Source: Ectothiorhodospira lacustris
Lineage (GTDB): Bacteria; Pseudomonadota; Gammaproteobacteria; Ectothiorhodospirales; Ectothiorhodospiraceae
NCBI RefSeq assembly: GCF_022227845.1
Contig: NZ_JAJNQN010000002.1
Span: forward strand, 1 to 64,000
Direction of reading: 5' to 3'
DNA length: 64,000 nt
The translations under genes were made by a program, and so were the position numbers. A model generated the notes under the pieces. It saw nothing but the letters and a program-made list of their open reading frames with translations. It was not told where the DNA came from and did not search any database. Below, one piece after another: positions 1 through 64,000 of this stretch (positions within the stretch are counted from its first letter, which is position 1; every line of letters begins with the position of its first letter).

Positions 1-580
1 GGTTGAAGAGTTTCCAGCGGATGGCTGGAAGGGTTTGTGCCTGCGGCAATCCGATCGCTTCGAAATCAGGTTCGCCGTCATGCAGGCTGAGTAGGAATTG
101 CGCGGTGTTGTCACACAGGCGACCGCGGATATCGGCGATGAGCCGAACTCTGGTCGCTTCGAGCTCGTCGACGGAGATCGGGATGGTCGTCATGCCGACG
201 AATTCCCTGGCATAGGGTTCGTGCAGATCGCTCAGTCCGGGCGCGAGCAGTTGATGCGTCGGGCGCGGGGAGCTGGCGATCGACCGCCGCATGGAGTTTG
301 CCACCGAACAAATCCTCAAATGACACAACCTGGACGGCGGCATAGCCGAATTCATCTTCGACCGTTGGGGATACGGCGCGGCGTTCAGGATCGTGCACGA
401 CGCCACGCGTGACCGGTGAGATTTCAATTTTGACTTCGGCGCCGTCGAGCCGGGCTCGGATACGGGTGGCGCCGCCACTACCACCCTCGATGCGCTGCGC
501 GCGGAGACGCGGAATGCTGGCGTTGGCCGCGTCCATGATCCTGTCGAGCGTCTCGTTGATCTCCCTCAGACTTTCCACTC
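1..580 (-). pseudogene. AbiEii/AbiGii-type nucleotidyltransferase relic, frameshifted and cut by the window edge
   Basis: Reading the minus strand from about 575 gives a protein segment that resembles the middle of AbiEii/AbiGii toxin-family nucleotidyltransferases, including the phrase FEDLFGGKLHAAVDRQ (about 320-270). Immediately after it the family sequence continues in another frame with RPTHQLLAPGLSDLHEP and then REFVGM and ALEATRVRL-like text, ending at the window edge with PAIRWKLFN. The stretch normally found between the two blocks is missing, so there is an internal deletion plus frameshift near 262-275. The N-terminal nucleotidyltransferase domain is absent; its place is taken by an Rpn relic on the other strand. 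I read this as a dead gene in a decaying accessory region. Family assignment is from memory of motif patterns and moderately sure. Confidence 0.55.
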
Positions 581-581
581 G

Positions 582-866
582 GTCCTTGACCCTAACGGCA
601 AGCTGCCGCCTGTCCTGCCGGTGGTGCTCTACAATGGAGAGGAACGCTGGCGCCAAGAGGGCCTTGAGCAAGGCCTGGAGCAAGGGCGTGAGCAAGGTAC
701 CCGTCGCATGCTGGCCCGTCTGATCGTCAAGAAGTACGGCGCGATCACCGCATGGGCGCAGACCCGACTCGACCAAGCCGGTCCCGAGCAACTGGAAACC
801 TGGGCTGATGCCATCCTGGAGGCGGAGACGCTTGAAGCCTTGCTGAGCGAGGCGCCCAGACACTGA
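582..866 (+). pseudogene. Rpn/PD-(D/E)XK nuclease family transposase relic with internal deletion
   Basis: The frame ending at the TGA at 864-866 opens with GKLPPVLPVVLYNGEERW, a hallmark of Rpn (recombination-promoting nuclease, formerly YhgA-like putative transposase) proteins, and then jumps straight to a glutamate/glutamine-rich EGLEQGLEQGREQG tract and the C-terminal tail ending LLSEAPRH. About a hundred or more residues that usually lie between these parts are missing and no N-terminal nuclease core is present. An internal ATG at 621 gives an 81-codon ORF, but it could not form the nuclease. The last 220 bases are repeated almost exactly at 1777-1995. Confidence 0.6.
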
Positions 867-925
867 GTCCCAATGAATGGAAACCCGGCATCAGTCGATG
901 ATCTTGACGCTGCCAGGTTTCACGC

Positions 926-1276
926 CTATGTCTCGTCCTTAAGCGCCTTGAGCTTCGGCAAAAGTTCGGGCAAGTCATCCCGGATGATGCTCCACACGGT
1001 GTCGTCGTCGATGCCGAGGTAGCCATGGATGAGGCGGTTGCGGGTGGCGATGATCATCCGCCAGGGGATTTCAGGATGGGCGGCCCGGACCTCATCAGGG
1101 ATATGGGTGGCGGCTTCGCCGATCAGTTCCAGATTACGCAGAGTGGCGTCGTAGGTGAGAGCGCTGGCCACGAAACCGGCTTGGTCGAGGCCGTCGGTGT
1201 AGGCGAACACCTTCCCGGAGAAATCGATCATGTCGTCGAGGTAGAAGCGCCACTCGCGCTTCCTGGTATCAGACAT
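926..1276 (-). CDS. hepT: HepT-like HEPN ribonuclease toxin
   Basis: A 116-residue protein of the HepT (DUF86) family, the toxin of type VII HepT/MntA toxin-antitoxin systems. The C-terminal half carries RNRLIHGY, which matches the family catalytic pattern Rx4H followed by a tyrosine, the residue that the MNT partner modifies in studied systems. I start it at the ATG at 1276 (MSDTRKREW) because an AGGAG sequence lies about 7 bases upstream; a longer frame exists without support. The start overlaps the end of mntA by 8 bases, so the pair is translationally coupled, antitoxin first. Expected role: RNA cleavage in the cytoplasm when not neutralised. The lack of disruptions suggests that it is functional, unlike its neighbours. 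Confidence 0.85.
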   Translation of the reverse strand: MSDTRKREWRFYLDDMIDFSGKVFAYTDGLDQAGFVASALTYDATLRNLELIGEAATHIPDEVRAAHPEIPWRMIIATRNRLIHGYLGIDDDTVWSIIRDDLPELLPKLKALKDET

Positions 1277-1559
1277 TGACTCGCTCCTGTTCAATGTAAG
1301 GGCGAAGCTCCGGCCGCAGGGCCTTTTCTGTGACCAAGTCGACCGGGCAGCCAAACATGTCCTCCAAGTAGAACTGCACACCGAAATAACGTTTGGAAGT
1401 GGCCGGGCCGTCAAAGGCCACCAACACATCGACATCGCTGCCACTTCCTGCCGTATTACGGGCGGTGGAGCCGAACAGGGCAAGCCGGATCACGCCGAAC
1501 CGGGCCTGCAACTCAGGCTTGCTGCGGCTTAGCAGGTCAAGGGCACGCCGTCTGTCCAT
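1269..1559 (-). CDS. mntA: MntA-like minimal nucleotidyltransferase antitoxin
   Basis: A 96-residue MNT-domain protein. The segment ALFGSTARNTAGSGSDVDVL contains the nucleotidyltransferase signature GSx10DxD. Relatives of this size paired with HepT transfer AMP groups to the toxin and silence it. It precedes and overlaps hepT by 8 bases on the minus strand, the normal order. Its promoter should lie in the AT-rich block to the right (1600-1760), which contains a long imperfect inverted repeat. The C-terminal PVDLVTEKALRPELRPYI matches complete MNT proteins, in contrast to the truncated copy at 2006. Confidence 0.85.
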   Translation of the reverse strand: MDRRRALDLLSRSKPELQARFGVIRLALFGSTARNTAGSGSDVDVLVAFDGPATSKRYFGVQFYLEDMFGCPVDLVTEKALRPELRPYIEQERVNV

Positions 1560-1648
1560 CGCTCAGCCTCCAAAGGCGGATTCATCTTCTGGGCTTTCGC
1601 GCACCTGAAACCACTGGGCGCACGAGCGCCATTCAAAACTACCCGGCA

Positions 1649-1758
1649 ATATATTAAACCGGCAATTAAACAAGTATGATTATTTTCAATTTCAAACGAA
1701 TAAAATCAATAGCTTGAGATTTCAAGTCAAAGACTTTTGATTGCCGGGTTAATAATAT
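1649..1758. repeat. AT-rich inverted repeat element, MITE-like or promoter block
   Basis: Bases 1649-1674 (containing TTAAACCGGCAATTAAAC) and 1732-1758 (containing GATTGCCGGGTTAAT) are imperfect inverted repeats of about 25 bp enclosing roughly 57 bp of very AT-rich DNA. The block separates the mntA start from the truncated Rpn copy. It could be a small non-autonomous mobile element, the scar of one, or an autoregulatory operator/promoter for mntA-hepT. No target-site duplication was confirmed. Confidence 0.45.
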
Positions 1759-1995
1759 CTGCTATCTGGGGGAAGAGCGCTGGAGCAAGGGCTGGAGCGA
1801 GGACTGGAACAAGGGCGTGAGCAAGGTACCCGTCGCATGCTCGCCCGGCAGATCGTCAAGAAGTACGGTGCGATCCCCACATGGGCGCAGACCCGGCTCG
1901 ACCAGGCCGGCCCTGAGCAACTGGAAACCTGGGCTGATGCCATCCTGGAGGCGGAGACACTGGAGGCTTTGCTGAGCGAGGCGCCCAGACACTGA
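1756..1995 (+). pseudogene. Second Rpn-family C-terminal fragment (direct repeat of 640-866)
   Basis: An open frame from just after a TAA at 1753 to the TGA at 1993-1995, without any plausible start codon, encodes the EQG-rich linker and the same tail (IVKKYGAIPTWAQTRLDQAG, then a stretch ending LLSEAPRH) as the relic at 582-866. At the DNA level about 220 bases are nearly identical. Everything upstream of the linker is lost and replaced by the AT-rich inverted repeat. It is a remnant of a duplicated Rpn gene, useful mainly as evidence of recombination in this segment. Confidence 0.6.
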
Positions 1996-2005
1996 GATCC
2001 ATCAC

Positions 2006-2302
2006 ATGAAGCCCTCTGAAGCCTTGAACTCGAATCGTACCGCGATCCGGCATGTGGTCGAGTCTCACCGCGCCTGCAATGCTCGGGTGTTTGGATCTGC
2101 CCTGCGCGGCCAAGACACGGATGGCAGCGACCTGGATATCCTGATTGATCCGACGCCTGAAACGACGCTGCTCGACATCGGCGCAATCCGCCACGAACTC
2201 GGCAAGCTACTCGGTGTTCCTGTGGACGTTTTGACCAGAACATGTTGGAAAGGGCGCGAGGGGATGGGCACATTTTGGGCACACAGCAGCACTCCCATGT
2301 GA
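2006..2302 (+). pseudogene. Truncated MNT-domain nucleotidyltransferase (orphan antitoxin relic)
   Basis: The first 75 or so residues are a good MNT domain, with FGSALRGQDTDGSDLDILI giving the GSx10DxD signature and the VPVDVLT strand. After VDVLT, where family members continue with a conserved ALPE-type tail, the frame runs into unrelated residues (RTCWKGREGMGTFWAHSS) and stops at 2300-2302, only 10 bases before the tRNA-Arg terminator. No HepT-like partner follows. I interpret it as the left part of a second toxin-antitoxin locus that was cut by recombination at the tRNA flank. A short functional protein cannot be excluded. Confidence 0.6.
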
Positions 2303-2311
2303 CCAGGCAAC

Positions 2312-2350
2312 AAAAAAGCCGCCCAGGATATCCTGTAAGCGGCTGTTTTT
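2312..2350 (-). terminator. Intrinsic terminator of tRNA-Arg, bidirectional
   Basis: On the minus strand the arm AGCCGC and its partner GCGGCT enclose a CAGGATATCCTG palindrome and are followed by six T residues (2317-2312). On the plus strand the same stem is followed by TGTTTTTG, so it can also stop transcription coming from the truncated MNT gene. It starts about 14 bases beyond the encoded CCA of the tRNA. Confidence 0.85.
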
Positions 2351-2363
2351 GTTCTCTATTTTA

Positions 2364-2440
2364 TGGCGCGCCCGACTGGATTCGAACCAGTGACCCCTGC
2401 CTTCGGAGGGCAGTACTCTATCCAGCTGAGCTACGGGCGC
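2364..2440 (-). tRNA. tRNA-Arg (anticodon CCG)
   Basis: A 77-base cloverleaf on the minus strand. The acceptor arms GCGCCCG and CGGGCGC pair perfectly, the D arm reads TAGCTCAGCTGGATAGAG, the anticodon stem CTGCC/GGCAG encloses the loop with CCG, and the T arm contains GGTTCGAATCC. The CCA end is encoded (2364-2366). Its 3' end faces the accessory region 1-2300, the usual geometry for a genomic island attached at a tRNA gene, though no integrase or repeated 3' end is seen in the window. Confidence 0.97.
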
Positions 2441-2613
2441 GTGAAAAAGGATGTTAGCACGTTTCAGGGCGAATGTGCGCTGGGAAACGTCGCCTGCCGA
2501 TGCGGGAAATTTCGACTGCGGCAAGGTGGCGCAGGATAGCCTAAACCGGTCCGGGTTCCAAGGGGGTGGCCTGAGGAAGGGGGGATCCGCGTTGGATCCC
2601 CCCTGGTGCAAAA

Positions 2614-4296
2614 TCACTGGGCGGCGGGAACCACGTCGATGGCGAAGACCGTCGTTGTGCCGCTGACCTCGTTGCCCACCAGCAGCAGCGCCCGACCCTG
2701 GGCATCAGGGCTATCGGCGGCCGGGATGAAATGCAGGCCTTCGGCACCCAGATCGGTGGTGGTCAGGGCCTCCGGCGTATTGGGCAGACTGAAGTCCCGG
2801 TTGTTGATGTATTGCACAAAGACGGTCTGCTCCGGCTCGGTGATGTCGTAGACCATCACGCCGCCCACGCGTTCCAACCCGACAAAGGCATAGACCCGAC
2901 CATCCACCTCGCCAATGGCGATCCCTTCCGGCTCCGGCCCCTTGTCGTCGGAACGGGTGTCGAAGCTGTTGTTTTCGCTGTTGTTGGCATTGAAATCGTC
3001 GGGATACAGCGCCGCGGTGGTTTCCTCCATCTGCGATCCGGTGTCGTACACCTTGACCAGTCCCGTCTCGGTGACCCGGAAGATGGACATGGACCGCGCA
3101 CCGAAGGCGTAGAGGGTGTCATAGACGCAATCCTGACGCACGTCGGTTGCCTTGCTGGACGGATCGCAGTCGTTGCTCACTCCCAGCGTGGAGGTCACCC
3201 GCAGGCGTCCCAGCTGTTCATTTTGCTGCAGCTCCGCCGCGTTGGGGAAAGCCGCCGGGGCGAGCTGCAGCTGACCCACCCTGAACTCCTCGGTCCAGCC
3301 GCCGTAGTCCCGGGCATCCCCTTCGTTGGCGGTCAGGATGTAGGCTTGCCCCCCGGTCTCGTAGAGACGGATGGTATCCGGCTGATAGACCCCAAGGACG
3401 GGCCAGTGAAGGATATGGATGCCGCCGTCACGGTCGCTGGCATCAAAACCGTTACCGGCCCATTCACCGCTTTCCGACCAGTCCTTGAAGCCCAGAGGCA
3501 GGATGGCCGTCACCGTGGCCGTGGCAATGTCCACCACGGCAATGGCATTGTTCTCCTGCAGAGACACGTAGGCGGTGCTTGAATCGGCAGAGACTTCCAC
3601 CCACTCCGGCTCGAAGTCCTGGGCAGCGGTGGCGCCGGGGCCGAAGATCCTCACGCCGGCGGCGCGCAGTTCGTCCTCCCGGCCATTCCAGGCCCTGAAA
3701 TCCACCGTACGTACGGTAGCCAGATCCGCACCGTCGCTAAGATCGATGATGGACACGGACCCTTCGGGGTCGATCGTATAGTCGTCGTTGGGCTCACCCT
3801 CGTTGGCCACCAGCACATAACGGCCGTCGGGAGAAAAGGTCAATGCATCCGGCAGGGCGCCTGCTTCCACTACGTTCAGCCGATTGCCATCGGCGTCAAA
3901 AAGGGCGACCGAGCCGTTATCGGTACGCACATTGGCTTCCACAGCCACGGCGACAATGCCGTCTTTTACCGCCACACTGTTGGCGTCGGCGCCGATATCC
4001 GAGACGTCGATGGCAAACAGCCGGGCCGGATTGGCCGGATCGTTCATGTCCAGCACGTCCACCTGGCCACTGGCGGCATTGATCACGAAGGCACGGCGGC
4101 TTTGCGGATCATAGGTCACGATCTCGGCTGCACTGCGGGCATATTCTCCGCTTTGATACTGGCCGAGCACCGACAACTCTACCGTGCCATGACCCGACTG
4201 ATCATCTGCGCTGTTGGAAGATGAGTCACAACCGGACATCAGCATGGTAGAGCCCATGATCGTTGCCAGGGCAGAGGCTAACAGGGCGCGTTGCAT
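2614..4296 (-). CDS. Choice-of-anchor I family beta-propeller lipoprotein
   Basis: A 560-residue secreted protein with an N-terminal lipoprotein signal (hydrophobic residues 4-20, lipobox MSGC with Cys23), then a Ser/Asp-rich linker and a repeat-rich body typical of the choice-of-anchor I family: phrases such as PDALTFSPDGRYVLVANEGE, GSVSIIDLSDG, GPEPEGIAIGEVDGRVYAFV and AEGLHFIP. Members are often labelled alkaline-phosphatase-like, but no phosphatase active site is evident and the biochemical role is unknown. The start at 4296 has an AGGAG 8 bases upstream. A Pho-box-like pair of half-sites lies 65 bases upstream, hinting at induction by phosphate starvation. It is monocistronic, with a tRNA gene downstream. 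Confidence 0.85.
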   Translation of the reverse strand: MQRALLASALATIMGSTMLMSGCDSSSNSADDQSGHGTVELSVLGQYQSGEYARSAAEIVTYDPQSRRAFVINAASGQVDVLDMNDPANPARLFAIDVSDIGADANSVAVKDGIVAVAVEANVRTDNGSVALFDADGNRLNVVEAGALPDALTFSPDGRYVLVANEGEPNDDYTIDPEGSVSIIDLSDGADLATVRTVDFRAWNGREDELRAAGVRIFGPGATAAQDFEPEWVEVSADSSTAYVSLQENNAIAVVDIATATVTAILPLGFKDWSESGEWAGNGFDASDRDGGIHILHWPVLGVYQPDTIRLYETGGQAYILTANEGDARDYGGWTEEFRVGQLQLAPAAFPNAAELQQNEQLGRLRVTSTLGVSNDCDPSSKATDVRQDCVYDTLYAFGARSMSIFRVTETGLVKVYDTGSQMEETTAALYPDDFNANNSENNSFDTRSDDKGPEPEGIAIGEVDGRVYAFVGLERVGGVMVYDITEPEQTVFVQYINNRDFSLPNTPEALTTTDLGAEGLHFIPAADSPDAQGRALLLVGNEVSGTTTVFAIDVVPAAQ

Positions 4297-4735
4297 GGTC
4301 GGTATCTCCTCGAAAAATGAGGAGTGTCTTTTCCCACCGTTAAAGACTGATCAAGAAAGCATGAAAATCGAATGACAGGCGTGGATATGCCCAGGAATAT
4401 GCACAGCATGGGAAATACCTGATGCAGCGACATGGAACCCATCAGCCATGCTCAGGCATGGCCGGCAATAAAAATAAAAGCATTTAAAATCAAATAATTA
4501 AAAATTTGATCATTTCATGACCAATTTAGCAGCCCCCTGTTCTCATGCGCCCTCGACCCGGTTTCCGACATGCTCTCCACAGACTTATCCACAGCATTTG
4601 TGGATAGTCGGCATTTTCCCTCTGATGCCGAGCATTTAGCCGCTTCGCGGGAGAATCCCCATGAGCTACCGCCGGTCAGTGGGATATCGGCACGCACGGC
4701 TTCCGATCCGGGCTGGAAATTGAGATAGTTCCCGG
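4297..4735. other. Intergenic region with AT-rich patch and inverted DnaA boxes
   Basis: No gene is supported here. From about 4467 to 4530 the DNA is strongly AT-rich (runs such as AAAATAAAAGCATTTAAAAT). Next to it, 4585-4593 is a perfect DnaA box TTATCCACA, and 4599-4607 (TGTGGATAG) is a near-perfect box in the opposite direction, together forming a palindrome TATCCACA-5 bp-TGTGGATA. A weaker box, TCTCCACAG, lies at 4574-4582. This combination can regulate transcription through DnaA, titrate DnaA, or be part of a replication origin. No dnaA, dnaN, gidA or parAB is nearby, so origin function is only a possibility. Confidence 0.55.
4361..4378 (-). promoter_or_regulatory. Candidate Pho box
   Basis: On the minus strand the sequence CTGTCAT-TCGA-TTTTCAT fits the PhoB half-site arrangement of two 7-bp direct repeats (consensus CTGTCAT) separated by 4 bp; the first repeat is perfect and the second matches 5 of 7. 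It lies upstream of the beta-propeller lipoprotein gene in the right orientation. A matching -10 element at the usual distance is weak, so this is suggestive only. Confidence 0.5.
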
Positions 4736-5479
4736 GTGCGAAAATACCCGTCCAAACCCCGTCGCCGGCCCCTGTGGGGGCGCCTGCTGCGCTGGCTCCT
4801 GGCGAGCCTGGTGGCGCTGGTGCTGCTCAGCGCCCTGATCGTGGGCAGCCTGCGGTGGGTGGACCCTCCTACCACCGCCTTCATGCTGCAACACCAGTGG
4901 TCCTCCCGCCCCGCCATCGGCACCATCCCGGTCAACCACGAGTGGGTGCCCCGGCAGCAGATTTCCGCCCAGGCGGCCCTGGCCGTGATCGCTGCAGAGG
5001 ATCAGCGTTTTCTGGATCACCGGGGATTCGATTTTCGTTCCATCCGTGCCGCCATTGACGAATACCGGGACGGGGGACGTCTGCGCGGTGCCAGCACCCT
5101 GTCCCAGCAGGTGGCCAAGAACGTATTCCTGTGGCCCGAGCGCAGCCTGACCCGCAAGGTGACCGAGGCCTACCTGACCGTTCTGATCGAGGCCCTCTGG
5201 CCCAAGGAACGCATCCTGGAGGTGTATCTGAACGTGGCCCAGTTCGGACCCAATGTCTACGGGGTGGGGGCGGCCAGCCGGATCTACTTCGATAAACCGG
5301 CGGCGGAACTCACGACCAGGGAAGCGGCACTGCTGGCGGCAGTACTGCCCGGACCGGTGCGATACCGGGTGGCCGCCCCCTCGGACTATGTCCGTGCCCG
5401 GCAGGCCTGGATAGAACGCCAGATGGGCTACCTGGGCGGCACCGGCTTTCTGCAGGGGGTTTGGGACACTGCGCCCTGA
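4736..5479 (+). CDS. mtgA: Monofunctional biosynthetic peptidoglycan transglycosylase
   Basis: A 247-residue GT51 glycosyltransferase that polymerises lipid II into glycan strands at the inner membrane. One N-terminal membrane anchor (about residues 19-39) is followed by the family motifs in order: EDQRFLDHRGFDF with catalytic Glu88, RGASTLSQQVAKNVFLW, RSLTRKVTEAYLTVLIE and KERILEVYLNVAQFG. There is no transpeptidase domain, and the length is normal for MtgA. The start is GTG at 4736; no in-frame ATG lies near it and the upstream ribosome site is weak. It stands alone on the plus strand. Confidence 0.93.
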   Translation: MRKYPSKPRRRPLWGRLLRWLLASLVALVLLSALIVGSLRWVDPPTTAFMLQHQWSSRPAIGTIPVNHEWVPRQQISAQAALAVIAAEDQRFLDHRGFDFRSIRAAIDEYRDGGRLRGASTLSQQVAKNVFLWPERSLTRKVTEAYLTVLIEALWPKERILEVYLNVAQFGPNVYGVGAASRIYFDKPAAELTTREAALLAAVLPGPVRYRVAAPSDYVRARQAWIERQMGYLGGTGFLQGVWDTAP

Positions 5480-5491
5480 TCCGAAGCGGTC

Positions 5492-5821
5492 TTACCCGGC
5501 GGCCCGATGACCGCCGCCGCCGCCGTCCGTGGGCGGTGTCCAGACATTGCGAAAAGGCTGGTGTACATGGGCCGGGATCTCACGGGAGAAGCGCAGTTGC
5601 ACCCCGTGGGCGGTCCGGACGCCGCTGATGCGCCCTTGGGTGAGACGATACATCCGCGCCACCTCATCGCAGCCACGCAGGAAACCGGGTGGCGAGGTCC
5701 CCCGCAAGGTCCGCGCCCTGCCCTTCTCCAGCGTGATGACGAAGGCGGTACGGGCATGCCACAGCAGCAGTACCAAGCCCAACAACAGGATCAACAGCAT
5801 CACGGCAAGGGTCAACAGCAT
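5492..5821 (-). CDS. DUF3634-type small membrane-anchored protein
   Basis: A protein of 109 residues: a single hydrophobic N-terminal helix (MLLTLAVMLLILLLGLVLLL), then a basic soluble domain with FVITLEKGRARTLRGTSPPG and FLRGCDEVARMYRL, resembling the DUF3634 family of short uncharacterised gammaproteobacterial proteins. I prefer the ATG at 5821, which places the membrane helix at the N-terminus; a longer frame reaches 5908 but runs back into the dinB 3' end. It lies 34 bases downstream of dinB and could be cotranscribed with it. Function unknown; a convergent gene (mtgA) ends 12 bases away. Confidence 0.65.
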   Translation of the reverse strand: MLLTLAVMLLILLLGLVLLLWHARTAFVITLEKGRARTLRGTSPPGFLRGCDEVARMYRLTQGRISGVRTAHGVQLRFSREIPAHVHQPFRNVWTPPTDGGGGGHRAAG

Positions 5822-5855
5822 CGTTTTCTCGTTCGGTCGTATTGGCTCAACATCA

Positions 5856-6995
5856 TCAGAGTGGCAGCTCCATCTGCGTGCCCCCGTCGGCCGACGCATC
5901 CTCGTCACCGAAACTCAGTCCCGACACACGCACTCCCAGCAAGCGAAGCCGCTGCTCCAGGGGCACCCGGCGCAGGCATTCCCCTGCTGTCCGGCGGATA
6001 TCCATCGCCTCGGACACCGGACGTGCCAGGGTAATGTCACGGGTAAGGGTGCGGAAGTCCTCGTAGCGAAGCTTGATACCCACCGTGCGGCCCCGGCAGC
6101 CCTTGCGGGCCAGATCCTGGGACACCCGCACACACAGGGCTGTGAAGATCTCCGATAGTTCGGCCCGATCCTGACGGGGATGCAGATCCCGCTCGAAGGT
6201 GGTTTCCCTGCTGACCGAACGGGGCACCGAAACGGTTTCCACCGGCCGATCATCAATGCCCCGAGCCGCCTGATGCAACCAGGCCCCGTAGGTGGGTCCG
6301 AACTGCTCCCGCAGCAGGCCGGGGCCGCAGGCAGCCAGATCTCCCACTGTCATGACACCCAAGGCTTCCAGCCGGACCGAGGCCTTGGGACCGATGCCGT
6401 TGACCTTGCCCACCGGCAGAGGCCAGATCCGCGCCGGGATATCGTTCATAGCCAGCAGGGTGAGGCCATCCGGCTTGTCCAACTCGGAACACAGCTTGGC
6501 CAGAAGCTTGTTGGGGGCGATGCCGATGGAGCAGGACAGGCCCGTGGCATCACGAACGGCCTGCTTGAGCCGCTGCCCCAAGGGCCCGGATGCGCCGGGG
6601 ACATGGGTCAGGTCGATGTAGATCTCATCAATGCCCCGGTCTTCGATGCAGGGGGCGATGGCGGCCACCGCGGTCTTGAAGCGCCGGGAATAGTCCCGGT
6701 AGGCCTCGAAGTCCGGCGGCAGCAGGATGGCCTCCGGGGCCTTCCGGGCCGCCTTCATGAGTCCCATGCCCGAGGAGACGCCCAGGGCGCGGGCCTCGTA
6801 AGTGGCCGTGGTAACCACCCCGCGTCCGGCATACTCTCCCAGCCGGGCGGCGGCGGCCTGTCCGGGCTCCCCCAAGGCGCGGCGGCGACCTCCGATCACC
6901 ACCGCCTGACCGCGCAACTCCGGATGACGCAGCAGTTCCACGGAGGCATAGAAAGCATCCATGTCCAAGTGGGCGATGCGGCGCGGAGCAGTCAT
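5856..6995 (-). CDS. dinB: DNA polymerase IV (Y-family)
   Basis: A 379-residue Y-family translesion polymerase. The palm begins with AHLDMDAFYASVE (Asp11 binds metal), the second catalytic site is in RGIDEIYIDLTHV, and SIGIAPNKLLAKLCSELDKP is the conserved fingers/palm segment. A helix-hairpin-helix (KVNGIGPKASVRLEALG) and the little finger follow, and the last residues QMELPL form a sliding-clamp binding motif. No LexA box was recognised in the short upstream gap. It inserts nucleotides opposite damaged template bases with low fidelity. The start at 6995 matches family length. Confidence 0.95.
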   Translation of the reverse strand: MTAPRRIAHLDMDAFYASVELLRHPELRGQAVVIGGRRRALGEPGQAAAARLGEYAGRGVVTTATYEARALGVSSGMGLMKAARKAPEAILLPPDFEAYRDYSRRFKTAVAAIAPCIEDRGIDEIYIDLTHVPGASGPLGQRLKQAVRDATGLSCSIGIAPNKLLAKLCSELDKPDGLTLLAMNDIPARIWPLPVGKVNGIGPKASVRLEALGVMTVGDLAACGPGLLREQFGPTYGAWLHQAARGIDDRPVETVSVPRSVSRETTFERDLHPRQDRAELSEIFTALCVRVSQDLARKGCRGRTVGIKLRYEDFRTLTRDITLARPVSEAMDIRRTAGECLRRVPLEQRLRLLGVRVSGLSFGDEDASADGGTQMELPL

Positions 6996-7084
6996 GGAGG
7001 CTGAAGATAGCCGATAACCCCCCGGAACGTCTGCACCCGGCTGGCGTCGCTGTTCGCCGGCAGGCCGGCTTGGAGGGCGGAGAA

Positions 7085-8035
7085 CTACTCGGCCGTCGCC
7101 GCGGCGATAGCCTGGGCCACTGCTGTGAGGGCATCTTCACCGTCCCGGGTAGTGACGCCGTCCAACCAGCCTTCCAGGACATCAGGATTTTCCTGCAACC
7201 AGGCGCGGGCCGCCACCTTGGGGTCCACGTCCCGATTCATGATCTGGTCCATGAGATGGTTTTCCATCTCCAGGGTAAAGGAGAGCTGAGTCAGCAGACG
7301 TCCCACGTTCGGACACTGGGCCGTGTAGCCGGTACGCACATTGGTGTGCACCGTGGCGGCACCGAAGTCCGGGCCGAAATATTCATCTCCGCCCTCCAGG
7401 TAGGCGATGTCGAACCGGGTATTCATGGGATGGGGCTCCCAGGCCAGGAATACGATCCATTCCTCGCGGGCGGTCTTGTGACGCACCTCACCCAACATGC
7501 CGGCCTCACTGGACTCCATGAGACGAAAACGCCCCAGATCGAAGGCATCGTCATCCATCATTTGCTGAATGATCTGATTACCGTCATTGCCGGATTCGAT
7601 GCCGTAGATGCGCCCGCCGAACCGGCGCCGGTGCTCCGCCAGATCACTGAAATGGGTCACGCCGGCATCATGCACATACCGGGGTACCGCCAGGGTGTAC
7701 TTGGCCCCTTGCAGATTGGTGGCAATGGTCTCCACCGTACCCCGCTCCAGATAGGGCTGGATGATGCTGGCCATGCTGGGCATCCAGTTACCCAGGAAGA
7801 CATCAAAGTCATGGTTCTCCAACCCCGCATAGGCGATGGGGACGGACACCGTGAGGCTGCGGGTGTCATAGCCCATGCCTTCCAGAACTACCTGGGCAGT
7901 CGCCGTGGTGGCGGTGATGTCGGTCCAGCCTACCTCTGCGAACCGCACCTGTGCGCATTCAGCGGGTTCGGCAGCCTGGGCAATACCGGTCAGGGTCATG
8001 GCGGATACGGTGATTGCGCTCAGCAAACGATGCAT
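7085..8035 (-). CDS. choX: Choline-type ABC transporter substrate-binding protein
   Basis: A 316-residue periplasmic binding protein of the ProX/OpuAC (betaine/choline) class. Residues 1-20 are a Sec signal (MHRLLSAITVSAMTLTGIAQA). VRFAEVGWTDITATTATA and DVFLGNWMPSM are typical of ChoX, where aromatic residues cage the quaternary ammonium. The start at 8035 has a GAGGAG site; the alternative ATG at 8053 overlaps that site. It is transcribed divergently from betIBA, which fits choline supply to betaine synthesis. Its permease and ATPase are not adjacent, because dinB follows, so it either serves a transporter encoded elsewhere or is an orphan. Choline versus betaine specificity is inferred from context. 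Confidence 0.85.
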   Translation of the reverse strand: MHRLLSAITVSAMTLTGIAQAAEPAECAQVRFAEVGWTDITATTATAQVVLEGMGYDTRSLTVSVPIAYAGLENHDFDVFLGNWMPSMASIIQPYLERGTVETIATNLQGAKYTLAVPRYVHDAGVTHFSDLAEHRRRFGGRIYGIESGNDGNQIIQQMMDDDAFDLGRFRLMESSEAGMLGEVRHKTAREEWIVFLAWEPHPMNTRFDIAYLEGGDEYFGPDFGAATVHTNVRTGYTAQCPNVGRLLTQLSFTLEMENHLMDQIMNRDVDPKVAARAWLQENPDVLEGWLDGVTTRDGEDALTAVAQAIAAATAE

Positions 8036-8080
8036 GTTGACTCTTCTCCTCATTCGCCCCGGAACGGGCGTGACATTTTG

Positions 8081-8206
8081 GATGTTCTGAGTAAGTCATT
8101 CCCGCCTTCGCGGGAATGACGGCGGCTCGCGAGTGTGACGGAAGTTCATGGGAGCATTGGAGGTTCGCGAGAGTGATGACAAGGAACTGGTTCAGTGTTG
8201 CCTTTT
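8081..8206. repeat. Dispersed intergenic repeat, copy A
   Basis: It begins GATGTTCTGAGTAAGTCATT, contains the perfect hairpin GTCATTCCCGC-CTTC-GCGGGAATGAC (8095-8120), and ends with GGTTCAGTGTTGCCTTTT. Both ends recur in copy B (13355-13466), and the hairpin core recurs in copies C (25956-26067) and D (28575-28650). It is non-coding and sits upstream of choX. Confidence 0.7.
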
Positions 8207-8241
8207 CAGAGTGCCCAGTATCTGCTGACAAATCAACCCTG

Positions 8242-8282
8242 ATTGAACGATCAATCAAACTATAATTGAACGATCATTCAAT
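8242..8282 (+). promoter_or_regulatory. Tandem BetI-type operators overlapping a -10 element
   Basis: Two related palindromes occur: 8242-8255 (ATTGAACGATCAAT) and 8265-8282 (ATTGAA-CGATCA-TTCAAT). They flank and overlap TATAAT at 8261-8266, just upstream of betI. BetI is a TetR-type repressor that binds ATTGAACGTTCAAT-like dyads and is relieved by choline, so autoregulation of betIBA and perhaps of divergent choX is expected. No good -35 was found, so the exact start is uncertain. Confidence 0.75.
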
Positions 8283-8322
8283 CTGATTTAGAGTGAAATA
8301 TACGCGCCTACTGGAGCCCATA

Positions 8323-8931
8323 ATGCAATCATCCCTCATGGCGGCCGGACGACGCCGACAACTGATCAGCGCCACACTCACAGCAATTCACCAGTACGGC
8401 ATGGCGGATGCCACCATTGCACGTATCGCACGCCTGGCGGGGGTATCCACCGGCATCATCAGCCATTATTTCGGGGACAAGGCGGGGCTGATGGAGGCGA
8501 CCATGCGCCATCTGCTTCAACAGTTGGGGGAGGCGGTGGCAGAACGGCGCCGACAGATTCCTGCGGAGGATGTTGCCGGCCATGTGAATGCCATCATCGA
8601 CGGTAATTTCGACTCCAGCCAGACCAATGTGGCCGCCATGCGGGCCTGGCTGGAGTTCTGGGCCGCCAGCATGCATCAGCCCTCCCTGCGCCGCCTGCAG
8701 CGGGTTAACGAACGGCGCCTGTATGCCAACCTGTGCCACCAGTTCCGCAAGGTCATGCCGGCGGATCAGGCCCGGGATGCCGCCCGGTCCGTGGCCGCCC
8801 TCATCGACGGTCTCTGGCTGCGGGGCGCCCTGACACCGGCAGGCATCGATATCGAAGCCTGCCGGCGACTGGCCAGGGACAATGCCCGGGCCTGGCTGGG
8901 GCAGCACGTACCCCAGGATTTCCGGACGTAA
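8323..8931 (+). CDS. betI: TetR-family choline-responsive repressor BetI
   Basis: A 202-residue TetR-type regulator. The N-terminal helix-turn-helix [20 protein letters not shown] followed by [20 protein letters not shown] and [13 protein letters not shown] is close to BetI of E. coli. The C-terminal part is the ligand/dimer domain. I choose the ATG at 8323, preceded by CTGGAG at a good distance and giving the family N-terminus; a GTG at 8293 would add ten residues. It is first in betI-betB-betA, with 37 bases to betB, and sits under tandem operators. It represses glycine betaine synthesis when choline is absent. Confidence 0.93.
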
Positions 8932-8968
8932 GCAAACCCTTCCCATCCGCAGAGCACCGGGAGAACCC

Positions 8969-10453
8969 ATGCCCCACACCCAGCCCGCCTTTGAAATAAT
9001 CCAGGGCAGTTACGTCCATGGACAACGTATCCAGGTCCAGGAGGGCCCCTGTTTCGATACCATCAACCCGGCCACCGGGCAGACCGTCGCCCGTATTCAG
9101 GCGGCGGATCAGGCCTTGGTGGACGAGGCCGTGCGCTCGGCGGCGCTGGGCCAGAAAGCCTGGGCCGCCATGCCCCCGATGGCCCGCAGTCGCATCCTGC
9201 GCCGGGCGGCGGATCTGCTGCGCGACCGCAACGAGGCCCTGGCCACCCTGGAGACCCAGGACACCGGCAAGCCCATCAGCGAGACTGCCAGCGTAGACAT
9301 CCAGACCGCCGCCGACGCCCTGGAATATTTCGCCGGACTGGCCATGGGGCTGGAAGGGGAACAAATCCCCCAGGGCGAGCAGGCCTTCATCTACACCCGC
9401 CGGGAACCCCTGGGGGTATGCGCCGGCATCGGCGCCTGGAACTACCCCCTGCAGATCGCCTGCTGGAAGGCGGCCCCGGCCCTGGCCGGCGGCAACGCCA
9501 TGGTCTTCAAACCCAGCGAACTCACCCCATTGAGCGCCCTGGCGCTGGCGGACATCTTCACCGAGGCGGGTCTACCGCCGGGTGTCTTCAACGTGGTGCA
9601 GGGAGACGCGGAAGTGGGTCGGGCCCTGACCCATCACCCCGATATCGCCAAGATCTCCTTCACCGGAGAGGTGGAAACCGGCAAAGCGGTGATGGCCGAT
9701 GCCGCCCGTAGCAGCCTCAAGCAGGTCACCATGGAACTGGGGGGCAAGTCGCCGCTGATCATCTTTGCCGACGCGGATCTGGAGCAGGCCCTGAACGCGG
9801 CCCTGATGGCCAACTTCTACAGCAGCGGCCAGATCTGCACCAACGGTACCCGGGTCTTCGTGGAGGCCTCCATCCGTCAGGTCTTCCAGAGCCGCCTGCT
9901 GGAACGCATCCGGCACATCCGCGCCGGGGACCCGCTGAACCCGGCCACCACCCTGGGACCGGTCATCAGCGAGGCCCACTGCGAGCAGGTCATGGGCCGC
10001 ATCCGACAGGCCCGGGAAGACGGCCTGCACTGCCTGATCGGCGGGGAACGACTGCGCCCCGACGACGCCCCGGAGGGGGCTTTCGTGGCACCCACCGTGT
10101 TCGCCGACTGCCCGGATGACCACCCCCTGGTGCGCCGGGAGATCTTCGGCCCGGTGATGGTGTTGCAGTCCTTTGAGGATGAAGCGGCCGTCATCCGGCG
10201 GGCCAACGACACCCGCTACGGCCTGGCCGCAGGCGTATTCAGCCGGGATCTGGCCCGGGCCCACCGGGTGATCCACCAACTCCAGGCAGGCATCTGCTGG
10301 ATCAATACCTACAACCTGTCACCGGTGGAGATGCCGGTGGGCGGCTACAAGCTGTCGGGTATCGGACGAGAAAACGGGCGCGCCGCCCTGGAGCACTACA
10401 CCCAGCGCAAGTCGGTGTACGTGGAACTCGGCACGGTGGACAGCGTGTTCTAA
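8969..10453 (+). CDS. betB: Betaine aldehyde dehydrogenase
   Basis: A 494-residue NAD(P)-dependent aldehyde dehydrogenase that oxidises betaine aldehyde to glycine betaine. It carries the cofactor-site segment [19 protein letters not shown], the catalytic glutamate in [14 protein letters not shown], and the catalytic cysteine in [15 protein letters not shown]. The start at 8969 (MPHTQPAFE) follows GGGAGAACCC; the frame is open further upstream but that overlaps betI. It lies between betI and betA in the osmoprotection operon. Length and motifs are normal. Confidence 0.96.
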
Positions 10454-10494
10454 CCCGGAGGGAGACCCACCCCTCATCTGAATCCGGAGCCCCC

Positions 10495-12147
10495 ATGCAG
10501 GACATGACCTACGACTACATCATCATCGGTGCCGGTTCCGCCGGCGCCGTACTGGCCTCCCGGCTGACCGAAGACCCGGACACCCGGGTGCTGCTGCTGG
10601 AGGCCGGCGGACGGGACTGGCGGGCGGACTTTCGCACCCAGATGCCGGCCGCCCTGGCCTATCCCCTGCAGGGCCGTCGCTACAACTGGGGCTTTCAGAC
10701 CGAACCGGAACCCCACATGAACGGGCGACGCATGGACTGTGGCCGCGGCAAGGGCCTGGGCGGATCGTCCCTCATCAACGGCATGTGCTATATCCGCGGC
10801 AATGCCCTGGACTATGACCACTGGGCCGCAGACTTCAGCCTGCCGGGTTGGGACTATGCCCATTGCCTGCCCTACTTCAAGAAGGCGGAAAACAGGGACA
10901 TCGGCGCCGACGCCTATCACGGCGACCAGGGTCCCCTGCAGGTGACCACGCCCCGGACGGACAACAACCCGCTCTATCAGGCCTTCATTCAGGCGGCCCA
11001 GGAGGCCGGTCATCCCCACACACCGGACGTGAACGGCTATCAGCAAGAGGGCTTTGGCCCCATGGACCGGACCACCACCCCCCGAGGGCGCCGTTCCAGC
11101 ACCGCACGAGGCTACCTGGACCTGGCCCGCCCACGGCCCAATCTGCGCATCCTGACCCATGCCCTCACCGAGCAGGTACTCATCGAAGGGCATTCCGTCC
11201 AAGGGGTCAGCTTCATCCACCGGGGTCGGCGCCGACATGCCTATGCCCAGCGGGAAGTGGTTCTCTGCGCCGGCGCCATCCTCTCCCCGGCGGTGCTCAA
11301 ACGCTCGGGGATCGGTCCGGCCGCCGAGTTGGAGACCCTGGACATCCCGGTGGTCCATGACCTGCCGGGCGTGGGCGAGAACCTGCAGGATCACCTGGAG
11401 ATCTACATCCAGTATCAGTGTCGCCGCCCCGTCACCCTCTACCCGGCCTTGAAATGGTGGAACCAGCCCTGGATCGGCGCCCAGTGGCTGTTTTCGGGCC
11501 GTGGCATCGGCGCCAGCAACCACTTCGAGGCCGCCGGCTTCATCCGCAGCGATCCGGCCTTCCAGTGGCCTAATCTCCAGTACCACTTCCTGCCCATCGC
11601 CATCAATTACAACGGCACCCAGGCGGTGGAGGCCCACGGCTTCCAGGCCCATGTAGGCTCCATGCGCTCTCCCAGCCGGGGCTGGATCCGCCTGGCCGGC
11701 AAGGATCCGCGCCTGGCCCCGCGCATCCGCTTCAACTACATGAGCCACCCCCAGGACTGGCGGGAATTCCGGGATGCCATCCGTCTCACTCGGGAGATCA
11801 TGGCCCAGCCGGCCCTGTCGCCGTACCTGGGGCGGGAGCTGTCCCCCGGCAGTGACGTCCGTTCGGAGGCGGCGCTGGATGCCTTCGTGCGCGAGCACGG
11901 CGAAACCGCCTACCACCCGGCGGGCTCCTGCGCCATGGGGACGCCGGCGAACCCCATGGCGGTGGTGGACGGCGAAGGGCGGGTGCTCGGAGTGGAGGGT
12001 CTGCGGGTGGTGGATGCCTCCATCATGCCCCGCATCATCACCGGCAACCTCAACGCCCCCACCATCATGATGGCGGAGAAGATCGCCGACCGGATGCGGG
12101 GACGGGCGCCGTTGCCGCCGGAACACATGCCCCGAAGGGAAGGCTAG
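10495..12147 (+). CDS. betA: Choline dehydrogenase (GMC oxidoreductase)
   Basis: A 550-residue FAD flavoenzyme of the glucose-methanol-choline family. The ADP-binding fold is at the N-terminus ([17 protein letters not shown]), the GMC signature is in [20 protein letters not shown], and the catalytic histidine lies in [12 protein letters not shown] near the C-terminus, followed by the second GMC motif [13 protein letters not shown]. It oxidises choline to betaine aldehyde and on to betaine, passing electrons to the membrane chain. Last in betIBA, 41 bases after betB. Its stop overlaps that of convergent pldA by 3-4 bases. Confidence 0.96.
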
Positions 12148-13205
12148 TAGAGGTCGCTCAGGGCCAGCCCGAAACCCAGGGTGTTCTGGCGCCAGTTGTA
12201 GTCGATCATGCTCTCCCCATAACCGCTGAAGACCTGGGCATAGGCCCGCAGCGGCCCCAGTACCGGCGGAGTCATCCAGGTGGCCTGCACGGCACCCTTG
12301 CCAGTGCTGGGGCGGCCTCTGAGCATCAGGGTGTAGCTGTGGCCGTCTCGCCGCCAGAAAGCGGTCAGGTCACCGTAGCCCAGATAGTCGGTGATGTCCG
12401 GGTTATCGTCCCGGTTGCCGCTTTCCTGGACTCGGTGCCAAAGCCGGGCACTGAGGACCAGGTCATCCCGCTCCACGGCCACCTCGGCAAAGAGCCGGTC
12501 CCAGCTACGGGACAGGGGCTCGGCCCGGCCGTTGGACTGATGGTTGTAGCCCACATTGAGCAAGCGCCAGTGGAAGCCTCCCAGGGACAGGTCCGGTCGG
12601 TAGCTCAGGATCAGCTCCGGCATGTAGTTGGTTTCACGAAAAGGTCGTGACACCCCGTCCCGGTCGTTATAGACCTGCCACTGACTCTGCTGGGTATAGG
12701 CGCCCCACAGGCCCCAGCGGCGGTCTTCCGAGGCCCAGAGCCGGGTCTTGAAGCTGAACTGGAACTTGGCCTCCACCGAATCCAGTTCCACCCGGTCGGC
12801 ATCAGTCAGTTCCATCAGGGGCGAAAAGGGCTGTTCGTTGGGGCGGTCGGTGTAACGGGCCGGCAGCAGGTAGCTGGGGCGGTGGGAGGCAATCACGTAG
12901 CGACTGCTGTCAGGGGCAAAACCCCAAGCGGTATCGATGTGGGAGGCCGGCCGGCGGACTCGGGCGAGATCTCGCGCTGCCTCGCCGCCAGGCAGTGCCA
13001 GGATTCTGGATGGCGGCGGCGACACACCGTCCCCGTCTGCAACGGGCTGTTCGGCCAACCGGTCGTAGCAGGCCAGGCGGGCGAGATCGTCGGTGATGCC
13101 GGTACAGGACTGAAGGGCCTCGGCCAGCGGAGTCGCCAACGCCGTAACCGGCAGGAGCAGGAGAGGCAGAACACGTGCGAGGGGACGAGGGCTGGGTATA
13201 CGCAT
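12144..13205 (-). CDS. pldA: Outer membrane phospholipase A
   Basis: A 353-residue outer-membrane beta-barrel enzyme that hydrolyses acyl chains of phospholipids that have leaked to the outer leaflet. The signal peptide ([20 protein letters not shown], ending near ALA) is followed by a cysteine-containing segment and then the barrel. [11 protein letters not shown] followed by LSRSWDR carries the Ser-His of the OMPLA triad and the conserved SRSW block. I start at ATG 13205, where the signal peptide begins; the frame extends to 13229. It is convergent with betA and has its own upstream region containing short repeats. Confidence 0.9.
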
Positions 13206-13317
13206 GTAAGGATCCAGGGATACGGACACCCTGCGCTCCCGTGAGGAGAGAAAGGGTGAAGAGGAACGGTGTACCGGTTACCGGCACTTTAGCAGAACCG
13301 CTCTCCCCTCACCCCAA

Positions 13318-13342
13318 CCCCTCTCCCGCAAGGGGAGAGGGG
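13318..13342. repeat. Short GC hairpin repeat (CCCTCTCCC type)
   Basis: CCCTCTCCC-GCAAG-GGGAGAGGG forms a near-perfect hairpin upstream of pldA. Two more hairpins of the same style occur at 17404-17460. These are intergenic palindromes common in GC-rich genomes; no function is assigned. Confidence 0.5.
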
Positions 13343-13354
13343 CTTGTCGGTTGG

Positions 13355-13466
13355 GATGTTCTGAGCAAGTCATTCCCGCGCAAGCGGGAATCCAGTCACG
13401 ACCTGGACATCCGTCACTCCCGCGAAGGCGCGAGTGGCAGCAGGGGACTTGTTCAGTGTTGCCTTT
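13355..13466. repeat. Dispersed intergenic repeat, copy B
   Basis: GATGTTCTGAGCAAGTCATT opens the copy, followed by the hairpin ATTCCCGC-GCAA-GCGGGAAT, a second CACTCCCGCGAAGGCGCGAG segment, and the tail TTGTTCAGTGTTGCCTTT, which runs directly into the fba stop codon (13465-13467). The ends match copy A at 8081-8206. Confidence 0.7.
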
Positions 13467-14529
13467 ACTGCACCTTGGGCGCCAGCTCGCCGGACTTATA
13501 GCGCTTGACCATGGCTTCCAGGCTCAAGGGCTTGATCTTGGAGGCCATACCGGCACAGCCGAAGGCCTCGTAGCGGGCCTTGCAGATGTCCTTCATGGCG
13601 GCGGTGGAGACCTTGAGGAACTTGCGGGGATCGAATTCCTTGGGGTTTTCCGCCAGGAACTTGCGGACGGCGCCGGTAGAGGCCATGCGCAGGTCGGTGT
13701 CGATGTTCACCTTGCGCACACCGTGCTTGATGCCTTCCTGGATCTCTTCCACCGGCACACCGTAGGTCTCGCCCATGTCACCACCGTACTCATTGATGAT
13801 CTTGAGCCAGTCCTGGGGCACGGAAGAAGAGCCGTGCATCACCAGGTGGGTGTTGGGGATGCGGGCGTGGATCTCCTTGATGCGCTTGATGGCCAGGATG
13901 TCGCCGGTGGGCGGGCGGGTGAACTTGTAGGCGCCGTGGCTGGTGCCGATGGCGATGGCCAGGGCATCCACGCCGGTCTTCTTGACGAAGTCGGCGGCCT
14001 CGTCCGGGTCGGTGAGCAGCTGGTCATGGGACAACTGGCCTTCGGCGCCGGAACCGTCTTCCTCGCCGGCCATGCCGGTCTCCAGGGAACCCAGGCAGCC
14101 CAGTTCCCCTTCCACGGACACGCCCAGCCAGTGGGCCATCTCGGTCACCTGGCGGGTCACTTCCACGTTGTACTCATAGGTGGAAGGCGTCTTCATGTCG
14201 GGCATCAAGGAGCCGTCCATCATCACCGAGGTGAAACCGGACTGGATGGAGGCCAGGCACACCGCCGGTTCGCCGCCGTGGTCCTGGTGCAGCACGATGG
14301 GGATGTGGGGATACTGTTCCGCGGCGGCGATGATCAGGTGACGCAGGAAGGGCTCACCGGCATATTTGCGGGCACCGGCGGAGGCCTGGATGATCACCGG
14401 GGCATCCACCTCGTCGGCGGCCTGCATGACCGCATGTACCTGTTCCATGTTGTTGGCGTTGAAAGCGGGCATGCCGTAACCATGCTCGGCGGCATGATCC
14501 AGCAGCTGTCTCAGAGAAATCAGGGCCAT
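13465..14529 (-). CDS. fba: Fructose-bisphosphate aldolase, class II (Calvin-cycle subtype)
   Basis: A 354-residue zinc-dependent aldolase joining DHAP and glyceraldehyde-3-phosphate (and, in the Calvin cycle, erythrose-4-phosphate to sedoheptulose bisphosphate). It begins [28 protein letters not shown] carries a metal ligand, and [12 protein letters not shown] and [17 protein letters not shown] are characteristic of the class IIA/cbbA-like branch. AGGAGGT precedes the start at a good distance. It is the last gene of tkt-gap-pgk-pyk-fba on the minus strand. Product is certain; the Calvin role is inferred from context. Confidence 0.95.
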
Positions 14530-14612
14530 GAAGGACCTCCTGTGGGTTGTGGTCTTCGAATCGTTTTACGGTTCGGTATCGTTGTCGTTATGGGTTCGGG
14601 AATCAAGGGCGC

Positions 14613-16055
14613 CTAGGGCTCAAAGTCCTGCAAGGCGCCCACCTGGACGACCTTCATGGCATTGGTACCACCCATGACGCCGGTGAGATCGCCCTTGGTG
14701 ATGATGACCAGATCCCCGTCCCTGACAATACCGGCTTCCTGCAGCATGGCCACGACCTGACGGTTGTTGGCCGCATGACTGGTGTTGTCGCTCTCGAACA
14801 ATACCGGATAGACCCCCCGGTACAGGGCCATCTTGCGACAGGTGCTTTCGTGGCGGGTCATGCCGAAAATGGGGATGCCGGAGCTGATGCGGGACATCCA
14901 CTGGGCGGTGGAACCGGATTCCGTCATGGCGGCGATGGCACGTACATCCAGGTGATTGGCGGTGTACATGGTGGCCATGGCAATGGCCTCGTCCACCCGG
15001 TCGAAGTAGCTGTCCATGCGATGGGTGGATACCCGGGCACTGCGCTGGCGCTCCGCCGCCTCGCAGATCCGCCCCATGGCCTCCACCGCCTTGTGGGGAT
15101 AATTGCCGGTGGCCGTCTCGCCCGAGAGCATGACCGCGTCGGTGCCATCCAGTACCGCGTTGGCCACGTCAAATACCTCGGCCCGGGTGGGGATGGGGTT
15201 CTGGATCATGGACTCCATCATCTGGGTGGCGGTGATCACCACCCGATTGCGGACGCGGGCCTGGTGAATCAGGCGCTTCTGCACTCCCGGCAGTTCCGCA
15301 TCCCCGATCTCCACCCCCAGATCCCCGCGGGCGATCATGATCACGTCGGTGGCGGTAAGGATCTCGTCAATGGCGTCCACCGCCTCGGCCCGCTCGATCT
15401 TGGCGCAGAGGGCACCCTGCCCACCGGCCTCCCGCAGCAACTCCCGGGCGCGGTTGACGTCGGCGGCGCTGCGGGGGAAGGAGATAGCCAGGAAATCCAC
15501 GGCCAGCTCGGCGGCCAGACGGATGTCCGCACGGTCCTTGTCGGTGATGGCGGGTGCTGACAGACCGCCTCCCTGACGGTTGATGCCCTTGTTGTTGGAC
15601 AGGGTGCCGCCCACGGCCACGCGGGTATGGATCCGAGGACCCTCCACCCGCTCCACCGTCAGCACCAGACGACCGTCATCCAGCAGCAGGTTGTCACCGG
15701 GATTGACGTCGCCGGGCAGTTCCTTGTAGGTGATGCCCACCTGTTCCCGAGTGCCGACATTGGGGTCCAGGGCGGCGTCCAGGGTGAAGGCATCGCCCTC
15801 CTTGAGGTCCACACTGCCCGAGGCAAAACGGGCGGTGCGGATCTTCGGACCTTGCAGATCCCCCAGCACGGCGATGATGCGGGAGGCTTCCCGGGCGGTT
15901 TCCCGCAGCAGAGCCACCCGCTTGCGGTGATCGTCCGGATCGCCGTGAGAGAAGTTGATGCGCACCACATCCACGCCGGCCTTCACCAGCGCGCGCATGG
16001 CGGACGGGCTGTCCGTGGCCGGTCCCAGGGTTGCTACGATCTTGGTTCTACGCAT
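14613..16055 (-). CDS. pyk: Pyruvate kinase
   Basis: A 480-residue enzyme converting phosphoenolpyruvate and ADP to pyruvate and ATP. Evidence includes the N-terminal MRRTKIVATLGPATDSP, NFSHGDPDDH, the active-site region MIARGDLGVEI followed by ATQMMESMI, and VMLSGETATGNYPHKAVEAM. The C-terminal allosteric domain is complete. It lies between pgk (53 bases upstream) and fba (83 bases downstream), all leftward, in an arrangement common in purple sulfur bacteria and relatives. Confidence 0.96.
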   Translation of the reverse strand: MRRTKIVATLGPATDSPSAMRALVKAGVDVVRINFSHGDPDDHRKRVALLRETAREASRIIAVLGDLQGPKIRTARFASGSVDLKEGDAFTLDAALDPNVGTREQVGITYKELPGDVNPGDNLLLDDGRLVLTVERVEGPRIHTRVAVGGTLSNNKGINRQGGGLSAPAITDKDRADIRLAAELAVDFLAISFPRSAADVNRARELLREAGGQGALCAKIERAEAVDAIDEILTATDVIMIARGDLGVEIGDAELPGVQKRLIHQARVRNRVVITATQMMESMIQNPIPTRAEVFDVANAVLDGTDAVMLSGETATGNYPHKAVEAMGRICEAAERQRSARVSTHRMDSYFDRVDEAIAMATMYTANHLDVRAIAAMTESGSTAQWMSRISSGIPIFGMTRHESTCRKMALYRGVYPVLFESDNTSHAANNRQVVAMLQEAGIVRDGDLVIITKGDLTGVMGGTNAMKVVQVGALQDFEP

Positions 16056-16108
16056 ATCGGGCCTTGTCCTTGCTCGGTGATGTACCGGAGGTGGTGAGTG
16101 GCAACCGC

Positions 16109-17287
16109 TCAGCCCTTGGCCCGTGCCTCCAGCATGGCCACGGCGGGCAATGTCTTGCCTTCCAGGAACTCCAGGAAGGCACCGCCGCCGGTGGAGATGT
16201 AGGAAATGCGGTCCGCCAGGCCGTACTTGTCGATGGCCGCCAGGGTGTCACCGCCGCCGGCGATGGAAAAGGCATCACTGGCGGCGATGGCCTCGCCCAT
16301 GGCCTGGGTGCCGGCGGCAAACTGGTCGAACTCGAACACACCCACAGGGCCGTTCCAGACGATGGTGCCGGCCTTCTTCAGCAGTTCGGCGTAACCGGCG
16401 GCGGTGTCCGGCCCGACGTCGAAGATCATGTCGTCATCGGCCACATCCGCGACACTGCGGGTCGCGGCCGGGGTGGATTCGGAGAATGCCTTGCCCACGG
16501 TGACATCGGTGGGCACGGGGATGTCGCCGCCCTTGGCCCGGGCCGCTTCCATCAGACGCTTTGCCTCCGGAATCAGGTCGTTTTCGCACAGGGACTTGCC
16601 CACCCCGTGACCCTGGGCGGCAATGAAGGTGTTGGCGATGCCGCCGCCGACGATGAGCTGATCCACCACCGTGGACAGGGATTCGAGCACGGTCAGCTTG
16701 GTGGAGACCTTGGAGCCACCGACGATGGCCACCAAGGGACGCTTCGGATTGTCCAGGGCCTTGCCCAGGGCCTCAAGCTCCGCCGCCAGCAGGGGGCCGG
16801 CGCAGGCCACGGGGGCGAACTTGCCGGCACCGTGGGTGGAGGCCTGGGCCCGGTGGGCGGTGCCGAAGGCGTCCATCACGTAGATGTCGCAGAGGGCGGC
16901 GTATTGCTTCGACAGGGCTTCGTCATCCTTCTTCTCACCCTGGTTGAAACGGACGTTTTCCAGCAGCACCACCTCACCCTCGGCCACGTCCACGCCGTCC
17001 AGGTAGTCGCGCACCAGACGCACGTCCTTGCCCAGCAGACCGGAGAGATGGGCGGCCACCGGTGCCAGGGAGTCGGCCTCGCTGAACACGCCTTCCTCCG
17101 GGCGGCCCAGATGGGACATGAGCATGACCCGGGCACCGGCCTTCATGGCGTGCTCGATAGTGGGCAGGCTGGCGCGGATGCGGGCATCCGAGGTCACCTT
17201 GCCGTCCTTCACGGGGACGTTAAGGTCCTCGCGGATCAGCACCCGCTTACCCTTCAGGTCCAGATCGGTCATCTTGATGACGGACAT
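16109..17287 (-). CDS. pgk: Phosphoglycerate kinase
   Basis: A 392-residue cytoplasmic kinase interconverting 3-phosphoglycerate and 1,3-bisphosphoglycerate. Motifs: [20 protein letters not shown] near the N-terminus, [12 protein letters not shown], a nucleotide site [15 protein letters not shown], and the C-terminal [13 protein letters not shown]. The ATG at 17287 follows AAGGAGTTGCGC; the frame is open for another 96 codons through a repeat-rich intergenic stretch, which I reject. Acts after gap in both glycolysis and carbon fixation. Confidence 0.96.
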
Positions 17288-17403
17288 GCGCAACTCCTTG
17301 GATGGTTTTCGGATCGTTGTTCTGGGGTCTTGCAAAGTGTTCGGGCAAACCGGGGCTTGCCGGAACGCTCTGGGCGGGTTGTTTTCTCTCCCCTCTTCCC
17401 CGG

Positions 17404-17460
17404 CCCTTCTCCCCCAAGGGGAGAAGGGAACAGACGCCCCTCTCCCCAAGGGGAGAGGGG
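17404..17460. repeat. Pair of GC hairpin repeats between gap and pgk
   Basis: Two adjacent hairpins, CCCTTCTCCCC/GGGGAGAAGGG (17404-17428) and CCCCTCTCCCC-AA-GGGGAGAGGGG (17437-17460), sit in the 193-bp gap between gap and pgk. They resemble the hairpin at 13318. They may moderate readthrough or mRNA stability in the operon; no T-tract follows. Confidence 0.5.
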
Positions 17461-17480
17461 GTGGGGTGAGGGCCGGCCGT

Positions 17481-18569
<1,089 letters not shown>

Positions 18570-18575
18570 TCAGGC

Positions 18576-20573
18576 TTAGCCCAGCACGGTTTCCACCGTA
18601 CTGACCACGTTGTCCGCCGTGAAGCCGAAATGCTTCATCAGCTCGCCGCCGGGGGCGGATTCGCCGAAGCGGTCCATGCCCACCACACGACCATCCAGGC
18701 CCACATACTTGAGCCAGCCGGCGGTCACGCCGGCCTCCACGGCCACGCGGGCACGCACGGCGCCGGGCAGCACGGACTCCCGGTAGGCGGCATCCTGGGC
18801 ATCGAAGACTTCCTGGCAGGGCATGGACACCACCCGGACCCGCTTGCCCTTGGCTTCCAGCAACCTGGCCGCCTCCATGGCGATGCCCACTTCCGAGCCG
18901 GTGGCCAGGATGATGGCTTCCGGCCGGCCGCCGGCATCATGCAGGACATAACCGCCCCGGGCGATGTCGGCCAACTGGGCCTGTGTACGGACTTGATGAG
19001 GCAGGTTCTGGCGGGACAGGCTCAGCAGGCTGGGACCGTCGGTACGATCAATACCCGCCTTCCAGGCCATCGCGGTTTCCACCGCGTCGCAGGGACGCCA
19101 GACATGCATGTTGGGAATCAGTCGCAGGCTGGTGACCTGCTCCACCGGCTGGTGGGTGGGGCCGTCTTCGCCCAGGCCGATGGAGTCATGGGTCATCACG
19201 TAGATGACCCGCTGCTTCATCAGGGCGGACATGCGCAGGCCATTGCGGGCGTAGTCACTGAAGATCAGGAAGGTGCCGCCGTAAGGTATGAAGCCGCCGT
19301 GCAGGGCGATGCCGTTCATGATGGCGGCCATGCCGAATTCGCGCACCCCGTAGAACAGGTAGTTGCCGTCGCCGTCTTCCTTACTGATGCCCTTGGCCCC
19401 CTTCCACAGGGTCAGGTTGGAACCGGCCAGATCGGCGGAGCCGCCCAGCAGCTCCGGCAGGGCCGGGGCATAGCCGCCGATGGCGTTCTGGGAGGCCTTG
19501 CGGCTGGCGATGGTCTCGGCCTTGGTCACGGTCTCCTGGATGAAGGCCTGGGCCTTCTGTTCCCAGTCGGCGGGCAGTTCGCCGCTCATGCGGCGGGTGA
19601 ATTCGGCGGCCAGTTCCGGGTGGGCCTCGGCATATTCGGCAAAGCGGGACTGCCAGGCGCTTTCGGCCCGGGCGCCCTTGTCACGGGCATTCCAGCCGGC
19701 CCGGATCTCGTCCGGGATCACGAACGGCTCGTGGGGCCAGCCGATGGTCTCGCGCACCAGCGCGATCTCGTCCTGACCCAAGGGGGCGCCGTGGCACTCC
19801 TCCTTGCCCTGCTTGTTGGGAGAGCCGAAACCGATGATGGTCTTGCAGCAGATCAGGGTGGGACGATCCTTCACCGCCCGGGCCTGTTCGATGGCCTGCT
19901 TCACCGCCTCGGCATCGTGGCCGTCCACACCCGACACCACATGCCAGCCGTAGGCCTCGAAACGCTTTGGGGTGTCGTCGGTGAACCAGCCTTCCACCTC
20001 GCCATCAATGGAAATGCCGTTGTCATCGTAGAAGGCCACCAGCTTGCCCAGACCCAGGGTGCCGGCCAGAGAGCAGGCCTCGTGGGAGATGCCTTCCATC
20101 AGGCAGCCGTCACCCAGGAAGGCATAGGTGTGATGATCCACCACTTCATGGCCGGGACGGTTGAAGTGGGCCGCCAGGGCCTTTTCGGCAATCGCCATGC
20201 CTACGGCATTGGTGATGCCCTGCCCCAGCGGCCCGGTGGTGGTCTCGACACCGGGGGTGTAGCCGTATTCCGGATGACCGGGAGTACGGGAATGGAACTG
20301 CCGGAACCGCTTGAGTTCGTCGATGGGCAGGTCGTAGCCACTCAGATGCAGGAGGGAATACACCAGCATGGAACCATGGCCGTTGGACATCACGAAACGA
20401 TCCCGGTCCGCCCACCGAGGGTTGGCCGGATTGTGCTTGAGGTAATCGTTCCAGAGCACTTCGGCGATGTCTGCCATGCCCATAGGCGCACCGGGATGAC
20501 CGGAATTGGCCTTCTGGACCGCGTCCATGGAAAGCGCACGAATAGCGTTGGCTAGCTCTTTGCGGGAAGGCAT
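18576..20573 (-). CDS. tkt: Transketolase
   Basis: A 665-residue thiamine-diphosphate enzyme moving two-carbon units between sugar phosphates in the pentose phosphate and Calvin cycles. Evidence: [20 protein letters not shown] at the N-terminus, the ThDP/Mg motif [34 protein letters not shown], and [20 protein letters not shown] in the Pyr domain. ATG at 20573 follows GGAGATCTGC. It is the first gene of the leftward carbon-metabolism run, so the operon promoter should lie in 20574-21051. Confidence 0.96.
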
Positions 20574-21051
20574 GCAGATCTCCTGACAAGGGTGGAAATA
20601 GTGGTCTTCATGGTCTACCGCGCCGACACCGTTGAGCGGTGTTCTGGTTGTTCGGATACGGGAAAGACGCGGCACACCTCAAACTGGTCACTGAAAAAGG
20701 TCTTTAGGGACAGAAAGTTAGCCCAAACCCCCGGCATATCACCCGGCAATGAATACCACATGGAATATGCATTGACCACAGCGTTATCGGCCTGCATTTT
20801 CCCTGACAGGGGGGCTTGTCGCAAGCCCGAGCGAAGCATGGGGCCTTTTGCTGCACCGCCCCATAAGACATTCAGATACAACGATAAATTACATGATGAA
20901 GACCGCAATATGTAGATAATGGGAATTCTCGGACCGGCTTGGCGCGCCATAATCGGGCCTTTCAGGTTAAAATCCGCCGCGGATTACAAACATCATCAAT
21001 CCGTGGGTGAGCCGCCAGGCGGGCACCCGAGAGCCGGAGTAGCTGAACAAT
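20574..21051. other. Intergenic region between divergent tkt and metK
   Basis: No gene seen in 478 bases. It must hold both promoters. A compact hairpin (GGGTG/CACCC enclosing CCGC-CAG-GCGG, 21005-21028) lies just before the metK ribosome site GGAG. I compared it mentally with known SAM and SAH riboswitch signatures and saw no match. A palindrome-like GGCTTGTCGCAAGCC lies at about 20814-20828. No clear CbbR-type site was identified for the tkt operon. Confidence 0.5.
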
Positions 21052-22224
21052 ATGAACGATTCCCATCTGTTTACTTCCGAATCCGTGTCCGAGGGTCATC
21101 CGGACAAGATGGCTGACCAGATTTCCGATGCCATCGTGGACGCCATCCTGGCGGAAGACCCCCATGCCCGCATCGCCTGTGAAACCCTGGTGAAGACCGG
21201 CATGGTGGTACTGGCCGGCGAGATCACCACCCCCGTGCACGTGGACTACGAGGCCCTGGTGCGCGGCGTGGTCAACGACATCGGCTACGACAACTGCGAC
21301 TCCGGCTTTGACGGCCACACCTGCGCCGTCATCAACGCCCTGGGCAAGCAGTCTCCCGACATCGCCCAAGGTGTGGACCGGGACGTGAGCAACCGTCTGG
21401 AACAGGGTGCCGGCGACCAGGGCCTGATGTTCGGCTACGCCAGCAACGAAACCGGCGCGCTGATGCCCGCCCCGATTCACTATGCCCATGAGCTGGTACG
21501 CCGTCAGGCCCACGTGCGCAAGTCCGGCGAACTGGCCTGGCTGCGCCCCGACGCCAAGAGCCAGGTCACTTTCCGCTATGAAGGTGGCAAGCCGGTGGGC
21601 ATCGACGCCGTCGTGCTGTCCACCCAGCACGCCCCGGAGATCGACCAGAAATCCCTGCGCGAAGCGGTGATGGACTGCATCATCAAGCCGGTGTTGCCCG
21701 CCGAGTGGCTGTCCACCTGCAGCCATGACAACATCCACATCAATCCCACCGGCAAGTTTGTCATCGGCGGCCCCGTGGGCGACTGCGGCCTGACCGGCCG
21801 CAAGATCATCGTCGACACCTACGGCGGCATGGCCCGTCACGGCGGCGGTGCCTTCTCGGGCAAGGACCCCTCCAAGGTGGACCGTTCCGCCGCCTATGCC
21901 GGCCGCTACGTGGCCAAGAACATCGTTGCCGCCGGTCTGGCGGAGCGCTGTGAGATCCAGGTCTCCTACGCCATCGGCGTGGCCCGCCCCACCTCCATCA
22001 GTGTCGACACCTTCGGCACTGGCAGGATCTCCAACCAGCAGATCGTCGACCTGGTGCGCGAGCACTTCGATCTGCGCCCCTGGGGCATCATCAGCATGCT
22101 GGATCTGCTGCGCCCCATCTACCGGCAGACGGCGGCTTACGGTCACTTCGGCCGTGAAGACGTGGACCTGCCCTGGGAACGCACCGACAAGGCGGATACC
22201 CTCAAGGCAGCGGCCGGTCTCTGA
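21052..22224 (+). CDS. metK: S-adenosylmethionine synthase
   Basis: A 390-residue methionine adenosyltransferase making SAM from methionine and ATP. Signature segments: [20 protein letters not shown] at the N-terminus, [12 protein letters not shown], and [19 protein letters not shown]. The start has a GGAG about 12 bases upstream. It is divergent from tkt. A GC-rich hairpin follows the stop (22237-22261). Identity is clear. Confidence 0.97.
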
Positions 22225-22236
22225 TCGTCCCGACCA

Positions 22237-22261
22237 CCCGCGTCCCCTCGGGGGGCGCGGG
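22237..22261 (+). terminator. Possible terminator hairpin after metK
   Basis: CCCGCG-T-CCCC-TCG-GGGG-G-CGCGGG forms a very stable stem-loop 12 bases after the metK stop, but it is followed by TCTTCC rather than a T-run. It could stop transcription with help or act only as a 3' stabiliser. Confidence 0.4.
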
Positions 22262-22377
22262 TCTTCCCGGCATGGCCCCCGCCGGGGCATGATCCCGCGA
22301 GACATTCCCGTGCCTCGGTCACCGCAAACAGGCCCGGATCATCCATCCCTGCCGCGGGCAGATCAGGAGTGACCATC

Positions 22378-23178
22378 ATGCAAGCGCCTGCCCTCACCAT
22401 CGCCGGTTCCGACCCTTCCGGGGGCGCGGGACTGCAGGCGGATCTCAAGACCTTCCATCAGTTCGGGCTCTACGGCATGAGCGTGGTGACCCTGCTGACC
22501 GTACAGAACACTCGGGGCGTCACCGGCGTGCTGGGCATTGACCCCGCCTTCGTGCTGAGACAGATCGACGCGGTGCTGGAAGACATCCCGCCCAAGGCCG
22601 TCAAGATCGGCGCCCTGGGCAGTGCCGCCATGGTGGAGGCCGTGGTCGAACGCTTGTCACGGCCCGATGCCGCGGATTTCCCCCTGGTGCTGGACCCGGT
22701 CATGGTCAGCAAGCATGGCGCCCCGCTGGTGGATGAGGCCGCCCGCCAGGCCCTGTGTCGGCGGCTGCTCCCGCTGGCCGACGTGGTCACTCCCAACCTG
22801 CACGAGGCCGCTGCCCTGACCGGCCTGACGGTGGATTCCGAAGCGACCATGATCGAGGCCGCCGCGGCCCTGGCCGACCTGGGAGCGGCCCATGTGGTCA
22901 TCACCGGCGGCGCCCTGGTCGATGCCGCCACGGACATCCTGTTCAGCAACGGCCGCGTCACCCGACTGCCCGCCGCCCATCAGGACACGCCCCACACCCA
23001 CGGCACTGGCTGCGTCTTTGCCGCCGCCGTCACCGCCGGCCTGGCCCTGGGCAAGGACGTGGAAGGCGCGGCCCGGCAGGCCAAGTCCTTCATCCACCGG
23101 GCCATCCGGAGCGCACCTGGCTTGGGACACGGGCATGGGCCGGTCAACATGCACGTCCCCTGCACGGAGACCCGATGA
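22378..23178 (+). CDS. thiD: Hydroxymethylpyrimidine/phosphomethylpyrimidine kinase
   Basis: A 266-residue ribokinase-fold kinase that phosphorylates HMP and HMP-P for thiamine synthesis. ALTIAGSDPSGGAGLQADLK is the family N-terminus, VMVSKHGAPLVDEAA follows the substrate region, and DTPHTHGTGCVFAAAVTAGL is the anion-hole motif. ATG 22378 follows AGGAG by 8 bases; the GTG at 22369 overlaps that site. It overlaps the next gene by 4 bases (ATGA), so the two are coupled. Confidence 0.94.
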   Translation: MQAPALTIAGSDPSGGAGLQADLKTFHQFGLYGMSVVTLLTVQNTRGVTGVLGIDPAFVLRQIDAVLEDIPPKAVKIGALGSAAMVEAVVERLSRPDAADFPLVLDPVMVSKHGAPLVDEAARQALCRRLLPLADVVTPNLHEAAALTGLTVDSEATMIEAAAALADLGAAHVVITGGALVDAATDILFSNGRVTRLPAAHQDTPHTHGTGCVFAAAVTAGLALGKDVEGAARQAKSFIHRAIRSAPGLGHGHGPVNMHVPCTETR

Positions 23179-23642
23179 AGATCCTCTTTCTCCACGGCTG
23201 GCAATCCACACCCGGAGGCCTCAAACCGTCATACCTGCTGTCACGGGGTCACGAGGTCATCAACCCGCTGCTGGACGACGATGACTTCGAGGCCGCCGTC
23301 GACACGGCGCAATCCACCCTGGAAATCCATCGCCCCCAGGTCATCGTCGGTTCCTCCCGCGGCGGTGCCGTGGCCATGGCCCTGGACAGCCACCGGATCC
23401 CGCTGGTGCTGCTCTGCCCGGCATGGCGGCGCTGGGGCACCGTCGACCGAGTGAAGACGGGAACCATCATCCTCCATTCCCCGACGGACGAAGTCATCCC
23501 CTTCGCCGACTCCCGATGCCTGGTCGACAACAGCCGGCCCGCGGCCGTCACCCTGATCACGGTCGGCTCGGATCATCGCCTGGCAGACCCGGACTCCCTA
23601 CAAACCATGCAGCGGGCCTGTGAAAACCACGTTGCGCCTTGA
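23175..23642 (+). CDS. Small alpha/beta hydrolase
   Basis: A 155-residue compact alpha/beta hydrolase. KILFLHGWQSTPGG gives the oxyanion strand, VIVGSSRGGAVAM the nucleophile elbow with the serine, SPTDEVIP the acid, and VGSDHRLAD the histidine, so the triad is complete. The ATG at 23175 overlaps the thiD stop by 4 bases. Substrate unknown; it resembles short YqiA/RBBP9-like hydrolases. Coupling to thiD may be incidental. Confidence 0.75.
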   Translation: MKILFLHGWQSTPGGLKPSYLLSRGHEVINPLLDDDDFEAAVDTAQSTLEIHRPQVIVGSSRGGAVAMALDSHRIPLVLLCPAWRRWGTVDRVKTGTIILHSPTDEVIPFADSRCLVDNSRPAAVTLITVGSDHRLADPDSLQTMQRACENHVAP

Positions 23643-23668
23643 GCCTCATCAGCAGAAGGACCTGACAG

Positions 23669-24250
23669 ATGTACCCCAAGCCCCTCACCCGCCTTGCCCA
23701 CGAACAACTGACCGAGATCCTCAAGCCCGGCGATCTGGCGGTGGATGCCACCGCCGGCAATGGACATGACGCCCTGTTCCTGGCCCGGACGGTGGGTGAT
23801 GCCGGTCATGTCTGGGCCTTCGACATCCAGGCCACCGCGCTGGACGCCACCCGCAAGCGCCTGGAAGCCGCCGGCGTGGCGGAACGGGTCACCCTGATCC
23901 AGGATGGACACCAGCACCTGGAGCGCCACCTGCCCGATCAGGCCCGAGGCCGGATCAGGGCGGTGACTTTCAACCTGGGCTACCTGCCCGGGGGGGATCA
24001 TGGCATCATCACCCGGCCGGAGACGAGCCTGGCCGCCCTGGAAGCGGCTCGCGCCGTGCTGGGGCCGGACGGAATCATCAGCCTGATGATCTATCGCGGC
24101 CACAGCGGTGGCCTGGATGAGTTCGAAGCCATCCGCGCCTGGCTGCAACAGGTTCATCCGGAACTGCACTGTTTCCCCCATCAACCCGCCGGAGATGACG
24201 GCCCGGTGCTGGTACTGCTGGGCAACAGCCTGCCCTGTCCGGATTGCTGA
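23669..24250 (+). CDS. YtqB/MnmM-type SAM-dependent methyltransferase
   Basis: A 193-residue Rossmann methyltransferase of the rRNA_methylase (YtqB) family. DLAVDATAGNGHDALFLA is the SAM-binding motif I, and FNLGYLPGGDHGI is diagnostic of this family. Members in Gram-positive bacteria (MnmM) methylate aminomethyl-thiouridine in tRNA; whether this proteobacterial member has the same substrate is uncertain. AAGGA precedes the ATG. It lies 26 bases after the hydrolase and 20 before the metal transporter gene. Confidence 0.8.
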   Translation: MYPKPLTRLAHEQLTEILKPGDLAVDATAGNGHDALFLARTVGDAGHVWAFDIQATALDATRKRLEAAGVAERVTLIQDGHQHLERHLPDQARGRIRAVTFNLGYLPGGDHGIITRPETSLAALEAARAVLGPDGIISLMIYRGHSGGLDEFEAIRAWLQQVHPELHCFPHQPAGDDGPVLVLLGNSLPCPDC

Positions 24251-24270
24251 CTCATTGAGATTCCCTCCTG

Positions 24271-25554
24271 ATGAATGAACTTCGCGGCAGTACCCTGCGC
24301 CATGCCATCGGCCCCGGCCTGCTCATGGCCGGCGCGGCCATCGGTGTCTCTCACCTGGTACAGTCCACCCGGGCCGGTGCCGAATTCGGCCTGTTGCTGC
24401 TGCCGGTGGTGCTGCTGGCCTGTCTGCTCAAGTACCCCTTCATCGAATTCGGCCCCCGCTATGCCGCCGCCACCGGAGAGAACCTGCTGGTGGGCTACCG
24501 CCGGCTCGGGCGCTGGGCCCTGGGCCTGTTCGCCCTGGTCACCCTGGGAACCATGTTCATCATCCAGGCCGTGGTCACCGTGGTCACGGCGGGTCTGTTC
24601 GGTCTGGTGTTCGGACTGGAGGCCTCCGCGGCCACCCTGTCGGCATGGATCATGGGGGCCTGTCTGCTGCTTCTGGCCATCGGCAATTACCGGGGACTGG
24701 ACCTGGGCATGAAGCTCATCATGGCCGCCCTGACCGTGTCCACCCTGGCCACCGTGGCGCTGGCCTTCGGCGGAGAGCCGGACTGGTCCCGGCTCTCCGG
24801 CTGGCAGGATGCGGGGCTGATCTGGAGCGCGGCCGGTTTTGCCTTTCTGCTGGCCTTGCTGGGATGGATGCCCATCCCCCTGGATGTAGCCGCCTGGCAC
24901 TCCCTCTGGACCCTGGAACGGGCCAGGGAGACCCGGACCCAACCCAGTCTGCGCCATGCGCTGACGGACTTTCGCATCGGTTATGTCGCTGCCACCCTGA
25001 TGGCCGCGGCGTTCCTGCTGCTGGGCGCCCTGACCATGCACGCCAGCGGCATGAGCTTTGCCGATTCCGCGGTGGGCTTTTCCGCCCAGCTGGTGGACCT
25101 CTATGCGGGCACCCTGGGTGAATGGAGCCGCCCCATCATCGCCGTGGCGGCACTGACCGCCATGTTCAGCACCACCCTGGCGGTGACGGATGCCTATCCC
25201 CGGGTCATCAGCGCCCTGTTCGCCGCCGCCCGGGCCGGCGACCGGGGCCGCACCCCCGGTCCCGAGGAACACCGGCGCGGACCTTATTTGATCAGCCTGA
25301 TCGTCGTATTGAGCGGCGCACTGCTCATGATCCACTTTGCCGGGACGCGCTTTACCCAGTTCATCGACTTTGCCACCACCATCTCCTTCCTCTCGGCCCC
25401 GATCCTGGCCTGGCTCACCCTGCGGGTGGTCACCCATGAACATGTCCCGGTGTCCGCCCAGCCGGGCCGGGGCTTGCTGGGCCTGGCTTGGGCGGGGCTG
25501 ATCTTTCTGCTGAGCTTTTCCCTGGTCTGGCTGGGATGGCGCCTGCTGGGCTGA
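24271..25554 (+). CDS. NRAMP-family-like divalent metal transporter
   Basis: A 427-residue integral membrane protein with about 11 hydrophobic segments. GPGLLMAGAAIGVSHLVQST lies in the first helix where NRAMP transporters bind metal; the classic DPGN is replaced by a GPG version seen in divergent NRAMP-related proteins. A second unwound-helix segment may be LLGWMPIPLDVAAW. The alternative metal-site residues mean that specificity (Mn, Fe, Mg or other) cannot be predicted. No clear ribosome site precedes 24271. Confidence 0.75.
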   Translation: MNELRGSTLRHAIGPGLLMAGAAIGVSHLVQSTRAGAEFGLLLLPVVLLACLLKYPFIEFGPRYAAATGENLLVGYRRLGRWALGLFALVTLGTMFIIQAVVTVVTAGLFGLVFGLEASAATLSAWIMGACLLLLAIGNYRGLDLGMKLIMAALTVSTLATVALAFGGEPDWSRLSGWQDAGLIWSAAGFAFLLALLGWMPIPLDVAAWHSLWTLERARETRTQPSLRHALTDFRIGYVAATLMAAAFLLLGALTMHASGMSFADSAVGFSAQLVDLYAGTLGEWSRPIIAVAALTAMFSTTLAVTDAYPRVISALFAAARAGDRGRTPGPEEHRRGPYLISLIVVLSGALLMIHFAGTRFTQFIDFATTISFLSAPILAWLTLRVVTHEHVPVSAQPGRGLLGLAWAGLIFLLSFSLVWLGWRLLG

Positions 25555-25587
25555 AGCCTCCCCACCGGATTCCACAAGGAGTGACCC

Positions 25588-25950
25588 TTGGATACCTTCA
25601 AACTGGTAAGACCCGAACACCTGAATCACTACGGCTATCTCTTCGGCGGCTTCCTGCTCAAGTGGGTGGATGAGATCGCCTGGATCGCCGCCAGCCGTGA
25701 CCATCCCGGCTGCCGCTTCGTGACCGTAGCCATGAACGGGGTGGAGTTTCACCGCGGGGTACATCAGGGCACGGTGCTGCGCTTCAGTAGCCGTGAGCAC
25801 ACGCGCGGCAACACCTCGGTGCAGTATGCCGTGAGCGTCTTCTGTGATGACCTGGAAAGCGGCACGGAAGAACCCATCTTTTCCACCTGCATCACCTTCG
25901 TGCGCCTGGACAACGAAGGCAACAAGATCCCCCTGCCGATGACGCCGTGA
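25588..25950 (+). CDS. Hotdog-fold acyl-CoA thioesterase
   Basis: A 120-residue YciA/BFIT-like hotdog thioesterase hydrolysing acyl-CoA. HLNHYGYLFGGFLLKWVDE is the N-terminal hotdog helix motif, and VEFHRGVHQGTVLRF lies in the sheet. The start is an unusual TTG at 25588, well placed after AAGGAG; no in-frame ATG precedes the conserved helix. It is followed by dispersed repeat copy C. Confidence 0.85.
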   Translation: MDTFKLVRPEHLNHYGYLFGGFLLKWVDEIAWIAASRDHPGCRFVTVAMNGVEFHRGVHQGTVLRFSSREHTRGNTSVQYAVSVFCDDLESGTEEPIFSTCITFVRLDNEGNKIPLPMTP

Positions 25951-25955
25951 AGCAA

Positions 25956-26067
25956 GGGATACTCTGAGTCAGTCATTCCCGTACAGGCGGGAATCCAGCT
26001 ACGGACCGGGCATTCTGGGCTCCCGCCTTCGCGGGAGTGACGGCAGGAGAGTTGCTCAGCGTTCCCC
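25956..26067. repeat. Dispersed intergenic repeat, copy C
   Basis: It begins GGATACTCTGAGTCAGTCATT, has the hairpin ATTCCCG-TACAGG-CGGGAAT, and has a second hairpin CTCCCGC-CTTC-GCGGGAG (26020-26037). It ends with a divergent version of the tail seen in copies A and B (TTGCTCAGCGTTCCCC). Confidence 0.65.
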
Positions 26068-26163
26068 AAGCGTGTTTTTTCAGGACATCCACCGGCAAAG
26101 ACGGGATAATCCTCCTTTTACAAGGGTTAAACCGTCATACACAAAGACCTGTCAGGGGGAGTC

Positions 26164-27447
26164 ATGCTGAAAAAGACGACGTTATCGGCCAGCGCGCTGG
26201 CACTGCTCATGGGGATGGGCAGTGCACAGGCCGGGTGGGACTGGGGTGGGGACCTGCGGGTCCGGGTCACGGACCTGGACAGCATTCCCACTCAAGCCGG
26301 CAGCTTACAGTTCGATCTGCTCTTCAACCGCACCCGCACCCGCCTCTGGGCCGGCTACCAATTCAATGAGGACGTCGCCTTTCGCGGGCGCCTGATGAAC
26401 GAGTTCCGCATCTATGAGCGGGGCGAAGACCGGAATCAGTACGATGATCAGAAATTCCTCAGCGAGGTGGTGCCCGACCTGCTGTACATGGATTTCAACA
26501 ATCTGGCCGACGGCCTGCTGGATCTGCGCATCGGTCGCCAGGAGCTGATCTACGGCACCGGCAACATCATCCTCAACGGCACGCCCCTGGATGGTTCCCG
26601 CTCCCTGTTCTTCAATGCCGTCAAGGCCGCCCTCACGGTGAACGAGGGTCACACCCTGGACCTGTTGGCGATCTACAACGCCAGGCAGGATGCCCTGACC
26701 ATCAACCGGCAGTCCGGGCTGAGCCTCATCGAGCACAATGAACGGGCCATGGGTGTCTATGGCAGGAACAGTCAGTCCGAAGCCATGCCGTTCGAGTATT
26801 ACTGGATCTACAAGGAGGAGCTGGGTTCCGGCACGGCGGACGGCGGCAAGGCCGACGCAGATTTCCATACCCTGGGTGTCCGCTTCATGCCCCGGAACGG
26901 CCCCATCTCGGCCAACCTGGAGCTGGCGGCCCAGGACGGCAGCCATGGCGATGCCAACCTCAAAGGGCGCCTGCTGGATGCCTCGTTGACCCTGCGCCCG
27001 GCGATCTGGGGTCAGACCCGCCCGGCCTTCACCGCCGGTTATTACTACCTGTCCGGCAATGAGGCAGGCACCGGCAACAACGAAGCCTGGTATCCGGTGT
27101 TCTCCCGCTGGCCCCAGTTCAGTGAACTGTATGTCTACTCCTATGTGGGCACCCAGTTCAGCATCGCCGGCTGGACCAACCTCAAGGCCCCCTTCATCGG
27201 CCTGGACCTGAATCCCTCCGACAACACCGCCCTGAAGCTGCGTGCCCACCGGCTGTACGCCGATGAGAAAGACGGCAATGGCGACGGCGATCATCGGGGA
27301 GATCTGTTCACCGCCGTGCTGGGCATCAACCTGAGCCCCAGCCTCAGAGCGCACCTGTGGGCGGAGTATCTGGATACGGGGGACTACTACCCGTCCGGGA
27401 CTTCAGACGCCCACTTCCTGCGAGCCAACGTGGAATACACTTTCTAG
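26164..27447 (+). CDS. Alginate-export-type outer membrane porin
   Basis: A 427-residue beta-barrel protein with a signal peptide (MLKKTTLSASALALLMGMGS, cleavage near AQA). GWDWGGDLRVRV, NRTRTRLWAGYQF and LDLRIGRQELIYGTGNIILN match the Alginate_exp family; the protein ends in the aromatic residue Phe (NVEYTF), as barrel proteins do. The name reflects family only: no alginate genes are nearby, so the substrate is unknown. GGGGGAGTC precedes the ATG. It stands alone on the plus strand, convergent with rdgC. Confidence 0.85.
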   Translation: MLKKTTLSASALALLMGMGSAQAGWDWGGDLRVRVTDLDSIPTQAGSLQFDLLFNRTRTRLWAGYQFNEDVAFRGRLMNEFRIYERGEDRNQYDDQKFLSEVVPDLLYMDFNNLADGLLDLRIGRQELIYGTGNIILNGTPLDGSRSLFFNAVKAALTVNEGHTLDLLAIYNARQDALTINRQSGLSLIEHNERAMGVYGRNSQSEAMPFEYYWIYKEELGSGTADGGKADADFHTLGVRFMPRNGPISANLELAAQDGSHGDANLKGRLLDASLTLRPAIWGQTRPAFTAGYYYLSGNEAGTGNNEAWYPVFSRWPQFSELYVYSYVGTQFSIAGWTNLKAPFIGLDLNPSDNTALKLRAHRLYADEKDGNGDGDHRGDLFTAVLGINLSPSLRAHLWAEYLDTGDYYPSGTSDAHFLRANVEYTF

Positions 27448-27509
27448 GCCTCAGGCACTGGTGTCCAAAGGGGCCTGTGGAAGCTGCTCCCACAGGCCCC
27501 TCCAGCCCG

Positions 27510-28433
27510 TCACCAGGGGACTTCGGCGGCCTCCGAGCTGGAGAGCCCGAACAGTCCGTCCAGACGTTCCAGCAGTCCGCGCATCTCGTGGATGAGCAGG
27601 GTGAATTCGGCATCGAACCGGGCGGCCGGATCATCGGCCTCCAGCACGCCGCTGTCCTCGATCAGCTCATCGGTCAGGCGCAGACGCTTGAGGGACAGAT
27701 CCTCCGCCAGCACCAGGCTCAGACGCTGTTCCCACTCCAGGGCCAGTTGGGTGACCTGCTTACCGGCCTGCAGATGGGTGGCGATCTCGTCCCCGGCCAG
27801 ATCCTGGCCGCGGCAACGCACCACCGACTGTTTGTCCTTGGGGTCTCTGAGTTCACAGGCATCCCCCAGCTCGAAGCCCTGCTCGCCGCGACCTTCGGAG
27901 ACCCAGCGGGTCATCAGGGTCGGCGGCGGTACCGAGGGACGCAGCAGACTGGCAGGCAACGTGCCCAGGGTCTCCCGCAGCAGGCTCACCAGATCCTCGG
28001 CCATGCGCTCGCTGGCGGCATCCACCACCACCCAGTGGGCCACCGTGTCCACGTAGGCCAAGATGCGTCGCGAGCGGGTGAAGGACTGGGGCAGCAGTTC
28101 GGCCGTCACCGCCTCCTTGAGCTGACGGCGTTCCGCGCGGCCCACCGTGCGGCCCTCGGCGGTCTCGATGTCCGAGACCCGCTCTTCCAGCACCTCTGCC
28201 ACCACCGACGCGGGCAGCAGGCGTTCCTGGCGCTTGGCGCAGATCAGCAGGCAACCGGCGGCTTCATGGACCAGGGCCTGCGTCTCGCCGCCCAAAGGCT
28301 CGGACCAGCCCATGGTGGACAGCGTCAGGGGGCCGCAGGGCTGGAAACGCCGGTTGGTGAGCTGTTGCTCCAGGGCCATGGCATCCAGGCCCAGGGCATC
28401 CTCGAGACGAAACAGGCGGGCATTCTTGAACAT
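27510..28433 (-). CDS. rdgC: Recombination-associated protein RdgC
   Basis: A 307-residue protein of the RdgC family, a ring-shaped dimer that binds double-stranded DNA and limits RecA loading. The N-terminus MFKNARLFRLEDALGL is typical, as is GWSEPLGGETQALVHEAAGC and LLPASVVAEVLEERVSDIE. The ATG at 28433 follows TAGGA by about 7 bases; longer frames run into the repeat-bearing intergenic region. Single gene, minus strand. Confidence 0.95.
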   Translation of the reverse strand: MFKNARLFRLEDALGLDAMALEQQLTNRRFQPCGPLTLSTMGWSEPLGGETQALVHEAAGCLLICAKRQERLLPASVVAEVLEERVSDIETAEGRTVGRAERRQLKEAVTAELLPQSFTRSRRILAYVDTVAHWVVVDAASERMAEDLVSLLRETLGTLPASLLRPSVPPPTLMTRWVSEGRGEQGFELGDACELRDPKDKQSVVRCRGQDLAGDEIATHLQAGKQVTQLALEWEQRLSLVLAEDLSLKRLRLTDELIEDSGVLEADDPAARFDAEFTLLIHEMRGLLERLDGLFGLSSSEAAEVPW

Positions 28434-28574
28434 GAAAATTCCTATGGCGGCAAAAAGGGGGGATTGTACTCTCTGCGGGACTGGCGGGGGGCTTCTCCCC
28501 CTTCGCGGCCGAGAGCCGCTCCCACAGAGGGAGGCACACAGGCCATCCCCACAGGGGAAGCACCGAATCATTCT

Positions 28575-28650
28575 CCTGCCGTCACTCCCGCGCACGCGGA
28601 AGTCCGGAATGCCCGGCCCGCGACTGGATTCCCGCCTGCGCGGGAATGAC
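28575..28650. repeat. Dispersed intergenic repeat, copy D (shorter)
   Basis: TGCCGTCACTCCCGCGCACG opens the copy and ATTCCCGC-CTGC-GCGGGAATGAC closes it (28628-28650); this is the same hairpin core as copies A-C, in the opposite orientation and without the long tails. It lies between the rdgC start and the GAF gene. Confidence 0.6.
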
Positions 28651-28675
28651 TTGCCCGCCCCCTCAAGGGAAGGGG

Positions 28676-29395
28676 TCAGCGATGACTCAAGGCGTCGTGG
28701 ACCTGGGACAGGATCTCGGTGGCCACCATCAGGACGTGATCCCGGGCAAAACCGGCCTGGATCATCTCGTCATAGAGGGTATGGGCCATGAGACGGGCGA
28801 CCCGGGCCGGGTCCTGAGTAATGGCCCCGCCCGTGCGCTGGGCCTCCCGGGCCAGGGCAAGTTGCATGAAATTGGTCTTGAGCAATCCCTTGAGACGATG
28901 GATCTGCACCGACTTGGAGACCACCAGCGCCAGGATGGTGGCCAGACGCAGATCCGCCAAGCTCAAGCGCGGGCGATCCAGAGGACTGTCCACATTGATC
29001 ACCCCGATCACCTGCGCTTCCAGGCGAAGGGGGACCGAGATCACGTCCACCGTACCGGGTTCATCACGTCGGGCCAGACCGGCATAGACGGAGCGGTGCA
29101 GATCCAGGATCAACAGGGGTTTGCCGGTACCGGCCACCTGGCCGGCGATCCCCGATCCCAGCGGCTGGCGATGATCTTTCGCCTCCGCCGGCAGGCCGCC
29201 GGAATGGGCCTCCACCCGCAGGTGAGGCTCGGCGGTGTGGCCCTCCTCAGACACCAGCATGATGGAACAATGCCGACAGGCCATGGCATGGGCAACCAGA
29301 GAGGTGAGACGCTCCAACCCCGCTTCCAGGGAACGGGTGGATTCCACAAAGTTGGCCAACTCCGAGAGCTTATTGATGAAATCGTCATCAGACAT
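28676..29395 (-). CDS. GAF-domain sensory protein
   Basis: A 239-residue cytoplasmic protein. Residues about 20-165 form a GAF domain (LGSGIAGQVAGTGKPLLI, VDVISVPLRLEAQVIGVINV), with an alpha-helical tail and no output domain. The preferred start is the ATG at 29395 (MSDDDFINKL). It is the last gene of a minus-strand operon, 28 bases after a histidine kinase and downstream of a response regulator-TPR gene, so it may act as a sensory adaptor for the pair. Ligand unknown. Confidence 0.8.
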   Translation of the reverse strand: MSDDDFINKLSELANFVESTRSLEAGLERLTSLVAHAMACRHCSIMLVSEEGHTAEPHLRVEAHSGGLPAEAKDHRQPLGSGIAGQVAGTGKPLLILDLHRSVYAGLARRDEPGTVDVISVPLRLEAQVIGVINVDSPLDRPRLSLADLRLATILALVVSKSVQIHRLKGLLKTNFMQLALAREAQRTGGAITQDPARVARLMAHTLYDEMIQAGFARDHVLMVATEILSQVHDALSHR

Positions 29396-29423
29396 GGGCC
29401 TGGACTCCAGGATCAGGGGTACT

Positions 29424-30143
29424 TCAGTTAAGCGGCAACTTGGGGAGATGCAAAGTGAAACAGCCGCCACCCAGTTCGCACCCGTTGGACAATTCGACGA
29501 ATCCACGATCACCATTACCGCCGTGCATATCGGCGACCAGGGCGCAGAAATAGAGTCCCAGCCCGGTCCGCCCGCGCTGAGGGTCCAGCTGGACCCCTTC
29601 ACGAATGGCCTGACGCCCGAGCATGGACCGGGGGAAACCCGGGCCGTCGTCGGCGACCTGCACCAGCAGCCAGTCACCATCCGACCGGGCAGACATGTGG
29701 ATCCTGCTTCGAGTGTAGCGCACAGTATTATTGACCACGTTTTCCAGCAGGCTGTTCACCAGATACCGGTCCAGGACCCAGACCAGATCTTCGTCACAGG
29801 TGAGATGGCATTCCACGTTTCGGTGATCCATCAGTATCTTGTTGTTGAGCCAGTACTCTTCCAGCAAGTCATGGATGGAGACCGGCGTGAAATAGGGGTG
29901 GTAAAGACCCTTGACGCTGCGATACAGGGCCAGCAACTGGATGAGGGTGTCATTGACACGCCGGGCCTCGTAACGCAATAGCGCCAAGCGATCGGAGTCC
30001 ATCGAAGGCCGCTGCTCCTCCCTCTGTAACAGATCATCCAGGGAACCCAGGAGCAGGTTGAGGGAATTTTTCATGTCGTGGATGCTGATGGCCAGCACCG
30101 TATTGAAGTCCAGCTTGCTCAAGTCTCCTCCTTGGTGGTCCAC
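29424..30143 (-). CDS. Soluble sensor histidine kinase
   Basis: A 239-residue kinase without membrane segments. The dimerisation/phosphoacceptor helix has SIHDMKNSLNLLLGSLD (His22), the N box is ENVVNNTVRYT, G1 is DDGPGFP and G2 is GRTGLGLYFCALVADMHGG. It is short because it lacks any input domain. The start is GTG at 30143, two bases after the stop of the response regulator gene, so translation is probably coupled. The input is likely provided by the GAF protein encoded next, an inference. Confidence 0.85.
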   Translation of the reverse strand: MDHQGGDLSKLDFNTVLAISIHDMKNSLNLLLGSLDDLLQREEQRPSMDSDRLALLRYEARRVNDTLIQLLALYRSVKGLYHPYFTPVSIHDLLEEYWLNNKILMDHRNVECHLTCDEDLVWVLDRYLVNSLLENVVNNTVRYTRSRIHMSARSDGDWLLVQVADDGPGFPRSMLGRQAIREGVQLDPQRGRTGLGLYFCALVADMHGGNGDRGFVELSNGCELGGGCFTLHLPKLPLN

Positions 30144-30145
30144 TG

Positions 30146-31366
30146 TCAGTCTGGAAGCTGCTGGCGCAACAGCTCCGCCCGAGTCACCTCGCCCAAGCGC
30201 CCCAGGACTTCGATCAGCGCCTTGTGTACCTCCAGGGGGGGGATCGCCTTGAGCATGAGCCCGTCCAGGGCATCCAGGGCCGCCTCCTTGTCATCGCGAT
30301 CACGGATGGCCAGATGGAGCCGTCCCAGCATGAACCACCACCGCAACAGGGGGTCCGCCGCCACCGACTGCTGCATCTCCTCCAGCGCCTTGGCGGCCCT
30401 GGCCGACTCCCCCATCTCCAGTAAGGCGCAGACCAGGTTGAAGTAGTCCTCGGCGCGCACTGACTCCATGGGCTTCCCCAACTCGATCACCTGCCGCCAA
30501 GCGGATCGCGCCAGCTCCCATTCCCGTTGCTGCATAGACAGCCAGCCCAGACGTCGCTGACGGGACAGGGAGCGGGAAGAGCGAACCACGGCCTGCTCCA
30601 GCACTTCCAGCGCATCCCGGGACCGGCCCTGGAGTTCCAGCACCGCCGCCAGGTGATCATGGGCCGCCATGAAATACGGTGTTACCACAATCGCCTGCCG
30701 AAACAGGGTCTCCGCCCGGGACAGTTCGCCTCGCGCCATGGCCGCCTGGCCCAGGGACGTGATGGCCCAGGCCACCGGCCGCTCCCTGATGACGGCTTCA
30801 CAGACCTCCTGCACCAGATCCAGCGCCCCCGTCTCCAGGGCCAGCTCAGCCTTCAGGCGCAAGATGTCAGCACGTTCCCCCCGCCCTGCCGCCAGCATGG
30901 TATCCAGCAGTTGCAGGGCCTGTTCAGTGTCCCCCTGCCTGAGTACCTGAGCGACGGGCGACATGGGTACACGGCGCCGCAGGGCCTTGAGCAGACGCGC
31001 ATTAAGCAGTTCCTTGCTGATGGGCTTGGCCAGGTAGGCATCCGGCCCGCTTTCCAGGGCCCCCATGACCATCTCCGTGGAATTTTCCGCCGTGACCATG
31101 ATGAACACGGTGGCCACATCCACACACCCCTCACGGCGCGCCAGATCAAGCAGTTGCTGGCCGTGCATCCCTTCGCCGAGATTGTAGTCACACAGGACGA
31201 TGTCATAGCGGCGGGAACGCAGCAGCTCCAAAGCCTCTTCGGCGGAACCGGCCACATCAGGCTTGCGCTGCACACCCAGAGACCCGAGCATCTGCGAAAG
31301 CTGCGCCCGCATGTTCTGGAAGTCATCAATGATTAGTACCGCCTTGCGGCCCAGGGTGATGTCCAT
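30146..31366 (-). CDS. Response regulator with TPR output domain
   Basis: A 406-residue protein: REC domain at residues about 8-130 with acidic pocket Asp14/Asp15 and phosphoacceptor Asp60 in IVLCDYNLGEGMHG, then tetratricopeptide-like helices from about 145 to the end (LGQAAMARGELSRAETLFRQ). Such CheY-TPR proteins act through protein interaction rather than DNA binding. It is the first gene of the three-gene operon with the kinase and the GAF protein. Output partners are not visible here. Confidence 0.85.
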   Translation of the reverse strand: MDITLGRKAVLIIDDFQNMRAQLSQMLGSLGVQRKPDVAGSAEEALELLRSRRYDIVLCDYNLGEGMHGQQLLDLARREGCVDVATVFIMVTAENSTEMVMGALESGPDAYLAKPISKELLNARLLKALRRRVPMSPVAQVLRQGDTEQALQLLDTMLAAGRGERADILRLKAELALETGALDLVQEVCEAVIRERPVAWAITSLGQAAMARGELSRAETLFRQAIVVTPYFMAAHDHLAAVLELQGRSRDALEVLEQAVVRSSRSLSRQRRLGWLSMQQREWELARSAWRQVIELGKPMESVRAEDYFNLVCALLEMGESARAAKALEEMQQSVAADPLLRWWFMLGRLHLAIRDRDDKEAALDALDGLMLKAIPPLEVHKALIEVLGRLGEVTRAELLRQQLPD

Positions 31367-31654
31367 GGTGTTTCCGGCTAGGGCGTACGGCTCGGGAAGT
31401 GCTCCGGATGAATCGCCATTAGATTGACATTAGCACGAGACCTTAAGGATCGGGTAACCAGCCCACATGCGACGGAAAACACCGGAAAATGAGGGTTTCC
31501 GGGACTGGGTCAACTTCACCGCCACCCATGCCTGCGCAATTTTGCTACATTTTGTAAGAGATCACAGCATCCGGGGACAGCGTTGAAATGATCACGTCCA
31601 CAAACGGGCTCGTCCACGGATTCACTCAAGACCGACTGCCGGGAACATGTCGCC

Positions 31655-32125
31655 ATGGGCAAACTCTGGATTACCCTGATCATTCTGCTGGCCCTGGGCC
31701 TGGTCGCCGCCGGCGGCGTGGGGGGGCATCACATCTCCACCCAGAATGACTTCTGCATCACCTGCCATGCCTATGAAAAGGTCTCCTGGGATCATGGCGA
31801 CCACCCCGAAGTCGACTGCCTGACCTGTCATACCAAGGGCTTCGTCACCGACAAGATCCACGGCGCACGCAAGGTCTACCTGATGTTCAGCGGTCAGGTG
31901 AACCCCCACCATGACGCCCCCTCACAGACCCATCCGGTCAGGATCTCGGAAAACTGCAGCGCATGCCATCTGAGTGACCGCGTCCGCGAAAACGACCCTG
32001 AGTTCTATCAGGAGCATACCGAGATCATGGAGGGGCGATACAGCTGCCTGACATGCCACCGTAACACCGGCCATGACCGGGACCTGCAGGCGATGCGCTT
32101 CACCGCGCCGCGCTACGCTCAGTAA
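31655..32125 (+). CDS. Tetraheme cytochrome c, NapC/NirT/NrfH-type
   Basis: A 156-residue periplasmic cytochrome with one N-terminal membrane anchor (WITLIILLALGLVAAGGVGG) and four CxxCH heme sites at Cys34-His38, Cys55-His59, Cys101-His105 and Cys131-His135. Proteins of this shape pass quinol electrons to periplasmic reductases. No reductase partner is adjacent; instead the cytochrome maturation genes lie next door, convergent. It is shorter than most NapC (about 200 residues) and closer to NrfH in size. A weak FNR-like sequence (TTGTAAGAGATCAC) sits at 31552-31565. Confidence 0.85.
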   Translation: MGKLWITLIILLALGLVAAGGVGGHHISTQNDFCITCHAYEKVSWDHGDHPEVDCLTCHTKGFVTDKIHGARKVYLMFSGQVNPHHDAPSQTHPVRISENCSACHLSDRVRENDPEFYQEHTEIMEGRYSCLTCHRNTGHDRDLQAMRFTAPRYAQ

Positions 32126-32131
32126 GACTGC

Positions 32132-32317
32132 TCAGGAATCCGGGGACGGCTCAGCGCCGTTCTCCCGGTTCAGACGGGCCAGACGGGCCAGACGCCGGTT
32201 CATCGCCGTACGGCGGCGGCTCAGCAGCACCAGTTCAGCCACCAGCACCACCAGGGCCACCCCATAGGAGCCCCAGACATAGGGGCCATGCCCCCCCATG
32301 GCAAGAAATTCGATCAT
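32132..32317 (-). CDS. ccmD: Heme exporter protein CcmD
   Basis: A 61-residue small membrane protein: one hydrophobic helix (YVWGSYGVALVVLVAELVLL) followed by a basic tail RRRTAMNRRLARLARL. It helps to release holo-CcmE from the CcmABC complex. Its ATG overlaps the ccmC stop by 4 bases, completing ccmABCD on the minus strand. Its stop lies 6 bases from the convergent cytochrome gene. Confidence 0.9.
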   Translation of the reverse strand: MIEFLAMGGHGPYVWGSYGVALVVLVAELVLLSRRRTAMNRRLARLARLNRENGAEPSPDS

Positions 32318-33063
32318 GCCTTCTCTCCCATGCGTTCCAGCACCCAGGCGGCCCGTCGCTCACGCTCCAGCAGTTCCAGCCGTGCCCGCCAGAGCACCAC
32401 GGCGATGGCATACATCCAGCAGGCGAAAGTCATGAGCATCAGGGCGCTGAACATCACCGTCTCCATAGTCGGCGCACTGGTCACGGTAATGGACGCCCCC
32501 TGATGCAGGGTGTTCCACCAGACCACCGAGAAGTAGATGATCGGCACGTTCACCACCCCGGCCAAGGCCAGGATGGCACTGGCATTGGCGGCCCGCTGAC
32601 GGTCCTCGATGGCCGCATGCAGGGCCATGTAACCCAGGTAGAGGAACAGCAGGATCAGCTCCGAGGTAAGTCGGGCGTCCCAGACCCAGTAAGTCCCCCA
32701 GGTGGGCTTGCCCCACAGGGCACCGGTCCACAGGGCCAGAAAGGTGAACAGGGCACCGGTGGGGGCGATGGCCTTGGCCATCACCTCGGCGGTCTTCACC
32801 CGCCAGATCAGGCCGATGGCCGCGTACACCGCCATCAGCACATACAGGAACATGGACATCCAGGCCGTGGGCACATGGATGAACATGATCCGGTAGCTGT
32901 TGCCCTGCTGATAGTCCGGGGGTGCCAGGACGAAACCGACATAAAGCCCCACCACGAACAGGATAGCGGCCAGCCCCCCGAACCAGGGGGCCAGACGCCC
33001 GGCCAGATCATAGAAATTGGGCGGTGATGCGAACTTGAACCACTGCACGCGCTGTTCAGCCAC
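32314..33063 (-). CDS. ccmC: Heme exporter/heme handling protein CcmC
   Basis: A 249-residue polytopic membrane protein that presents heme to CcmE. WGTYWVWDARLTSELILLF is the WWD-type heme-binding segment, with flanking conserved histidines (IHVPTAWMSM, NTLHQGAS). The start is GTG at 33063, six bases after a strong GGAGG. It follows ccmB by 12 bases and overlaps ccmD by 4. Confidence 0.96.
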   Translation of the reverse strand: MAEQRVQWFKFASPPNFYDLAGRLAPWFGGLAAILFVVGLYVGFVLAPPDYQQGNSYRIMFIHVPTAWMSMFLYVLMAVYAAIGLIWRVKTAEVMAKAIAPTGALFTFLALWTGALWGKPTWGTYWVWDARLTSELILLFLYLGYMALHAAIEDRQRAANASAILALAGVVNVPIIYFSVVWWNTLHQGASITVTSAPTMETVMFSALMLMTFACWMYAIAVVLWRARLELLERERRAAWVLERMGEKA

Positions 33064-33075
33064 GTTATTCCTCCA

Positions 33076-33753
33076 TCAATCCGACATGATTCTCAGCGCC
33101 GCGGCAATGGCCCAGGGCGCCAGCAACAGGGTCAGGATCAGCAAGGCGGCCATCAGGGACAGATGGGCCTGGGCGCTGGATCCGTACATGACCGCATCCA
33201 CCGCCCCGGCACCCAGCACCAGGGCCGGCACATACAGGGGCAGGATCAGCAAGGAGATCAGCACGCCGCCGCCCCGCAGGCCCAGGGTCAGGGCGGCGCC
33301 GATCGCGCCCACCAGACTGAGAATGGGGGTCCCCAGCAGCAGCGCCGCCATCAGGGTGAGGATTTCCGTGCCGTCCAGATTGAGCTGCATGCCCAGCAGC
33401 GGGGAAATCAGCACCAGGGGCAGACCGGTAATCAGCCAGTGGGCCAGGATCTTGCTCATCACCATCAGGCTCAGGGGCTGGGGTGCCAGCAGGATCTGTT
33501 CCAGAGAACCGTCGCGAAAGTCATCGGAAAACAGTCGTTCCAGGGAAAGCATGGTAGCCAGCAGGGCGGATACCCATAACACCCCCGGCGCCATGCTGCG
33601 CAGCAACTGAGGGTCGGGGCCGACACCAAGGGGAAACAGGGACACCACGACGACGAAGAACCCCAGCACCACCAAGGCATCCTGACGCCGCCGCAGGGCC
33701 AGGATCAGGTCACGCCGGAGCAGGGTGAACAGGGCGGTTGCCAGGCCGTTCAT
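33076..33753 (-). CDS. ccmB: Heme exporter protein CcmB
   Basis: A 225-residue permease with about six membrane helices. LLRRDLILALRRRQDAL near the N-terminus and ERLFSDDFRDGSLEQILLAP are family hallmarks. It is the membrane partner of the ATPase CcmA. The ATG at 33753 overlaps the ccmA stop by 4 bases (ATGA), so a longer open frame to 33918 inside ccmA is rejected. Confidence 0.95.
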   Translation of the reverse strand: MNGLATALFTLLRRDLILALRRRQDALVVLGFFVVVVSLFPLGVGPDPQLLRSMAPGVLWVSALLATMLSLERLFSDDFRDGSLEQILLAPQPLSLMVMSKILAHWLITGLPLVLISPLLGMQLNLDGTEILTLMAALLLGTPILSLVGAIGAALTLGLRGGGVLISLLILPLYVPALVLGAGAVDAVMYGSSAQAHLSLMAALLILTLLLAPWAIAAALRIMSD

Positions 33754-34406
33754 GATGCTTTCCCCAGGGTCAGGGTATGTTGCCGACCCTGAATCGGCAC
33801 CGCCTGATGGGTGGTCAGGATGATCATGCCGTTGGCGGCCAGATGGGCTTCCAGGGCCGAGCGCAGCACCTCGATGACCTGTACGTCCAGGGCGGCAAAG
33901 GGTTCGTCCAGGATCCACAGCGGGCGGCGCACCAGCAGCAGGCGCGCCAAGGCCACCCGCCGTTTCTGGCCCTGGGAGAGAAACTTCACCGGCAGGTCTT
34001 CATGACCACCCAATCCCATGCGTCCGAGCACTTCCCAGGCTTCGTCCCGCCCCAGCCGGCGCCCCTGCAACGCGGACTGGATGCGCAGGTTCTCCTCGCC
34101 GGACAGTTCATCCTTGAGGGCGTTGGTATGGCCCAGATAGGCCAGATGGGCGGTGGGGCCTTCTTCCCGGCGCTGCACGGGCACGCCGTCCCAACAGATG
34201 CGGCCTTCCAGGGGGCGGGAGAGCCCGCACAGGATGCGCAGCAGGCTGGTCTTGCCGGCACCATTGCGACCGGCCACCTGCAACAGTTCCCCGCCCGCCA
34301 GGGAAAACCCCAGATCCTGAATCAACAGGCGTTCACCTCGTTCGGCGACGAGGCCTTCCACTTCCAGCCGATGGGCCGGAAAGACGACACGGGCAGCATG
34401 ACTCAT
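33750..34406 (-). CDS. ccmA: Heme export ATP-binding protein CcmA
   Basis: A 218-residue ABC ATPase: Walker A GRNGAGKTS, signature LSQGQKRRVALARLLL, Walker B LWILDEPFAALD and the H-loop TTHQAV. It drives release of heme-loaded CcmE from CcmC. I start at the ATG at 34406 (MSHAARVVF); the open frame extends upstream to 34736 but overlaps cheV. No strong ribosome site is visible. First of ccmABCD, 55 bases after the cheV stop, so it may be cotranscribed with cheV. Confidence 0.93.
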   Translation of the reverse strand: MSHAARVVFPAHRLEVEGLVAERGERLLIQDLGFSLAGGELLQVAGRNGAGKTSLLRILCGLSRPLEGRICWDGVPVQRREEGPTAHLAYLGHTNALKDELSGEENLRIQSALQGRRLGRDEAWEVLGRMGLGGHEDLPVKFLSQGQKRRVALARLLLVRRPLWILDEPFAALDVQVIEVLRSALEAHLAANGMIILTTHQAVPIQGRQHTLTLGKAS

Positions 34407-34461
34407 GGACGGCACGGGTGACTCGGCGAACGGCTGATGGTACACGCAGGTCCACGGGCTG

Positions 34462-35397
34462 TCAGCCTTCCGCGAGAGCGGCGCCGATCTGCGCCAGACG
34501 ATCACGAACGGCCTGGGCCAAATCGTCCGGGTGATACTTCTGGATGAATTTGTTGGCGCCGGTGCGCCGCACCATGTCCACATTGAAGACGCCGCTGATG
34601 GAAGAATGCAGCAGGATATAGAGGTCTTTGAGCCGTGGGTCCTGTCGAATGCGCGTCGTGAGCTGATAACCATCCATCTCCGGCATCTCGATGTCGGAGA
34701 CGACCATGGTGAAGTGCCGCGCCACATCCACACCATCCGCCTGCAGGCGCAGGATCAGTTCCATGGCGTGCTTGCCGTCGGTGACCAGGGAACACTGCAC
34801 CCCCAGCTGCTCCAGGGAGGCACGGATCTGGTTGCGGGCCACACTGGAGTCATCCACCACGAGTACCTTGCAGTCCTGCGCCCGTACGGTTTCGCTCAGG
34901 GCACGAGAGACCTCCGTACTGGCGTGCACCACCTGGTCCAGTACCTTTTCCACATCCAGGATCTCGATGATCTGATCGTTTATCAGGGTCACAGCGGTCA
35001 CATAGGCATTGCGTCCGGTACTGCGCGGCGGGGGCTGCACCTGATCCCACTGGGTGTTGATGATGCGATCCACGCGTCGGATCAGGAAGCCGTGTACGGA
35101 GCGGTTGTACTCGGTGATGATGATGTTGCCCTTTTCAGGCGCCTTGAGCGCAGGGCCACCGATGGCCAGAGAGAGGTCCATGATGGGCATGGTGATACCG
35201 CGCAGGGTGGCGATCCCCTTCACCAGCGGATGGGCTCCCGCCAACCGCGACAGGGGTTGGTAGGGGATGACTTCCTGCACCTTGAAGACATTGATCCCGT
35301 AAAGCTGCCGCCCCTCCAGTTGGAAGAGCAGCAATTCAAGGCGGGTGCCGGCAACCCGATTGGACTCCAGGGATGATCCCCAGTGCTGATCCACCAT
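34462..35397 (-). CDS. cheV: Chemotaxis protein CheV
   Basis: A 311-residue adaptor: a CheW-like domain (residues about 15-155, LLLFQLEGRQLYGINVFKVQ and GHTLVKG-like GAHPLVKGIATLRG) fused to a receiver domain (about 175-300) with VLVVDDSSVARNQI and phosphoacceptor Asp in VVSDIEMPEMDGY. CheV couples receptors to CheA and tunes adaptation. Odd location: it sits between the two halves of the ccm cluster on the same strand as ccmABCD. No other chemotaxis genes are in the window. Confidence 0.93.
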   Translation of the reverse strand: MVDQHWGSSLESNRVAGTRLELLLFQLEGRQLYGINVFKVQEVIPYQPLSRLAGAHPLVKGIATLRGITMPIMDLSLAIGGPALKAPEKGNIIITEYNRSVHGFLIRRVDRIINTQWDQVQPPPRSTGRNAYVTAVTLINDQIIEILDVEKVLDQVVHASTEVSRALSETVRAQDCKVLVVDDSSVARNQIRASLEQLGVQCSLVTDGKHAMELILRLQADGVDVARHFTMVVSDIEMPEMDGYQLTTRIRQDPRLKDLYILLHSSISGVFNVDMVRRTGANKFIQKYHPDDLAQAVRDRLAQIGAALAEG

Positions 35398-35747
35398 GAG
35401 CAGACTCCCGATGATCTGAGTTTGACTACATGTTAAGGCAATCGGGACTCACTTGGATGAATTCATCAGGGTGGGCGACATGACAAGGTTCCCCGCTCAC
35501 AGCCGGGGCCCCTCCCGCATCGGTGAACATCGGCCACTCTTGGCTTGACGCAAATCAAGATCCGACCCACTGGTTTAGAACCGGAACAATGTTTGGCTGT
35601 CACTAGGAAAGCCCCGTGAAGCGGCCGTCCGGCACCCTGAGCGCGGTTGCGGCTCCACCCGGATCGGTGATATCAATGGCGCGCTGCCCGGCGGCAACCG
35701 GGGCACAGGCTCCCATCGCAAGACCCCTCAGCAGGCAGGAGAGTGCA
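35398..35747. other. Divergent promoter region of cheV and ccmE
   Basis: 350 bases without a supported gene. It contains an FNR-like dyad at 35545-35558 and a GC-rich leader before ccmE. An upstream extension of the ccmE frame (from 35616) exists but lacks a ribosome site, so it is not called. Confidence 0.5.
35545..35558 (+). promoter_or_regulatory. FNR/ANR-like site upstream of ccmEFGHI
   Basis: TTGAC-GCAA-ATCAA differs from the FNR consensus TTGAT-N4-ATCAA by one base and is centred about 196 bp before the ccmE start codon. Oxygen-responsive control of cytochrome maturation is common in facultative bacteria, so this is a reasonable candidate. No transcription start is mapped. Confidence 0.55.
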
Positions 35748-36203
35748 ATGACACCTCGACAGAAGAGACGGATGGCCGGCGTGGCGCTGGTAGTCCTGGC
35801 GGTATCCGGGGCTTCCGCCCTGGCCTTGAGCGCCTTCCGGGAAAACCTCATGTATTTCTACGGCCCCACCCAGCTGGTGGAAGGCGAGGCGCCCGGTGAA
35901 CGCATCATCCGTCTCGGTGGTCTGGTAGAGGACGGCTCCATCCGTCATGCCGAGGAAGGCTTGACGGTCTTCTTTCACGTCACCGACACCAAGAACAGCA
36001 TCCCGGTGGAGTACGTGGGTCTGCTTCCCGACCTGTTCCGCGAAGGCCAGGGCGTGGTCACCCATGGCCGCCTGGGGCCGGACGGCGTCTTCCGCGCCGA
36101 ACGGGTCCTGGCCCGCCATGACGAAAACTACATGGCGCCGGAAGTGGCCGCAGCCCTGAAGGCGGCGGGCTATGAAGAACACCCCGGCAAGAAGGCGTAC
36201 TGA
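35748..36203 (+). CDS. ccmE: Cytochrome c-type biogenesis heme chaperone CcmE
   Basis: A 151-residue membrane-anchored periplasmic chaperone. One helix at about residues 9-29 and an OB-fold domain (IRLGGLVEDGSI, VTDTKNSIPVEYVGLLPDLF) end with RHDENYMAPEV, whose histidine forms the covalent bond to heme. ATG 35748 follows AGGAGAGTGCA. It is the first of ccmEFGHI, two bases before ccmF. Confidence 0.96.
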   Translation: MTPRQKRRMAGVALVVLAVSGASALALSAFRENLMYFYGPTQLVEGEAPGERIIRLGGLVEDGSIRHAEEGLTVFFHVTDTKNSIPVEYVGLLPDLFREGQGVVTHGRLGPDGVFRAERVLARHDENYMAPEVAAALKAAGYEEHPGKKAY

Positions 36204-36205
36204 GC

Positions 36206-38227
36206 ATGATGCCCGAAATCGGTCAGCTCGCCCTCATCCTCGCCCTGCTCATGGCCTTGGTCCAGGGCACCATCCCCCTGATCGGCGCCCACCGCGGCAC
36301 CACCACCTGGATGGCCACCGCCCATACTGCGGTGGCCGGCCAGTTCCTGTTCCTGGCCATCGCCTATCTGACGCTGACCTACGCCTTCATCACCCATGAC
36401 TTCTCCGTGGCCTACGTGGCCAACCATTCCAACTCCGCCCTGCCGCTGATGTACCGCATCTCCGGTGTCTGGGGCGGCCATGAAGGCTCCCTGGTCCTGT
36501 GGGCGCTGATGCTGGCCGGCTGGTCACTGGCGGTCTCTCTGTTCAGCAAGGGGCTCCCGGCGGTGATGGCCGCCCGCACCGTGGCGGTCATGGGCCTGGT
36601 GAGCGTCGGTATCCTGTCCTTCACCCTGTTCACCTCCAACCCGTTCGAGCCCATCTTTCCGATCCCGGCGGACGGCCGGGATCTCAACCCCCTGCTACAG
36701 GACCCGGGCCTGGTGATCCACCCACCCATGCTCTACATGGGCTACGTGGGTCTGGCCGTGCCCTTCGCCATCGCCGTGGCCGCCCTCATCGGCGGCCGCC
36801 TGGACGCCGCCTGGGCACGCTGGACCCGTCCCTGGGCCACCACCGCCTGGGCCTTCCTGGGCGCAGGTATCGCCCTGGGAAGCTGGTGGGCCTACTACAC
36901 CCTGGGCTGGGGCGGCTGGTGGTTCTGGGACCCGGTGGAAAATGCGTCCCTCATGCCCTGGCTGGCGGCCACCGCCCTGATTCACTCCCTGGCGGTGACC
37001 GAGAAGCGCGGTGCCTTCCGCAGCTGGACCGTGCTGTTGGCCATCCTGGCCTTCTCCCTGAGCCTTTTGGGCACCTTCCTGGTCCGCTCCGGGGTCCTGG
37101 TGTCCGTACATGCCTTTGCCACCGACCCCACTCGAGGTGTTTACATCCTGATGCTGCTGCTGGCGGTGACGGGGATCTCCTTCGCCCTCTATGCCTGGCG
37201 CGCCCCCACGGTGCGCAGCCATGCGGAATTTGACCCGGTCTCCCGGGAAGGCGCCCTGCTGGCCAACAACGTCATCCTCATGGTGGCCCTGGCCGCCGTG
37301 CTGCTGGGTACCCTCTATCCCCTGCTGCTGGATGCCCTGGGCATGGGCAAGATCTCCGTGGGTCCGCCCTACTTCAACTCGGTCTTTGCCCCCCTCATGG
37401 TCCCATTGATCTTCCTGGTGGGCCTGGGGCCGCTGCTGCGCTGGAAGCATGTCTCGCCCCTGGAGGTGACCCGGCGCCTGTGGCATACCCTGCTGGCGGC
37501 CCTGGTGGCCGGAGTGGTGTTCCCCCTGGCGATGCAGGGCAGCGTCACCCTGATGGTGATCCTGGGCACCACCATGGGTTTCTGGATCCTCTTCACCATC
37601 GCCCGCGATCTTTACGGTCGCGCCACCCAGCGGGGCGGCAACCCGCTGACCGCCCTGCGCAGGACTCCCGCCGGCTATTACGGCATGACCGTCAGCCACC
37701 TGGGGTTTGCCGTCCTGGTGATCGGCATCACCCTGCTGATGGCCTTCGAGCAGGAACAGGACGTGCGCCTGGGCTACGGCCAGAGCCACACCCTGGCCGG
37801 CTACACCTATGAACTGCGGGAGACCTACGGCGTGCGCGGCCCCAACTACGAGGCCGTCGAGGCCCGGGTGGTGGTGACCCGGGACGGCGAGTTCGTCACC
37901 GAGCTCTTCCCCCAGCGCCGGGTCTATCGGGTACAGACCCAACCCATGGCCCAGGCCGCCTACCAGACCCGTTTCACCCGCGACATCTTCGTCGCCCTGG
38001 GTGAGCCCCTGCCGGGCGATACCTGGTCCCTGCGTCTCTATCACAACCCGTTCCAGGTCTGGCTGTGGATCGGTGCCACCCTCATCGTTCTGGGCGGTCT
38101 GGTGGCCGCGGCGGATCGTCGTTACCGGGTGTTCGCCCGCCGTACCAGCGAAAGCCGTGCCGATGCCGCCGGCAAGGCCGACACCGACAACCTGCCCGAA
38201 GCCGCCGGCCGGAGTTCCGCCTCATGA
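36206..38227 (+). CDS. ccmF: Cytochrome c heme lyase subunit CcmF
   Basis: A 673-residue polytopic membrane protein that attaches heme to apocytochromes. WGGWWFWDPVENASLMPWL is the WWD domain, and GVWGGHEGSLVLWALML and HPPMLYMGYVG carry conserved histidines. Length is typical. Its stop overlaps the ccmG start by 4 bases. Cytochrome ligation takes place on the periplasmic side. Confidence 0.97.
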   Translation: MMPEIGQLALILALLMALVQGTIPLIGAHRGTTTWMATAHTAVAGQFLFLAIAYLTLTYAFITHDFSVAYVANHSNSALPLMYRISGVWGGHEGSLVLWALMLAGWSLAVSLFSKGLPAVMAARTVAVMGLVSVGILSFTLFTSNPFEPIFPIPADGRDLNPLLQDPGLVIHPPMLYMGYVGLAVPFAIAVAALIGGRLDAAWARWTRPWATTAWAFLGAGIALGSWWAYYTLGWGGWWFWDPVENASLMPWLAATALIHSLAVTEKRGAFRSWTVLLAILAFSLSLLGTFLVRSGVLVSVHAFATDPTRGVYILMLLLAVTGISFALYAWRAPTVRSHAEFDPVSREGALLANNVILMVALAAVLLGTLYPLLLDALGMGKISVGPPYFNSVFAPLMVPLIFLVGLGPLLRWKHVSPLEVTRRLWHTLLAALVAGVVFPLAMQGSVTLMVILGTTMGFWILFTIARDLYGRATQRGGNPLTALRRTPAGYYGMTVSHLGFAVLVIGITLLMAFEQEQDVRLGYGQSHTLAGYTYELRETYGVRGPNYEAVEARVVVTRDGEFVTELFPQRRVYRVQTQPMAQAAYQTRFTRDIFVALGEPLPGDTWSLRLYHNPFQVWLWIGATLIVLGGLVAAADRRYRVFARRTSESRADAAGKADTDNLPEAAGRSSAS

Positions 38228-38760
38228 AGCGTCTGCGTTATCTGTTGCCCCTGATCATCGTCGCGGTCCTGGGGGGATTCATGATGATCGGACTGAGCCT
38301 GGACCCCCGCCGGGTGCCCTCGCCGCTGGTGGATCAGCCCGCCCCCCGGTTCCAGCTGCCCGCCCTGGAAGACCCCGAGCGGGTGGTGGGCAGCAACGAC
38401 TTCGATGGCGAGGTGGTGCTGCTGAACATCTGGGCCAGCTGGTGCGTTTCCTGCCGACAGGAGCATCAGGTGCTGGTGGCCTTGGCCAACCAGGGCGTAC
38501 CCATCTATGGCCTCAACTACAAGGATGAGCGCGGCGATGGCCTGGCCTACCTGCGCAGCATGAGCAATCCCTATGTCTGGAACGCCCATGACCTGGAAGG
38601 GCGAGTGGGGATCGACTGGGGGGTCTACGGCACCCCGGAGACCTTCGTCATTGATCACCAGGGTCGGATCCGCTACAAGCACGTCGGCCCCCTGAGCTGG
38701 CAGGATGCCCGGGACACGGTCCTGCCCATGGTTGAACAGTTGCGGAGGGAGGCCCTGTGA
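38224..38760 (+). CDS. ccmG: Thiol:disulfide interchange protein CcmG (DsbE)
   Basis: A 178-residue membrane-tethered thioredoxin-like protein that reduces apocytochrome CxxCH cysteines. The N-terminal anchor is at about residues 5-25; the active site is ASWCVSCRQEH (CVSC rather than the common CPTC/CVPC). YGTPETFVID contains the cis-proline. It overlaps ccmF and ccmH by 4 bases each. Confidence 0.95.
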   Translation: MKRLRYLLPLIIVAVLGGFMMIGLSLDPRRVPSPLVDQPAPRFQLPALEDPERVVGSNDFDGEVVLLNIWASWCVSCRQEHQVLVALANQGVPIYGLNYKDERGDGLAYLRSMSNPYVWNAHDLEGRVGIDWGVYGTPETFVIDHQGRIRYKHVGPLSWQDARDTVLPMVEQLRREAL

Positions 38761-39233
38761 AATCGCTGCTGACCGCCCTGGGCCTGTGTCTGACACTCTG
38801 CCTGCCCGGACTGAGTCTTGCCGGCGGGCTGGATCCCACCGACTTCGATGATCCGGTGCTGGAACAGCGCTACCGGGCCATGCTCCACGAACTGCGCTGT
38901 ACCGTATGCCAGAACCAGTCCCTGGCGGATTCCGACGCCGGGCTGGCGCGGGACCTGCGCCGGGAGCTGCGCGACCAGCTCCGGGCCGGCGCCACCGATG
39001 CGCAGATCATCGACTACATGGTGGCCCGCTACGGTCAGTTCGTGCTCTATCGCCCGCCCCTCTCCGCCGCCACCTTCCTGCTCTGGGCAGGTCCGTTCAT
39101 CCTGCTCCTGATCGGCCTGGCGGCCCTCTACCTCACCGCCCGCCGTAGTCATCGCCGGGATGAGCAGCCCGTTGCCGACGCCGCCGCGCGGGAGCGTGCC
39201 CGCCGCCTGCTGAATGAAGGAAAAGATGCATGA
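38757..39233 (+). CDS. ccmH: Cytochrome c-type biogenesis protein CcmH (CcmL-type)
   Basis: A 158-residue protein with signal peptide, the redox motif LRCTVCQNQSLADSDAGLA, a helical periplasmic domain (LRRELRDQLRAGATDAQI) and a C-terminal membrane helix (FLLWAGPFILLLIGLAALYL). The start is GTG overlapping the ccmG stop (GTGA). It handles apocytochrome thiols with CcmG and CcmF. The TPR part is a separate gene here (ccmI). Confidence 0.95.
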   Translation: MKSLLTALGLCLTLCLPGLSLAGGLDPTDFDDPVLEQRYRAMLHELRCTVCQNQSLADSDAGLARDLRRELRDQLRAGATDAQIIDYMVARYGQFVLYRPPLSAATFLLWAGPFILLLIGLAALYLTARRSHRRDEQPVADAAARERARRLLNEGKDA

Positions 39234-40489
39234 GTACTGGATTCTGGATCGGTGCCGTTCTGCTGTTCTCGCTGGCGGCGCTGGTGATCCTCTGGCCCTT
39301 CATCCGCCGCCGGCAACAGGCCGACGTGGCCTTCCGCGGGCTCAATCTCACCATCTACCGCCAGCGCATGGCCGAGCTGGATCAGGAACTGTCCAACGGC
39401 CTGCTCACCCGTGAGCAGTACGAGGCCGCCAAGGCGGAGCTGGAAGACAATCTCATCACCGACGTGGAACAGCCGGAGGAAACCCCGGCGGTCCCCACAC
39501 CCGCTCCCCGTCAGGGGATGATCCTCCTGGGCATTACCGCCGTGCTGGTGCCGGTGGCGGCCCTGCTGATTTATTTTCAGCTGGACACGGCCCCGCGCAT
39601 GTCGCCCGCCCAGACCCTGGCCATGGGCCAGGAACCCAGTCACGACATGATGGATATCGAACGCATGATCGTGCAGCTGCGGGAGCGCCTGGAGGTAGAC
39701 CCGGACAACACGGAGAACTGGCTGTTCCTGGCCCGCACCTACGGCTTCGTCGAACGGTTCGAGGACGCGGCTGCCGCCTTTGACGAGGCCTATCGACGCA
39801 CGGGAGATGAGCCGGATCTGAACGTGGACTACGCCGAATCCCTGATGCTGGCCACCGACGGTCGGGTAAGCCGCCAGGCAAGCCGCCTGCTCGATCGTGC
39901 CCTGGAGCTGGACCCCGACCACCAGAATGGTCTTTGGCTGGGCGCCATCGCGGATTTCCAGCAGGAGAATTACCCGCGCTCCGCGCAGCGTCTGGACCAT
40001 TTGCTGAGTCGGCTGCCGGAAGGCAGTGACGCCGCCCGCTCCGTGGCCGAGGCGCTGCGTGATGTCCGGACCATGACCGGCGGCATGGCCGGTGAGCAGA
40101 CCCCCACGGCCGATGCGGGTACCGATGCCGGCGCCCTGGCCATTGAGGTGGAGGTGGTACTGGACGAGTCACTGGCAGGGCGTGTAACCGGCGAGGAGTT
40201 CATCATGGTCTTTGCCCGCCCCGCCCAGGGTCCTCGCATGCCGCTGGCCATCGTGCGCGCCAGGGCGGAGTCCTTCCCCCTGAACCTGCGCCTGGAAGAC
40301 GAGGGCGGCATGGTGGAAGGCATGTCCATGCGCGAGTTCGGCGAAGTGCAAGTGGTGGCCCGCCTCAGCCGCACCGGCATGGCCCAGGCCGAGAGCGGCG
40401 ACATGGAAGGCGTCAGCGAGGCGGTCACCGTCAGTGCCGACACCCCCGCGCCGAAGGTCAGGCTGACCATTGACCGCGTTCTGCCTTGA
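39230..40489 (+). CDS. ccmI: Cytochrome c-type biogenesis protein CcmI
   Basis: A 419-residue protein: two membrane helices (FWIGAVLLFSLAALVILWPF and GMILLGITAVLVPVAALLIY) with a cytoplasmic loop rich in charged residues, then TPR-like repeats (residues about 150-270) and a C-terminal beta-rich domain as in long CcmI/CycH proteins. It binds the C-terminus of apocytochromes. Last gene of the plus-strand ccm operon, ATGA overlap with ccmH. Confidence 0.93.
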   Translation: MSTGFWIGAVLLFSLAALVILWPFIRRRQQADVAFRGLNLTIYRQRMAELDQELSNGLLTREQYEAAKAELEDNLITDVEQPEETPAVPTPAPRQGMILLGITAVLVPVAALLIYFQLDTAPRMSPAQTLAMGQEPSHDMMDIERMIVQLRERLEVDPDNTENWLFLARTYGFVERFEDAAAAFDEAYRRTGDEPDLNVDYAESLMLATDGRVSRQASRLLDRALELDPDHQNGLWLGAIADFQQENYPRSAQRLDHLLSRLPEGSDAARSVAEALRDVRTMTGGMAGEQTPTADAGTDAGALAIEVEVVLDESLAGRVTGEEFIMVFARPAQGPRMPLAIVRARAESFPLNLRLEDEGGMVEGMSMREFGEVQVVARLSRTGMAQAESGDMEGVSEAVTVSADTPAPKVRLTIDRVLP

Positions 40490-40502
40490 TTTGATGAGGA
40501 GA

Positions 40503-40616
40503 CCCCGGGTCATAGGGTGATGCCATAGGCATGTGTCGGCCGCAGGGATGCGACCGTCAAGCCTACAGGGATGTGTTCACGGCGTCCCCCCATGACCCGG
40601 GGGCGGTTTTGTTTTT
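40503..40616 (+). terminator. Large structured terminator/repeat after ccmI
   Basis: CCCCGGGTCAT (40503-40513) is perfectly complementary to ATGACCCGGGG (40592-40602), closing a loop of 78 bases that contains two copies of CAGGGATG (40543-40550, 40566-40573) and ends with a T-rich tract GGTTTTGTTTTT. A smaller hairpin, CCCCC-ATGACC-CGGGGG, overlaps it. It looks like an intergenic repeat that doubles as a terminator. Confidence 0.6.
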
Positions 40617-40645
40617 GAAACACGAAAACCCAGAGATCCAGTGCC

Positions 40646-41842
40646 GTGACCGAAGCCGCCGCCATTCCCCACCGCGACCTGTGTACCGACTGTGGTCTGT
40701 CCCGCACCGCCGACCCCAGGCGCTGCGGCCGGGCCTGCCAGTTCATCCACCCCCGATATGACCGGCTGGAGACGCAGGTCCATGGTCGGGCACGGAACCC
40801 GGACAAGGAAGACGAACTGTTCTTCGGCCCCTATCGTCGGATGCTGCAGGCGGCCATGAACACCCCGCAAGAAGGCGCCCAGTGGACCGGCATCACCACC
40901 CGCATCGGCGAACGCCTGCTGGAGACCGGTCAGGTGGATGCCGTCCTCACCATGACGGCCGATCCCCAGGACCGCTGGCGCCCACAGCCCATTCTGGTCA
41001 CCCGGGCCGAGGACATGGCCCGGTGCCGGGGCATGCGCATGGGCTATGCCCCCCTGCTGGCCCACCTGGAACCGGCCCTGGCCCGGGGCTACCGACGCCT
41101 GGCGGTGATCGGCCTGCCCTGTCAGATCTACGCCCTGCGCGCCATCGAGCCGGAACTGGATCTGGATGCACTCCACGTCATCGGGACCCCCTGCTCCGAC
41201 AACACCACCACCGAGCACTTCCATGACTTCCTGGCCCTGCTGGCGGACCGGCCGGAGACGGTGACCTACCTGGAATTCCGCGCCGATTACCGTGTGGAAC
41301 TACGATTCGAGGATGGCCGGGTACAGACCATCCCCTTCCTCAAACTGCCCATCTCCAAGCTGCCCCGGGATTTCTTCCCCCTCACCTGTCAGACCTGCGT
41401 GGACTACACCAACGTCCTGGCGGACATCACCGTGGGCTACATGGCGGGACGGGGAGAACAGTGGCTGGTGGTGCGCAACGACAAGGGCGAGGCCCTGCTC
41501 GATCTCCTGGGCGATGAAGTGCGTACCGCACCCTGCACCAGCGCCGGCAAGCGGCAGGGGCCGGTGAAGGGATTTCTGAAGAATACCGAGCGGGCGGCGG
41601 GCGGCCTGCCCCTGCGCAGCATGCCCGACTGGGCTCGCCCCCTGGCGGCCTTTCTCATGCCCCGCATCGGCCCCCGGGGACTGGAGTTTGCCCGGGCGCG
41701 GGTGGAGATGAAGGCGGTGGAGACAGTGCTGCACCTGCGCCGGGCTCAGCCCGGACGGATGAAACACATGATCCCGGACCATGTGTGGCAACTGGTAAAG
41801 CCCTATGAACTCGAACCACAGTCGGGGGAGCGGGGAACTTAG
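40646..41842 (+). CDS. bciB: Coenzyme F420 hydrogenase beta-subunit family protein, probable BciB-type 8-vinyl reductase
   Basis: A 398-residue iron-sulfur flavoprotein of the FrhB family. Cys13, Cys16, Cys27 and Cys31 (DLCTDCG, RRCGRACQF) and the later TCQTCVDYTNVLADITVGYM (Cys248, Cys251) fit cluster-binding cysteines; GLPCQIYALRAIE is the flavin-region motif. In phototrophs and plants the BciB branch reduces the 8-vinyl group of divinyl chlorophyllides using ferredoxin. No other pigment gene is in the window, so the assignment rests on sequence pattern. GTG start at 40646. It overlaps the convergent phospholipase gene by 4 bases. Confidence 0.65.
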   Translation: MTEAAAIPHRDLCTDCGLSRTADPRRCGRACQFIHPRYDRLETQVHGRARNPDKEDELFFGPYRRMLQAAMNTPQEGAQWTGITTRIGERLLETGQVDAVLTMTADPQDRWRPQPILVTRAEDMARCRGMRMGYAPLLAHLEPALARGYRRLAVIGLPCQIYALRAIEPELDLDALHVIGTPCSDNTTTEHFHDFLALLADRPETVTYLEFRADYRVELRFEDGRVQTIPFLKLPISKLPRDFFPLTCQTCVDYTNVLADITVGYMAGRGEQWLVVRNDKGEALLDLLGDEVRTAPCTSAGKRQGPVKGFLKNTERAAGGLPLRSMPDWARPLAAFLMPRIGPRGLEFARARVEMKAVETVLHLRRAQPGRMKHMIPDHVWQLVKPYELEPQSGERGT

Positions 41843-42756
41843 CCCTCCTTTCCCGGCAAGGCATCCAGGCGCTCCCGCGCCAGCTGCCGCCCCAGCTCGA
41901 TCACGGGGCCGGCACGATGAAACTCATGAATCATACAGATATTCTTGGGCACGCTGACGACCACGTCCGGCCGGAACACGGCCAGATGCTGACGGGTGAT
42001 GGCCGCCTGCATGGTTTCCAGGGAGCGCATCAAAACCTCCGTCAGGGCCAGCCCGTCCTCCTTTCCCCCGCTGTCGCCACCGAAGGATTCCACATACCCC
42101 CGCATGCGTCGCAGCAAGCCGGACCGACCCTCTTCCGAGGCCCGACTTTCCTGCTCGGACTCAGGGGCATCCTCACCGGGTTCCAGCGCCGGCCCATTCA
42201 CATCCACCACGATGGTCAGATCCGTCAGCGTCCGCAAGGTGGGGGCCACCGGCACCGGGTTGAGCAGGCCGCCGTCCACCAGTGTCCGCCCCCGGTAACG
42301 ATGGGGCGTGAACACCGCCGGGATGGCGATGGAGGCACGGATGGCATCGAACAGCGGACCATCACTCATCCAAACCTCTTTGCCCCGCTCGATGTCCACC
42401 GCCACCGCGGTGTAGCTGATGGGCAGGTGTTCTATGTCTCGGCAGCCGACCAGGTCCTTGAGCTTGCGGATCAGCTTGTCACCGCGGATGATCCCTCCGC
42501 CCGACAAAGACCAGTCCACCAAGGCCAGCACGTCCGTCTGATCCAGACCCTTCACCCAGTCGGCATAGGTATCCAGTTCCCCCAGGGCATAGATCCCGCC
42601 CACCAGCGCCCCCATGGAACTGCCGGCAATGGCCTTGATCTCATACCCTCGTGCTTCCAGCTCCTGGATCACACCGATATGGGCCAACCCTCTCGCCCCG
42701 CCCGAGCCCAGCACCAGCGACACGGTGCGATGATCCCGTCCGTCTTTCTCTGTCAT
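41839..42756 (-). CDS. Patatin-like phospholipase (RssA/YchK type)
   Basis: A 305-residue cytoplasmic lipid hydrolase. VLGSGGARGLAHIGVI is the oxyanion loop, IAGSSMGALVGG the nucleophile GxSxG, and LVDGGLLNPVP supplies the catalytic Asp of the Ser-Asp dyad. An acidic, glutamate-rich insert (ALEPGEDAPESEQESRASEE) follows the catalytic part. ATG 42756 (MTEKDGRDH) follows a GGAAAG; the frame is open to 42816. Substrate not known. Confidence 0.88.
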   Translation of the reverse strand: MTEKDGRDHRTVSLVLGSGGARGLAHIGVIQELEARGYEIKAIAGSSMGALVGGIYALGELDTYADWVKGLDQTDVLALVDWSLSGGGIIRGDKLIRKLKDLVGCRDIEHLPISYTAVAVDIERGKEVWMSDGPLFDAIRASIAIPAVFTPHRYRGRTLVDGGLLNPVPVAPTLRTLTDLTIVVDVNGPALEPGEDAPESEQESRASEEGRSGLLRRMRGYVESFGGDSGGKEDGLALTEVLMRSLETMQAAITRQHLAVFRPDVVVSVPKNICMIHEFHRAGPVIELGRQLARERLDALPGKEG

Positions 42757-42913
42757 GAACTTTCCACAAGTCTGGCCCCGGCCACCGAACTGACGCATGG
42801 CCCCCAACTGAGGCACAATGGACGCCCGGGGGCGGGCGCTTCAGTGCCATTGTCCAGCACATCACATCACCATATCCAGTACCCCCGCCGGATATCCAGA
42901 GGTTGATTTCCCC

Positions 42914-45900
42914 ATGTCCACCCAACGCCTGACAATCCGGCTATTGCTCATGCTTGCCCTGTACCTTGGGCTCGGGATGCCTGTTCCGGCCCAAGAAGCG
43001 GGTGTGGCGCCGCCCACAGGACCCGCGCCTGTCAGCCAGACGGAGCTGGATACCCAGCGGGACAGCCTCAATCAAAGCATCGCCCGCATTCGCTCGCTGG
43101 CAGAGGCCGTCGATACCGCGCCGGCCGAGGCCTGGCTGCGAACCAGTCCCGAACAGCGCCTGAGCCAGCGGGCCGGCGATGGGGAACTGTCCGAGACGGA
43201 GCGCACCCTGTGGCAGACGGCCCTGGAACAGGAGCGGTCTGCAGTGGAGCGCCTGCGTGGCGCCCTGGATCGGGCAGGCATCGCCAAGGCGGCCACCGAT
43301 CGCCTTCAGGAAGCGCGTCAGCGGCTGGATCAGTCGCTGCGCCAACCCTACAGCCCCGGCGAAGACCGCAGCATCAGCCAGATCGAGGATGACATCGGCC
43401 TACTGGAACGGCGTCGAGAACAGACAGCCCTGGAACTGGACCAGCGGCGTGTCACCCTCTCCCGCCTGGAGGAACAGTCACGGACCCAGGCCGAAACCCT
43501 GGAGCGCCTGCAGCACCAGCGTACCGAGGAACTGGAGGCCTTGCCGCCCACCCCGGAAGACGCAGAGCTAAGCAATGCCGTGGAGGCCGCCCGCCACGCC
43601 ATCACCCGACGCGCCGATGCCCGCATTATTGCCGCCCAGCTGGATGGTCAGAGTCTGACACCCCGCATCGAGGTCCTGCGTCTGGAGATTCCCGCTCTGG
43701 AACTGGAGCTGCGCTGGCTTAGGGCCGGCCTGGCCGAGTTGGAACGGGAACTCGGCGAACGCTCATCGGAGGAATTGAGGACCCTGCAACAGGGGCTGCA
43801 GCGGCTGGTAGAACGGGAGCCGGAAGCCAGGACCCGCTTTGCCGGCGAGATCCAGGCCCTGCGGGTCCGCTTCGACCGGATCGCCGAGACCCAGGCCCGC
43901 GTTCGTACCCTGCAACAGGAACGGGATCGCTACGTACGCATCGAACGGGAACTGACCCAGACCCTGGCCAACGTACGTGAACGTCTGGAAGTGGGAGGAC
44001 TCACCGAGGCCCTGGGCAGCCTGTTTCTGGAAGAGCAGCGGCGACTGCGGGATCTGGAAGAAGCCCGCTATGCGGTCCGGGGCATCGAACGGGAACTGGC
44101 CCAGTCCCGGCTGCGAGCCATCACCCTGCGGGAGCAATTGAGTACTCAGCCCAGGGCGGTGATCCTCAACGGCGACGACCTGGGTCAGGGTGAACTGCGG
44201 CGACTGCAGGAGCAGGCCCTGACCATCCAGCTCCACGCCGAAGACACCCTGGCCGACCAACTCCGCCAGACCGAGCTGCGCCTGCGGACCGTAGTGGTCC
44301 TGGTGGATGAGCTGGACCAGATCCTGAGGGAAACCCTGCTTTGGTGGCCCAGCCATGTCCCCGTGGGCGTGGACTGGTCCGTCCGCATCCCGGCGGCCAC
44401 CCTGGCCCTGCTGGACCCCACCGCCTGGCAGGAAGTCTACAAGGTCCTGTGGGACGTGACCGTGGGTAGCCCCATCGCCCTGGGATTGACCCTGCTGCTG
44501 GCACTGTCTCTTTACGTGCCGGGACGGAGAACACCCAGTCACTTGGAAGATCTGGCGGCCCGGACCCGGCACCGCTTCACCGACAGCATCAAACTGACCC
44601 TGCAAGCCCTGGGCTGGAGTCTGCTGCGGGTCCTGCCGATCCCTGTCCTGCTGATGGCCACGTCCCTGCGCCTGGAGGCCATCCCGGAGGTGGGCCACGG
44701 AGTGGAAGCCCTGGCCACCATCTTCTTCAGCACCTCGATCTGGTGGCTGGCGGGCCATCTTCTGATCCTGCTCACCCACAAGAACGGTGTCGGCACCGCC
44801 CACTTCAAGTGGAACCCGCTCATGGTCAGACGCCTGCGGCGCCACCTGACCTGGTTCCTGCCCACCCAACTGCTGCTGATCCTGCTCCTGGCCCTGACCT
44901 TCAGCCATCCATCCGACCAAGTCTTCGACGTCTTCGGTCGCATGGCCCTGCTGGCCGCGGTGGTGGTCAGCGCCCTGTTCGGCTGGTGGCTGTTGAGTCC
45001 CTTCCCCGAAGGCGAGGAGCCTCCCCTGAAGGAACGCCGCCGGCGCATGCTGCGGACGGTGATCGGCGTGGCGGTACTGACGCTGGCGGGACTGACCCTG
45101 GCGGGTTACCTGCTGACGGTGGCCGAACTCATGAGCCGCAGTATCGACACCCTGGTGATCGTGGGCATCGTCTGGCTGGGCTACAACCTCTCGGCCCGGG
45201 CACTGATCCTGAGCGAAACACGCCTGCGGGTGCGGCGCATGCGTGAGCAGCGGGCCAAGGCGGCGACCATGGAAAGCAGCAGTGCCGGCACCGGCGCGGA
45301 AGGTGGGCTGGATATCCCGGAACCCCACCTGAGCATGGAAGACGTGAACCTGCAGACCCGCACCCTGATGCGCATCACCGTGTGGGCGGCCGTGGCCCTG
45401 GCCCTGTTCTGGGCCTGGTCCGATGTCCTGCCGGCCCTCACCTGGCTGGACGGCATCACCCTGTGGTCGCGCACCATCATGGTGGGCGAGGCCGAGGTGC
45501 TCAGCCGCGTCAGTCTGCTGAACTTCCTGATGGCCATCTTCCTGGGGGTGGTCTTCACTCTGGCGGCCCGCAACCTGCCCGGCCTGGTGGAGATCCTGCT
45601 TTCCCGCAGCACTCAGATGGATGCCTCCGGTCGTTACACCGTCACCATGCTGCTGCGTTATGCCCTCACCGTGGTGGCCATCATCAGCGTATTCTCCCTG
45701 CTGGGGCTGCGCTGGAGTGAACTGCAATGGATGGTGGCGGCCCTCACCCTGGGCCTGGGTTTCGGTCTGCAGGAGGTGGTGGCCAACTTCGTGTCGGGTC
45801 TGATCATGCTGTTCGAACGCCCGGTGCGGGTGGGCGACACCATCACGATCGGTGAATACAGCGGTACCGTAGCCCGTATCCGCACCCGCGCCACCACCAT

Positions 45901-46447
45901 CGTGGACTGGGACAACCGGGAGGTGGTGATTCCCAACAAAAACTTCATCACCGAACGACTGATCAACTGGACCCTGTCGGACACGGTCACCCGACTGGTG
46001 ATCCCGGTGGGGGTCAGCTACTCGGCGGATGTGGACCTGGTGCGGGAGACTCTGCTGCAGATCGCGGCGGAAAACCCCCAGGTACTCAAGGAACCGGGCC
46101 CCAGCGTGTTCTTCATCCACTTCGGTGACAGCGCCCTGAACTTCGAGCTACGGGTCTACGTGAGCCAGTTGCGGGAACGGCTGATGACCACCAGCGAACT
46201 GCACACCACCATCATCAAGCGTTTCCGGGCACTGGGCATCGAGATCGCCTTCCCGCAGATGGATCTGCATATACGGGACATGGTCCCCGCGCCCGGTGGC
46301 CCCACCCAGTCGCCAGCCGCCGGCCAGCCGCCCCGCGCCCGAGGCGCGGCGGACATGGACCCGGGCCTGGAGCTACCGGAACCGGGGCCTGAAAATCCGG
46401 ATTCCGAGTCTTCATTGGGCACCGAACCGGGAGAACGCAGTGACTGA
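42914..46447 (+). CDS. mscK: MscK/KefA-type mechanosensitive channel
   Basis: An 1177-residue channel. Signal peptide (residues about 1-30, ending near PVPAQ), a long coiled-coil periplasmic domain (about 60-450), roughly ten membrane helices (about 480-930), then the MscS core beginning near residue 945: LGLGFGLQEVVANFVSGLIM, the beta domain VRVGDTITIGEYSGTVARI and IPNKNFITERLINW. The C-terminal tail is Pro/Glu-rich. It opens under membrane tension to release solutes, fitting a betaine-accumulating organism. The ATG at 42914 begins the signal peptide. Confidence 0.92.
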   Translation: MSTQRLTIRLLLMLALYLGLGMPVPAQEAGVAPPTGPAPVSQTELDTQRDSLNQSIARIRSLAEAVDTAPAEAWLRTSPEQRLSQRAGDGELSETERTLWQTALEQERSAVERLRGALDRAGIAKAATDRLQEARQRLDQSLRQPYSPGEDRSISQIEDDIGLLERRREQTALELDQRRVTLSRLEEQSRTQAETLERLQHQRTEELEALPPTPEDAELSNAVEAARHAITRRADARIIAAQLDGQSLTPRIEVLRLEIPALELELRWLRAGLAELERELGERSSEELRTLQQGLQRLVEREPEARTRFAGEIQALRVRFDRIAETQARVRTLQQERDRYVRIERELTQTLANVRERLEVGGLTEALGSLFLEEQRRLRDLEEARYAVRGIERELAQSRLRAITLREQLSTQPRAVILNGDDLGQGELRRLQEQALTIQLHAEDTLADQLRQTELRLRTVVVLVDELDQILRETLLWWPSHVPVGVDWSVRIPAATLALLDPTAWQEVYKVLWDVTVGSPIALGLTLLLALSLYVPGRRTPSHLEDLAARTRHRFTDSIKLTLQALGWSLLRVLPIPVLLMATSLRLEAIPEVGHGVEALATIFFSTSIWWLAGHLLILLTHKNGVGTAHFKWNPLMVRRLRRHLTWFLPTQLLLILLLALTFSHPSDQVFDVFGRMALLAAVVVSALFGWWLLSPFPEGEEPPLKERRRRMLRTVIGVAVLTLAGLTLAGYLLTVAELMSRSIDTLVIVGIVWLGYNLSARALILSETRLRVRRMREQRAKAATMESSSAGTGAEGGLDIPEPHLSMEDVNLQTRTLMRITVWAAVALALFWAWSDVLPALTWLDGITLWSRTIMVGEAEVLSRVSLLNFLMAIFLGVVFTLAARNLPGLVEILLSRSTQMDASGRYTVTMLLRYALTVVAIISVFSLLGLRWSELQWMVAALTLGLGFGLQEVVANFVSGLIMLFERPVRVGDTITIGEYSGTVARIRTRATTIVDWDNREVVIPNKNFITERLINWTLSDTVTRLVIPVGVSYSADVDLVRETLLQIAAENPQVLKEPGPSVFFIHFGDSALNFELRVYVSQLRERLMTTSELHTTIIKRFRALGIEIAFPQMDLHIRDMVPAPGGPTQSPAAGQPPRARGAADMDPGLELPEPGPENPDSESSLGTEPGERSD

Positions 46448-46526
46448 CACTCTCAACATCCTCAAAAAAATCGGCAAGCTGCTCACCGACTGCGACAATC
46501 CCCGCTGCAGCTACCGGGCGAACTGA
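46440..46526 (+). CDS. 28-codon ORF overlapping the mscK stop
   Basis: From GTG at 46440 (overlapping the mscK end by 8 bases) a frame encodes VTDTLNILKKIGKLLTDCDN and then PRCSYRAN, stopping 2 bases before the reverse transcriptase start. It could be a tiny leader peptide coupling mscK translation to the defence gene, or the left-over 5' end of a gene interrupted when the island arrived. No family recognised; it may not be translated. Confidence 0.3.
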   Translation: MTDTLNILKKIGKLLTDCDNPRCSYRAN

Positions 46527-46528
46527 CA

Positions 46529-49500
46529 ATGAAAACGAAAGCAATTCGCACTTGGCAGGATGTAGACCTGACAGACCTCTTTTTCGCGTTCCGGAAGGCC
46601 AAGGCCGACTGCTTTTTTGAGCGCTCCATCTGTATTGCCCGCGAGTTTGCCAATTACGAGCACGACTTGGCTCAGAGGCTGACGGCCTTGCTTGCTCGCC
46701 TGCATCAGGACCAAGTAGAAGCCTTGCTTGCAGAGAACCTCGGGCAGAGGCGCGTGGTTGCCAAGAAACTGGGTACCGCCGCCAAATCACCAAAAAAACG
46801 CACTACACCTGATGGCCATGGCTTTTTCTCCGATCCTATCCGTGCGTTTGATCACTTGTACGACTCACACGATCTGACACCAGAGTTTCGGCTGATCGGG
46901 GACTTCCCGGTCGAGATGCACGTCTTGTCAGCGCTATGGATCAACTTGATCGGCCACAAGTTTGACGCAGCGCTTTCTAAATCGGCCTACGGTTCACGAC
47001 TACGCCGCTATCGGCCGGAGCCTGGCGCACCGAAAGGCAGTGTCGGGGATTACCACCTAGAAGCGATCGGGTCTTTCCAGCCGTACTTCGGACCATACAA
47101 GGAATGGCGAAATCGTGGCCTAAGAGCCATTCGCACCGAGTTGGAAGCCGGACACGCGGTTGTTGCGATTTCGATGGACCTGACCAGCTATTACCATCTC
47201 ATTGATCCTACCTTCATTTCCGATAGTCGATTCCTTGCAATGGCTGGTATTTCGCTTTCCGAATGGGAACAGAACTTCACCCGAGGCTTTACGGCTATAC
47301 TGGTCGAGTGGTCCAAGCAAGTCGCGAGTGAAATGCACGCGCTGGGTTGCAGTAAAGTCGCAGTCGGTGGGCTACCAATCGGCCTATCACTTTCGAGGGT
47401 GGCTGCCAATGCTTTGTTGGCCGGATTGGATCACGACATTGAGCAGGGACTGACGCCGGTTTATTACGGTCGGTATGTCGATGACCTGTTCCTGGTGTTG
47501 CGCGACCCAGGTCATCTGGTTTCAGCAGACCAGGTTTTGTCGTACTTTGCTGCACGAACGCAGAGCTTTCCGAGTGACGGCAGGGCCACGAAGGGCGAAG
47601 TTTATTTGACCTTGCCCGGAGAGTTTCAGGGCAAGACGAAGTTATTGCTGCAACAGAGCAAGCAAAAGACCTTTTTCCTGCAGGGACAGGTAGGCATCGA
47701 CCTGCTGAGCAACATTGAATCACAGATTCGTAGCGTTTCCAGCGAGCGCAGGTTGATGGCATCTCCAGACCGACTGGAGTCTATGGCGTCGGCCAAAGTT
47801 CTCACCGCTGCGGGGCATCCATCTGAAGAAGCCGACACGCTGCGACGTGCAGACAGCTTGTCCGTGCGTCGGCTTGGGTGGTCGATACAGCTGAGAGCGG
47901 TGGAGACCTTGGCGCGCGACCTGCGCGAAGATGATTGGCGACAGGAGCGCAAGCAGTTCTATGAGTTTGCGCATAGTCATATCTTGCGGCCAGACAAAAT
48001 CCTCGATCATCTAGACTACCTTCCGCGCTTGCTATCTCTAGCAGTCGCGTTGATGGACTGGCCTGATGCCCACCGGTTAGTCGAGTCAACCTTGAATGCA
48101 TTGAAAGCGCTGCAGGCCAAGACCGCATCATCGGAGGTCAAGGTGAACGGTTTCAGGGCCAAGCCTTGTGCCGAAGGCCGATTATGGGACGGACTCCTTA
48201 AGACCACACTGGACTTGGCGAGCGACGCTCTTCTGCGATCAGTGCGCTGGAGCCACAGCAAGGGAGCCATGCGCCCGCTCGGCAAAACCGCTCTCGACGT
48301 CTGTGAAGCAGTCGGCCTTGGAAAAAACGTTGAGTCCATTGCAGCTCAGGCACTGGGCTTGCGTGAAACAGATTGGGCGAAATCGGCTTACAAGGATCAC
48401 CTGCGCAGGCATGCGGCCCGCCAGCGACCGGCCGTTAAGCAAGAACACCAATTGCATCACATCTATCCGCACGAACACGACCTGTGCGACTTTTTGAAAA
48501 AATCGGTCGCATCCGTCAACGGCACTGGCGCTGCACGTGTTCCCTCGCGTTGCATCGACACTTCTGAAGGCGCCTTAACGCCATCGCTGTTGCCATACCT
48601 CCTGCCCACTCGTCCATATACTGCGCAAGAAGTATCTTTGTTCCTACCAGAGGAATGCGTCTTCGAAGGCTTGGGCGATGCTCCAGCACGGAACTGGGCA
48701 AGATACGTCCAGGCGGTGCGGGGGATATGGGTTTTGGGTTCGCTGGTTCAGACTGACCTCATCCATAATGACAAGGACGAGAGCACGAAGGAAGATAAGC
48801 CAACTCCTGAGCGCATTGCAAGAATGGGGGGTAGTAGGGCAGTGCCGAAAGTAAGGCTGGGAATCAGCAGCCTGCTGACCAATGACGAGAGCTTCATTGC
48901 TGCAGCCAACGGACGTTCAGATCTTTCACGCAGCAGATACCAGCGCATTCAGCGCCTGATCAATCAGGCCATTGATGCCTATCCGCGACCAACGCACTTG
49001 ATGCTGCCTGAATTGTCACTTCCCGAGCGATGGATCGACACCGTATCCCGACTTCTTCAGGAGGCGGGAATTAGCCTGATTGCTGGCCTCGATTACCACC
49101 GGGGGCCTTCTTCCGAGGCTCACAGCGAGGCGGTCCTGGTTTTGGCGGATGACAGGCTGGGATTTCCGTCATCGGTTCAGATCCGGCAGGCGAAGTCTCT
49201 GCCTGCGGCAGGTGAGGAAGAAACCTTGTTGCGGTTATTCGGGTTGCAATGGCCGGCGCATTTGGCTAACGAGCGCAAGCCCGTTTACATTCACTACGGT
49301 TTCTGCTTTGGTGTTCTGATCTGCTCTGAGTTGCAGAACATTGCACATCGCCAGCAATTCCAGGGCAACGTAGATTGCATGATGATCCTTTCCTGGAACC
49401 AGGACCTGGAGACATTTTCTGCGCTCGTGGAATCAGCAAGCCTAGACGTCCACGCACACATTGCACTCGTTAACAACCGGAAATATGGTGATAGCAGGGT

Positions 49501-49708
49501 GAGAAACCCAGCCAAAGAAGCCTTCAAGCGAGACGCTTGCAGGCTTCGTGGAGGCGAGAATGAGCATGTGGCCGTCGTGGAACTGGAAATTGCAAACCTT
49601 CGAGCTTTCCAGAGCCGTGAAAAGCGTTGGCCTCGTGAGGATGATCCGTATAAGCCGGTGCCTGAGGGGTTCGCCGTTGCGAAGTTTCGTAAGACGATAC
49701 CACGATAA
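46529..49708 (+). CDS. Reverse transcriptase-nitrilase fusion (UG1/DRT type 1 antiphage architecture)
   Basis: A 1059-residue protein of the unknown-group (UG) reverse transcriptases. RT palm: motif A VVAISMDLTSYYHLIDP (Asp217), motif B VGGLPIGLSLSR (280-290), motif C YYGRYVDDLFLVL (YVDD 316-319), then KTKLLLQQSKQKTF. Residues about 420-760 are mainly helical, with a His-rich QEHQLHHIYPHEHD near 638-651. The C-terminus (about 775-1050) is a carbon-nitrogen hydrolase: Glu828 in LMLPELSLPE, Lys889 in RQAKSLPAAGEE, Cys932 in GVLICSEL, so the E-K-C triad looks intact. This order is that of DRT type 1 defence proteins. GC is clearly lower than in neighbours. Substrate of either domain is unknown. 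Confidence 0.88.
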   Translation: MKTKAIRTWQDVDLTDLFFAFRKAKADCFFERSICIAREFANYEHDLAQRLTALLARLHQDQVEALLAENLGQRRVVAKKLGTAAKSPKKRTTPDGHGFFSDPIRAFDHLYDSHDLTPEFRLIGDFPVEMHVLSALWINLIGHKFDAALSKSAYGSRLRRYRPEPGAPKGSVGDYHLEAIGSFQPYFGPYKEWRNRGLRAIRTELEAGHAVVAISMDLTSYYHLIDPTFISDSRFLAMAGISLSEWEQNFTRGFTAILVEWSKQVASEMHALGCSKVAVGGLPIGLSLSRVAANALLAGLDHDIEQGLTPVYYGRYVDDLFLVLRDPGHLVSADQVLSYFAARTQSFPSDGRATKGEVYLTLPGEFQGKTKLLLQQSKQKTFFLQGQVGIDLLSNIESQIRSVSSERRLMASPDRLESMASAKVLTAAGHPSEEADTLRRADSLSVRRLGWSIQLRAVETLARDLREDDWRQERKQFYEFAHSHILRPDKILDHLDYLPRLLSLAVALMDWPDAHRLVESTLNALKALQAKTASSEVKVNGFRAKPCAEGRLWDGLLKTTLDLASDALLRSVRWSHSKGAMRPLGKTALDVCEAVGLGKNVESIAAQALGLRETDWAKSAYKDHLRRHAARQRPAVKQEHQLHHIYPHEHDLCDFLKKSVASVNGTGAARVPSRCIDTSEGALTPSLLPYLLPTRPYTAQEVSLFLPEECVFEGLGDAPARNWARYVQAVRGIWVLGSLVQTDLIHNDKDESTKEDKPTPERIARMGGSRAVPKVRLGISSLLTNDESFIAAANGRSDLSRSRYQRIQRLINQAIDAYPRPTHLMLPELSLPERWIDTVSRLLQEAGISLIAGLDYHRGPSSEAHSEAVLVLADDRLGFPSSVQIRQAKSLPAAGEEETLLRLFGLQWPAHLANERKPVYIHYGFCFGVLICSELQNIAHRQQFQGNVDCMMILSWNQDLETFSALVESASLDVHAHIALVNNRKYGDSRVRNPAKEAFKRDACRLRGGENEHVAVVELEIANLRAFQSREKRWPREDDPYKPVPEGFAVAKFRKTIPR

Positions 49709-49738
49709 AGCTAGAGCACCGCATCAAGGAATAGCCAG

Positions 49739-50731
49739 ATGAGCTACCACAAACCCTGGAAAAGCTACGACGATCAACTGAACCAACTAATCGAACGTGG
49801 AATGCTTGTCACCGACCGGGAGCGTGCGCTCGACTACCTGGAGCGCATCGGCTACTACCGCCTGAGCGGCTACTGGTTCGCGTGCCGCGAGCGTAGCGGG
49901 CCGCTGTGCCTGTTGGACGAGCATGACAGGAAGACGAAGAGAGGGCGCGTGGAACGCATTGCGCTGGACTCGTTTCGGGCGGGGACGACCTTCCAAAACG
50001 CGGTGGATCTCTACGTGTTCGATAAGCAGTTGCGGCTGCTGGTGCTGGACGCGCTCGAGCGCATTGAGGTGGCGCTGCGGGTAGATGTATCGCATACGCT
50101 TGGCAAGCTCGACCGGTTCGCCTATCTCAAGCCCGAGCTGCTCCACAACGAGTTCAGCGCCAAGCTGGACAAAGACAGCGGCCTGACCAAGCATCACAAC
50201 TGGCTGAGCAAACATGCCCAGTTGATCGGTCGCTCCAAGGAAGAGTTCGTACGCCACAACCGGGCCAAGTACGGCCTGCCACTAGCAATCTGGGTGGCGT
50301 GTGAGGTGTGGGACTTCGGCACGCTCTCGACACTGTTCGACGGTATGCGCGAAGCTGAGCAGGATATGATTGCCAGCCAGTACGGCGTCAGCAATGGCCG
50401 CACCTTCGCCACCTGGTTGCGGAGCCTGAACTATCTGCGCAACATCTGTGCACATCACAGTCGTTTGTGGAACCGCAACATCGTCGATCAGCCCAAACTG
50501 CCGTCAGCCACCGAATTGCAGTGGGTGGCTCCATTTGAGGCTGATGCGCATGCCCGGGCACGCTGCTTCCTGCTGCTGAAAATCGCCTCCCATCTGCTGC
50601 GCGTGTTCAACCCAAAGTCGAGCTGGTCGGAGCGAATGAAGGCGCATTTGCTAGCCTTCCCCAATCTGACCCACCTTGAGTTGAACTTGGCGGGGATGGG
50701 CGCGCCGACTGGCTGGGAAGCTGAGTGGTGA
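49739..50731 (+). CDS. Abi_2 (AbiD/AbiF-type) HEPN protein
   Basis: A 330-residue abortive-infection family protein. It starts with the Abi_2 pattern (QLIERGMLVTDRERALDYLE, RIGYYRLSGYW) and carries two HEPN RxxxxH motifs: RVDVSH (114-119) and RNICAH (234-239, in LNYLRNICAHHSRLWNR). Two such motifs in one chain suggest an intramolecular RNase site, as in Cas13. It lies 30 bases after the RT-nitrilase gene with AAGGA before the ATG, so they form a likely operon. A convergent small RNA candidate ends 12 bases beyond its stop. Its GC is nearer the host average than that of the RT gene. RNA target unknown. Confidence 0.88.
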   Translation: MSYHKPWKSYDDQLNQLIERGMLVTDRERALDYLERIGYYRLSGYWFACRERSGPLCLLDEHDRKTKRGRVERIALDSFRAGTTFQNAVDLYVFDKQLRLLVLDALERIEVALRVDVSHTLGKLDRFAYLKPELLHNEFSAKLDKDSGLTKHHNWLSKHAQLIGRSKEEFVRHNRAKYGLPLAIWVACEVWDFGTLSTLFDGMREAEQDMIASQYGVSNGRTFATWLRSLNYLRNICAHHSRLWNRNIVDQPKLPSATELQWVAPFEADAHARARCFLLLKIASHLLRVFNPKSSWSERMKAHLLAFPNLTHLELNLAGMGAPTGWEAEW

Positions 50732-50742
50732 ACACAGGCAAC

Positions 50743-50798
50743 AAAAAAACCCCTCAGCAGCTCCCCGCCGAAGCGGGGTCACCGAGAGGGGCCGTGTT
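50743..50798 (-). ncRNA. Candidate 56-nt structured small RNA convergent to the Abi_2 gene
   Basis: Minus-strand transcript predicted from a strong promoter (50806-50834), starting near A50798. It contains an outer stem CCCCTC (791-786)/GAGGGG (755-750), an inner hairpin CCCCGC-TTCG-GCGGGG (778-763) with a stable UUCG tetraloop, and ends in seven T residues (50749-50743), i.e. an intrinsic terminator. It does not overlap the Abi_2 coding sequence but is complementary to its mRNA 3' end. Structured RNAs near abiF genes have been described, as I recall; whether this belongs to that family needs a covariance search. It could also simply be a terminator. Confidence 0.55.
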
Positions 50799-50805
50799 GG
50801 CGACA

Positions 50806-50834
50806 ATTCTAGGCTTGGCTAGCCTGCCCGTCAA
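50806..50834 (-). promoter_or_regulatory. Sigma-70 promoter of the small RNA
   Basis: On the minus strand TTGACG (50834-50829), a 17-bp spacer and TAGAAT (50811-50806) make a near-consensus promoter, with the expected start at A50798. No minus-strand protein gene lies downstream of it before the terminator, so it should drive only the short RNA. Confidence 0.65.
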
Positions 50835-50982
50835 TATCCTTGACAATCCACAGGCGCTCACTGGGTAGCGCGGTCTGTTCCCCTTGGGCACCCGCATGAC
50901 GGAGGGGGCTTAAAACCCAGGCCGGCCTCTGGCTCCCTTAATCTGTCCGTTTTCCTACTGCACGCCTGCGACCCGAAGCAAC

Positions 50983-51303
50983 TCAGTCGGGAAGATGATC
51001 TGGCGGGAGGGGTCCCGGCCCGTCGATCCGGACTGAGAACGCCAGCCCCTTGAAGGGCTTGAGCAGATCCAGCTCCCGGTTGAGGCACTCAGCCACATGG
51101 GTGGCCCGTTCCTCCTCAAGGATCCAGAGGCAGACCCGCTCCACCCCCTGATAGGTGAGACCGAAAAAGGTGACGTGTTCGGGAAAGTTGATGCCTCGGC
51201 CTGCCAGCGTGGTCGCCTGGAGAGCCCCCTCGCGGGCAGCGATGGCCAGGGCCTGTTCTTCGAACTCGTCCGCCACCACCGCCACCAGTAGTGCATTGCC
51301 CAT
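50983..51303 (-). CDS. PII-like signalling protein
   Basis: A 106-residue protein with the compact alpha/beta pattern of PII-like (nitrogen regulatory PII superfamily) proteins: NALLVAVVADEFEEQALAIA, GINFPEHVTFFG and LAFSVRI strands. It lacks the T-loop tyrosine region of GlnB/GlnK. The ATG at 51303 gives the family N-terminus; an upstream ATG at 51327 is possible. It is divergent from gltBD, which suggests a link to nitrogen or carbon status, an inference. It marks the right edge of the defence block. Confidence 0.6.
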   Translation of the reverse strand: MGNALLVAVVADEFEEQALAIAAREGALQATTLAGRGINFPEHVTFFGLTYQGVERVCLWILEEERATHVAECLNRELDLLKPFKGLAFSVRIDGPGPLPPDHLPD

Positions 51304-51825
51304 GCCCTCGCCCTCTTGAACCAACAACCGGCCCTCTCCTGCGCCCGGCCGCGCACCCCGAAGGTAGAGAGGTCATGTGAGGACCATACCACCTGCACCG
51401 AATCCCGCAAAGATTGCCCGGCATTGGTGCACCCGTACTGCAAATGCCCGCTCACCGTGCTTCATCCAGCCTCGTGTCCGCAAAGCCATCGCAATTATTG
51501 GCACGCAGATTGATATGAAACAGCAGCGCAGGAATAAGACGCCCTGATCATTACGAAAAACCGTAGAAAAACACAAAAACCGACATAAAAACGCCCCAAA
51601 ACAGTTCATAAGCGCACCAAAGCAGTGCATTTTTACAAGTTCTTGAAGGAAGCGCCCCTCGCCCTCTGGCGTCGCGGACACTTTCCCTTTAATCTCCCCA
51701 ACCCGCCGGAATTCGGCGATATTCACGGAAGTCAATAGCAGGAGGTCGGCGACGGTAAAACCGCCCGATCCCCCGACACCAGACTGCCGCGGATGCCGGC
51801 CAGCGACCAGATACCAGCGAGGTCA
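51304..51825. other. Divergent regulatory region before gltB, with NtrC-like dyad
   Basis: 522 bases without a supported gene; a minus-strand frame at 51373-51735 has atypical composition and no ribosome site. From 51515 to 51640 the DNA is AT-rich. CGCACC-AAAGC-AGTGCA at 51613-51629 matches the NtrC dyad TGCACC-N5-GGTGCA at 10 of 12 positions. This fits regulation of glutamate synthase by nitrogen. No confident promoter is identified. Confidence 0.45.
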
Positions 51826-56494
<4,669 letters not shown>

Positions 56495-56502
<8 letters not shown>

Positions 56503-57961
56503 GCCAACCGGATTCCTGGAATTTGTACGCAGCGACCGGCGCTATGCGCCGGTGAGTGACCGTATCGTTCACTATCGGGAGTTCGTCATCCCGCTGAACG
56601 TGGCACAGGTGCGTGAGCAGGGGGCCCGCTGCATGGACTGCGGCATCCCCTTCTGCCATCAGGGCTGCCCGGTGAACAACATCATCCCGGACTGGAATGA
56701 CCTGGTGTACAAGGACGACTGGAAGCAGGCCATCGAGGTGCTGCATTCCACCAACAACTTCCCCGAGTTCACGGGCCGCATCTGCCCCGCCCCCTGCGAG
56801 GCCGCCTGCACCCTGAACATCGACGACACCCCGGTGACCATCAAGACCATCGAGTGCGCCATCGTCGACCGGGCCTGGGAAGAAGGCTGGATCCGGCCCC
56901 AGGTGGCCCAGCGCCGCACCGGCAAGCGGGTGGCGGTGGTGGGCTCCGGCCCCGCGGGTCTTGCGGCCGCCCAGCAGCTGGCCCGTGCCGGTCACAGCGT
57001 GGAGGTGTTCGAGAAGGCGGACCGCATCGGCGGCCTGCTGCGCTACGGCATCCCCGATTTCAAGCTGAGCAAGACGCATATCGACCGCCGTATCGCGCAG
57101 ATGCGCACGGAAGGGGTGCAGTTCCACACCCAGACCCATATCGGCGTGGACATCCCGGTGGCGAAACTGCAGGCGGAGTTCGATGCGGTGGTGCTGGCAG
57201 GGGGGGCCGAAAAGCCCCGCGATCTGCCGGTGCCCGGCCGTGAACTGGAGGGCGTGCATTACGCCATGGATTTCCTCACCCGCAACAGCAAGCGAGTCCA
57301 GGGCGTGTTCGTACCCGACGAGGACTTCCTCAGCGCCCAGGACAAGCACGTGCTGGTGATCGGCGGCGGCGATACCGGTTCCGACTGTATCGGCACCTCC
57401 AACCGTCATGGCGCGGTCCATGTCACCCAGGTGGAGATCCTGGACAAGCCGCCTGAAAAGGAGAACAAGGGGCTGACCTGGCCCAACTGGCCCAACCGCA
57501 TGCGCACCTCCAGCTCCCAGGAAGAGGGCTGCACCCGGGAGTGGAACGTGGCCACCAAGGCCTTCATCGACGACGGCCACGGCCGGGTCAAGGCCGCCCG
57601 GGTGGCGACGGTGAAGTGGGAGAAGGATGCCGAGGGCCGTTTCCAGATGAGCGAAGTACCGGGCACCGAGCGGGAAATCCGCTGTGATCTGGTGCTGCTG
57701 GCCATGGGCTTCGTGCATCCGGTACAGGAGGGCATGCTGGCCCAACTGCAGCAGGCATCCGGCCTGGAGCTGGATCCCCGGGGCAACGTCAAGGGTGTGA
57801 CCGAAGGCGCCAAGGCCTATCACACCAGCGTGGACGGCGTGTTCGCCGCCGGCGACATGCGCCGCGGCCAGTCCCTGGTGGTCTGGGCCATCCGCGAAGG
57901 GCGCCAGTGCGCCCGGGCAGTGGATCAGTGGCTGATGGGAAGTTCCGATCTGCCGCGGTGA
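56495..57961 (+). CDS. gltD: Glutamate synthase (NADPH) small subunit
   Basis: A 488-residue flavoprotein passing NADPH electrons to GltB. Two N-terminal 4Fe-4S sites use [14 protein letters not shown] and [15 protein letters not shown] binding is at [23 protein letters not shown] binding at [17 protein letters not shown], and [20 protein letters not shown] is the C-terminal FAD motif. The ATG at 56495 overlaps the gltB stop and follows GAGGGGAG. An excellent terminator follows 8 bases after the stop. Confidence 0.96.
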
Positions 57962-57968
57962 CGCCATG

Positions 57969-57998
57969 AAAAAAGCCCGGCTTTGCCGGGCTTTTTTT
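57969..57998 (+). terminator. Intrinsic terminator of gltBD
   Basis: GCCCGGC-TTT-GCCGGGC (57975-57991) is followed by seven T residues and preceded by six A residues, so it works in both directions. It begins right after the gltD stop. Confidence 0.95.
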
Positions 57999-58059
57999 CG
58001 TTCCGGGGCCGGGATACTCTGCGGTGAACCCCCGCCGCCCCACCACTGGAGCACACGCC

Positions 58060-58566
58060 ATGGCCACCGACCCAGGCACTATCCACACTTTCGAGGCCAC
58101 CGACATCCAGGGCCGACCCCGCACCCTGGCCGAATTCACCGGTCGTGTTCTGCTCATCGTCAACGTGGCCAGCCGCTGCGGCCTCACCAAACAGTACAGC
58201 AGCCTGCAGGCCCTGCAGGATCGTTTCCACGACCGGGGGTTCGACGTGCTGGGCTTTCCCTGCAATCAGTTCGGCAACCAGGAACCGGGCAGCGAGGACC
58301 AGATCGCCGATTTCTGCACCACAAGCTTCCGGGTGAGCTTCCCGCTGTTTGCTAAGGTGGAGGTCAACGGCGCTGACGCCCATCCCCTGTTTCGTCACCT
58401 CAAGGCCGCCGCGCCCGGTCTGCTGGGGTCCCAGGGCATCAAGTGGAATTTCACCAAGTTTCTGGTGGGTCGAGATGGTCGGGCGGTCCGGCGCTATGCC
58501 CCCAATGTCCCGCCGGAAGCCATTGCTGGGGAGATCGAGCGCCTGCTTGAGATGCCACCAACCTAA
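58060..58566 (+). CDS. Glutathione peroxidase-family thiol peroxidase
   Basis: A 168-residue peroxidase reducing hydroperoxides. NVASRCGLTKQYSSLQAL carries the peroxidatic cysteine, FPCNQFGNQEPG supplies the Gln and a possible resolving Cys, and KWNFTKFLVGRDG the Trp and Asn of the catalytic tetrad. It has Cys rather than selenocysteine, so thioredoxin may be the reductant. GGAG precedes the ATG. Monocistronic between the gltBD terminator and the TRAP genes. Confidence 0.93.
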   Translation: MATDPGTIHTFEATDIQGRPRTLAEFTGRVLLIVNVASRCGLTKQYSSLQALQDRFHDRGFDVLGFPCNQFGNQEPGSEDQIADFCTTSFRVSFPLFAKVEVNGADAHPLFRHLKAAAPGLLGSQGIKWNFTKFLVGRDGRAVRRYAPNVPPEAIAGEIERLLEMPPT

Positions 58567-58653
58567 TCGGCACAAGGTTGTCACGCATAACCGGTTTGGT
58601 TCATATTCCAAAAACAACATCAAGCGAACCCACCACCGAGGAGCATCAAGGCC

Positions 58654-59772
58654 ATGTCCATCAAGCGTCGAGATTTTCTCAAGGCCGGCACCGCCGTGGC
58701 CACCGGGGCCGCCATCATCGGGGCACCGGCCATCGTCAAGGCCCAAGAGCGTTTCAACTGGCGCATGACCACCACCTGGCCCGCCGGCCTGCCCTTCTTC
58801 CAGACCGGACCCGGCAGTGCCACCGACTTCGCCCGGCGAGTGGAGGAAATGTCCGGCGGCCGTATCCGCATCCGGGTCTATTCCGCCAATGAACTGGTGC
58901 CCGCCTTCGAGGGCTTCGATGCCGCTTCTTCCGGTCGTCAGGTCCAGCTCAATCACGGCTGCGCCTATTACTGGGCCGGCAAGTCCTTCGCCGCCCAATA
59001 CTTCACCACCGTCCCCTTCGGCATGACCTTCCAGGGTCATAACGCCTGGCTCAACGAGGGGGGCGGCTATGAACTGTACGAAGAGGTCTACAAGCCCTTT
59101 GATCTGGTGCCCCTGGTGGTGGGCTGCACCGGGGTGCAGCCGGTGGGCTGGTTCCGGCGCCCGGTCGAGGGTCTGCGGGATTTCCGCGGCCTGAACATCC
59201 GCATGCCGGGGTTGGCTGGGGACATCTACAACGCCATCGGCGCCAATGCCCGCCTGCTGCCGGGTGGTGAACTGTTTGCGGCCCTGGAGCGGGGTGCCAT
59301 TGATGCCGCGGAGTGGGTGGGTCCCTACTCCGACCGCGAACTGGGTCTGCACCGGGCCGCCAAGTACTACTATTCCTCCGGCTGGCACGAACCGGCCACC
59401 AGCACCGAGGTGGTGGTCAACCGCCGCGCCTGGGAATCCCTGCCCAAGGATCTGCAGGCCATCATGCGCAACGCCGCGGCGGCCTGCAACATCACCTCCC
59501 ATGCCTGGCTGGAGGCCAGAAACGCCGATGCCCTGGACGACCTGGTGACCAATCATGGGGTGCAATTCGGGCCGCTGCCCGACGACGTGATCCAGGCCCT
59601 GCTGGAAGCCACCCGGGATATTCTCAGCGACCGGGCCGCCAAGGACCCGCTGGTGCGCCGGGTGCATGAGAGCTATTTCGGGTTCAAGGCCCGCCATGAC
59701 CGCTGGCAGCAAAACTCGGAAACGGCCTTCCAGACCCAGATCCGGGACCTGGGCGGGAAGATCCTCGCCTGA
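58654..59772 (+). CDS. dctP: TRAP transporter substrate-binding protein (DctP family)
   Basis: A 372-residue periplasmic binding protein. The N-terminus KRRDFLKAGTAVATGAAIIG is a Tat signal (RRDFLK), ending near VKA. The body (WRMTTTWPAGLPFFQTGPGS, GLNIRMPGLAGDIYNAIG, LERGAIDAAEWVGPYSD) resembles TakP-type binders of 2-oxoacids, where Arg and Gln contact the carboxylate. First of three TRAP genes. Substrate class is inferred. Confidence 0.9.
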   Translation: MSIKRRDFLKAGTAVATGAAIIGAPAIVKAQERFNWRMTTTWPAGLPFFQTGPGSATDFARRVEEMSGGRIRIRVYSANELVPAFEGFDAASSGRQVQLNHGCAYYWAGKSFAAQYFTTVPFGMTFQGHNAWLNEGGGYELYEEVYKPFDLVPLVVGCTGVQPVGWFRRPVEGLRDFRGLNIRMPGLAGDIYNAIGANARLLPGGELFAALERGAIDAAEWVGPYSDRELGLHRAAKYYYSSGWHEPATSTEVVVNRRAWESLPKDLQAIMRNAAAACNITSHAWLEARNADALDDLVTNHGVQFGPLPDDVIQALLEATRDILSDRAAKDPLVRRVHESYFGFKARHDRWQQNSETAFQTQIRDLGGKILA

Positions 59773-59847
59773 GCCTGCTCCGGAGCCCCTTTCCCTCGGG
59801 AGCGGGGCTCATCCGACTCATTCCGACGGGATCGCCTGGAGATCGCC

Positions 59848-60399
59848 ATGCCCCGGCTCCTCCTCCGCTTCGAGCGTGTGCTGTACCGGATCACCAGCCT
59901 TGCCGGCGGGGTTTCGGCCGTCGCCATGGCCGCCATGATACTGCTGATCTTCGGCAACATGACCGCCCGCTACGCCTTCGGTACCGGCGCCGTGTGGCTG
60001 CAGGAACTGGAATGGTATCTGCTCTCCCTGAGCGTGATGACCGGCATCGCCTATGCCATGCGCGCCGATGAACACGTTCGGGTGGATGTCTTTTCCCATC
60101 GTCTGAGCCGGGTGGGCAAACTCTGGCTTAACGGCATCACCATGGTGCTGGTGGCCATCCCCATTGCGGCCCTGGTCCTCTTCTACACCTGGCCCTTCGT
60201 CAACATCTCCTATGTGCGCGGCGAAGGCTCGCCCAACGCTGGCGGCATGCCCTGGCTGTTCCTTCCCAAGGCCATGATCCTGCTGGGTTTTGCCCTCATC
60301 CTCAGCGAGGCCCTGCGGCAAACCCTGAGCATCGGTCGACGCCTGCTGTTCCACTATCGCCGCCCCGGACCCCGCCGGAGGATTGTCCATGCCCCTTGA
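59848..60399 (+). CDS. dctQ: TRAP transporter small permease (DctQ family)
   Basis: A 183-residue membrane protein with four predicted helices. The conserved ELEWYLLSLSVMTGIAYAM and DEHVRVDVFSHRLS are typical of DctQ. GGAG lies before the ATG. It follows dctP by 75 bases and overlaps dctM by 11 bases, so the permease subunits are coupled. It pairs with DctM to import substrate with a sodium gradient. Confidence 0.92.
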   Translation: MPRLLLRFERVLYRITSLAGGVSAVAMAAMILLIFGNMTARYAFGTGAVWLQELEWYLLSLSVMTGIAYAMRADEHVRVDVFSHRLSRVGKLWLNGITMVLVAIPIAALVLFYTWPFVNISYVRGEGSPNAGGMPWLFLPKAMILLGFALILSEALRQTLSIGRRLLFHYRRPGPRRRIVHAP

Positions 60400-61714
60400 G
60401 TACATCGCGCTGATGATGGTGGGTGCCTTCTTCGTCCTCGTGCTCACCGGGATGCCGGTGGCCTTCGCCATTGCCGCCGTGGGATTCGTGTTCGGCTTCA
60501 TCGGTTTCGAAGGCTGGCTGTTCGAGCTGCTGCCTTCCCGCATCTTCGGCACCATCACCAACTACACCCTGCTGGCCATCCCGCTGTTCGTATTCATGGG
60601 GGTGATGCTGGACAAGACCCGGGTGGCGGAACGCATGCTGGAGGTGATCGGCCACGCCAGCGGCGCCCTGCCCGGCGGCATGGCGCTGGCAGTAATCCTG
60701 GTGGGTGTGCTCATGGGTGCGGCCACGGGCATTGTCGGGGCGGCCATCGTCACCCTCACCCTGATGGCCCTGCCCACCCTGATCCACCGCGGTTACAAAC
60801 CGTCGGTGGCCTGCGGCACCATCTGTGCCTCGGGCACCCTGGGGCAGATCATTCCCCCCAGCTTGGTACTGCTGGTGCTGGCGGACACCATGAACCTGTC
60901 CGTGGGCAGCCTGTTCGCCGCCGCCCTGGTGCCGGGCCTGCTGCTGGCCGGACTCTACGTGGTCTATCTGCTGTTTCTGGCCTGGTACAGTTCGGCGGAT
61001 GTGCCGGCCATCGATGCCGAGGAACGGGCGGCCATAAGCAAGGCACAGCTCTGGAAGGACCTGTTCACCTCGGTGCTGCCGCCCCTGGCCCTGGTGGCGG
61101 CGGTACTGGGGGCCATCATCGGCGGCATCGCCGCGCCCACGGAGGCCGCGGCGGTGGGCGCGGTGGGCGCGGTGGTGGTGGCGGCGCTGATGCGGCGCCT
61201 GAGCCTGCCGGTCGTCAACGAGGCACTGATCATCACGGTGCGTATCAGCGCCATGGTGTTCTTCGTGCTGATCGCCTCCCAGGTGTTTGCCCTGGCGTTC
61301 CGGGGGCTGGACGGGGAGTTCCTGGTGGAGGCCATGTTCAACTGGGTGCCCGGCGGACCCTACGGCACCCTGCTGTTCATGATGCTGCTGATTTTCCTGC
61401 TGGGGTTCTTCCTGGAGTGGATTCAGATCACCTACATCGCCGTCCCCCTGTTCATGCCGTTCCTGGCGGGGTATCCGGAGTTCTCCATGGTCTGGATCGC
61501 GATCCTCATCGCCATGAACCTGCAGACCTCGTTCCTGACGCCGCCCTTTGGATGGTCGCTGATCTTCATGAAGGGAGTGGCGCCCAAAGGGATACGGACT
61601 GCGGATATCTACCGGGGGGCGATCCCCTTTGTATTCATCCAGCTAATGGCCCTGGGGCTGTTGATCCTGTTCCCGGGGATCGCCCTGTGGCTACCGGAAG
61701 CCATCGGATGGTAG
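60389..61714 (+). CDS. dctM: TRAP transporter large permease (DctM family)
   Basis: A 441-residue permease with about a dozen helices. FVLVLTGMPVAFAIAAVGF, GAATGIVGAAIVTLTLMALP, ICASGTLGQIIPPSLVLLVL and GGIAAPTEAAAVGAVGAVV are DctM hallmarks, including GxxxPTEAAA. The ATG at 60389 follows GGAGG by 7 bases. It is the third TRAP gene. Confidence 0.95.
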   Translation: MPLEYIALMMVGAFFVLVLTGMPVAFAIAAVGFVFGFIGFEGWLFELLPSRIFGTITNYTLLAIPLFVFMGVMLDKTRVAERMLEVIGHASGALPGGMALAVILVGVLMGAATGIVGAAIVTLTLMALPTLIHRGYKPSVACGTICASGTLGQIIPPSLVLLVLADTMNLSVGSLFAAALVPGLLLAGLYVVYLLFLAWYSSADVPAIDAEERAAISKAQLWKDLFTSVLPPLALVAAVLGAIIGGIAAPTEAAAVGAVGAVVVAALMRRLSLPVVNEALIITVRISAMVFFVLIASQVFALAFRGLDGEFLVEAMFNWVPGGPYGTLLFMMLLIFLLGFFLEWIQITYIAVPLFMPFLAGYPEFSMVWIAILIAMNLQTSFLTPPFGWSLIFMKGVAPKGIRTADIYRGAIPFVFIQLMALGLLILFPGIALWLPEAIGW

Positions 61715-61735
61715 GGCGTGATCTTTATTCTTGGA

Positions 61736-62503
61736 TTATTGGAAAAAGAACAGTGCCGTGGTCACCGCGCCGACCACCACGATGCCGTTGCGCAGGACCG
61801 TCGGCGGCAGTACACGACCGATGCGGGCCCCCACCAAACCGCCCAGGACTGCCGCCAGGGCCATGGGGGGGATCTCCGGCCAGGAGATGGCGCCGCCCCA
61901 GGCATAGATGATCACCGCCATCAGGGTGAGTACGGCGGAGAGCAGGTTCTTCAGACCGTTGGCCACGTTCAGGTCATTGACGCCCAGCAGCCGGAACATG
62001 GCCAGCATGACAATGCCCATGCCGCCGTTGAAATAGCCGCCGTAGCCGCACACACCCAACACCCCGAGCCGCCCCCAGAAACCGCCGGTGCCCCGGCTGC
62101 GCCGGGCCAGATACTGGTTCAGGCGGGGGCCGAAGGCAAACAGCAGTGTGGCAAAGAGCAACAGCCAGGGCACGATCACCCGGAAGGCCTCGTTGGAGGT
62201 CGCCAGCAGCAGCAAGGCCCCCACCGCGCCCCCCGCCGTACCAATGAGCACCACCCCCAGCACCGTCATCCCCCGGGGCGCCTGGATCAGGTCCCGGTAG
62301 GCCCAGGCGCCGGCCAGATAGCCGGGCAGCAAGGCTGCCGTGCCGGTGGCGTTGGCGGCCACCGGCGGTACGCCGGTGAAGACCAGGGCCGGCAGGGTAA
62401 GAAAGCTGCCTCCCCCGGCCAGCGCATTGATGATGCCGGCCACAAAGGCGGCGGTCACGATCAGGGTAAGATCAAACAGTTCCAGTGGCACGGGGATGGG
62501 CAT
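61736..62503 (-). CDS. TSUP (TauE/SafE) family permease
   Basis: A 255-residue membrane protein with about eight helices in two repeats; FVAGIINALAGGGSFLTLPA and GYGGYFNGGMGIVMLAMFRL are the two repeat signatures. Family members export or import sulfite, sulfoacetate and similar organosulfur anions, though substrates vary. It overlaps the upstream hydrolase gene by 32 bases on the minus strand and is convergent with the TRAP genes. Confidence 0.9.
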   Translation of the reverse strand: MPIPVPLELFDLTLIVTAAFVAGIINALAGGGSFLTLPALVFTGVPPVAANATGTAALLPGYLAGAWAYRDLIQAPRGMTVLGVVLIGTAGGAVGALLLLATSNEAFRVIVPWLLLFATLLFAFGPRLNQYLARRSRGTGGFWGRLGVLGVCGYGGYFNGGMGIVMLAMFRLLGVNDLNVANGLKNLLSAVLTLMAVIIYAWGGAISWPEIPPMALAAVLGGLVGARIGRVLPPTVLRNGIVVVGAVTTALFFFQ

Positions 62504-63383
62504 CCTTCAAGTGGGAGCGACTCGGCAGATAGGGCCTGAGCCAGTCCATGATCTGCCCGGCATGACGGGCAAATCCTTCCGGGTCATTGTGCCCCACACC
62601 CGGCAGGGTAAGCACTGTCGCCCGGGGATTTGCACCGGCCAGGATCTGCAGATGATGCAGGGGCACCACGTCATCGTCCTCGCCATGCACCAACAGCAGC
62701 GGCGCCTGGATCCGGTCCACCGTGGTCCGGGGGGCAATGTCATCGAAGCGATGGCCGATGAACCATTCCACGCCGCGATTGATGACCACCCCCCATGGCC
62801 GGCGCGGGATACCCTGCTCCGCCAGCCAGCCGTTCATCATCGGCTCAGGATGAGAAAAGGCGGACAGACTGATCACCGCGCGCAGATCCGGGGTTCTGGA
62901 AGCCGCCAGCAGTACCGCACCGGCGCCCACGGAATGCCCCAGCAGGATGATATCCCCATATCCTCGCCGGCGTAGCACCTCCATGACGGCCTCCGCATCC
63001 TCGGCAAAGCGCGGCAGAGAGGCAAAGCCGTCATCATCACTCAGGCCGTGACAACGGGCATCAAAGACCACCGCGTTCAACCCCTCGGCCAGCACCCGGG
63101 GCACCATGAACAGCAGGTGGGAGCTGTTGGCACCCCAGCCATGCACCATGACCACGACCGGGGCACCGGGATGAGGCAGGAAAAACGAGGCGGCCAGAGC
63201 CTTGCGCCGACGACTGATGATCCGGACCCGTTCGGGAGACAGGCCCAGGGCCTGTGGCTCGGTCACCCATGACCGCGCCTGAATGCGAAAGGCCCGCAGC
63301 AGCCATGACCGAAGGACCATCAAACCAAGCACCAATCCAAGGACCGGAACACTGACGATAAAAAAGCCATGAAAGACTGACAT
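62472..63383 (-). CDS. Membrane-anchored alpha/beta hydrolase
   Basis: A 303-residue hydrolase with an N-terminal membrane helix (FFIVSVPVLGLVLGLMVL). VVVMVHGWGANSSHLL gives the oxyanion region, ILLGHSVGAGAVLLAA the GxSxG nucleophile, HGEDDDVVPLHH the acid and GVGHNDPEGFA the histidine. Resembles YfhR/BEM46-like peptidase S9-type hydrolases. ATG at 63383 has a GGAAT upstream; the frame extends to a TTG at 63422. Overlap with the TSUP gene suggests coupling. Substrate unknown. Confidence 0.82.
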   Translation of the reverse strand: MSVFHGFFIVSVPVLGLVLGLMVLRSWLLRAFRIQARSWVTEPQALGLSPERVRIISRRRKALAASFFLPHPGAPVVVMVHGWGANSSHLLFMVPRVLAEGLNAVVFDARCHGLSDDDGFASLPRFAEDAEAVMEVLRRRGYGDIILLGHSVGAGAVLLAASRTPDLRAVISLSAFSHPEPMMNGWLAEQGIPRRPWGVVINRGVEWFIGHRFDDIAPRTTVDRIQAPLLLVHGEDDDVVPLHHLQILAGANPRATVLTLPGVGHNDPEGFARHAGQIMDWLRPYLPSRSHLKDAHPRATGTV

Positions 63384-63470
63384 GAGATTCCATGCAGGGA
63401 TGTTGGAAACCACGGGGAACAACGCCCGGCCGGACGCGCTCCAATGATAACAAGCGCAGGAGATCGTTCC

Positions 63471-63614
63471 ATGGACATTCCACTGTTGATCATCGGCGCC
63501 CTGCTGCTGGGCACATTGACCGCCTGGTACATCGGGGTGTTCCCCTACCCTGTCGGCTGGCTACTCCTGAGCGTGTTCTTCATCGCACGATTGATCCAGA
63601 TCAGCCAGGGCTGA
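63471..63614 (+). CDS. 47-residue two-helix membrane protein
   Basis: A short ORF preceded by CAGGAG (about 9 bases before the ATG). It reads MDIPLLIIGALLLGTLTAWY, then a short polar turn IGVFPYPVG and a second helix WLLLSVFFIARLIQI ending ISQG. This is a credible two-pass membrane microprotein, divergent from the hydrolase gene. No family is recognised. The good ribosome site and hydrophobic pattern support translation. Confidence 0.6.
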   Translation: MDIPLLIIGALLLGTLTAWYIGVFPYPVGWLLLSVFFIARLIQISQG

Positions 63615-64000
63615 CCCCGGGAAACGGGCAAATCTTCCACAAAGTCTTTATAATCCTCCACAATAACCCGCCCGGCCTTTTGTCTGTAAATCAGGCAACG
63701 TTGCCGGTCAGGCCTTGAAAGGCCTCGGACAAGGAACCATACATAAATCATCAATCCGTCGAGTCCAGGACTCGACGGTCATGCGGCCCCGCCTCCCTGG
63801 GCGGGAAATGCTGTGTTGCCGCCTCGGCGGCGCTGAGCGGGTCATGAGACCCGCATACCGGTGACACCGGCACCCCAGCAGAATCTCCCAGTCAGACCCG
63901 GCCTTGTCCGGGACACAGGGGTGTCAGCCCAACCGATGGGCACCGGTCGTCCACATCACAATGGCGGCACGATGAACCCTTGCACCACCCAACCAGCCCC
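63615..64000. other. Non-coding, hairpin-dense tail
   Basis: 386 bases to the window end without a convincing ORF. A TATAAT hexamer lies at 63649-63654. Then come GGCAACGTTGCC (about 63690-63701) and AGGCCT-TGAA-AGGCCT, followed from 63758 by a run of stem-loops: CGTCGAGTCC/GGACTCGACG, CCCGCC/GGCGGG, GCCGCC-TC-GGCGGC, GCGGGTC-ATGA-GACCCGC, CCGGT-GAC-ACCGG, CCCGG-CCTTGT-CCGGG. It may be a structured leader RNA of a gene beyond the window or a stand-alone RNA. It matched no riboswitch I know. Confidence 0.5.

Follow-up and report, generated by a model that had tools for sequence, protein, structure and literature searches.

A putative AbiF-type toxin–RNA pair with a convergent RNA, located behind a UG5 reverse transcriptase–nitrilase gene and other defence operons

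In type III toxin–antitoxin systems, the RNA is encoded upstream of the toxin. In the AbiF/AbiFr toxin–antitoxin pairs, represented by AbiF-RCd22 of C. difficile and by PbAbiF with its ncRNA (PDB 8vz6), the RNA also lies upstream, in the leader, and the C. difficile RNA is reported to neutralise the toxin through direct binding (PMC12373285). AbiF-type proteins have been proposed as ancestors of Cas13 (PMC12165695, PMC12373285). DRT type 1, a UG1 reverse transcriptase (RT) joined to a nitrilase (PDB 9yfd), is described as a single-gene system, and template-free DNA synthesis has been demonstrated for DRT1, DRT5S and DRT5L, which are other proteins than the RT considered here (PMC13275509). A locus in a 64,000-nucleotide stretch of Ectothiorhodospira lacustris (the window) shares features with both kinds of system. 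Like AbiF/AbiFr, it carries an Abi_2 HEPN protein of the same predicted fold and an adjoining short structured RNA whose leader is of the CAACA type and whose stem is terminator-like, whereas its RNA is downstream and convergent, has its own promoter and is unseen by the abiF model RF03085. Like DRT type 1, it has the RT plus nitrilase layout, but the protein belongs to UG5.

The RT–nitrilase gene occupies 46529..49708 on the plus strand and encodes 1059 aa. The YVDD motif (residues 316-319) and the nitrilase residues E828, K889 and C932 are all present, as the earlier note had described, and are conserved in an alignment of 81 rows made of the window protein and 80 fetched UG5 loci, some partial (the best 80 of 419 confirmed), with Y316 in 81 rows, D318 and D319 in 80 each, E828 in 77, K889 in 79 and C932 in 77. 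The assignment of this protein to UG1 and DRT type 1 was ruled out by profile scores: the PADLOC RT_UG5-nitrilase profile was the best (1.2e-277) and covered the whole length (residues 2-1058) with 922 bits, compared to only 85 bits (E 5e-25) for Drt1a. The nitrilase part matched the DRT type 1 structure 9yfd with an E of 5e-15. When 400-nt flanks from nine homologues were compared, together with the window flanks, no general shared flank that could represent an ncRNA of the RT itself was found, only L049 and L050 sharing one. The RT is probably an independent class-3 DRT, and as a UG5 RT–nitrilase it would be expected to act against phages through protein-primed DNA synthesis.

The second gene (49739..50731, plus strand) follows after the 30-bp gap noted before and encodes a 330-aa protein of the Abi_2/AbiD/AbiF family (PF07751, E 3e-53; PADLOC AbiD profile, E 3e-60). 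The AlphaFold2 model (pLDDT 88) gave one PDB match at E<=0.001, which was PbAbiF with its bound ncRNA (8vz6; E 2.7e-16, TM 0.74/0.82). On the basis of family and predicted fold, together with the activity of relatives, the protein is probably a HEPN ribonuclease. It had been labelled a double HEPN protein for its two RxxxxH strings, R114..H119 and R234..H239. Both strings exist, but only the second is family-wide, as R234-N-x-x-x-H239 in 72/72 rows, whereas H119 is histidine in 11/12 members of the clade with a convergent RNA and in 10/60 elsewhere; the double HEPN label was therefore dropped.

Both genes and the RNA lie in one 4.6-kb insertion (46449..51035), with an mscK-type gene on one side and the gltB side on the other. 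In the congener G002, which is 99% identical to the window across the MscK stretch searched, the sequence corresponding to window position 46448 is followed, about 127 bp on, by that of position 51036, and the RT, Abi_2 and RNA block is missing. In seven further congeners the two aligned insertion flanks are separated by about 140 to 430 bp, so that the insertion is missing from eight congeners; a ninth, G005, gave a distant match only. A promoter scan of 46200-51900 found no sense promoter for Abi_2, and the sole plus-strand match was a weak promoter-like sequence 5' of the RT (46444..46471), not above chance.

The small RNA, about 56-60 nt long, lies at 50741..50801 on the minus strand and scores 75.3 bits with a covariance model, R1, of which the window copy is one seed. 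It consists of the leader CAACAC, an 8-pair outer stem, an inner stem, a variable hairpin and a terminator T-run, and its fold has a z of -2.4. Motif counts by themselves are insufficient to establish such an RNA, as promoters (2 vs 2.1 expected) and terminators (4 vs 6.0 expected) are not above chance. We regard the predicted RNA as real because it is conserved and covaries in relatives, with 72 double-change cells vs 22.0 in shuffles (0/500). This agrees with the minus-strand promoter–terminator unit for a roughly 56-nt RNA proposed earlier, with a sigma-70-type promoter (TTGACG-17-TAGAAT) read from 50834 to 50806 (50806..50834, minus strand) together with a strong hairpin that has a T-run. 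The best promoter pair occurs at identical spacing in 12/12 linked loci, 11 of them with a shuffle p<=0.04, the -10 box being poor in L037 and L039. That the strong hairpin at the Abi_2 3' end is a mere transcription end signal of that gene, with no functional RNA, is very improbable considering that the T-run in the window is terminator-like on the minus strand only, that the promoter stands at a fixed spacing, that the linked copies show no variation in their leader and inner-loop bases, and that orphan copies of the RNA exist without Abi_2.

The RNA is not tied to the RT, since it tracks Abi_2 and not the RT; an RT partner RNA was accordingly rejected. A convergent RNA lies downstream of Abi_2 in 12/12 genes of one Abi_2 clade (support 100/99), which assigns the RNA to Abi_2 as its predicted partner and bears out the claim that the two belong together. 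Additionally, three of the four R1 matches in genomes outside the R1 build adjoin Abi_2. A known Rfam family was also ruled out, as the window stretch gave no Rfam match at E<=1, abiF RF03085 included, and L035-L041 gave no RF03085 match at E<=2. For this reason, kinship with abiF RNA is argued from position, leader and architecture. Related Abi_2 genes carry the canonical abiF RNA in 12/31 scanned cases at E<=1, upstream rather than convergent: 10/16 in a first set of non-convergent loci, four of them above gathering and all upstream on the same strand, and 2/15 in a second set. By eye, upstream RNAs with the leader CAACACGGCC were seen at L008, L174, L197, L203 and L205, and no RNA was seen at L009. 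The RNA beside Abi_2 has the promoter, AACA-type leader and terminator-like stem of abiF RNA, but scores below the RF03085 gathering cut-off and is downstream and convergent in 12/12 cases, which also sets it apart from the upstream RNA of type III systems. Abi_2 and its RNA are thus best described, by sequence comparison, as an AbiF-type toxin–RNA pair in which the RNA was relocated and diverged. That the RNA would hold the HEPN protein in check, as had been proposed, is the relation expected because AbiF–RNA pairs work in this way (PMC12373285; PDB 8vz6).

The position of the pair relative to upstream genes indicates how it may be used. In six of the 12 cases, a defence operon ends <=30 bp upstream of Abi_2, the six comprising a UG5 RT, a genuine UG1/DRT1 at L262, three type I restriction operons and one of CBASS. 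A co-directional ORF ends <=40 bp upstream in 6/12 convergent-type genes vs 4/57 other Abi_2 genes (p 0.001, in rows that are not phylogenetically independent). Gap figures vary because Abi_2 starts were set by rule for this comparison, the two start choices giving 22 vs 19 bp at L036, 21 vs 30 bp at L007 and 48 vs 84 bp at L173. The add-on pattern is not universal, the remaining six convergent-type genes having other upstream contexts: a resolvase at 214 bp (L041), an SRAP gene at 268 bp (L039), an ORF at 89 bp (L037), an HTH gene for which PADLOC gave a candidate match (L173, with the two gaps given above), an 855-aa ORF without family match at 115 bp or more (L219), and no co-directional gene immediately upstream (L220).

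The earlier note had treated RT–nitrilase, Abi_2 and RNA as a single composite system, with the RNase gated by cDNA or nitrilase activity. The 30-nt spacing of the two plus-strand ORFs, the missing sense promoter and the joint insertion are in keeping with this, as is L262, where Abi_2 and a UG1/DRT1 RT–nitrilase overlap stop to start, the only recurrence of RT–nitrilase and cassette found. We nevertheless consider it improbable, since Abi_2 was present at 0/80 other UG5 loci in the fetched locus DNA (the best 80 of 419 confirmed), 0/2 fetched plasmid UG5 loci, 0/4 UG5 loci in sampled genomes (with possible overlap with the 80) and 1/7 genomes with a Drt1a match in the DNA fetched (four full-length, three fragments or broken), and since the same cassette also stands behind restriction–modification and CBASS genes. 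Chance estimates for these pairings depend on assumed numbers of genes and assumed defence-pool fractions, and carry no weight here.

Instead, Abi_2 and the convergent RNA probably form the working unit, a portable AbiF-type toxin–RNA add-on behind varied defence operons whose RNase would be raised on antitoxin failure. The nuclease–protease pairs of Hachiman, AVAST, Lamassu and DRT (PMC12799240) likewise place one module with unrelated defence systems, but the cassette here is an RNase-family toxin with an RNA. A plain addiction module that only stabilises its host operon or island, with no phage response, would suit the 5/12 linked copies that are plasmid-borne, the RNA's own promoter and the precedent of CreTA, an RNA-antitoxin addiction of CRISPR loci (PMC12737573); it is rather unlikely, as all six tight neighbours are defence operons, which addiction does not demand.

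Under the add-on reading, the RNA, a short structured transcript of a separate promoter on the opposite strand, would bind and silence Abi_2, as in the C. difficile and PbAbiF systems. Abi_2 is probably translated as the final gene of whichever defence operon precedes it, at this locus that of the UG5 RT–nitrilase, and the RNase would be raised once antitoxin supply fails or is overwhelmed in infection. Because the RNA 3' end lies from 16 nt inside to 23 nt beyond the Abi_2 stop, a transcript reading through from the operon would run antisense to the antitoxin RNA, which it could then titrate, and we infer that the head-on placement suggests a switch. That the pair recurs behind DRT1, UG5 RT, restriction and CBASS genes points to a common back-up toxin. 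The fuller proposal of a plug-in last-line toxin for DRT1, UG5 RT, type I restriction–modification and CBASS, set off by titration through induced read-through and countered, like canonical AbiF, by decoy RNAs from late or intergenic phage regions, is tentative and on balance doubtful. With the RNA at the opposite gene end under an independent promoter, cis regulation (leader, premature termination) is separable from trans neutralisation, and each can be tested alone in the convergent-RNA clade.

Finally, RNAs of both types were found in viral contigs. Abi_2 was missing from 10/11 contigs with the convergent-type RNA and, in the DNA fetched around the RNA rather than whole records, from 31/34 with canonical abiF RNA, matches that include near-identical contigs and some with scant downstream room (141 nt in L241). 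The pattern search gave 11 matches with the true pattern and 0 each with leader letters rearranged or inner letters exchanged; base conservation in these copies is by construction because the pattern fixes those bases. A looser pattern gave 46 stretches, 35 of them new and none of the 35 with Abi_2, the weakest of which may be chance terminators, and blastn of a phage collection with three convergent-type RNAs gave no match. The orphan viral RNAs are candidate decoys and ready candidates for RNA-based anti-defence. The pseudo-ToxI of phage PhiTE is likewise a phage-borne RNA resembling an RNA antitoxin and suppresses its toxin (PMC5449768), whereas the orphan RNAs here are known as sequences alone. 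Several orphan abiF-type phage RNAs sit amid structural genes or tRNAs.

The small RNA goes with Abi_2. In the window it lies (50741-50801, minus strand) directly downstream of and convergent with the Abi_2 gene (49739-50731, plus strand), and blastn, class-wide Abi_2 loci and later searches brought the number of Abi_2 genes with this arrangement to 12 (the window, L006, L007, L036-L039, L041, L173, which is the contig of L129, and L218-L220). A blastn search of plasmids with the RNA region matched seven records, five of them, including plasmid H52, directly behind Abi_2 genes. R1, an RNA model built from the convergent RNA with the window copy among its seeds, matched 3 of 369 class genomes, all among those behind the model, and 5 of 398 phylum genomes; three of the four new ones carry a convergent Abi_2, and the fourth (L221) showed no Abi_2 within the fetched 3 kb. 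Only one of 24 viral Abi_2 loci, L173, has an RNA of this type. Covariation was assessed on 30 aligned copies (12 linked to Abi_2, 18 unlinked) in a model-fitted alignment, which favours structure: pairing cells reached 94.4% versus 78.6% in shuffles, both-side changes occupied 72 cells versus 22.0 (0 of 500 shuffles), and the covariation score was 0.453 versus at most 0.095 with slid partners. The nine stem pairs with any double change were not unusual, being reached by 51 of 500 shuffles. Upon scanning for promoters 2-12 nt ahead of AACACGG, the -10 box of the best pair ended 5-7 nt ahead of it in all 12 linked copies, with shuffle p<=0.04 in 11 (L007, 0.165); the -10 box is poor in L037 and L039.

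At E<=1, the canonical abiF RNA (Rfam RF03085) was matched in 10 of the 18 class loci scanned (16 of the 18 being non-convergent), and four of these matches exceeded the gathering score. Among 18 viral or plasmid loci, 15 of them non-convergent, two were matched, L184 above that score; the scanned convergent-type loci gave no match. Flanks inspected by eye, uncounted, placed abiF and related RNAs directly upstream of Abi_2 on the same strand. Weak R1 matches occupied this upstream place in L008, L018, L019, L023, L025, L174, L175, L184, L187, L188, L191, L192, L197, L203 and L205, and once each in L193 and L194; those outside it were in L028, L185, the second matches of L193 and L194, and several viral ones at E>1. 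In a tree of 72 Abi_2 rows, midpoint-rooted for drawing only, all 12 convergent-type genes formed one clade (support 100/99). Its sister clade comprises L176 and L177, whose convergent RNAs differ in sequence from those of the 12, together with L009, beside whose Abi_2 no RNA was seen; the next branch (L008, L174, L175) has upstream RNAs with the leader (C)AACACGGCC. The simplest reading of this tree is that the RNA relocated once, from the upstream to the downstream side of the gene, before these 15 rows split. Two loci carry tandem abiF-type RNAs ahead of one Abi_2 (L019, at Rfam E<=1; L022, where the second was recognised by eye), an arrangement reminiscent of the motif duplication in RCd22, the ncRNA upstream of C. 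difficile AbiF.

Neither a convergent abiF-type RNA nor an Abi_2-RNA cassette behind other defence operons was described among the matches listed in the open-licence literature, and PMC12373285 uses none of the terms convergent, antisense, opposite strand, orphan or decoy. Because only open-licence papers are covered, this is weak evidence that the RNA arrangement and the cassette placement are new.

The window Abi_2 protein matched PF07751 and PADLOC AbiD in profile searches, and its predicted structure (pLDDT 88.4) had one PDB match at E<=0.001, the ncRNA-bound PbAbiF dimer (8vz6). The earlier note took it for a double-HEPN protein; however, all 72 rows retain R234-N-x-x-x-H239, and H119 is histidine in 11 of 12 convergent-clade rows versus only 10 of 60 others, indicating one HEPN motif per chain. 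The protein family, the predicted fold, the conservation of the RNA, and the position and neighbours are direct observations; by analogy, Abi_2 is probably a toxic RNase and the small RNA its antitoxin. C. difficile AbiF is toxic, and RCd22 is reported to bind and neutralise it directly (PMC12373285, in part), and PbAbiF is described in a review as an RNase inhibited by ncRNA (PMC12737573, in part). Abi_2 expression would be driven by the operon transcript. At the 12 loci the end of the RNA match falls from 16 nt inside the Abi_2 stop to 23 nt beyond it (nine offsets computed, three from printed coordinates), so that operon transcripts reading on past the stop would be antisense to this RNA.

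RNAs of both types also occur apart from Abi_2. The new-type pattern matched 11 viral contigs, and two rearranged control patterns matched none. Only L129 carries Abi_2; PF07751 was absent from the whole records, possibly fragments, of the other ten. Proteins were available from nine of these ten orphan contigs (L128 lay outside the set): eight match terminase, portal or head-tail, tail sheath or helicase families, and L125 matches an unknown family only. For six of 13 orphan RNAs a promoter pair reached shuffle p<=0.04; for the other seven none did. Non-viral copies without an adjoining Abi_2 are plasmid-borne (L035; L040, on a plasmid where a single sub-threshold Abi_2 match lies 15 kb off) or chromosomal (L221). 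The canonical pattern matched 34 viral contigs, with Abi_2 in three and none in the DNA examined of 31; 13 of 14 re-scored RNAs exceeded the Rfam cut-off. Two canonical RNAs used in blastn against a phage collection matched 1 and 10 records, two phages being entered twice. Among six phages examined (L256-L261: Aeromonas PZL-Ah8 and vB_AhaP_PT2, Salicola CGphi29, Rhizobium RHEph21 and Pasto, Synechococcus S-SZBM1), five RNAs exceeded the cut-off, Pasto fell below it, several lay amid structural genes or within a tRNA cluster, and no genome held PF07751. A DNA region of phage sk1 reportedly protects phage 712 against AbiF, as a paper title has it. Phage copies have been seen before, since one paper already describes an abiF RNA from cyanophage S-CREM1, with no decoy role proposed in its accessible part (PMC9964418). 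Phage mimicry of an antitoxin RNA is known from PhiTE and ToxIN (PMC5449768, in part).

Upstream neighbours of the convergent-type genes vary. Besides the RT-nitrilases of the window and L262 treated below, tight defence neighbours are HsdS (L007; L038, where the cassette separates hsdS from hsdR in a type I restriction operon, 1680-7413), a 245-aa protein following a methylase-specificity fusion (L006/L265), and a CBASS cyclase with a 2TM effector (L036); in the sister clade they are HsdS (L009) and a SIR2-domain protein gene overlapped by Abi_2 (L176). Six of the 12 lack one: upstream lie a resolvase (L041, 214 bp), SRAP (L039, 268 bp), an ORF without a family search (L037, 89 bp), an HTH protein matching PADLOC PD-Lambda-2_B (L173, 48 or 84 bp), an 855-aa ORF that matches no family (L219/L263, at least 115 bp) and nothing (L220/L264). 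Of the convergent-type genes, 6 of 12 follow a co-directional ORF at a distance of 40 bp or less, versus 4 of 57 other Abi_2 genes (Fisher p 0.0011, on phylogenetically non-independent rows).

All reading frames, residues, spacings and the RNA unit read earlier at 46440-50834 were confirmed, and in the RT-nitrilase (46529-49708, plus strand) YVDD and the E-K-C residues are conserved in 77-81 of 81 aligned rows. The UG1/DRT1 label was not borne out: with 922 bits to PADLOC RT_UG5-nitrilase versus 85 to Drt1a, the protein is UG5. Template-free DNA synthesis is reported for DRT1, where it switches on the nitrilase, and for two proteins called DRT5S/L, putatively UG5 (PMC13275509, in part); the window RT probably acts in the manner of other class 3 DRTs. 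Its proposed pairing with Abi_2 did not extend to other UG5 loci: no Abi_2 ORF was present in the DNA examined at 80 of 80 (best 80 of 419; 75 with at least 1 kb downstream) or at two plasmid loci. A 388-genome sample held UG5 in five genomes, with Abi_2 only in the host genome, G000; the other four possibly overlap the 80. For UG1 the pairing stood in one of seven genomes with Drt1a matches (four full-length, three fragmentary or broken), G655, and was absent from the DNA examined in six; the samples are not independent, because G655 was first found via its RNA. There, a genuine UG1/DRT1 RT-nitrilase (L262 231-5098, 1288 aa, 1380 bits to Drt1a) is overlapped at its end by the start of a convergent-RNA-type Abi_2, giving a second nitrilase-type RT and Abi_2 locus with a different RT family. 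Separately, the ~300 bp upstream of the UG5 RTs of L049 and L050 are 85% identical, the other compared flanks differing, and the host has another reverse transcriptase gene (G000:C49:2860-3480, RVT_1, E 4e-39).

The congener whose mscK-type gene most resembles that of the window (99% across the searched stretch) has window positions 46448 and 51036 ~127 bp apart, and the aligned flanks are ~140 to 430 bp apart in seven others, so RT, Abi_2 and RNA form one 4.6-kb insertion here; a ninth congener (G005) gave a distant match only. G+C is 0.55 for the RT and 0.595 for Abi_2 versus ~0.65 in flanking genes. A 28-codon frame (46441-46525) overlaps the mscK stop and ends just ahead of the RT start, and the insertion starts within it.
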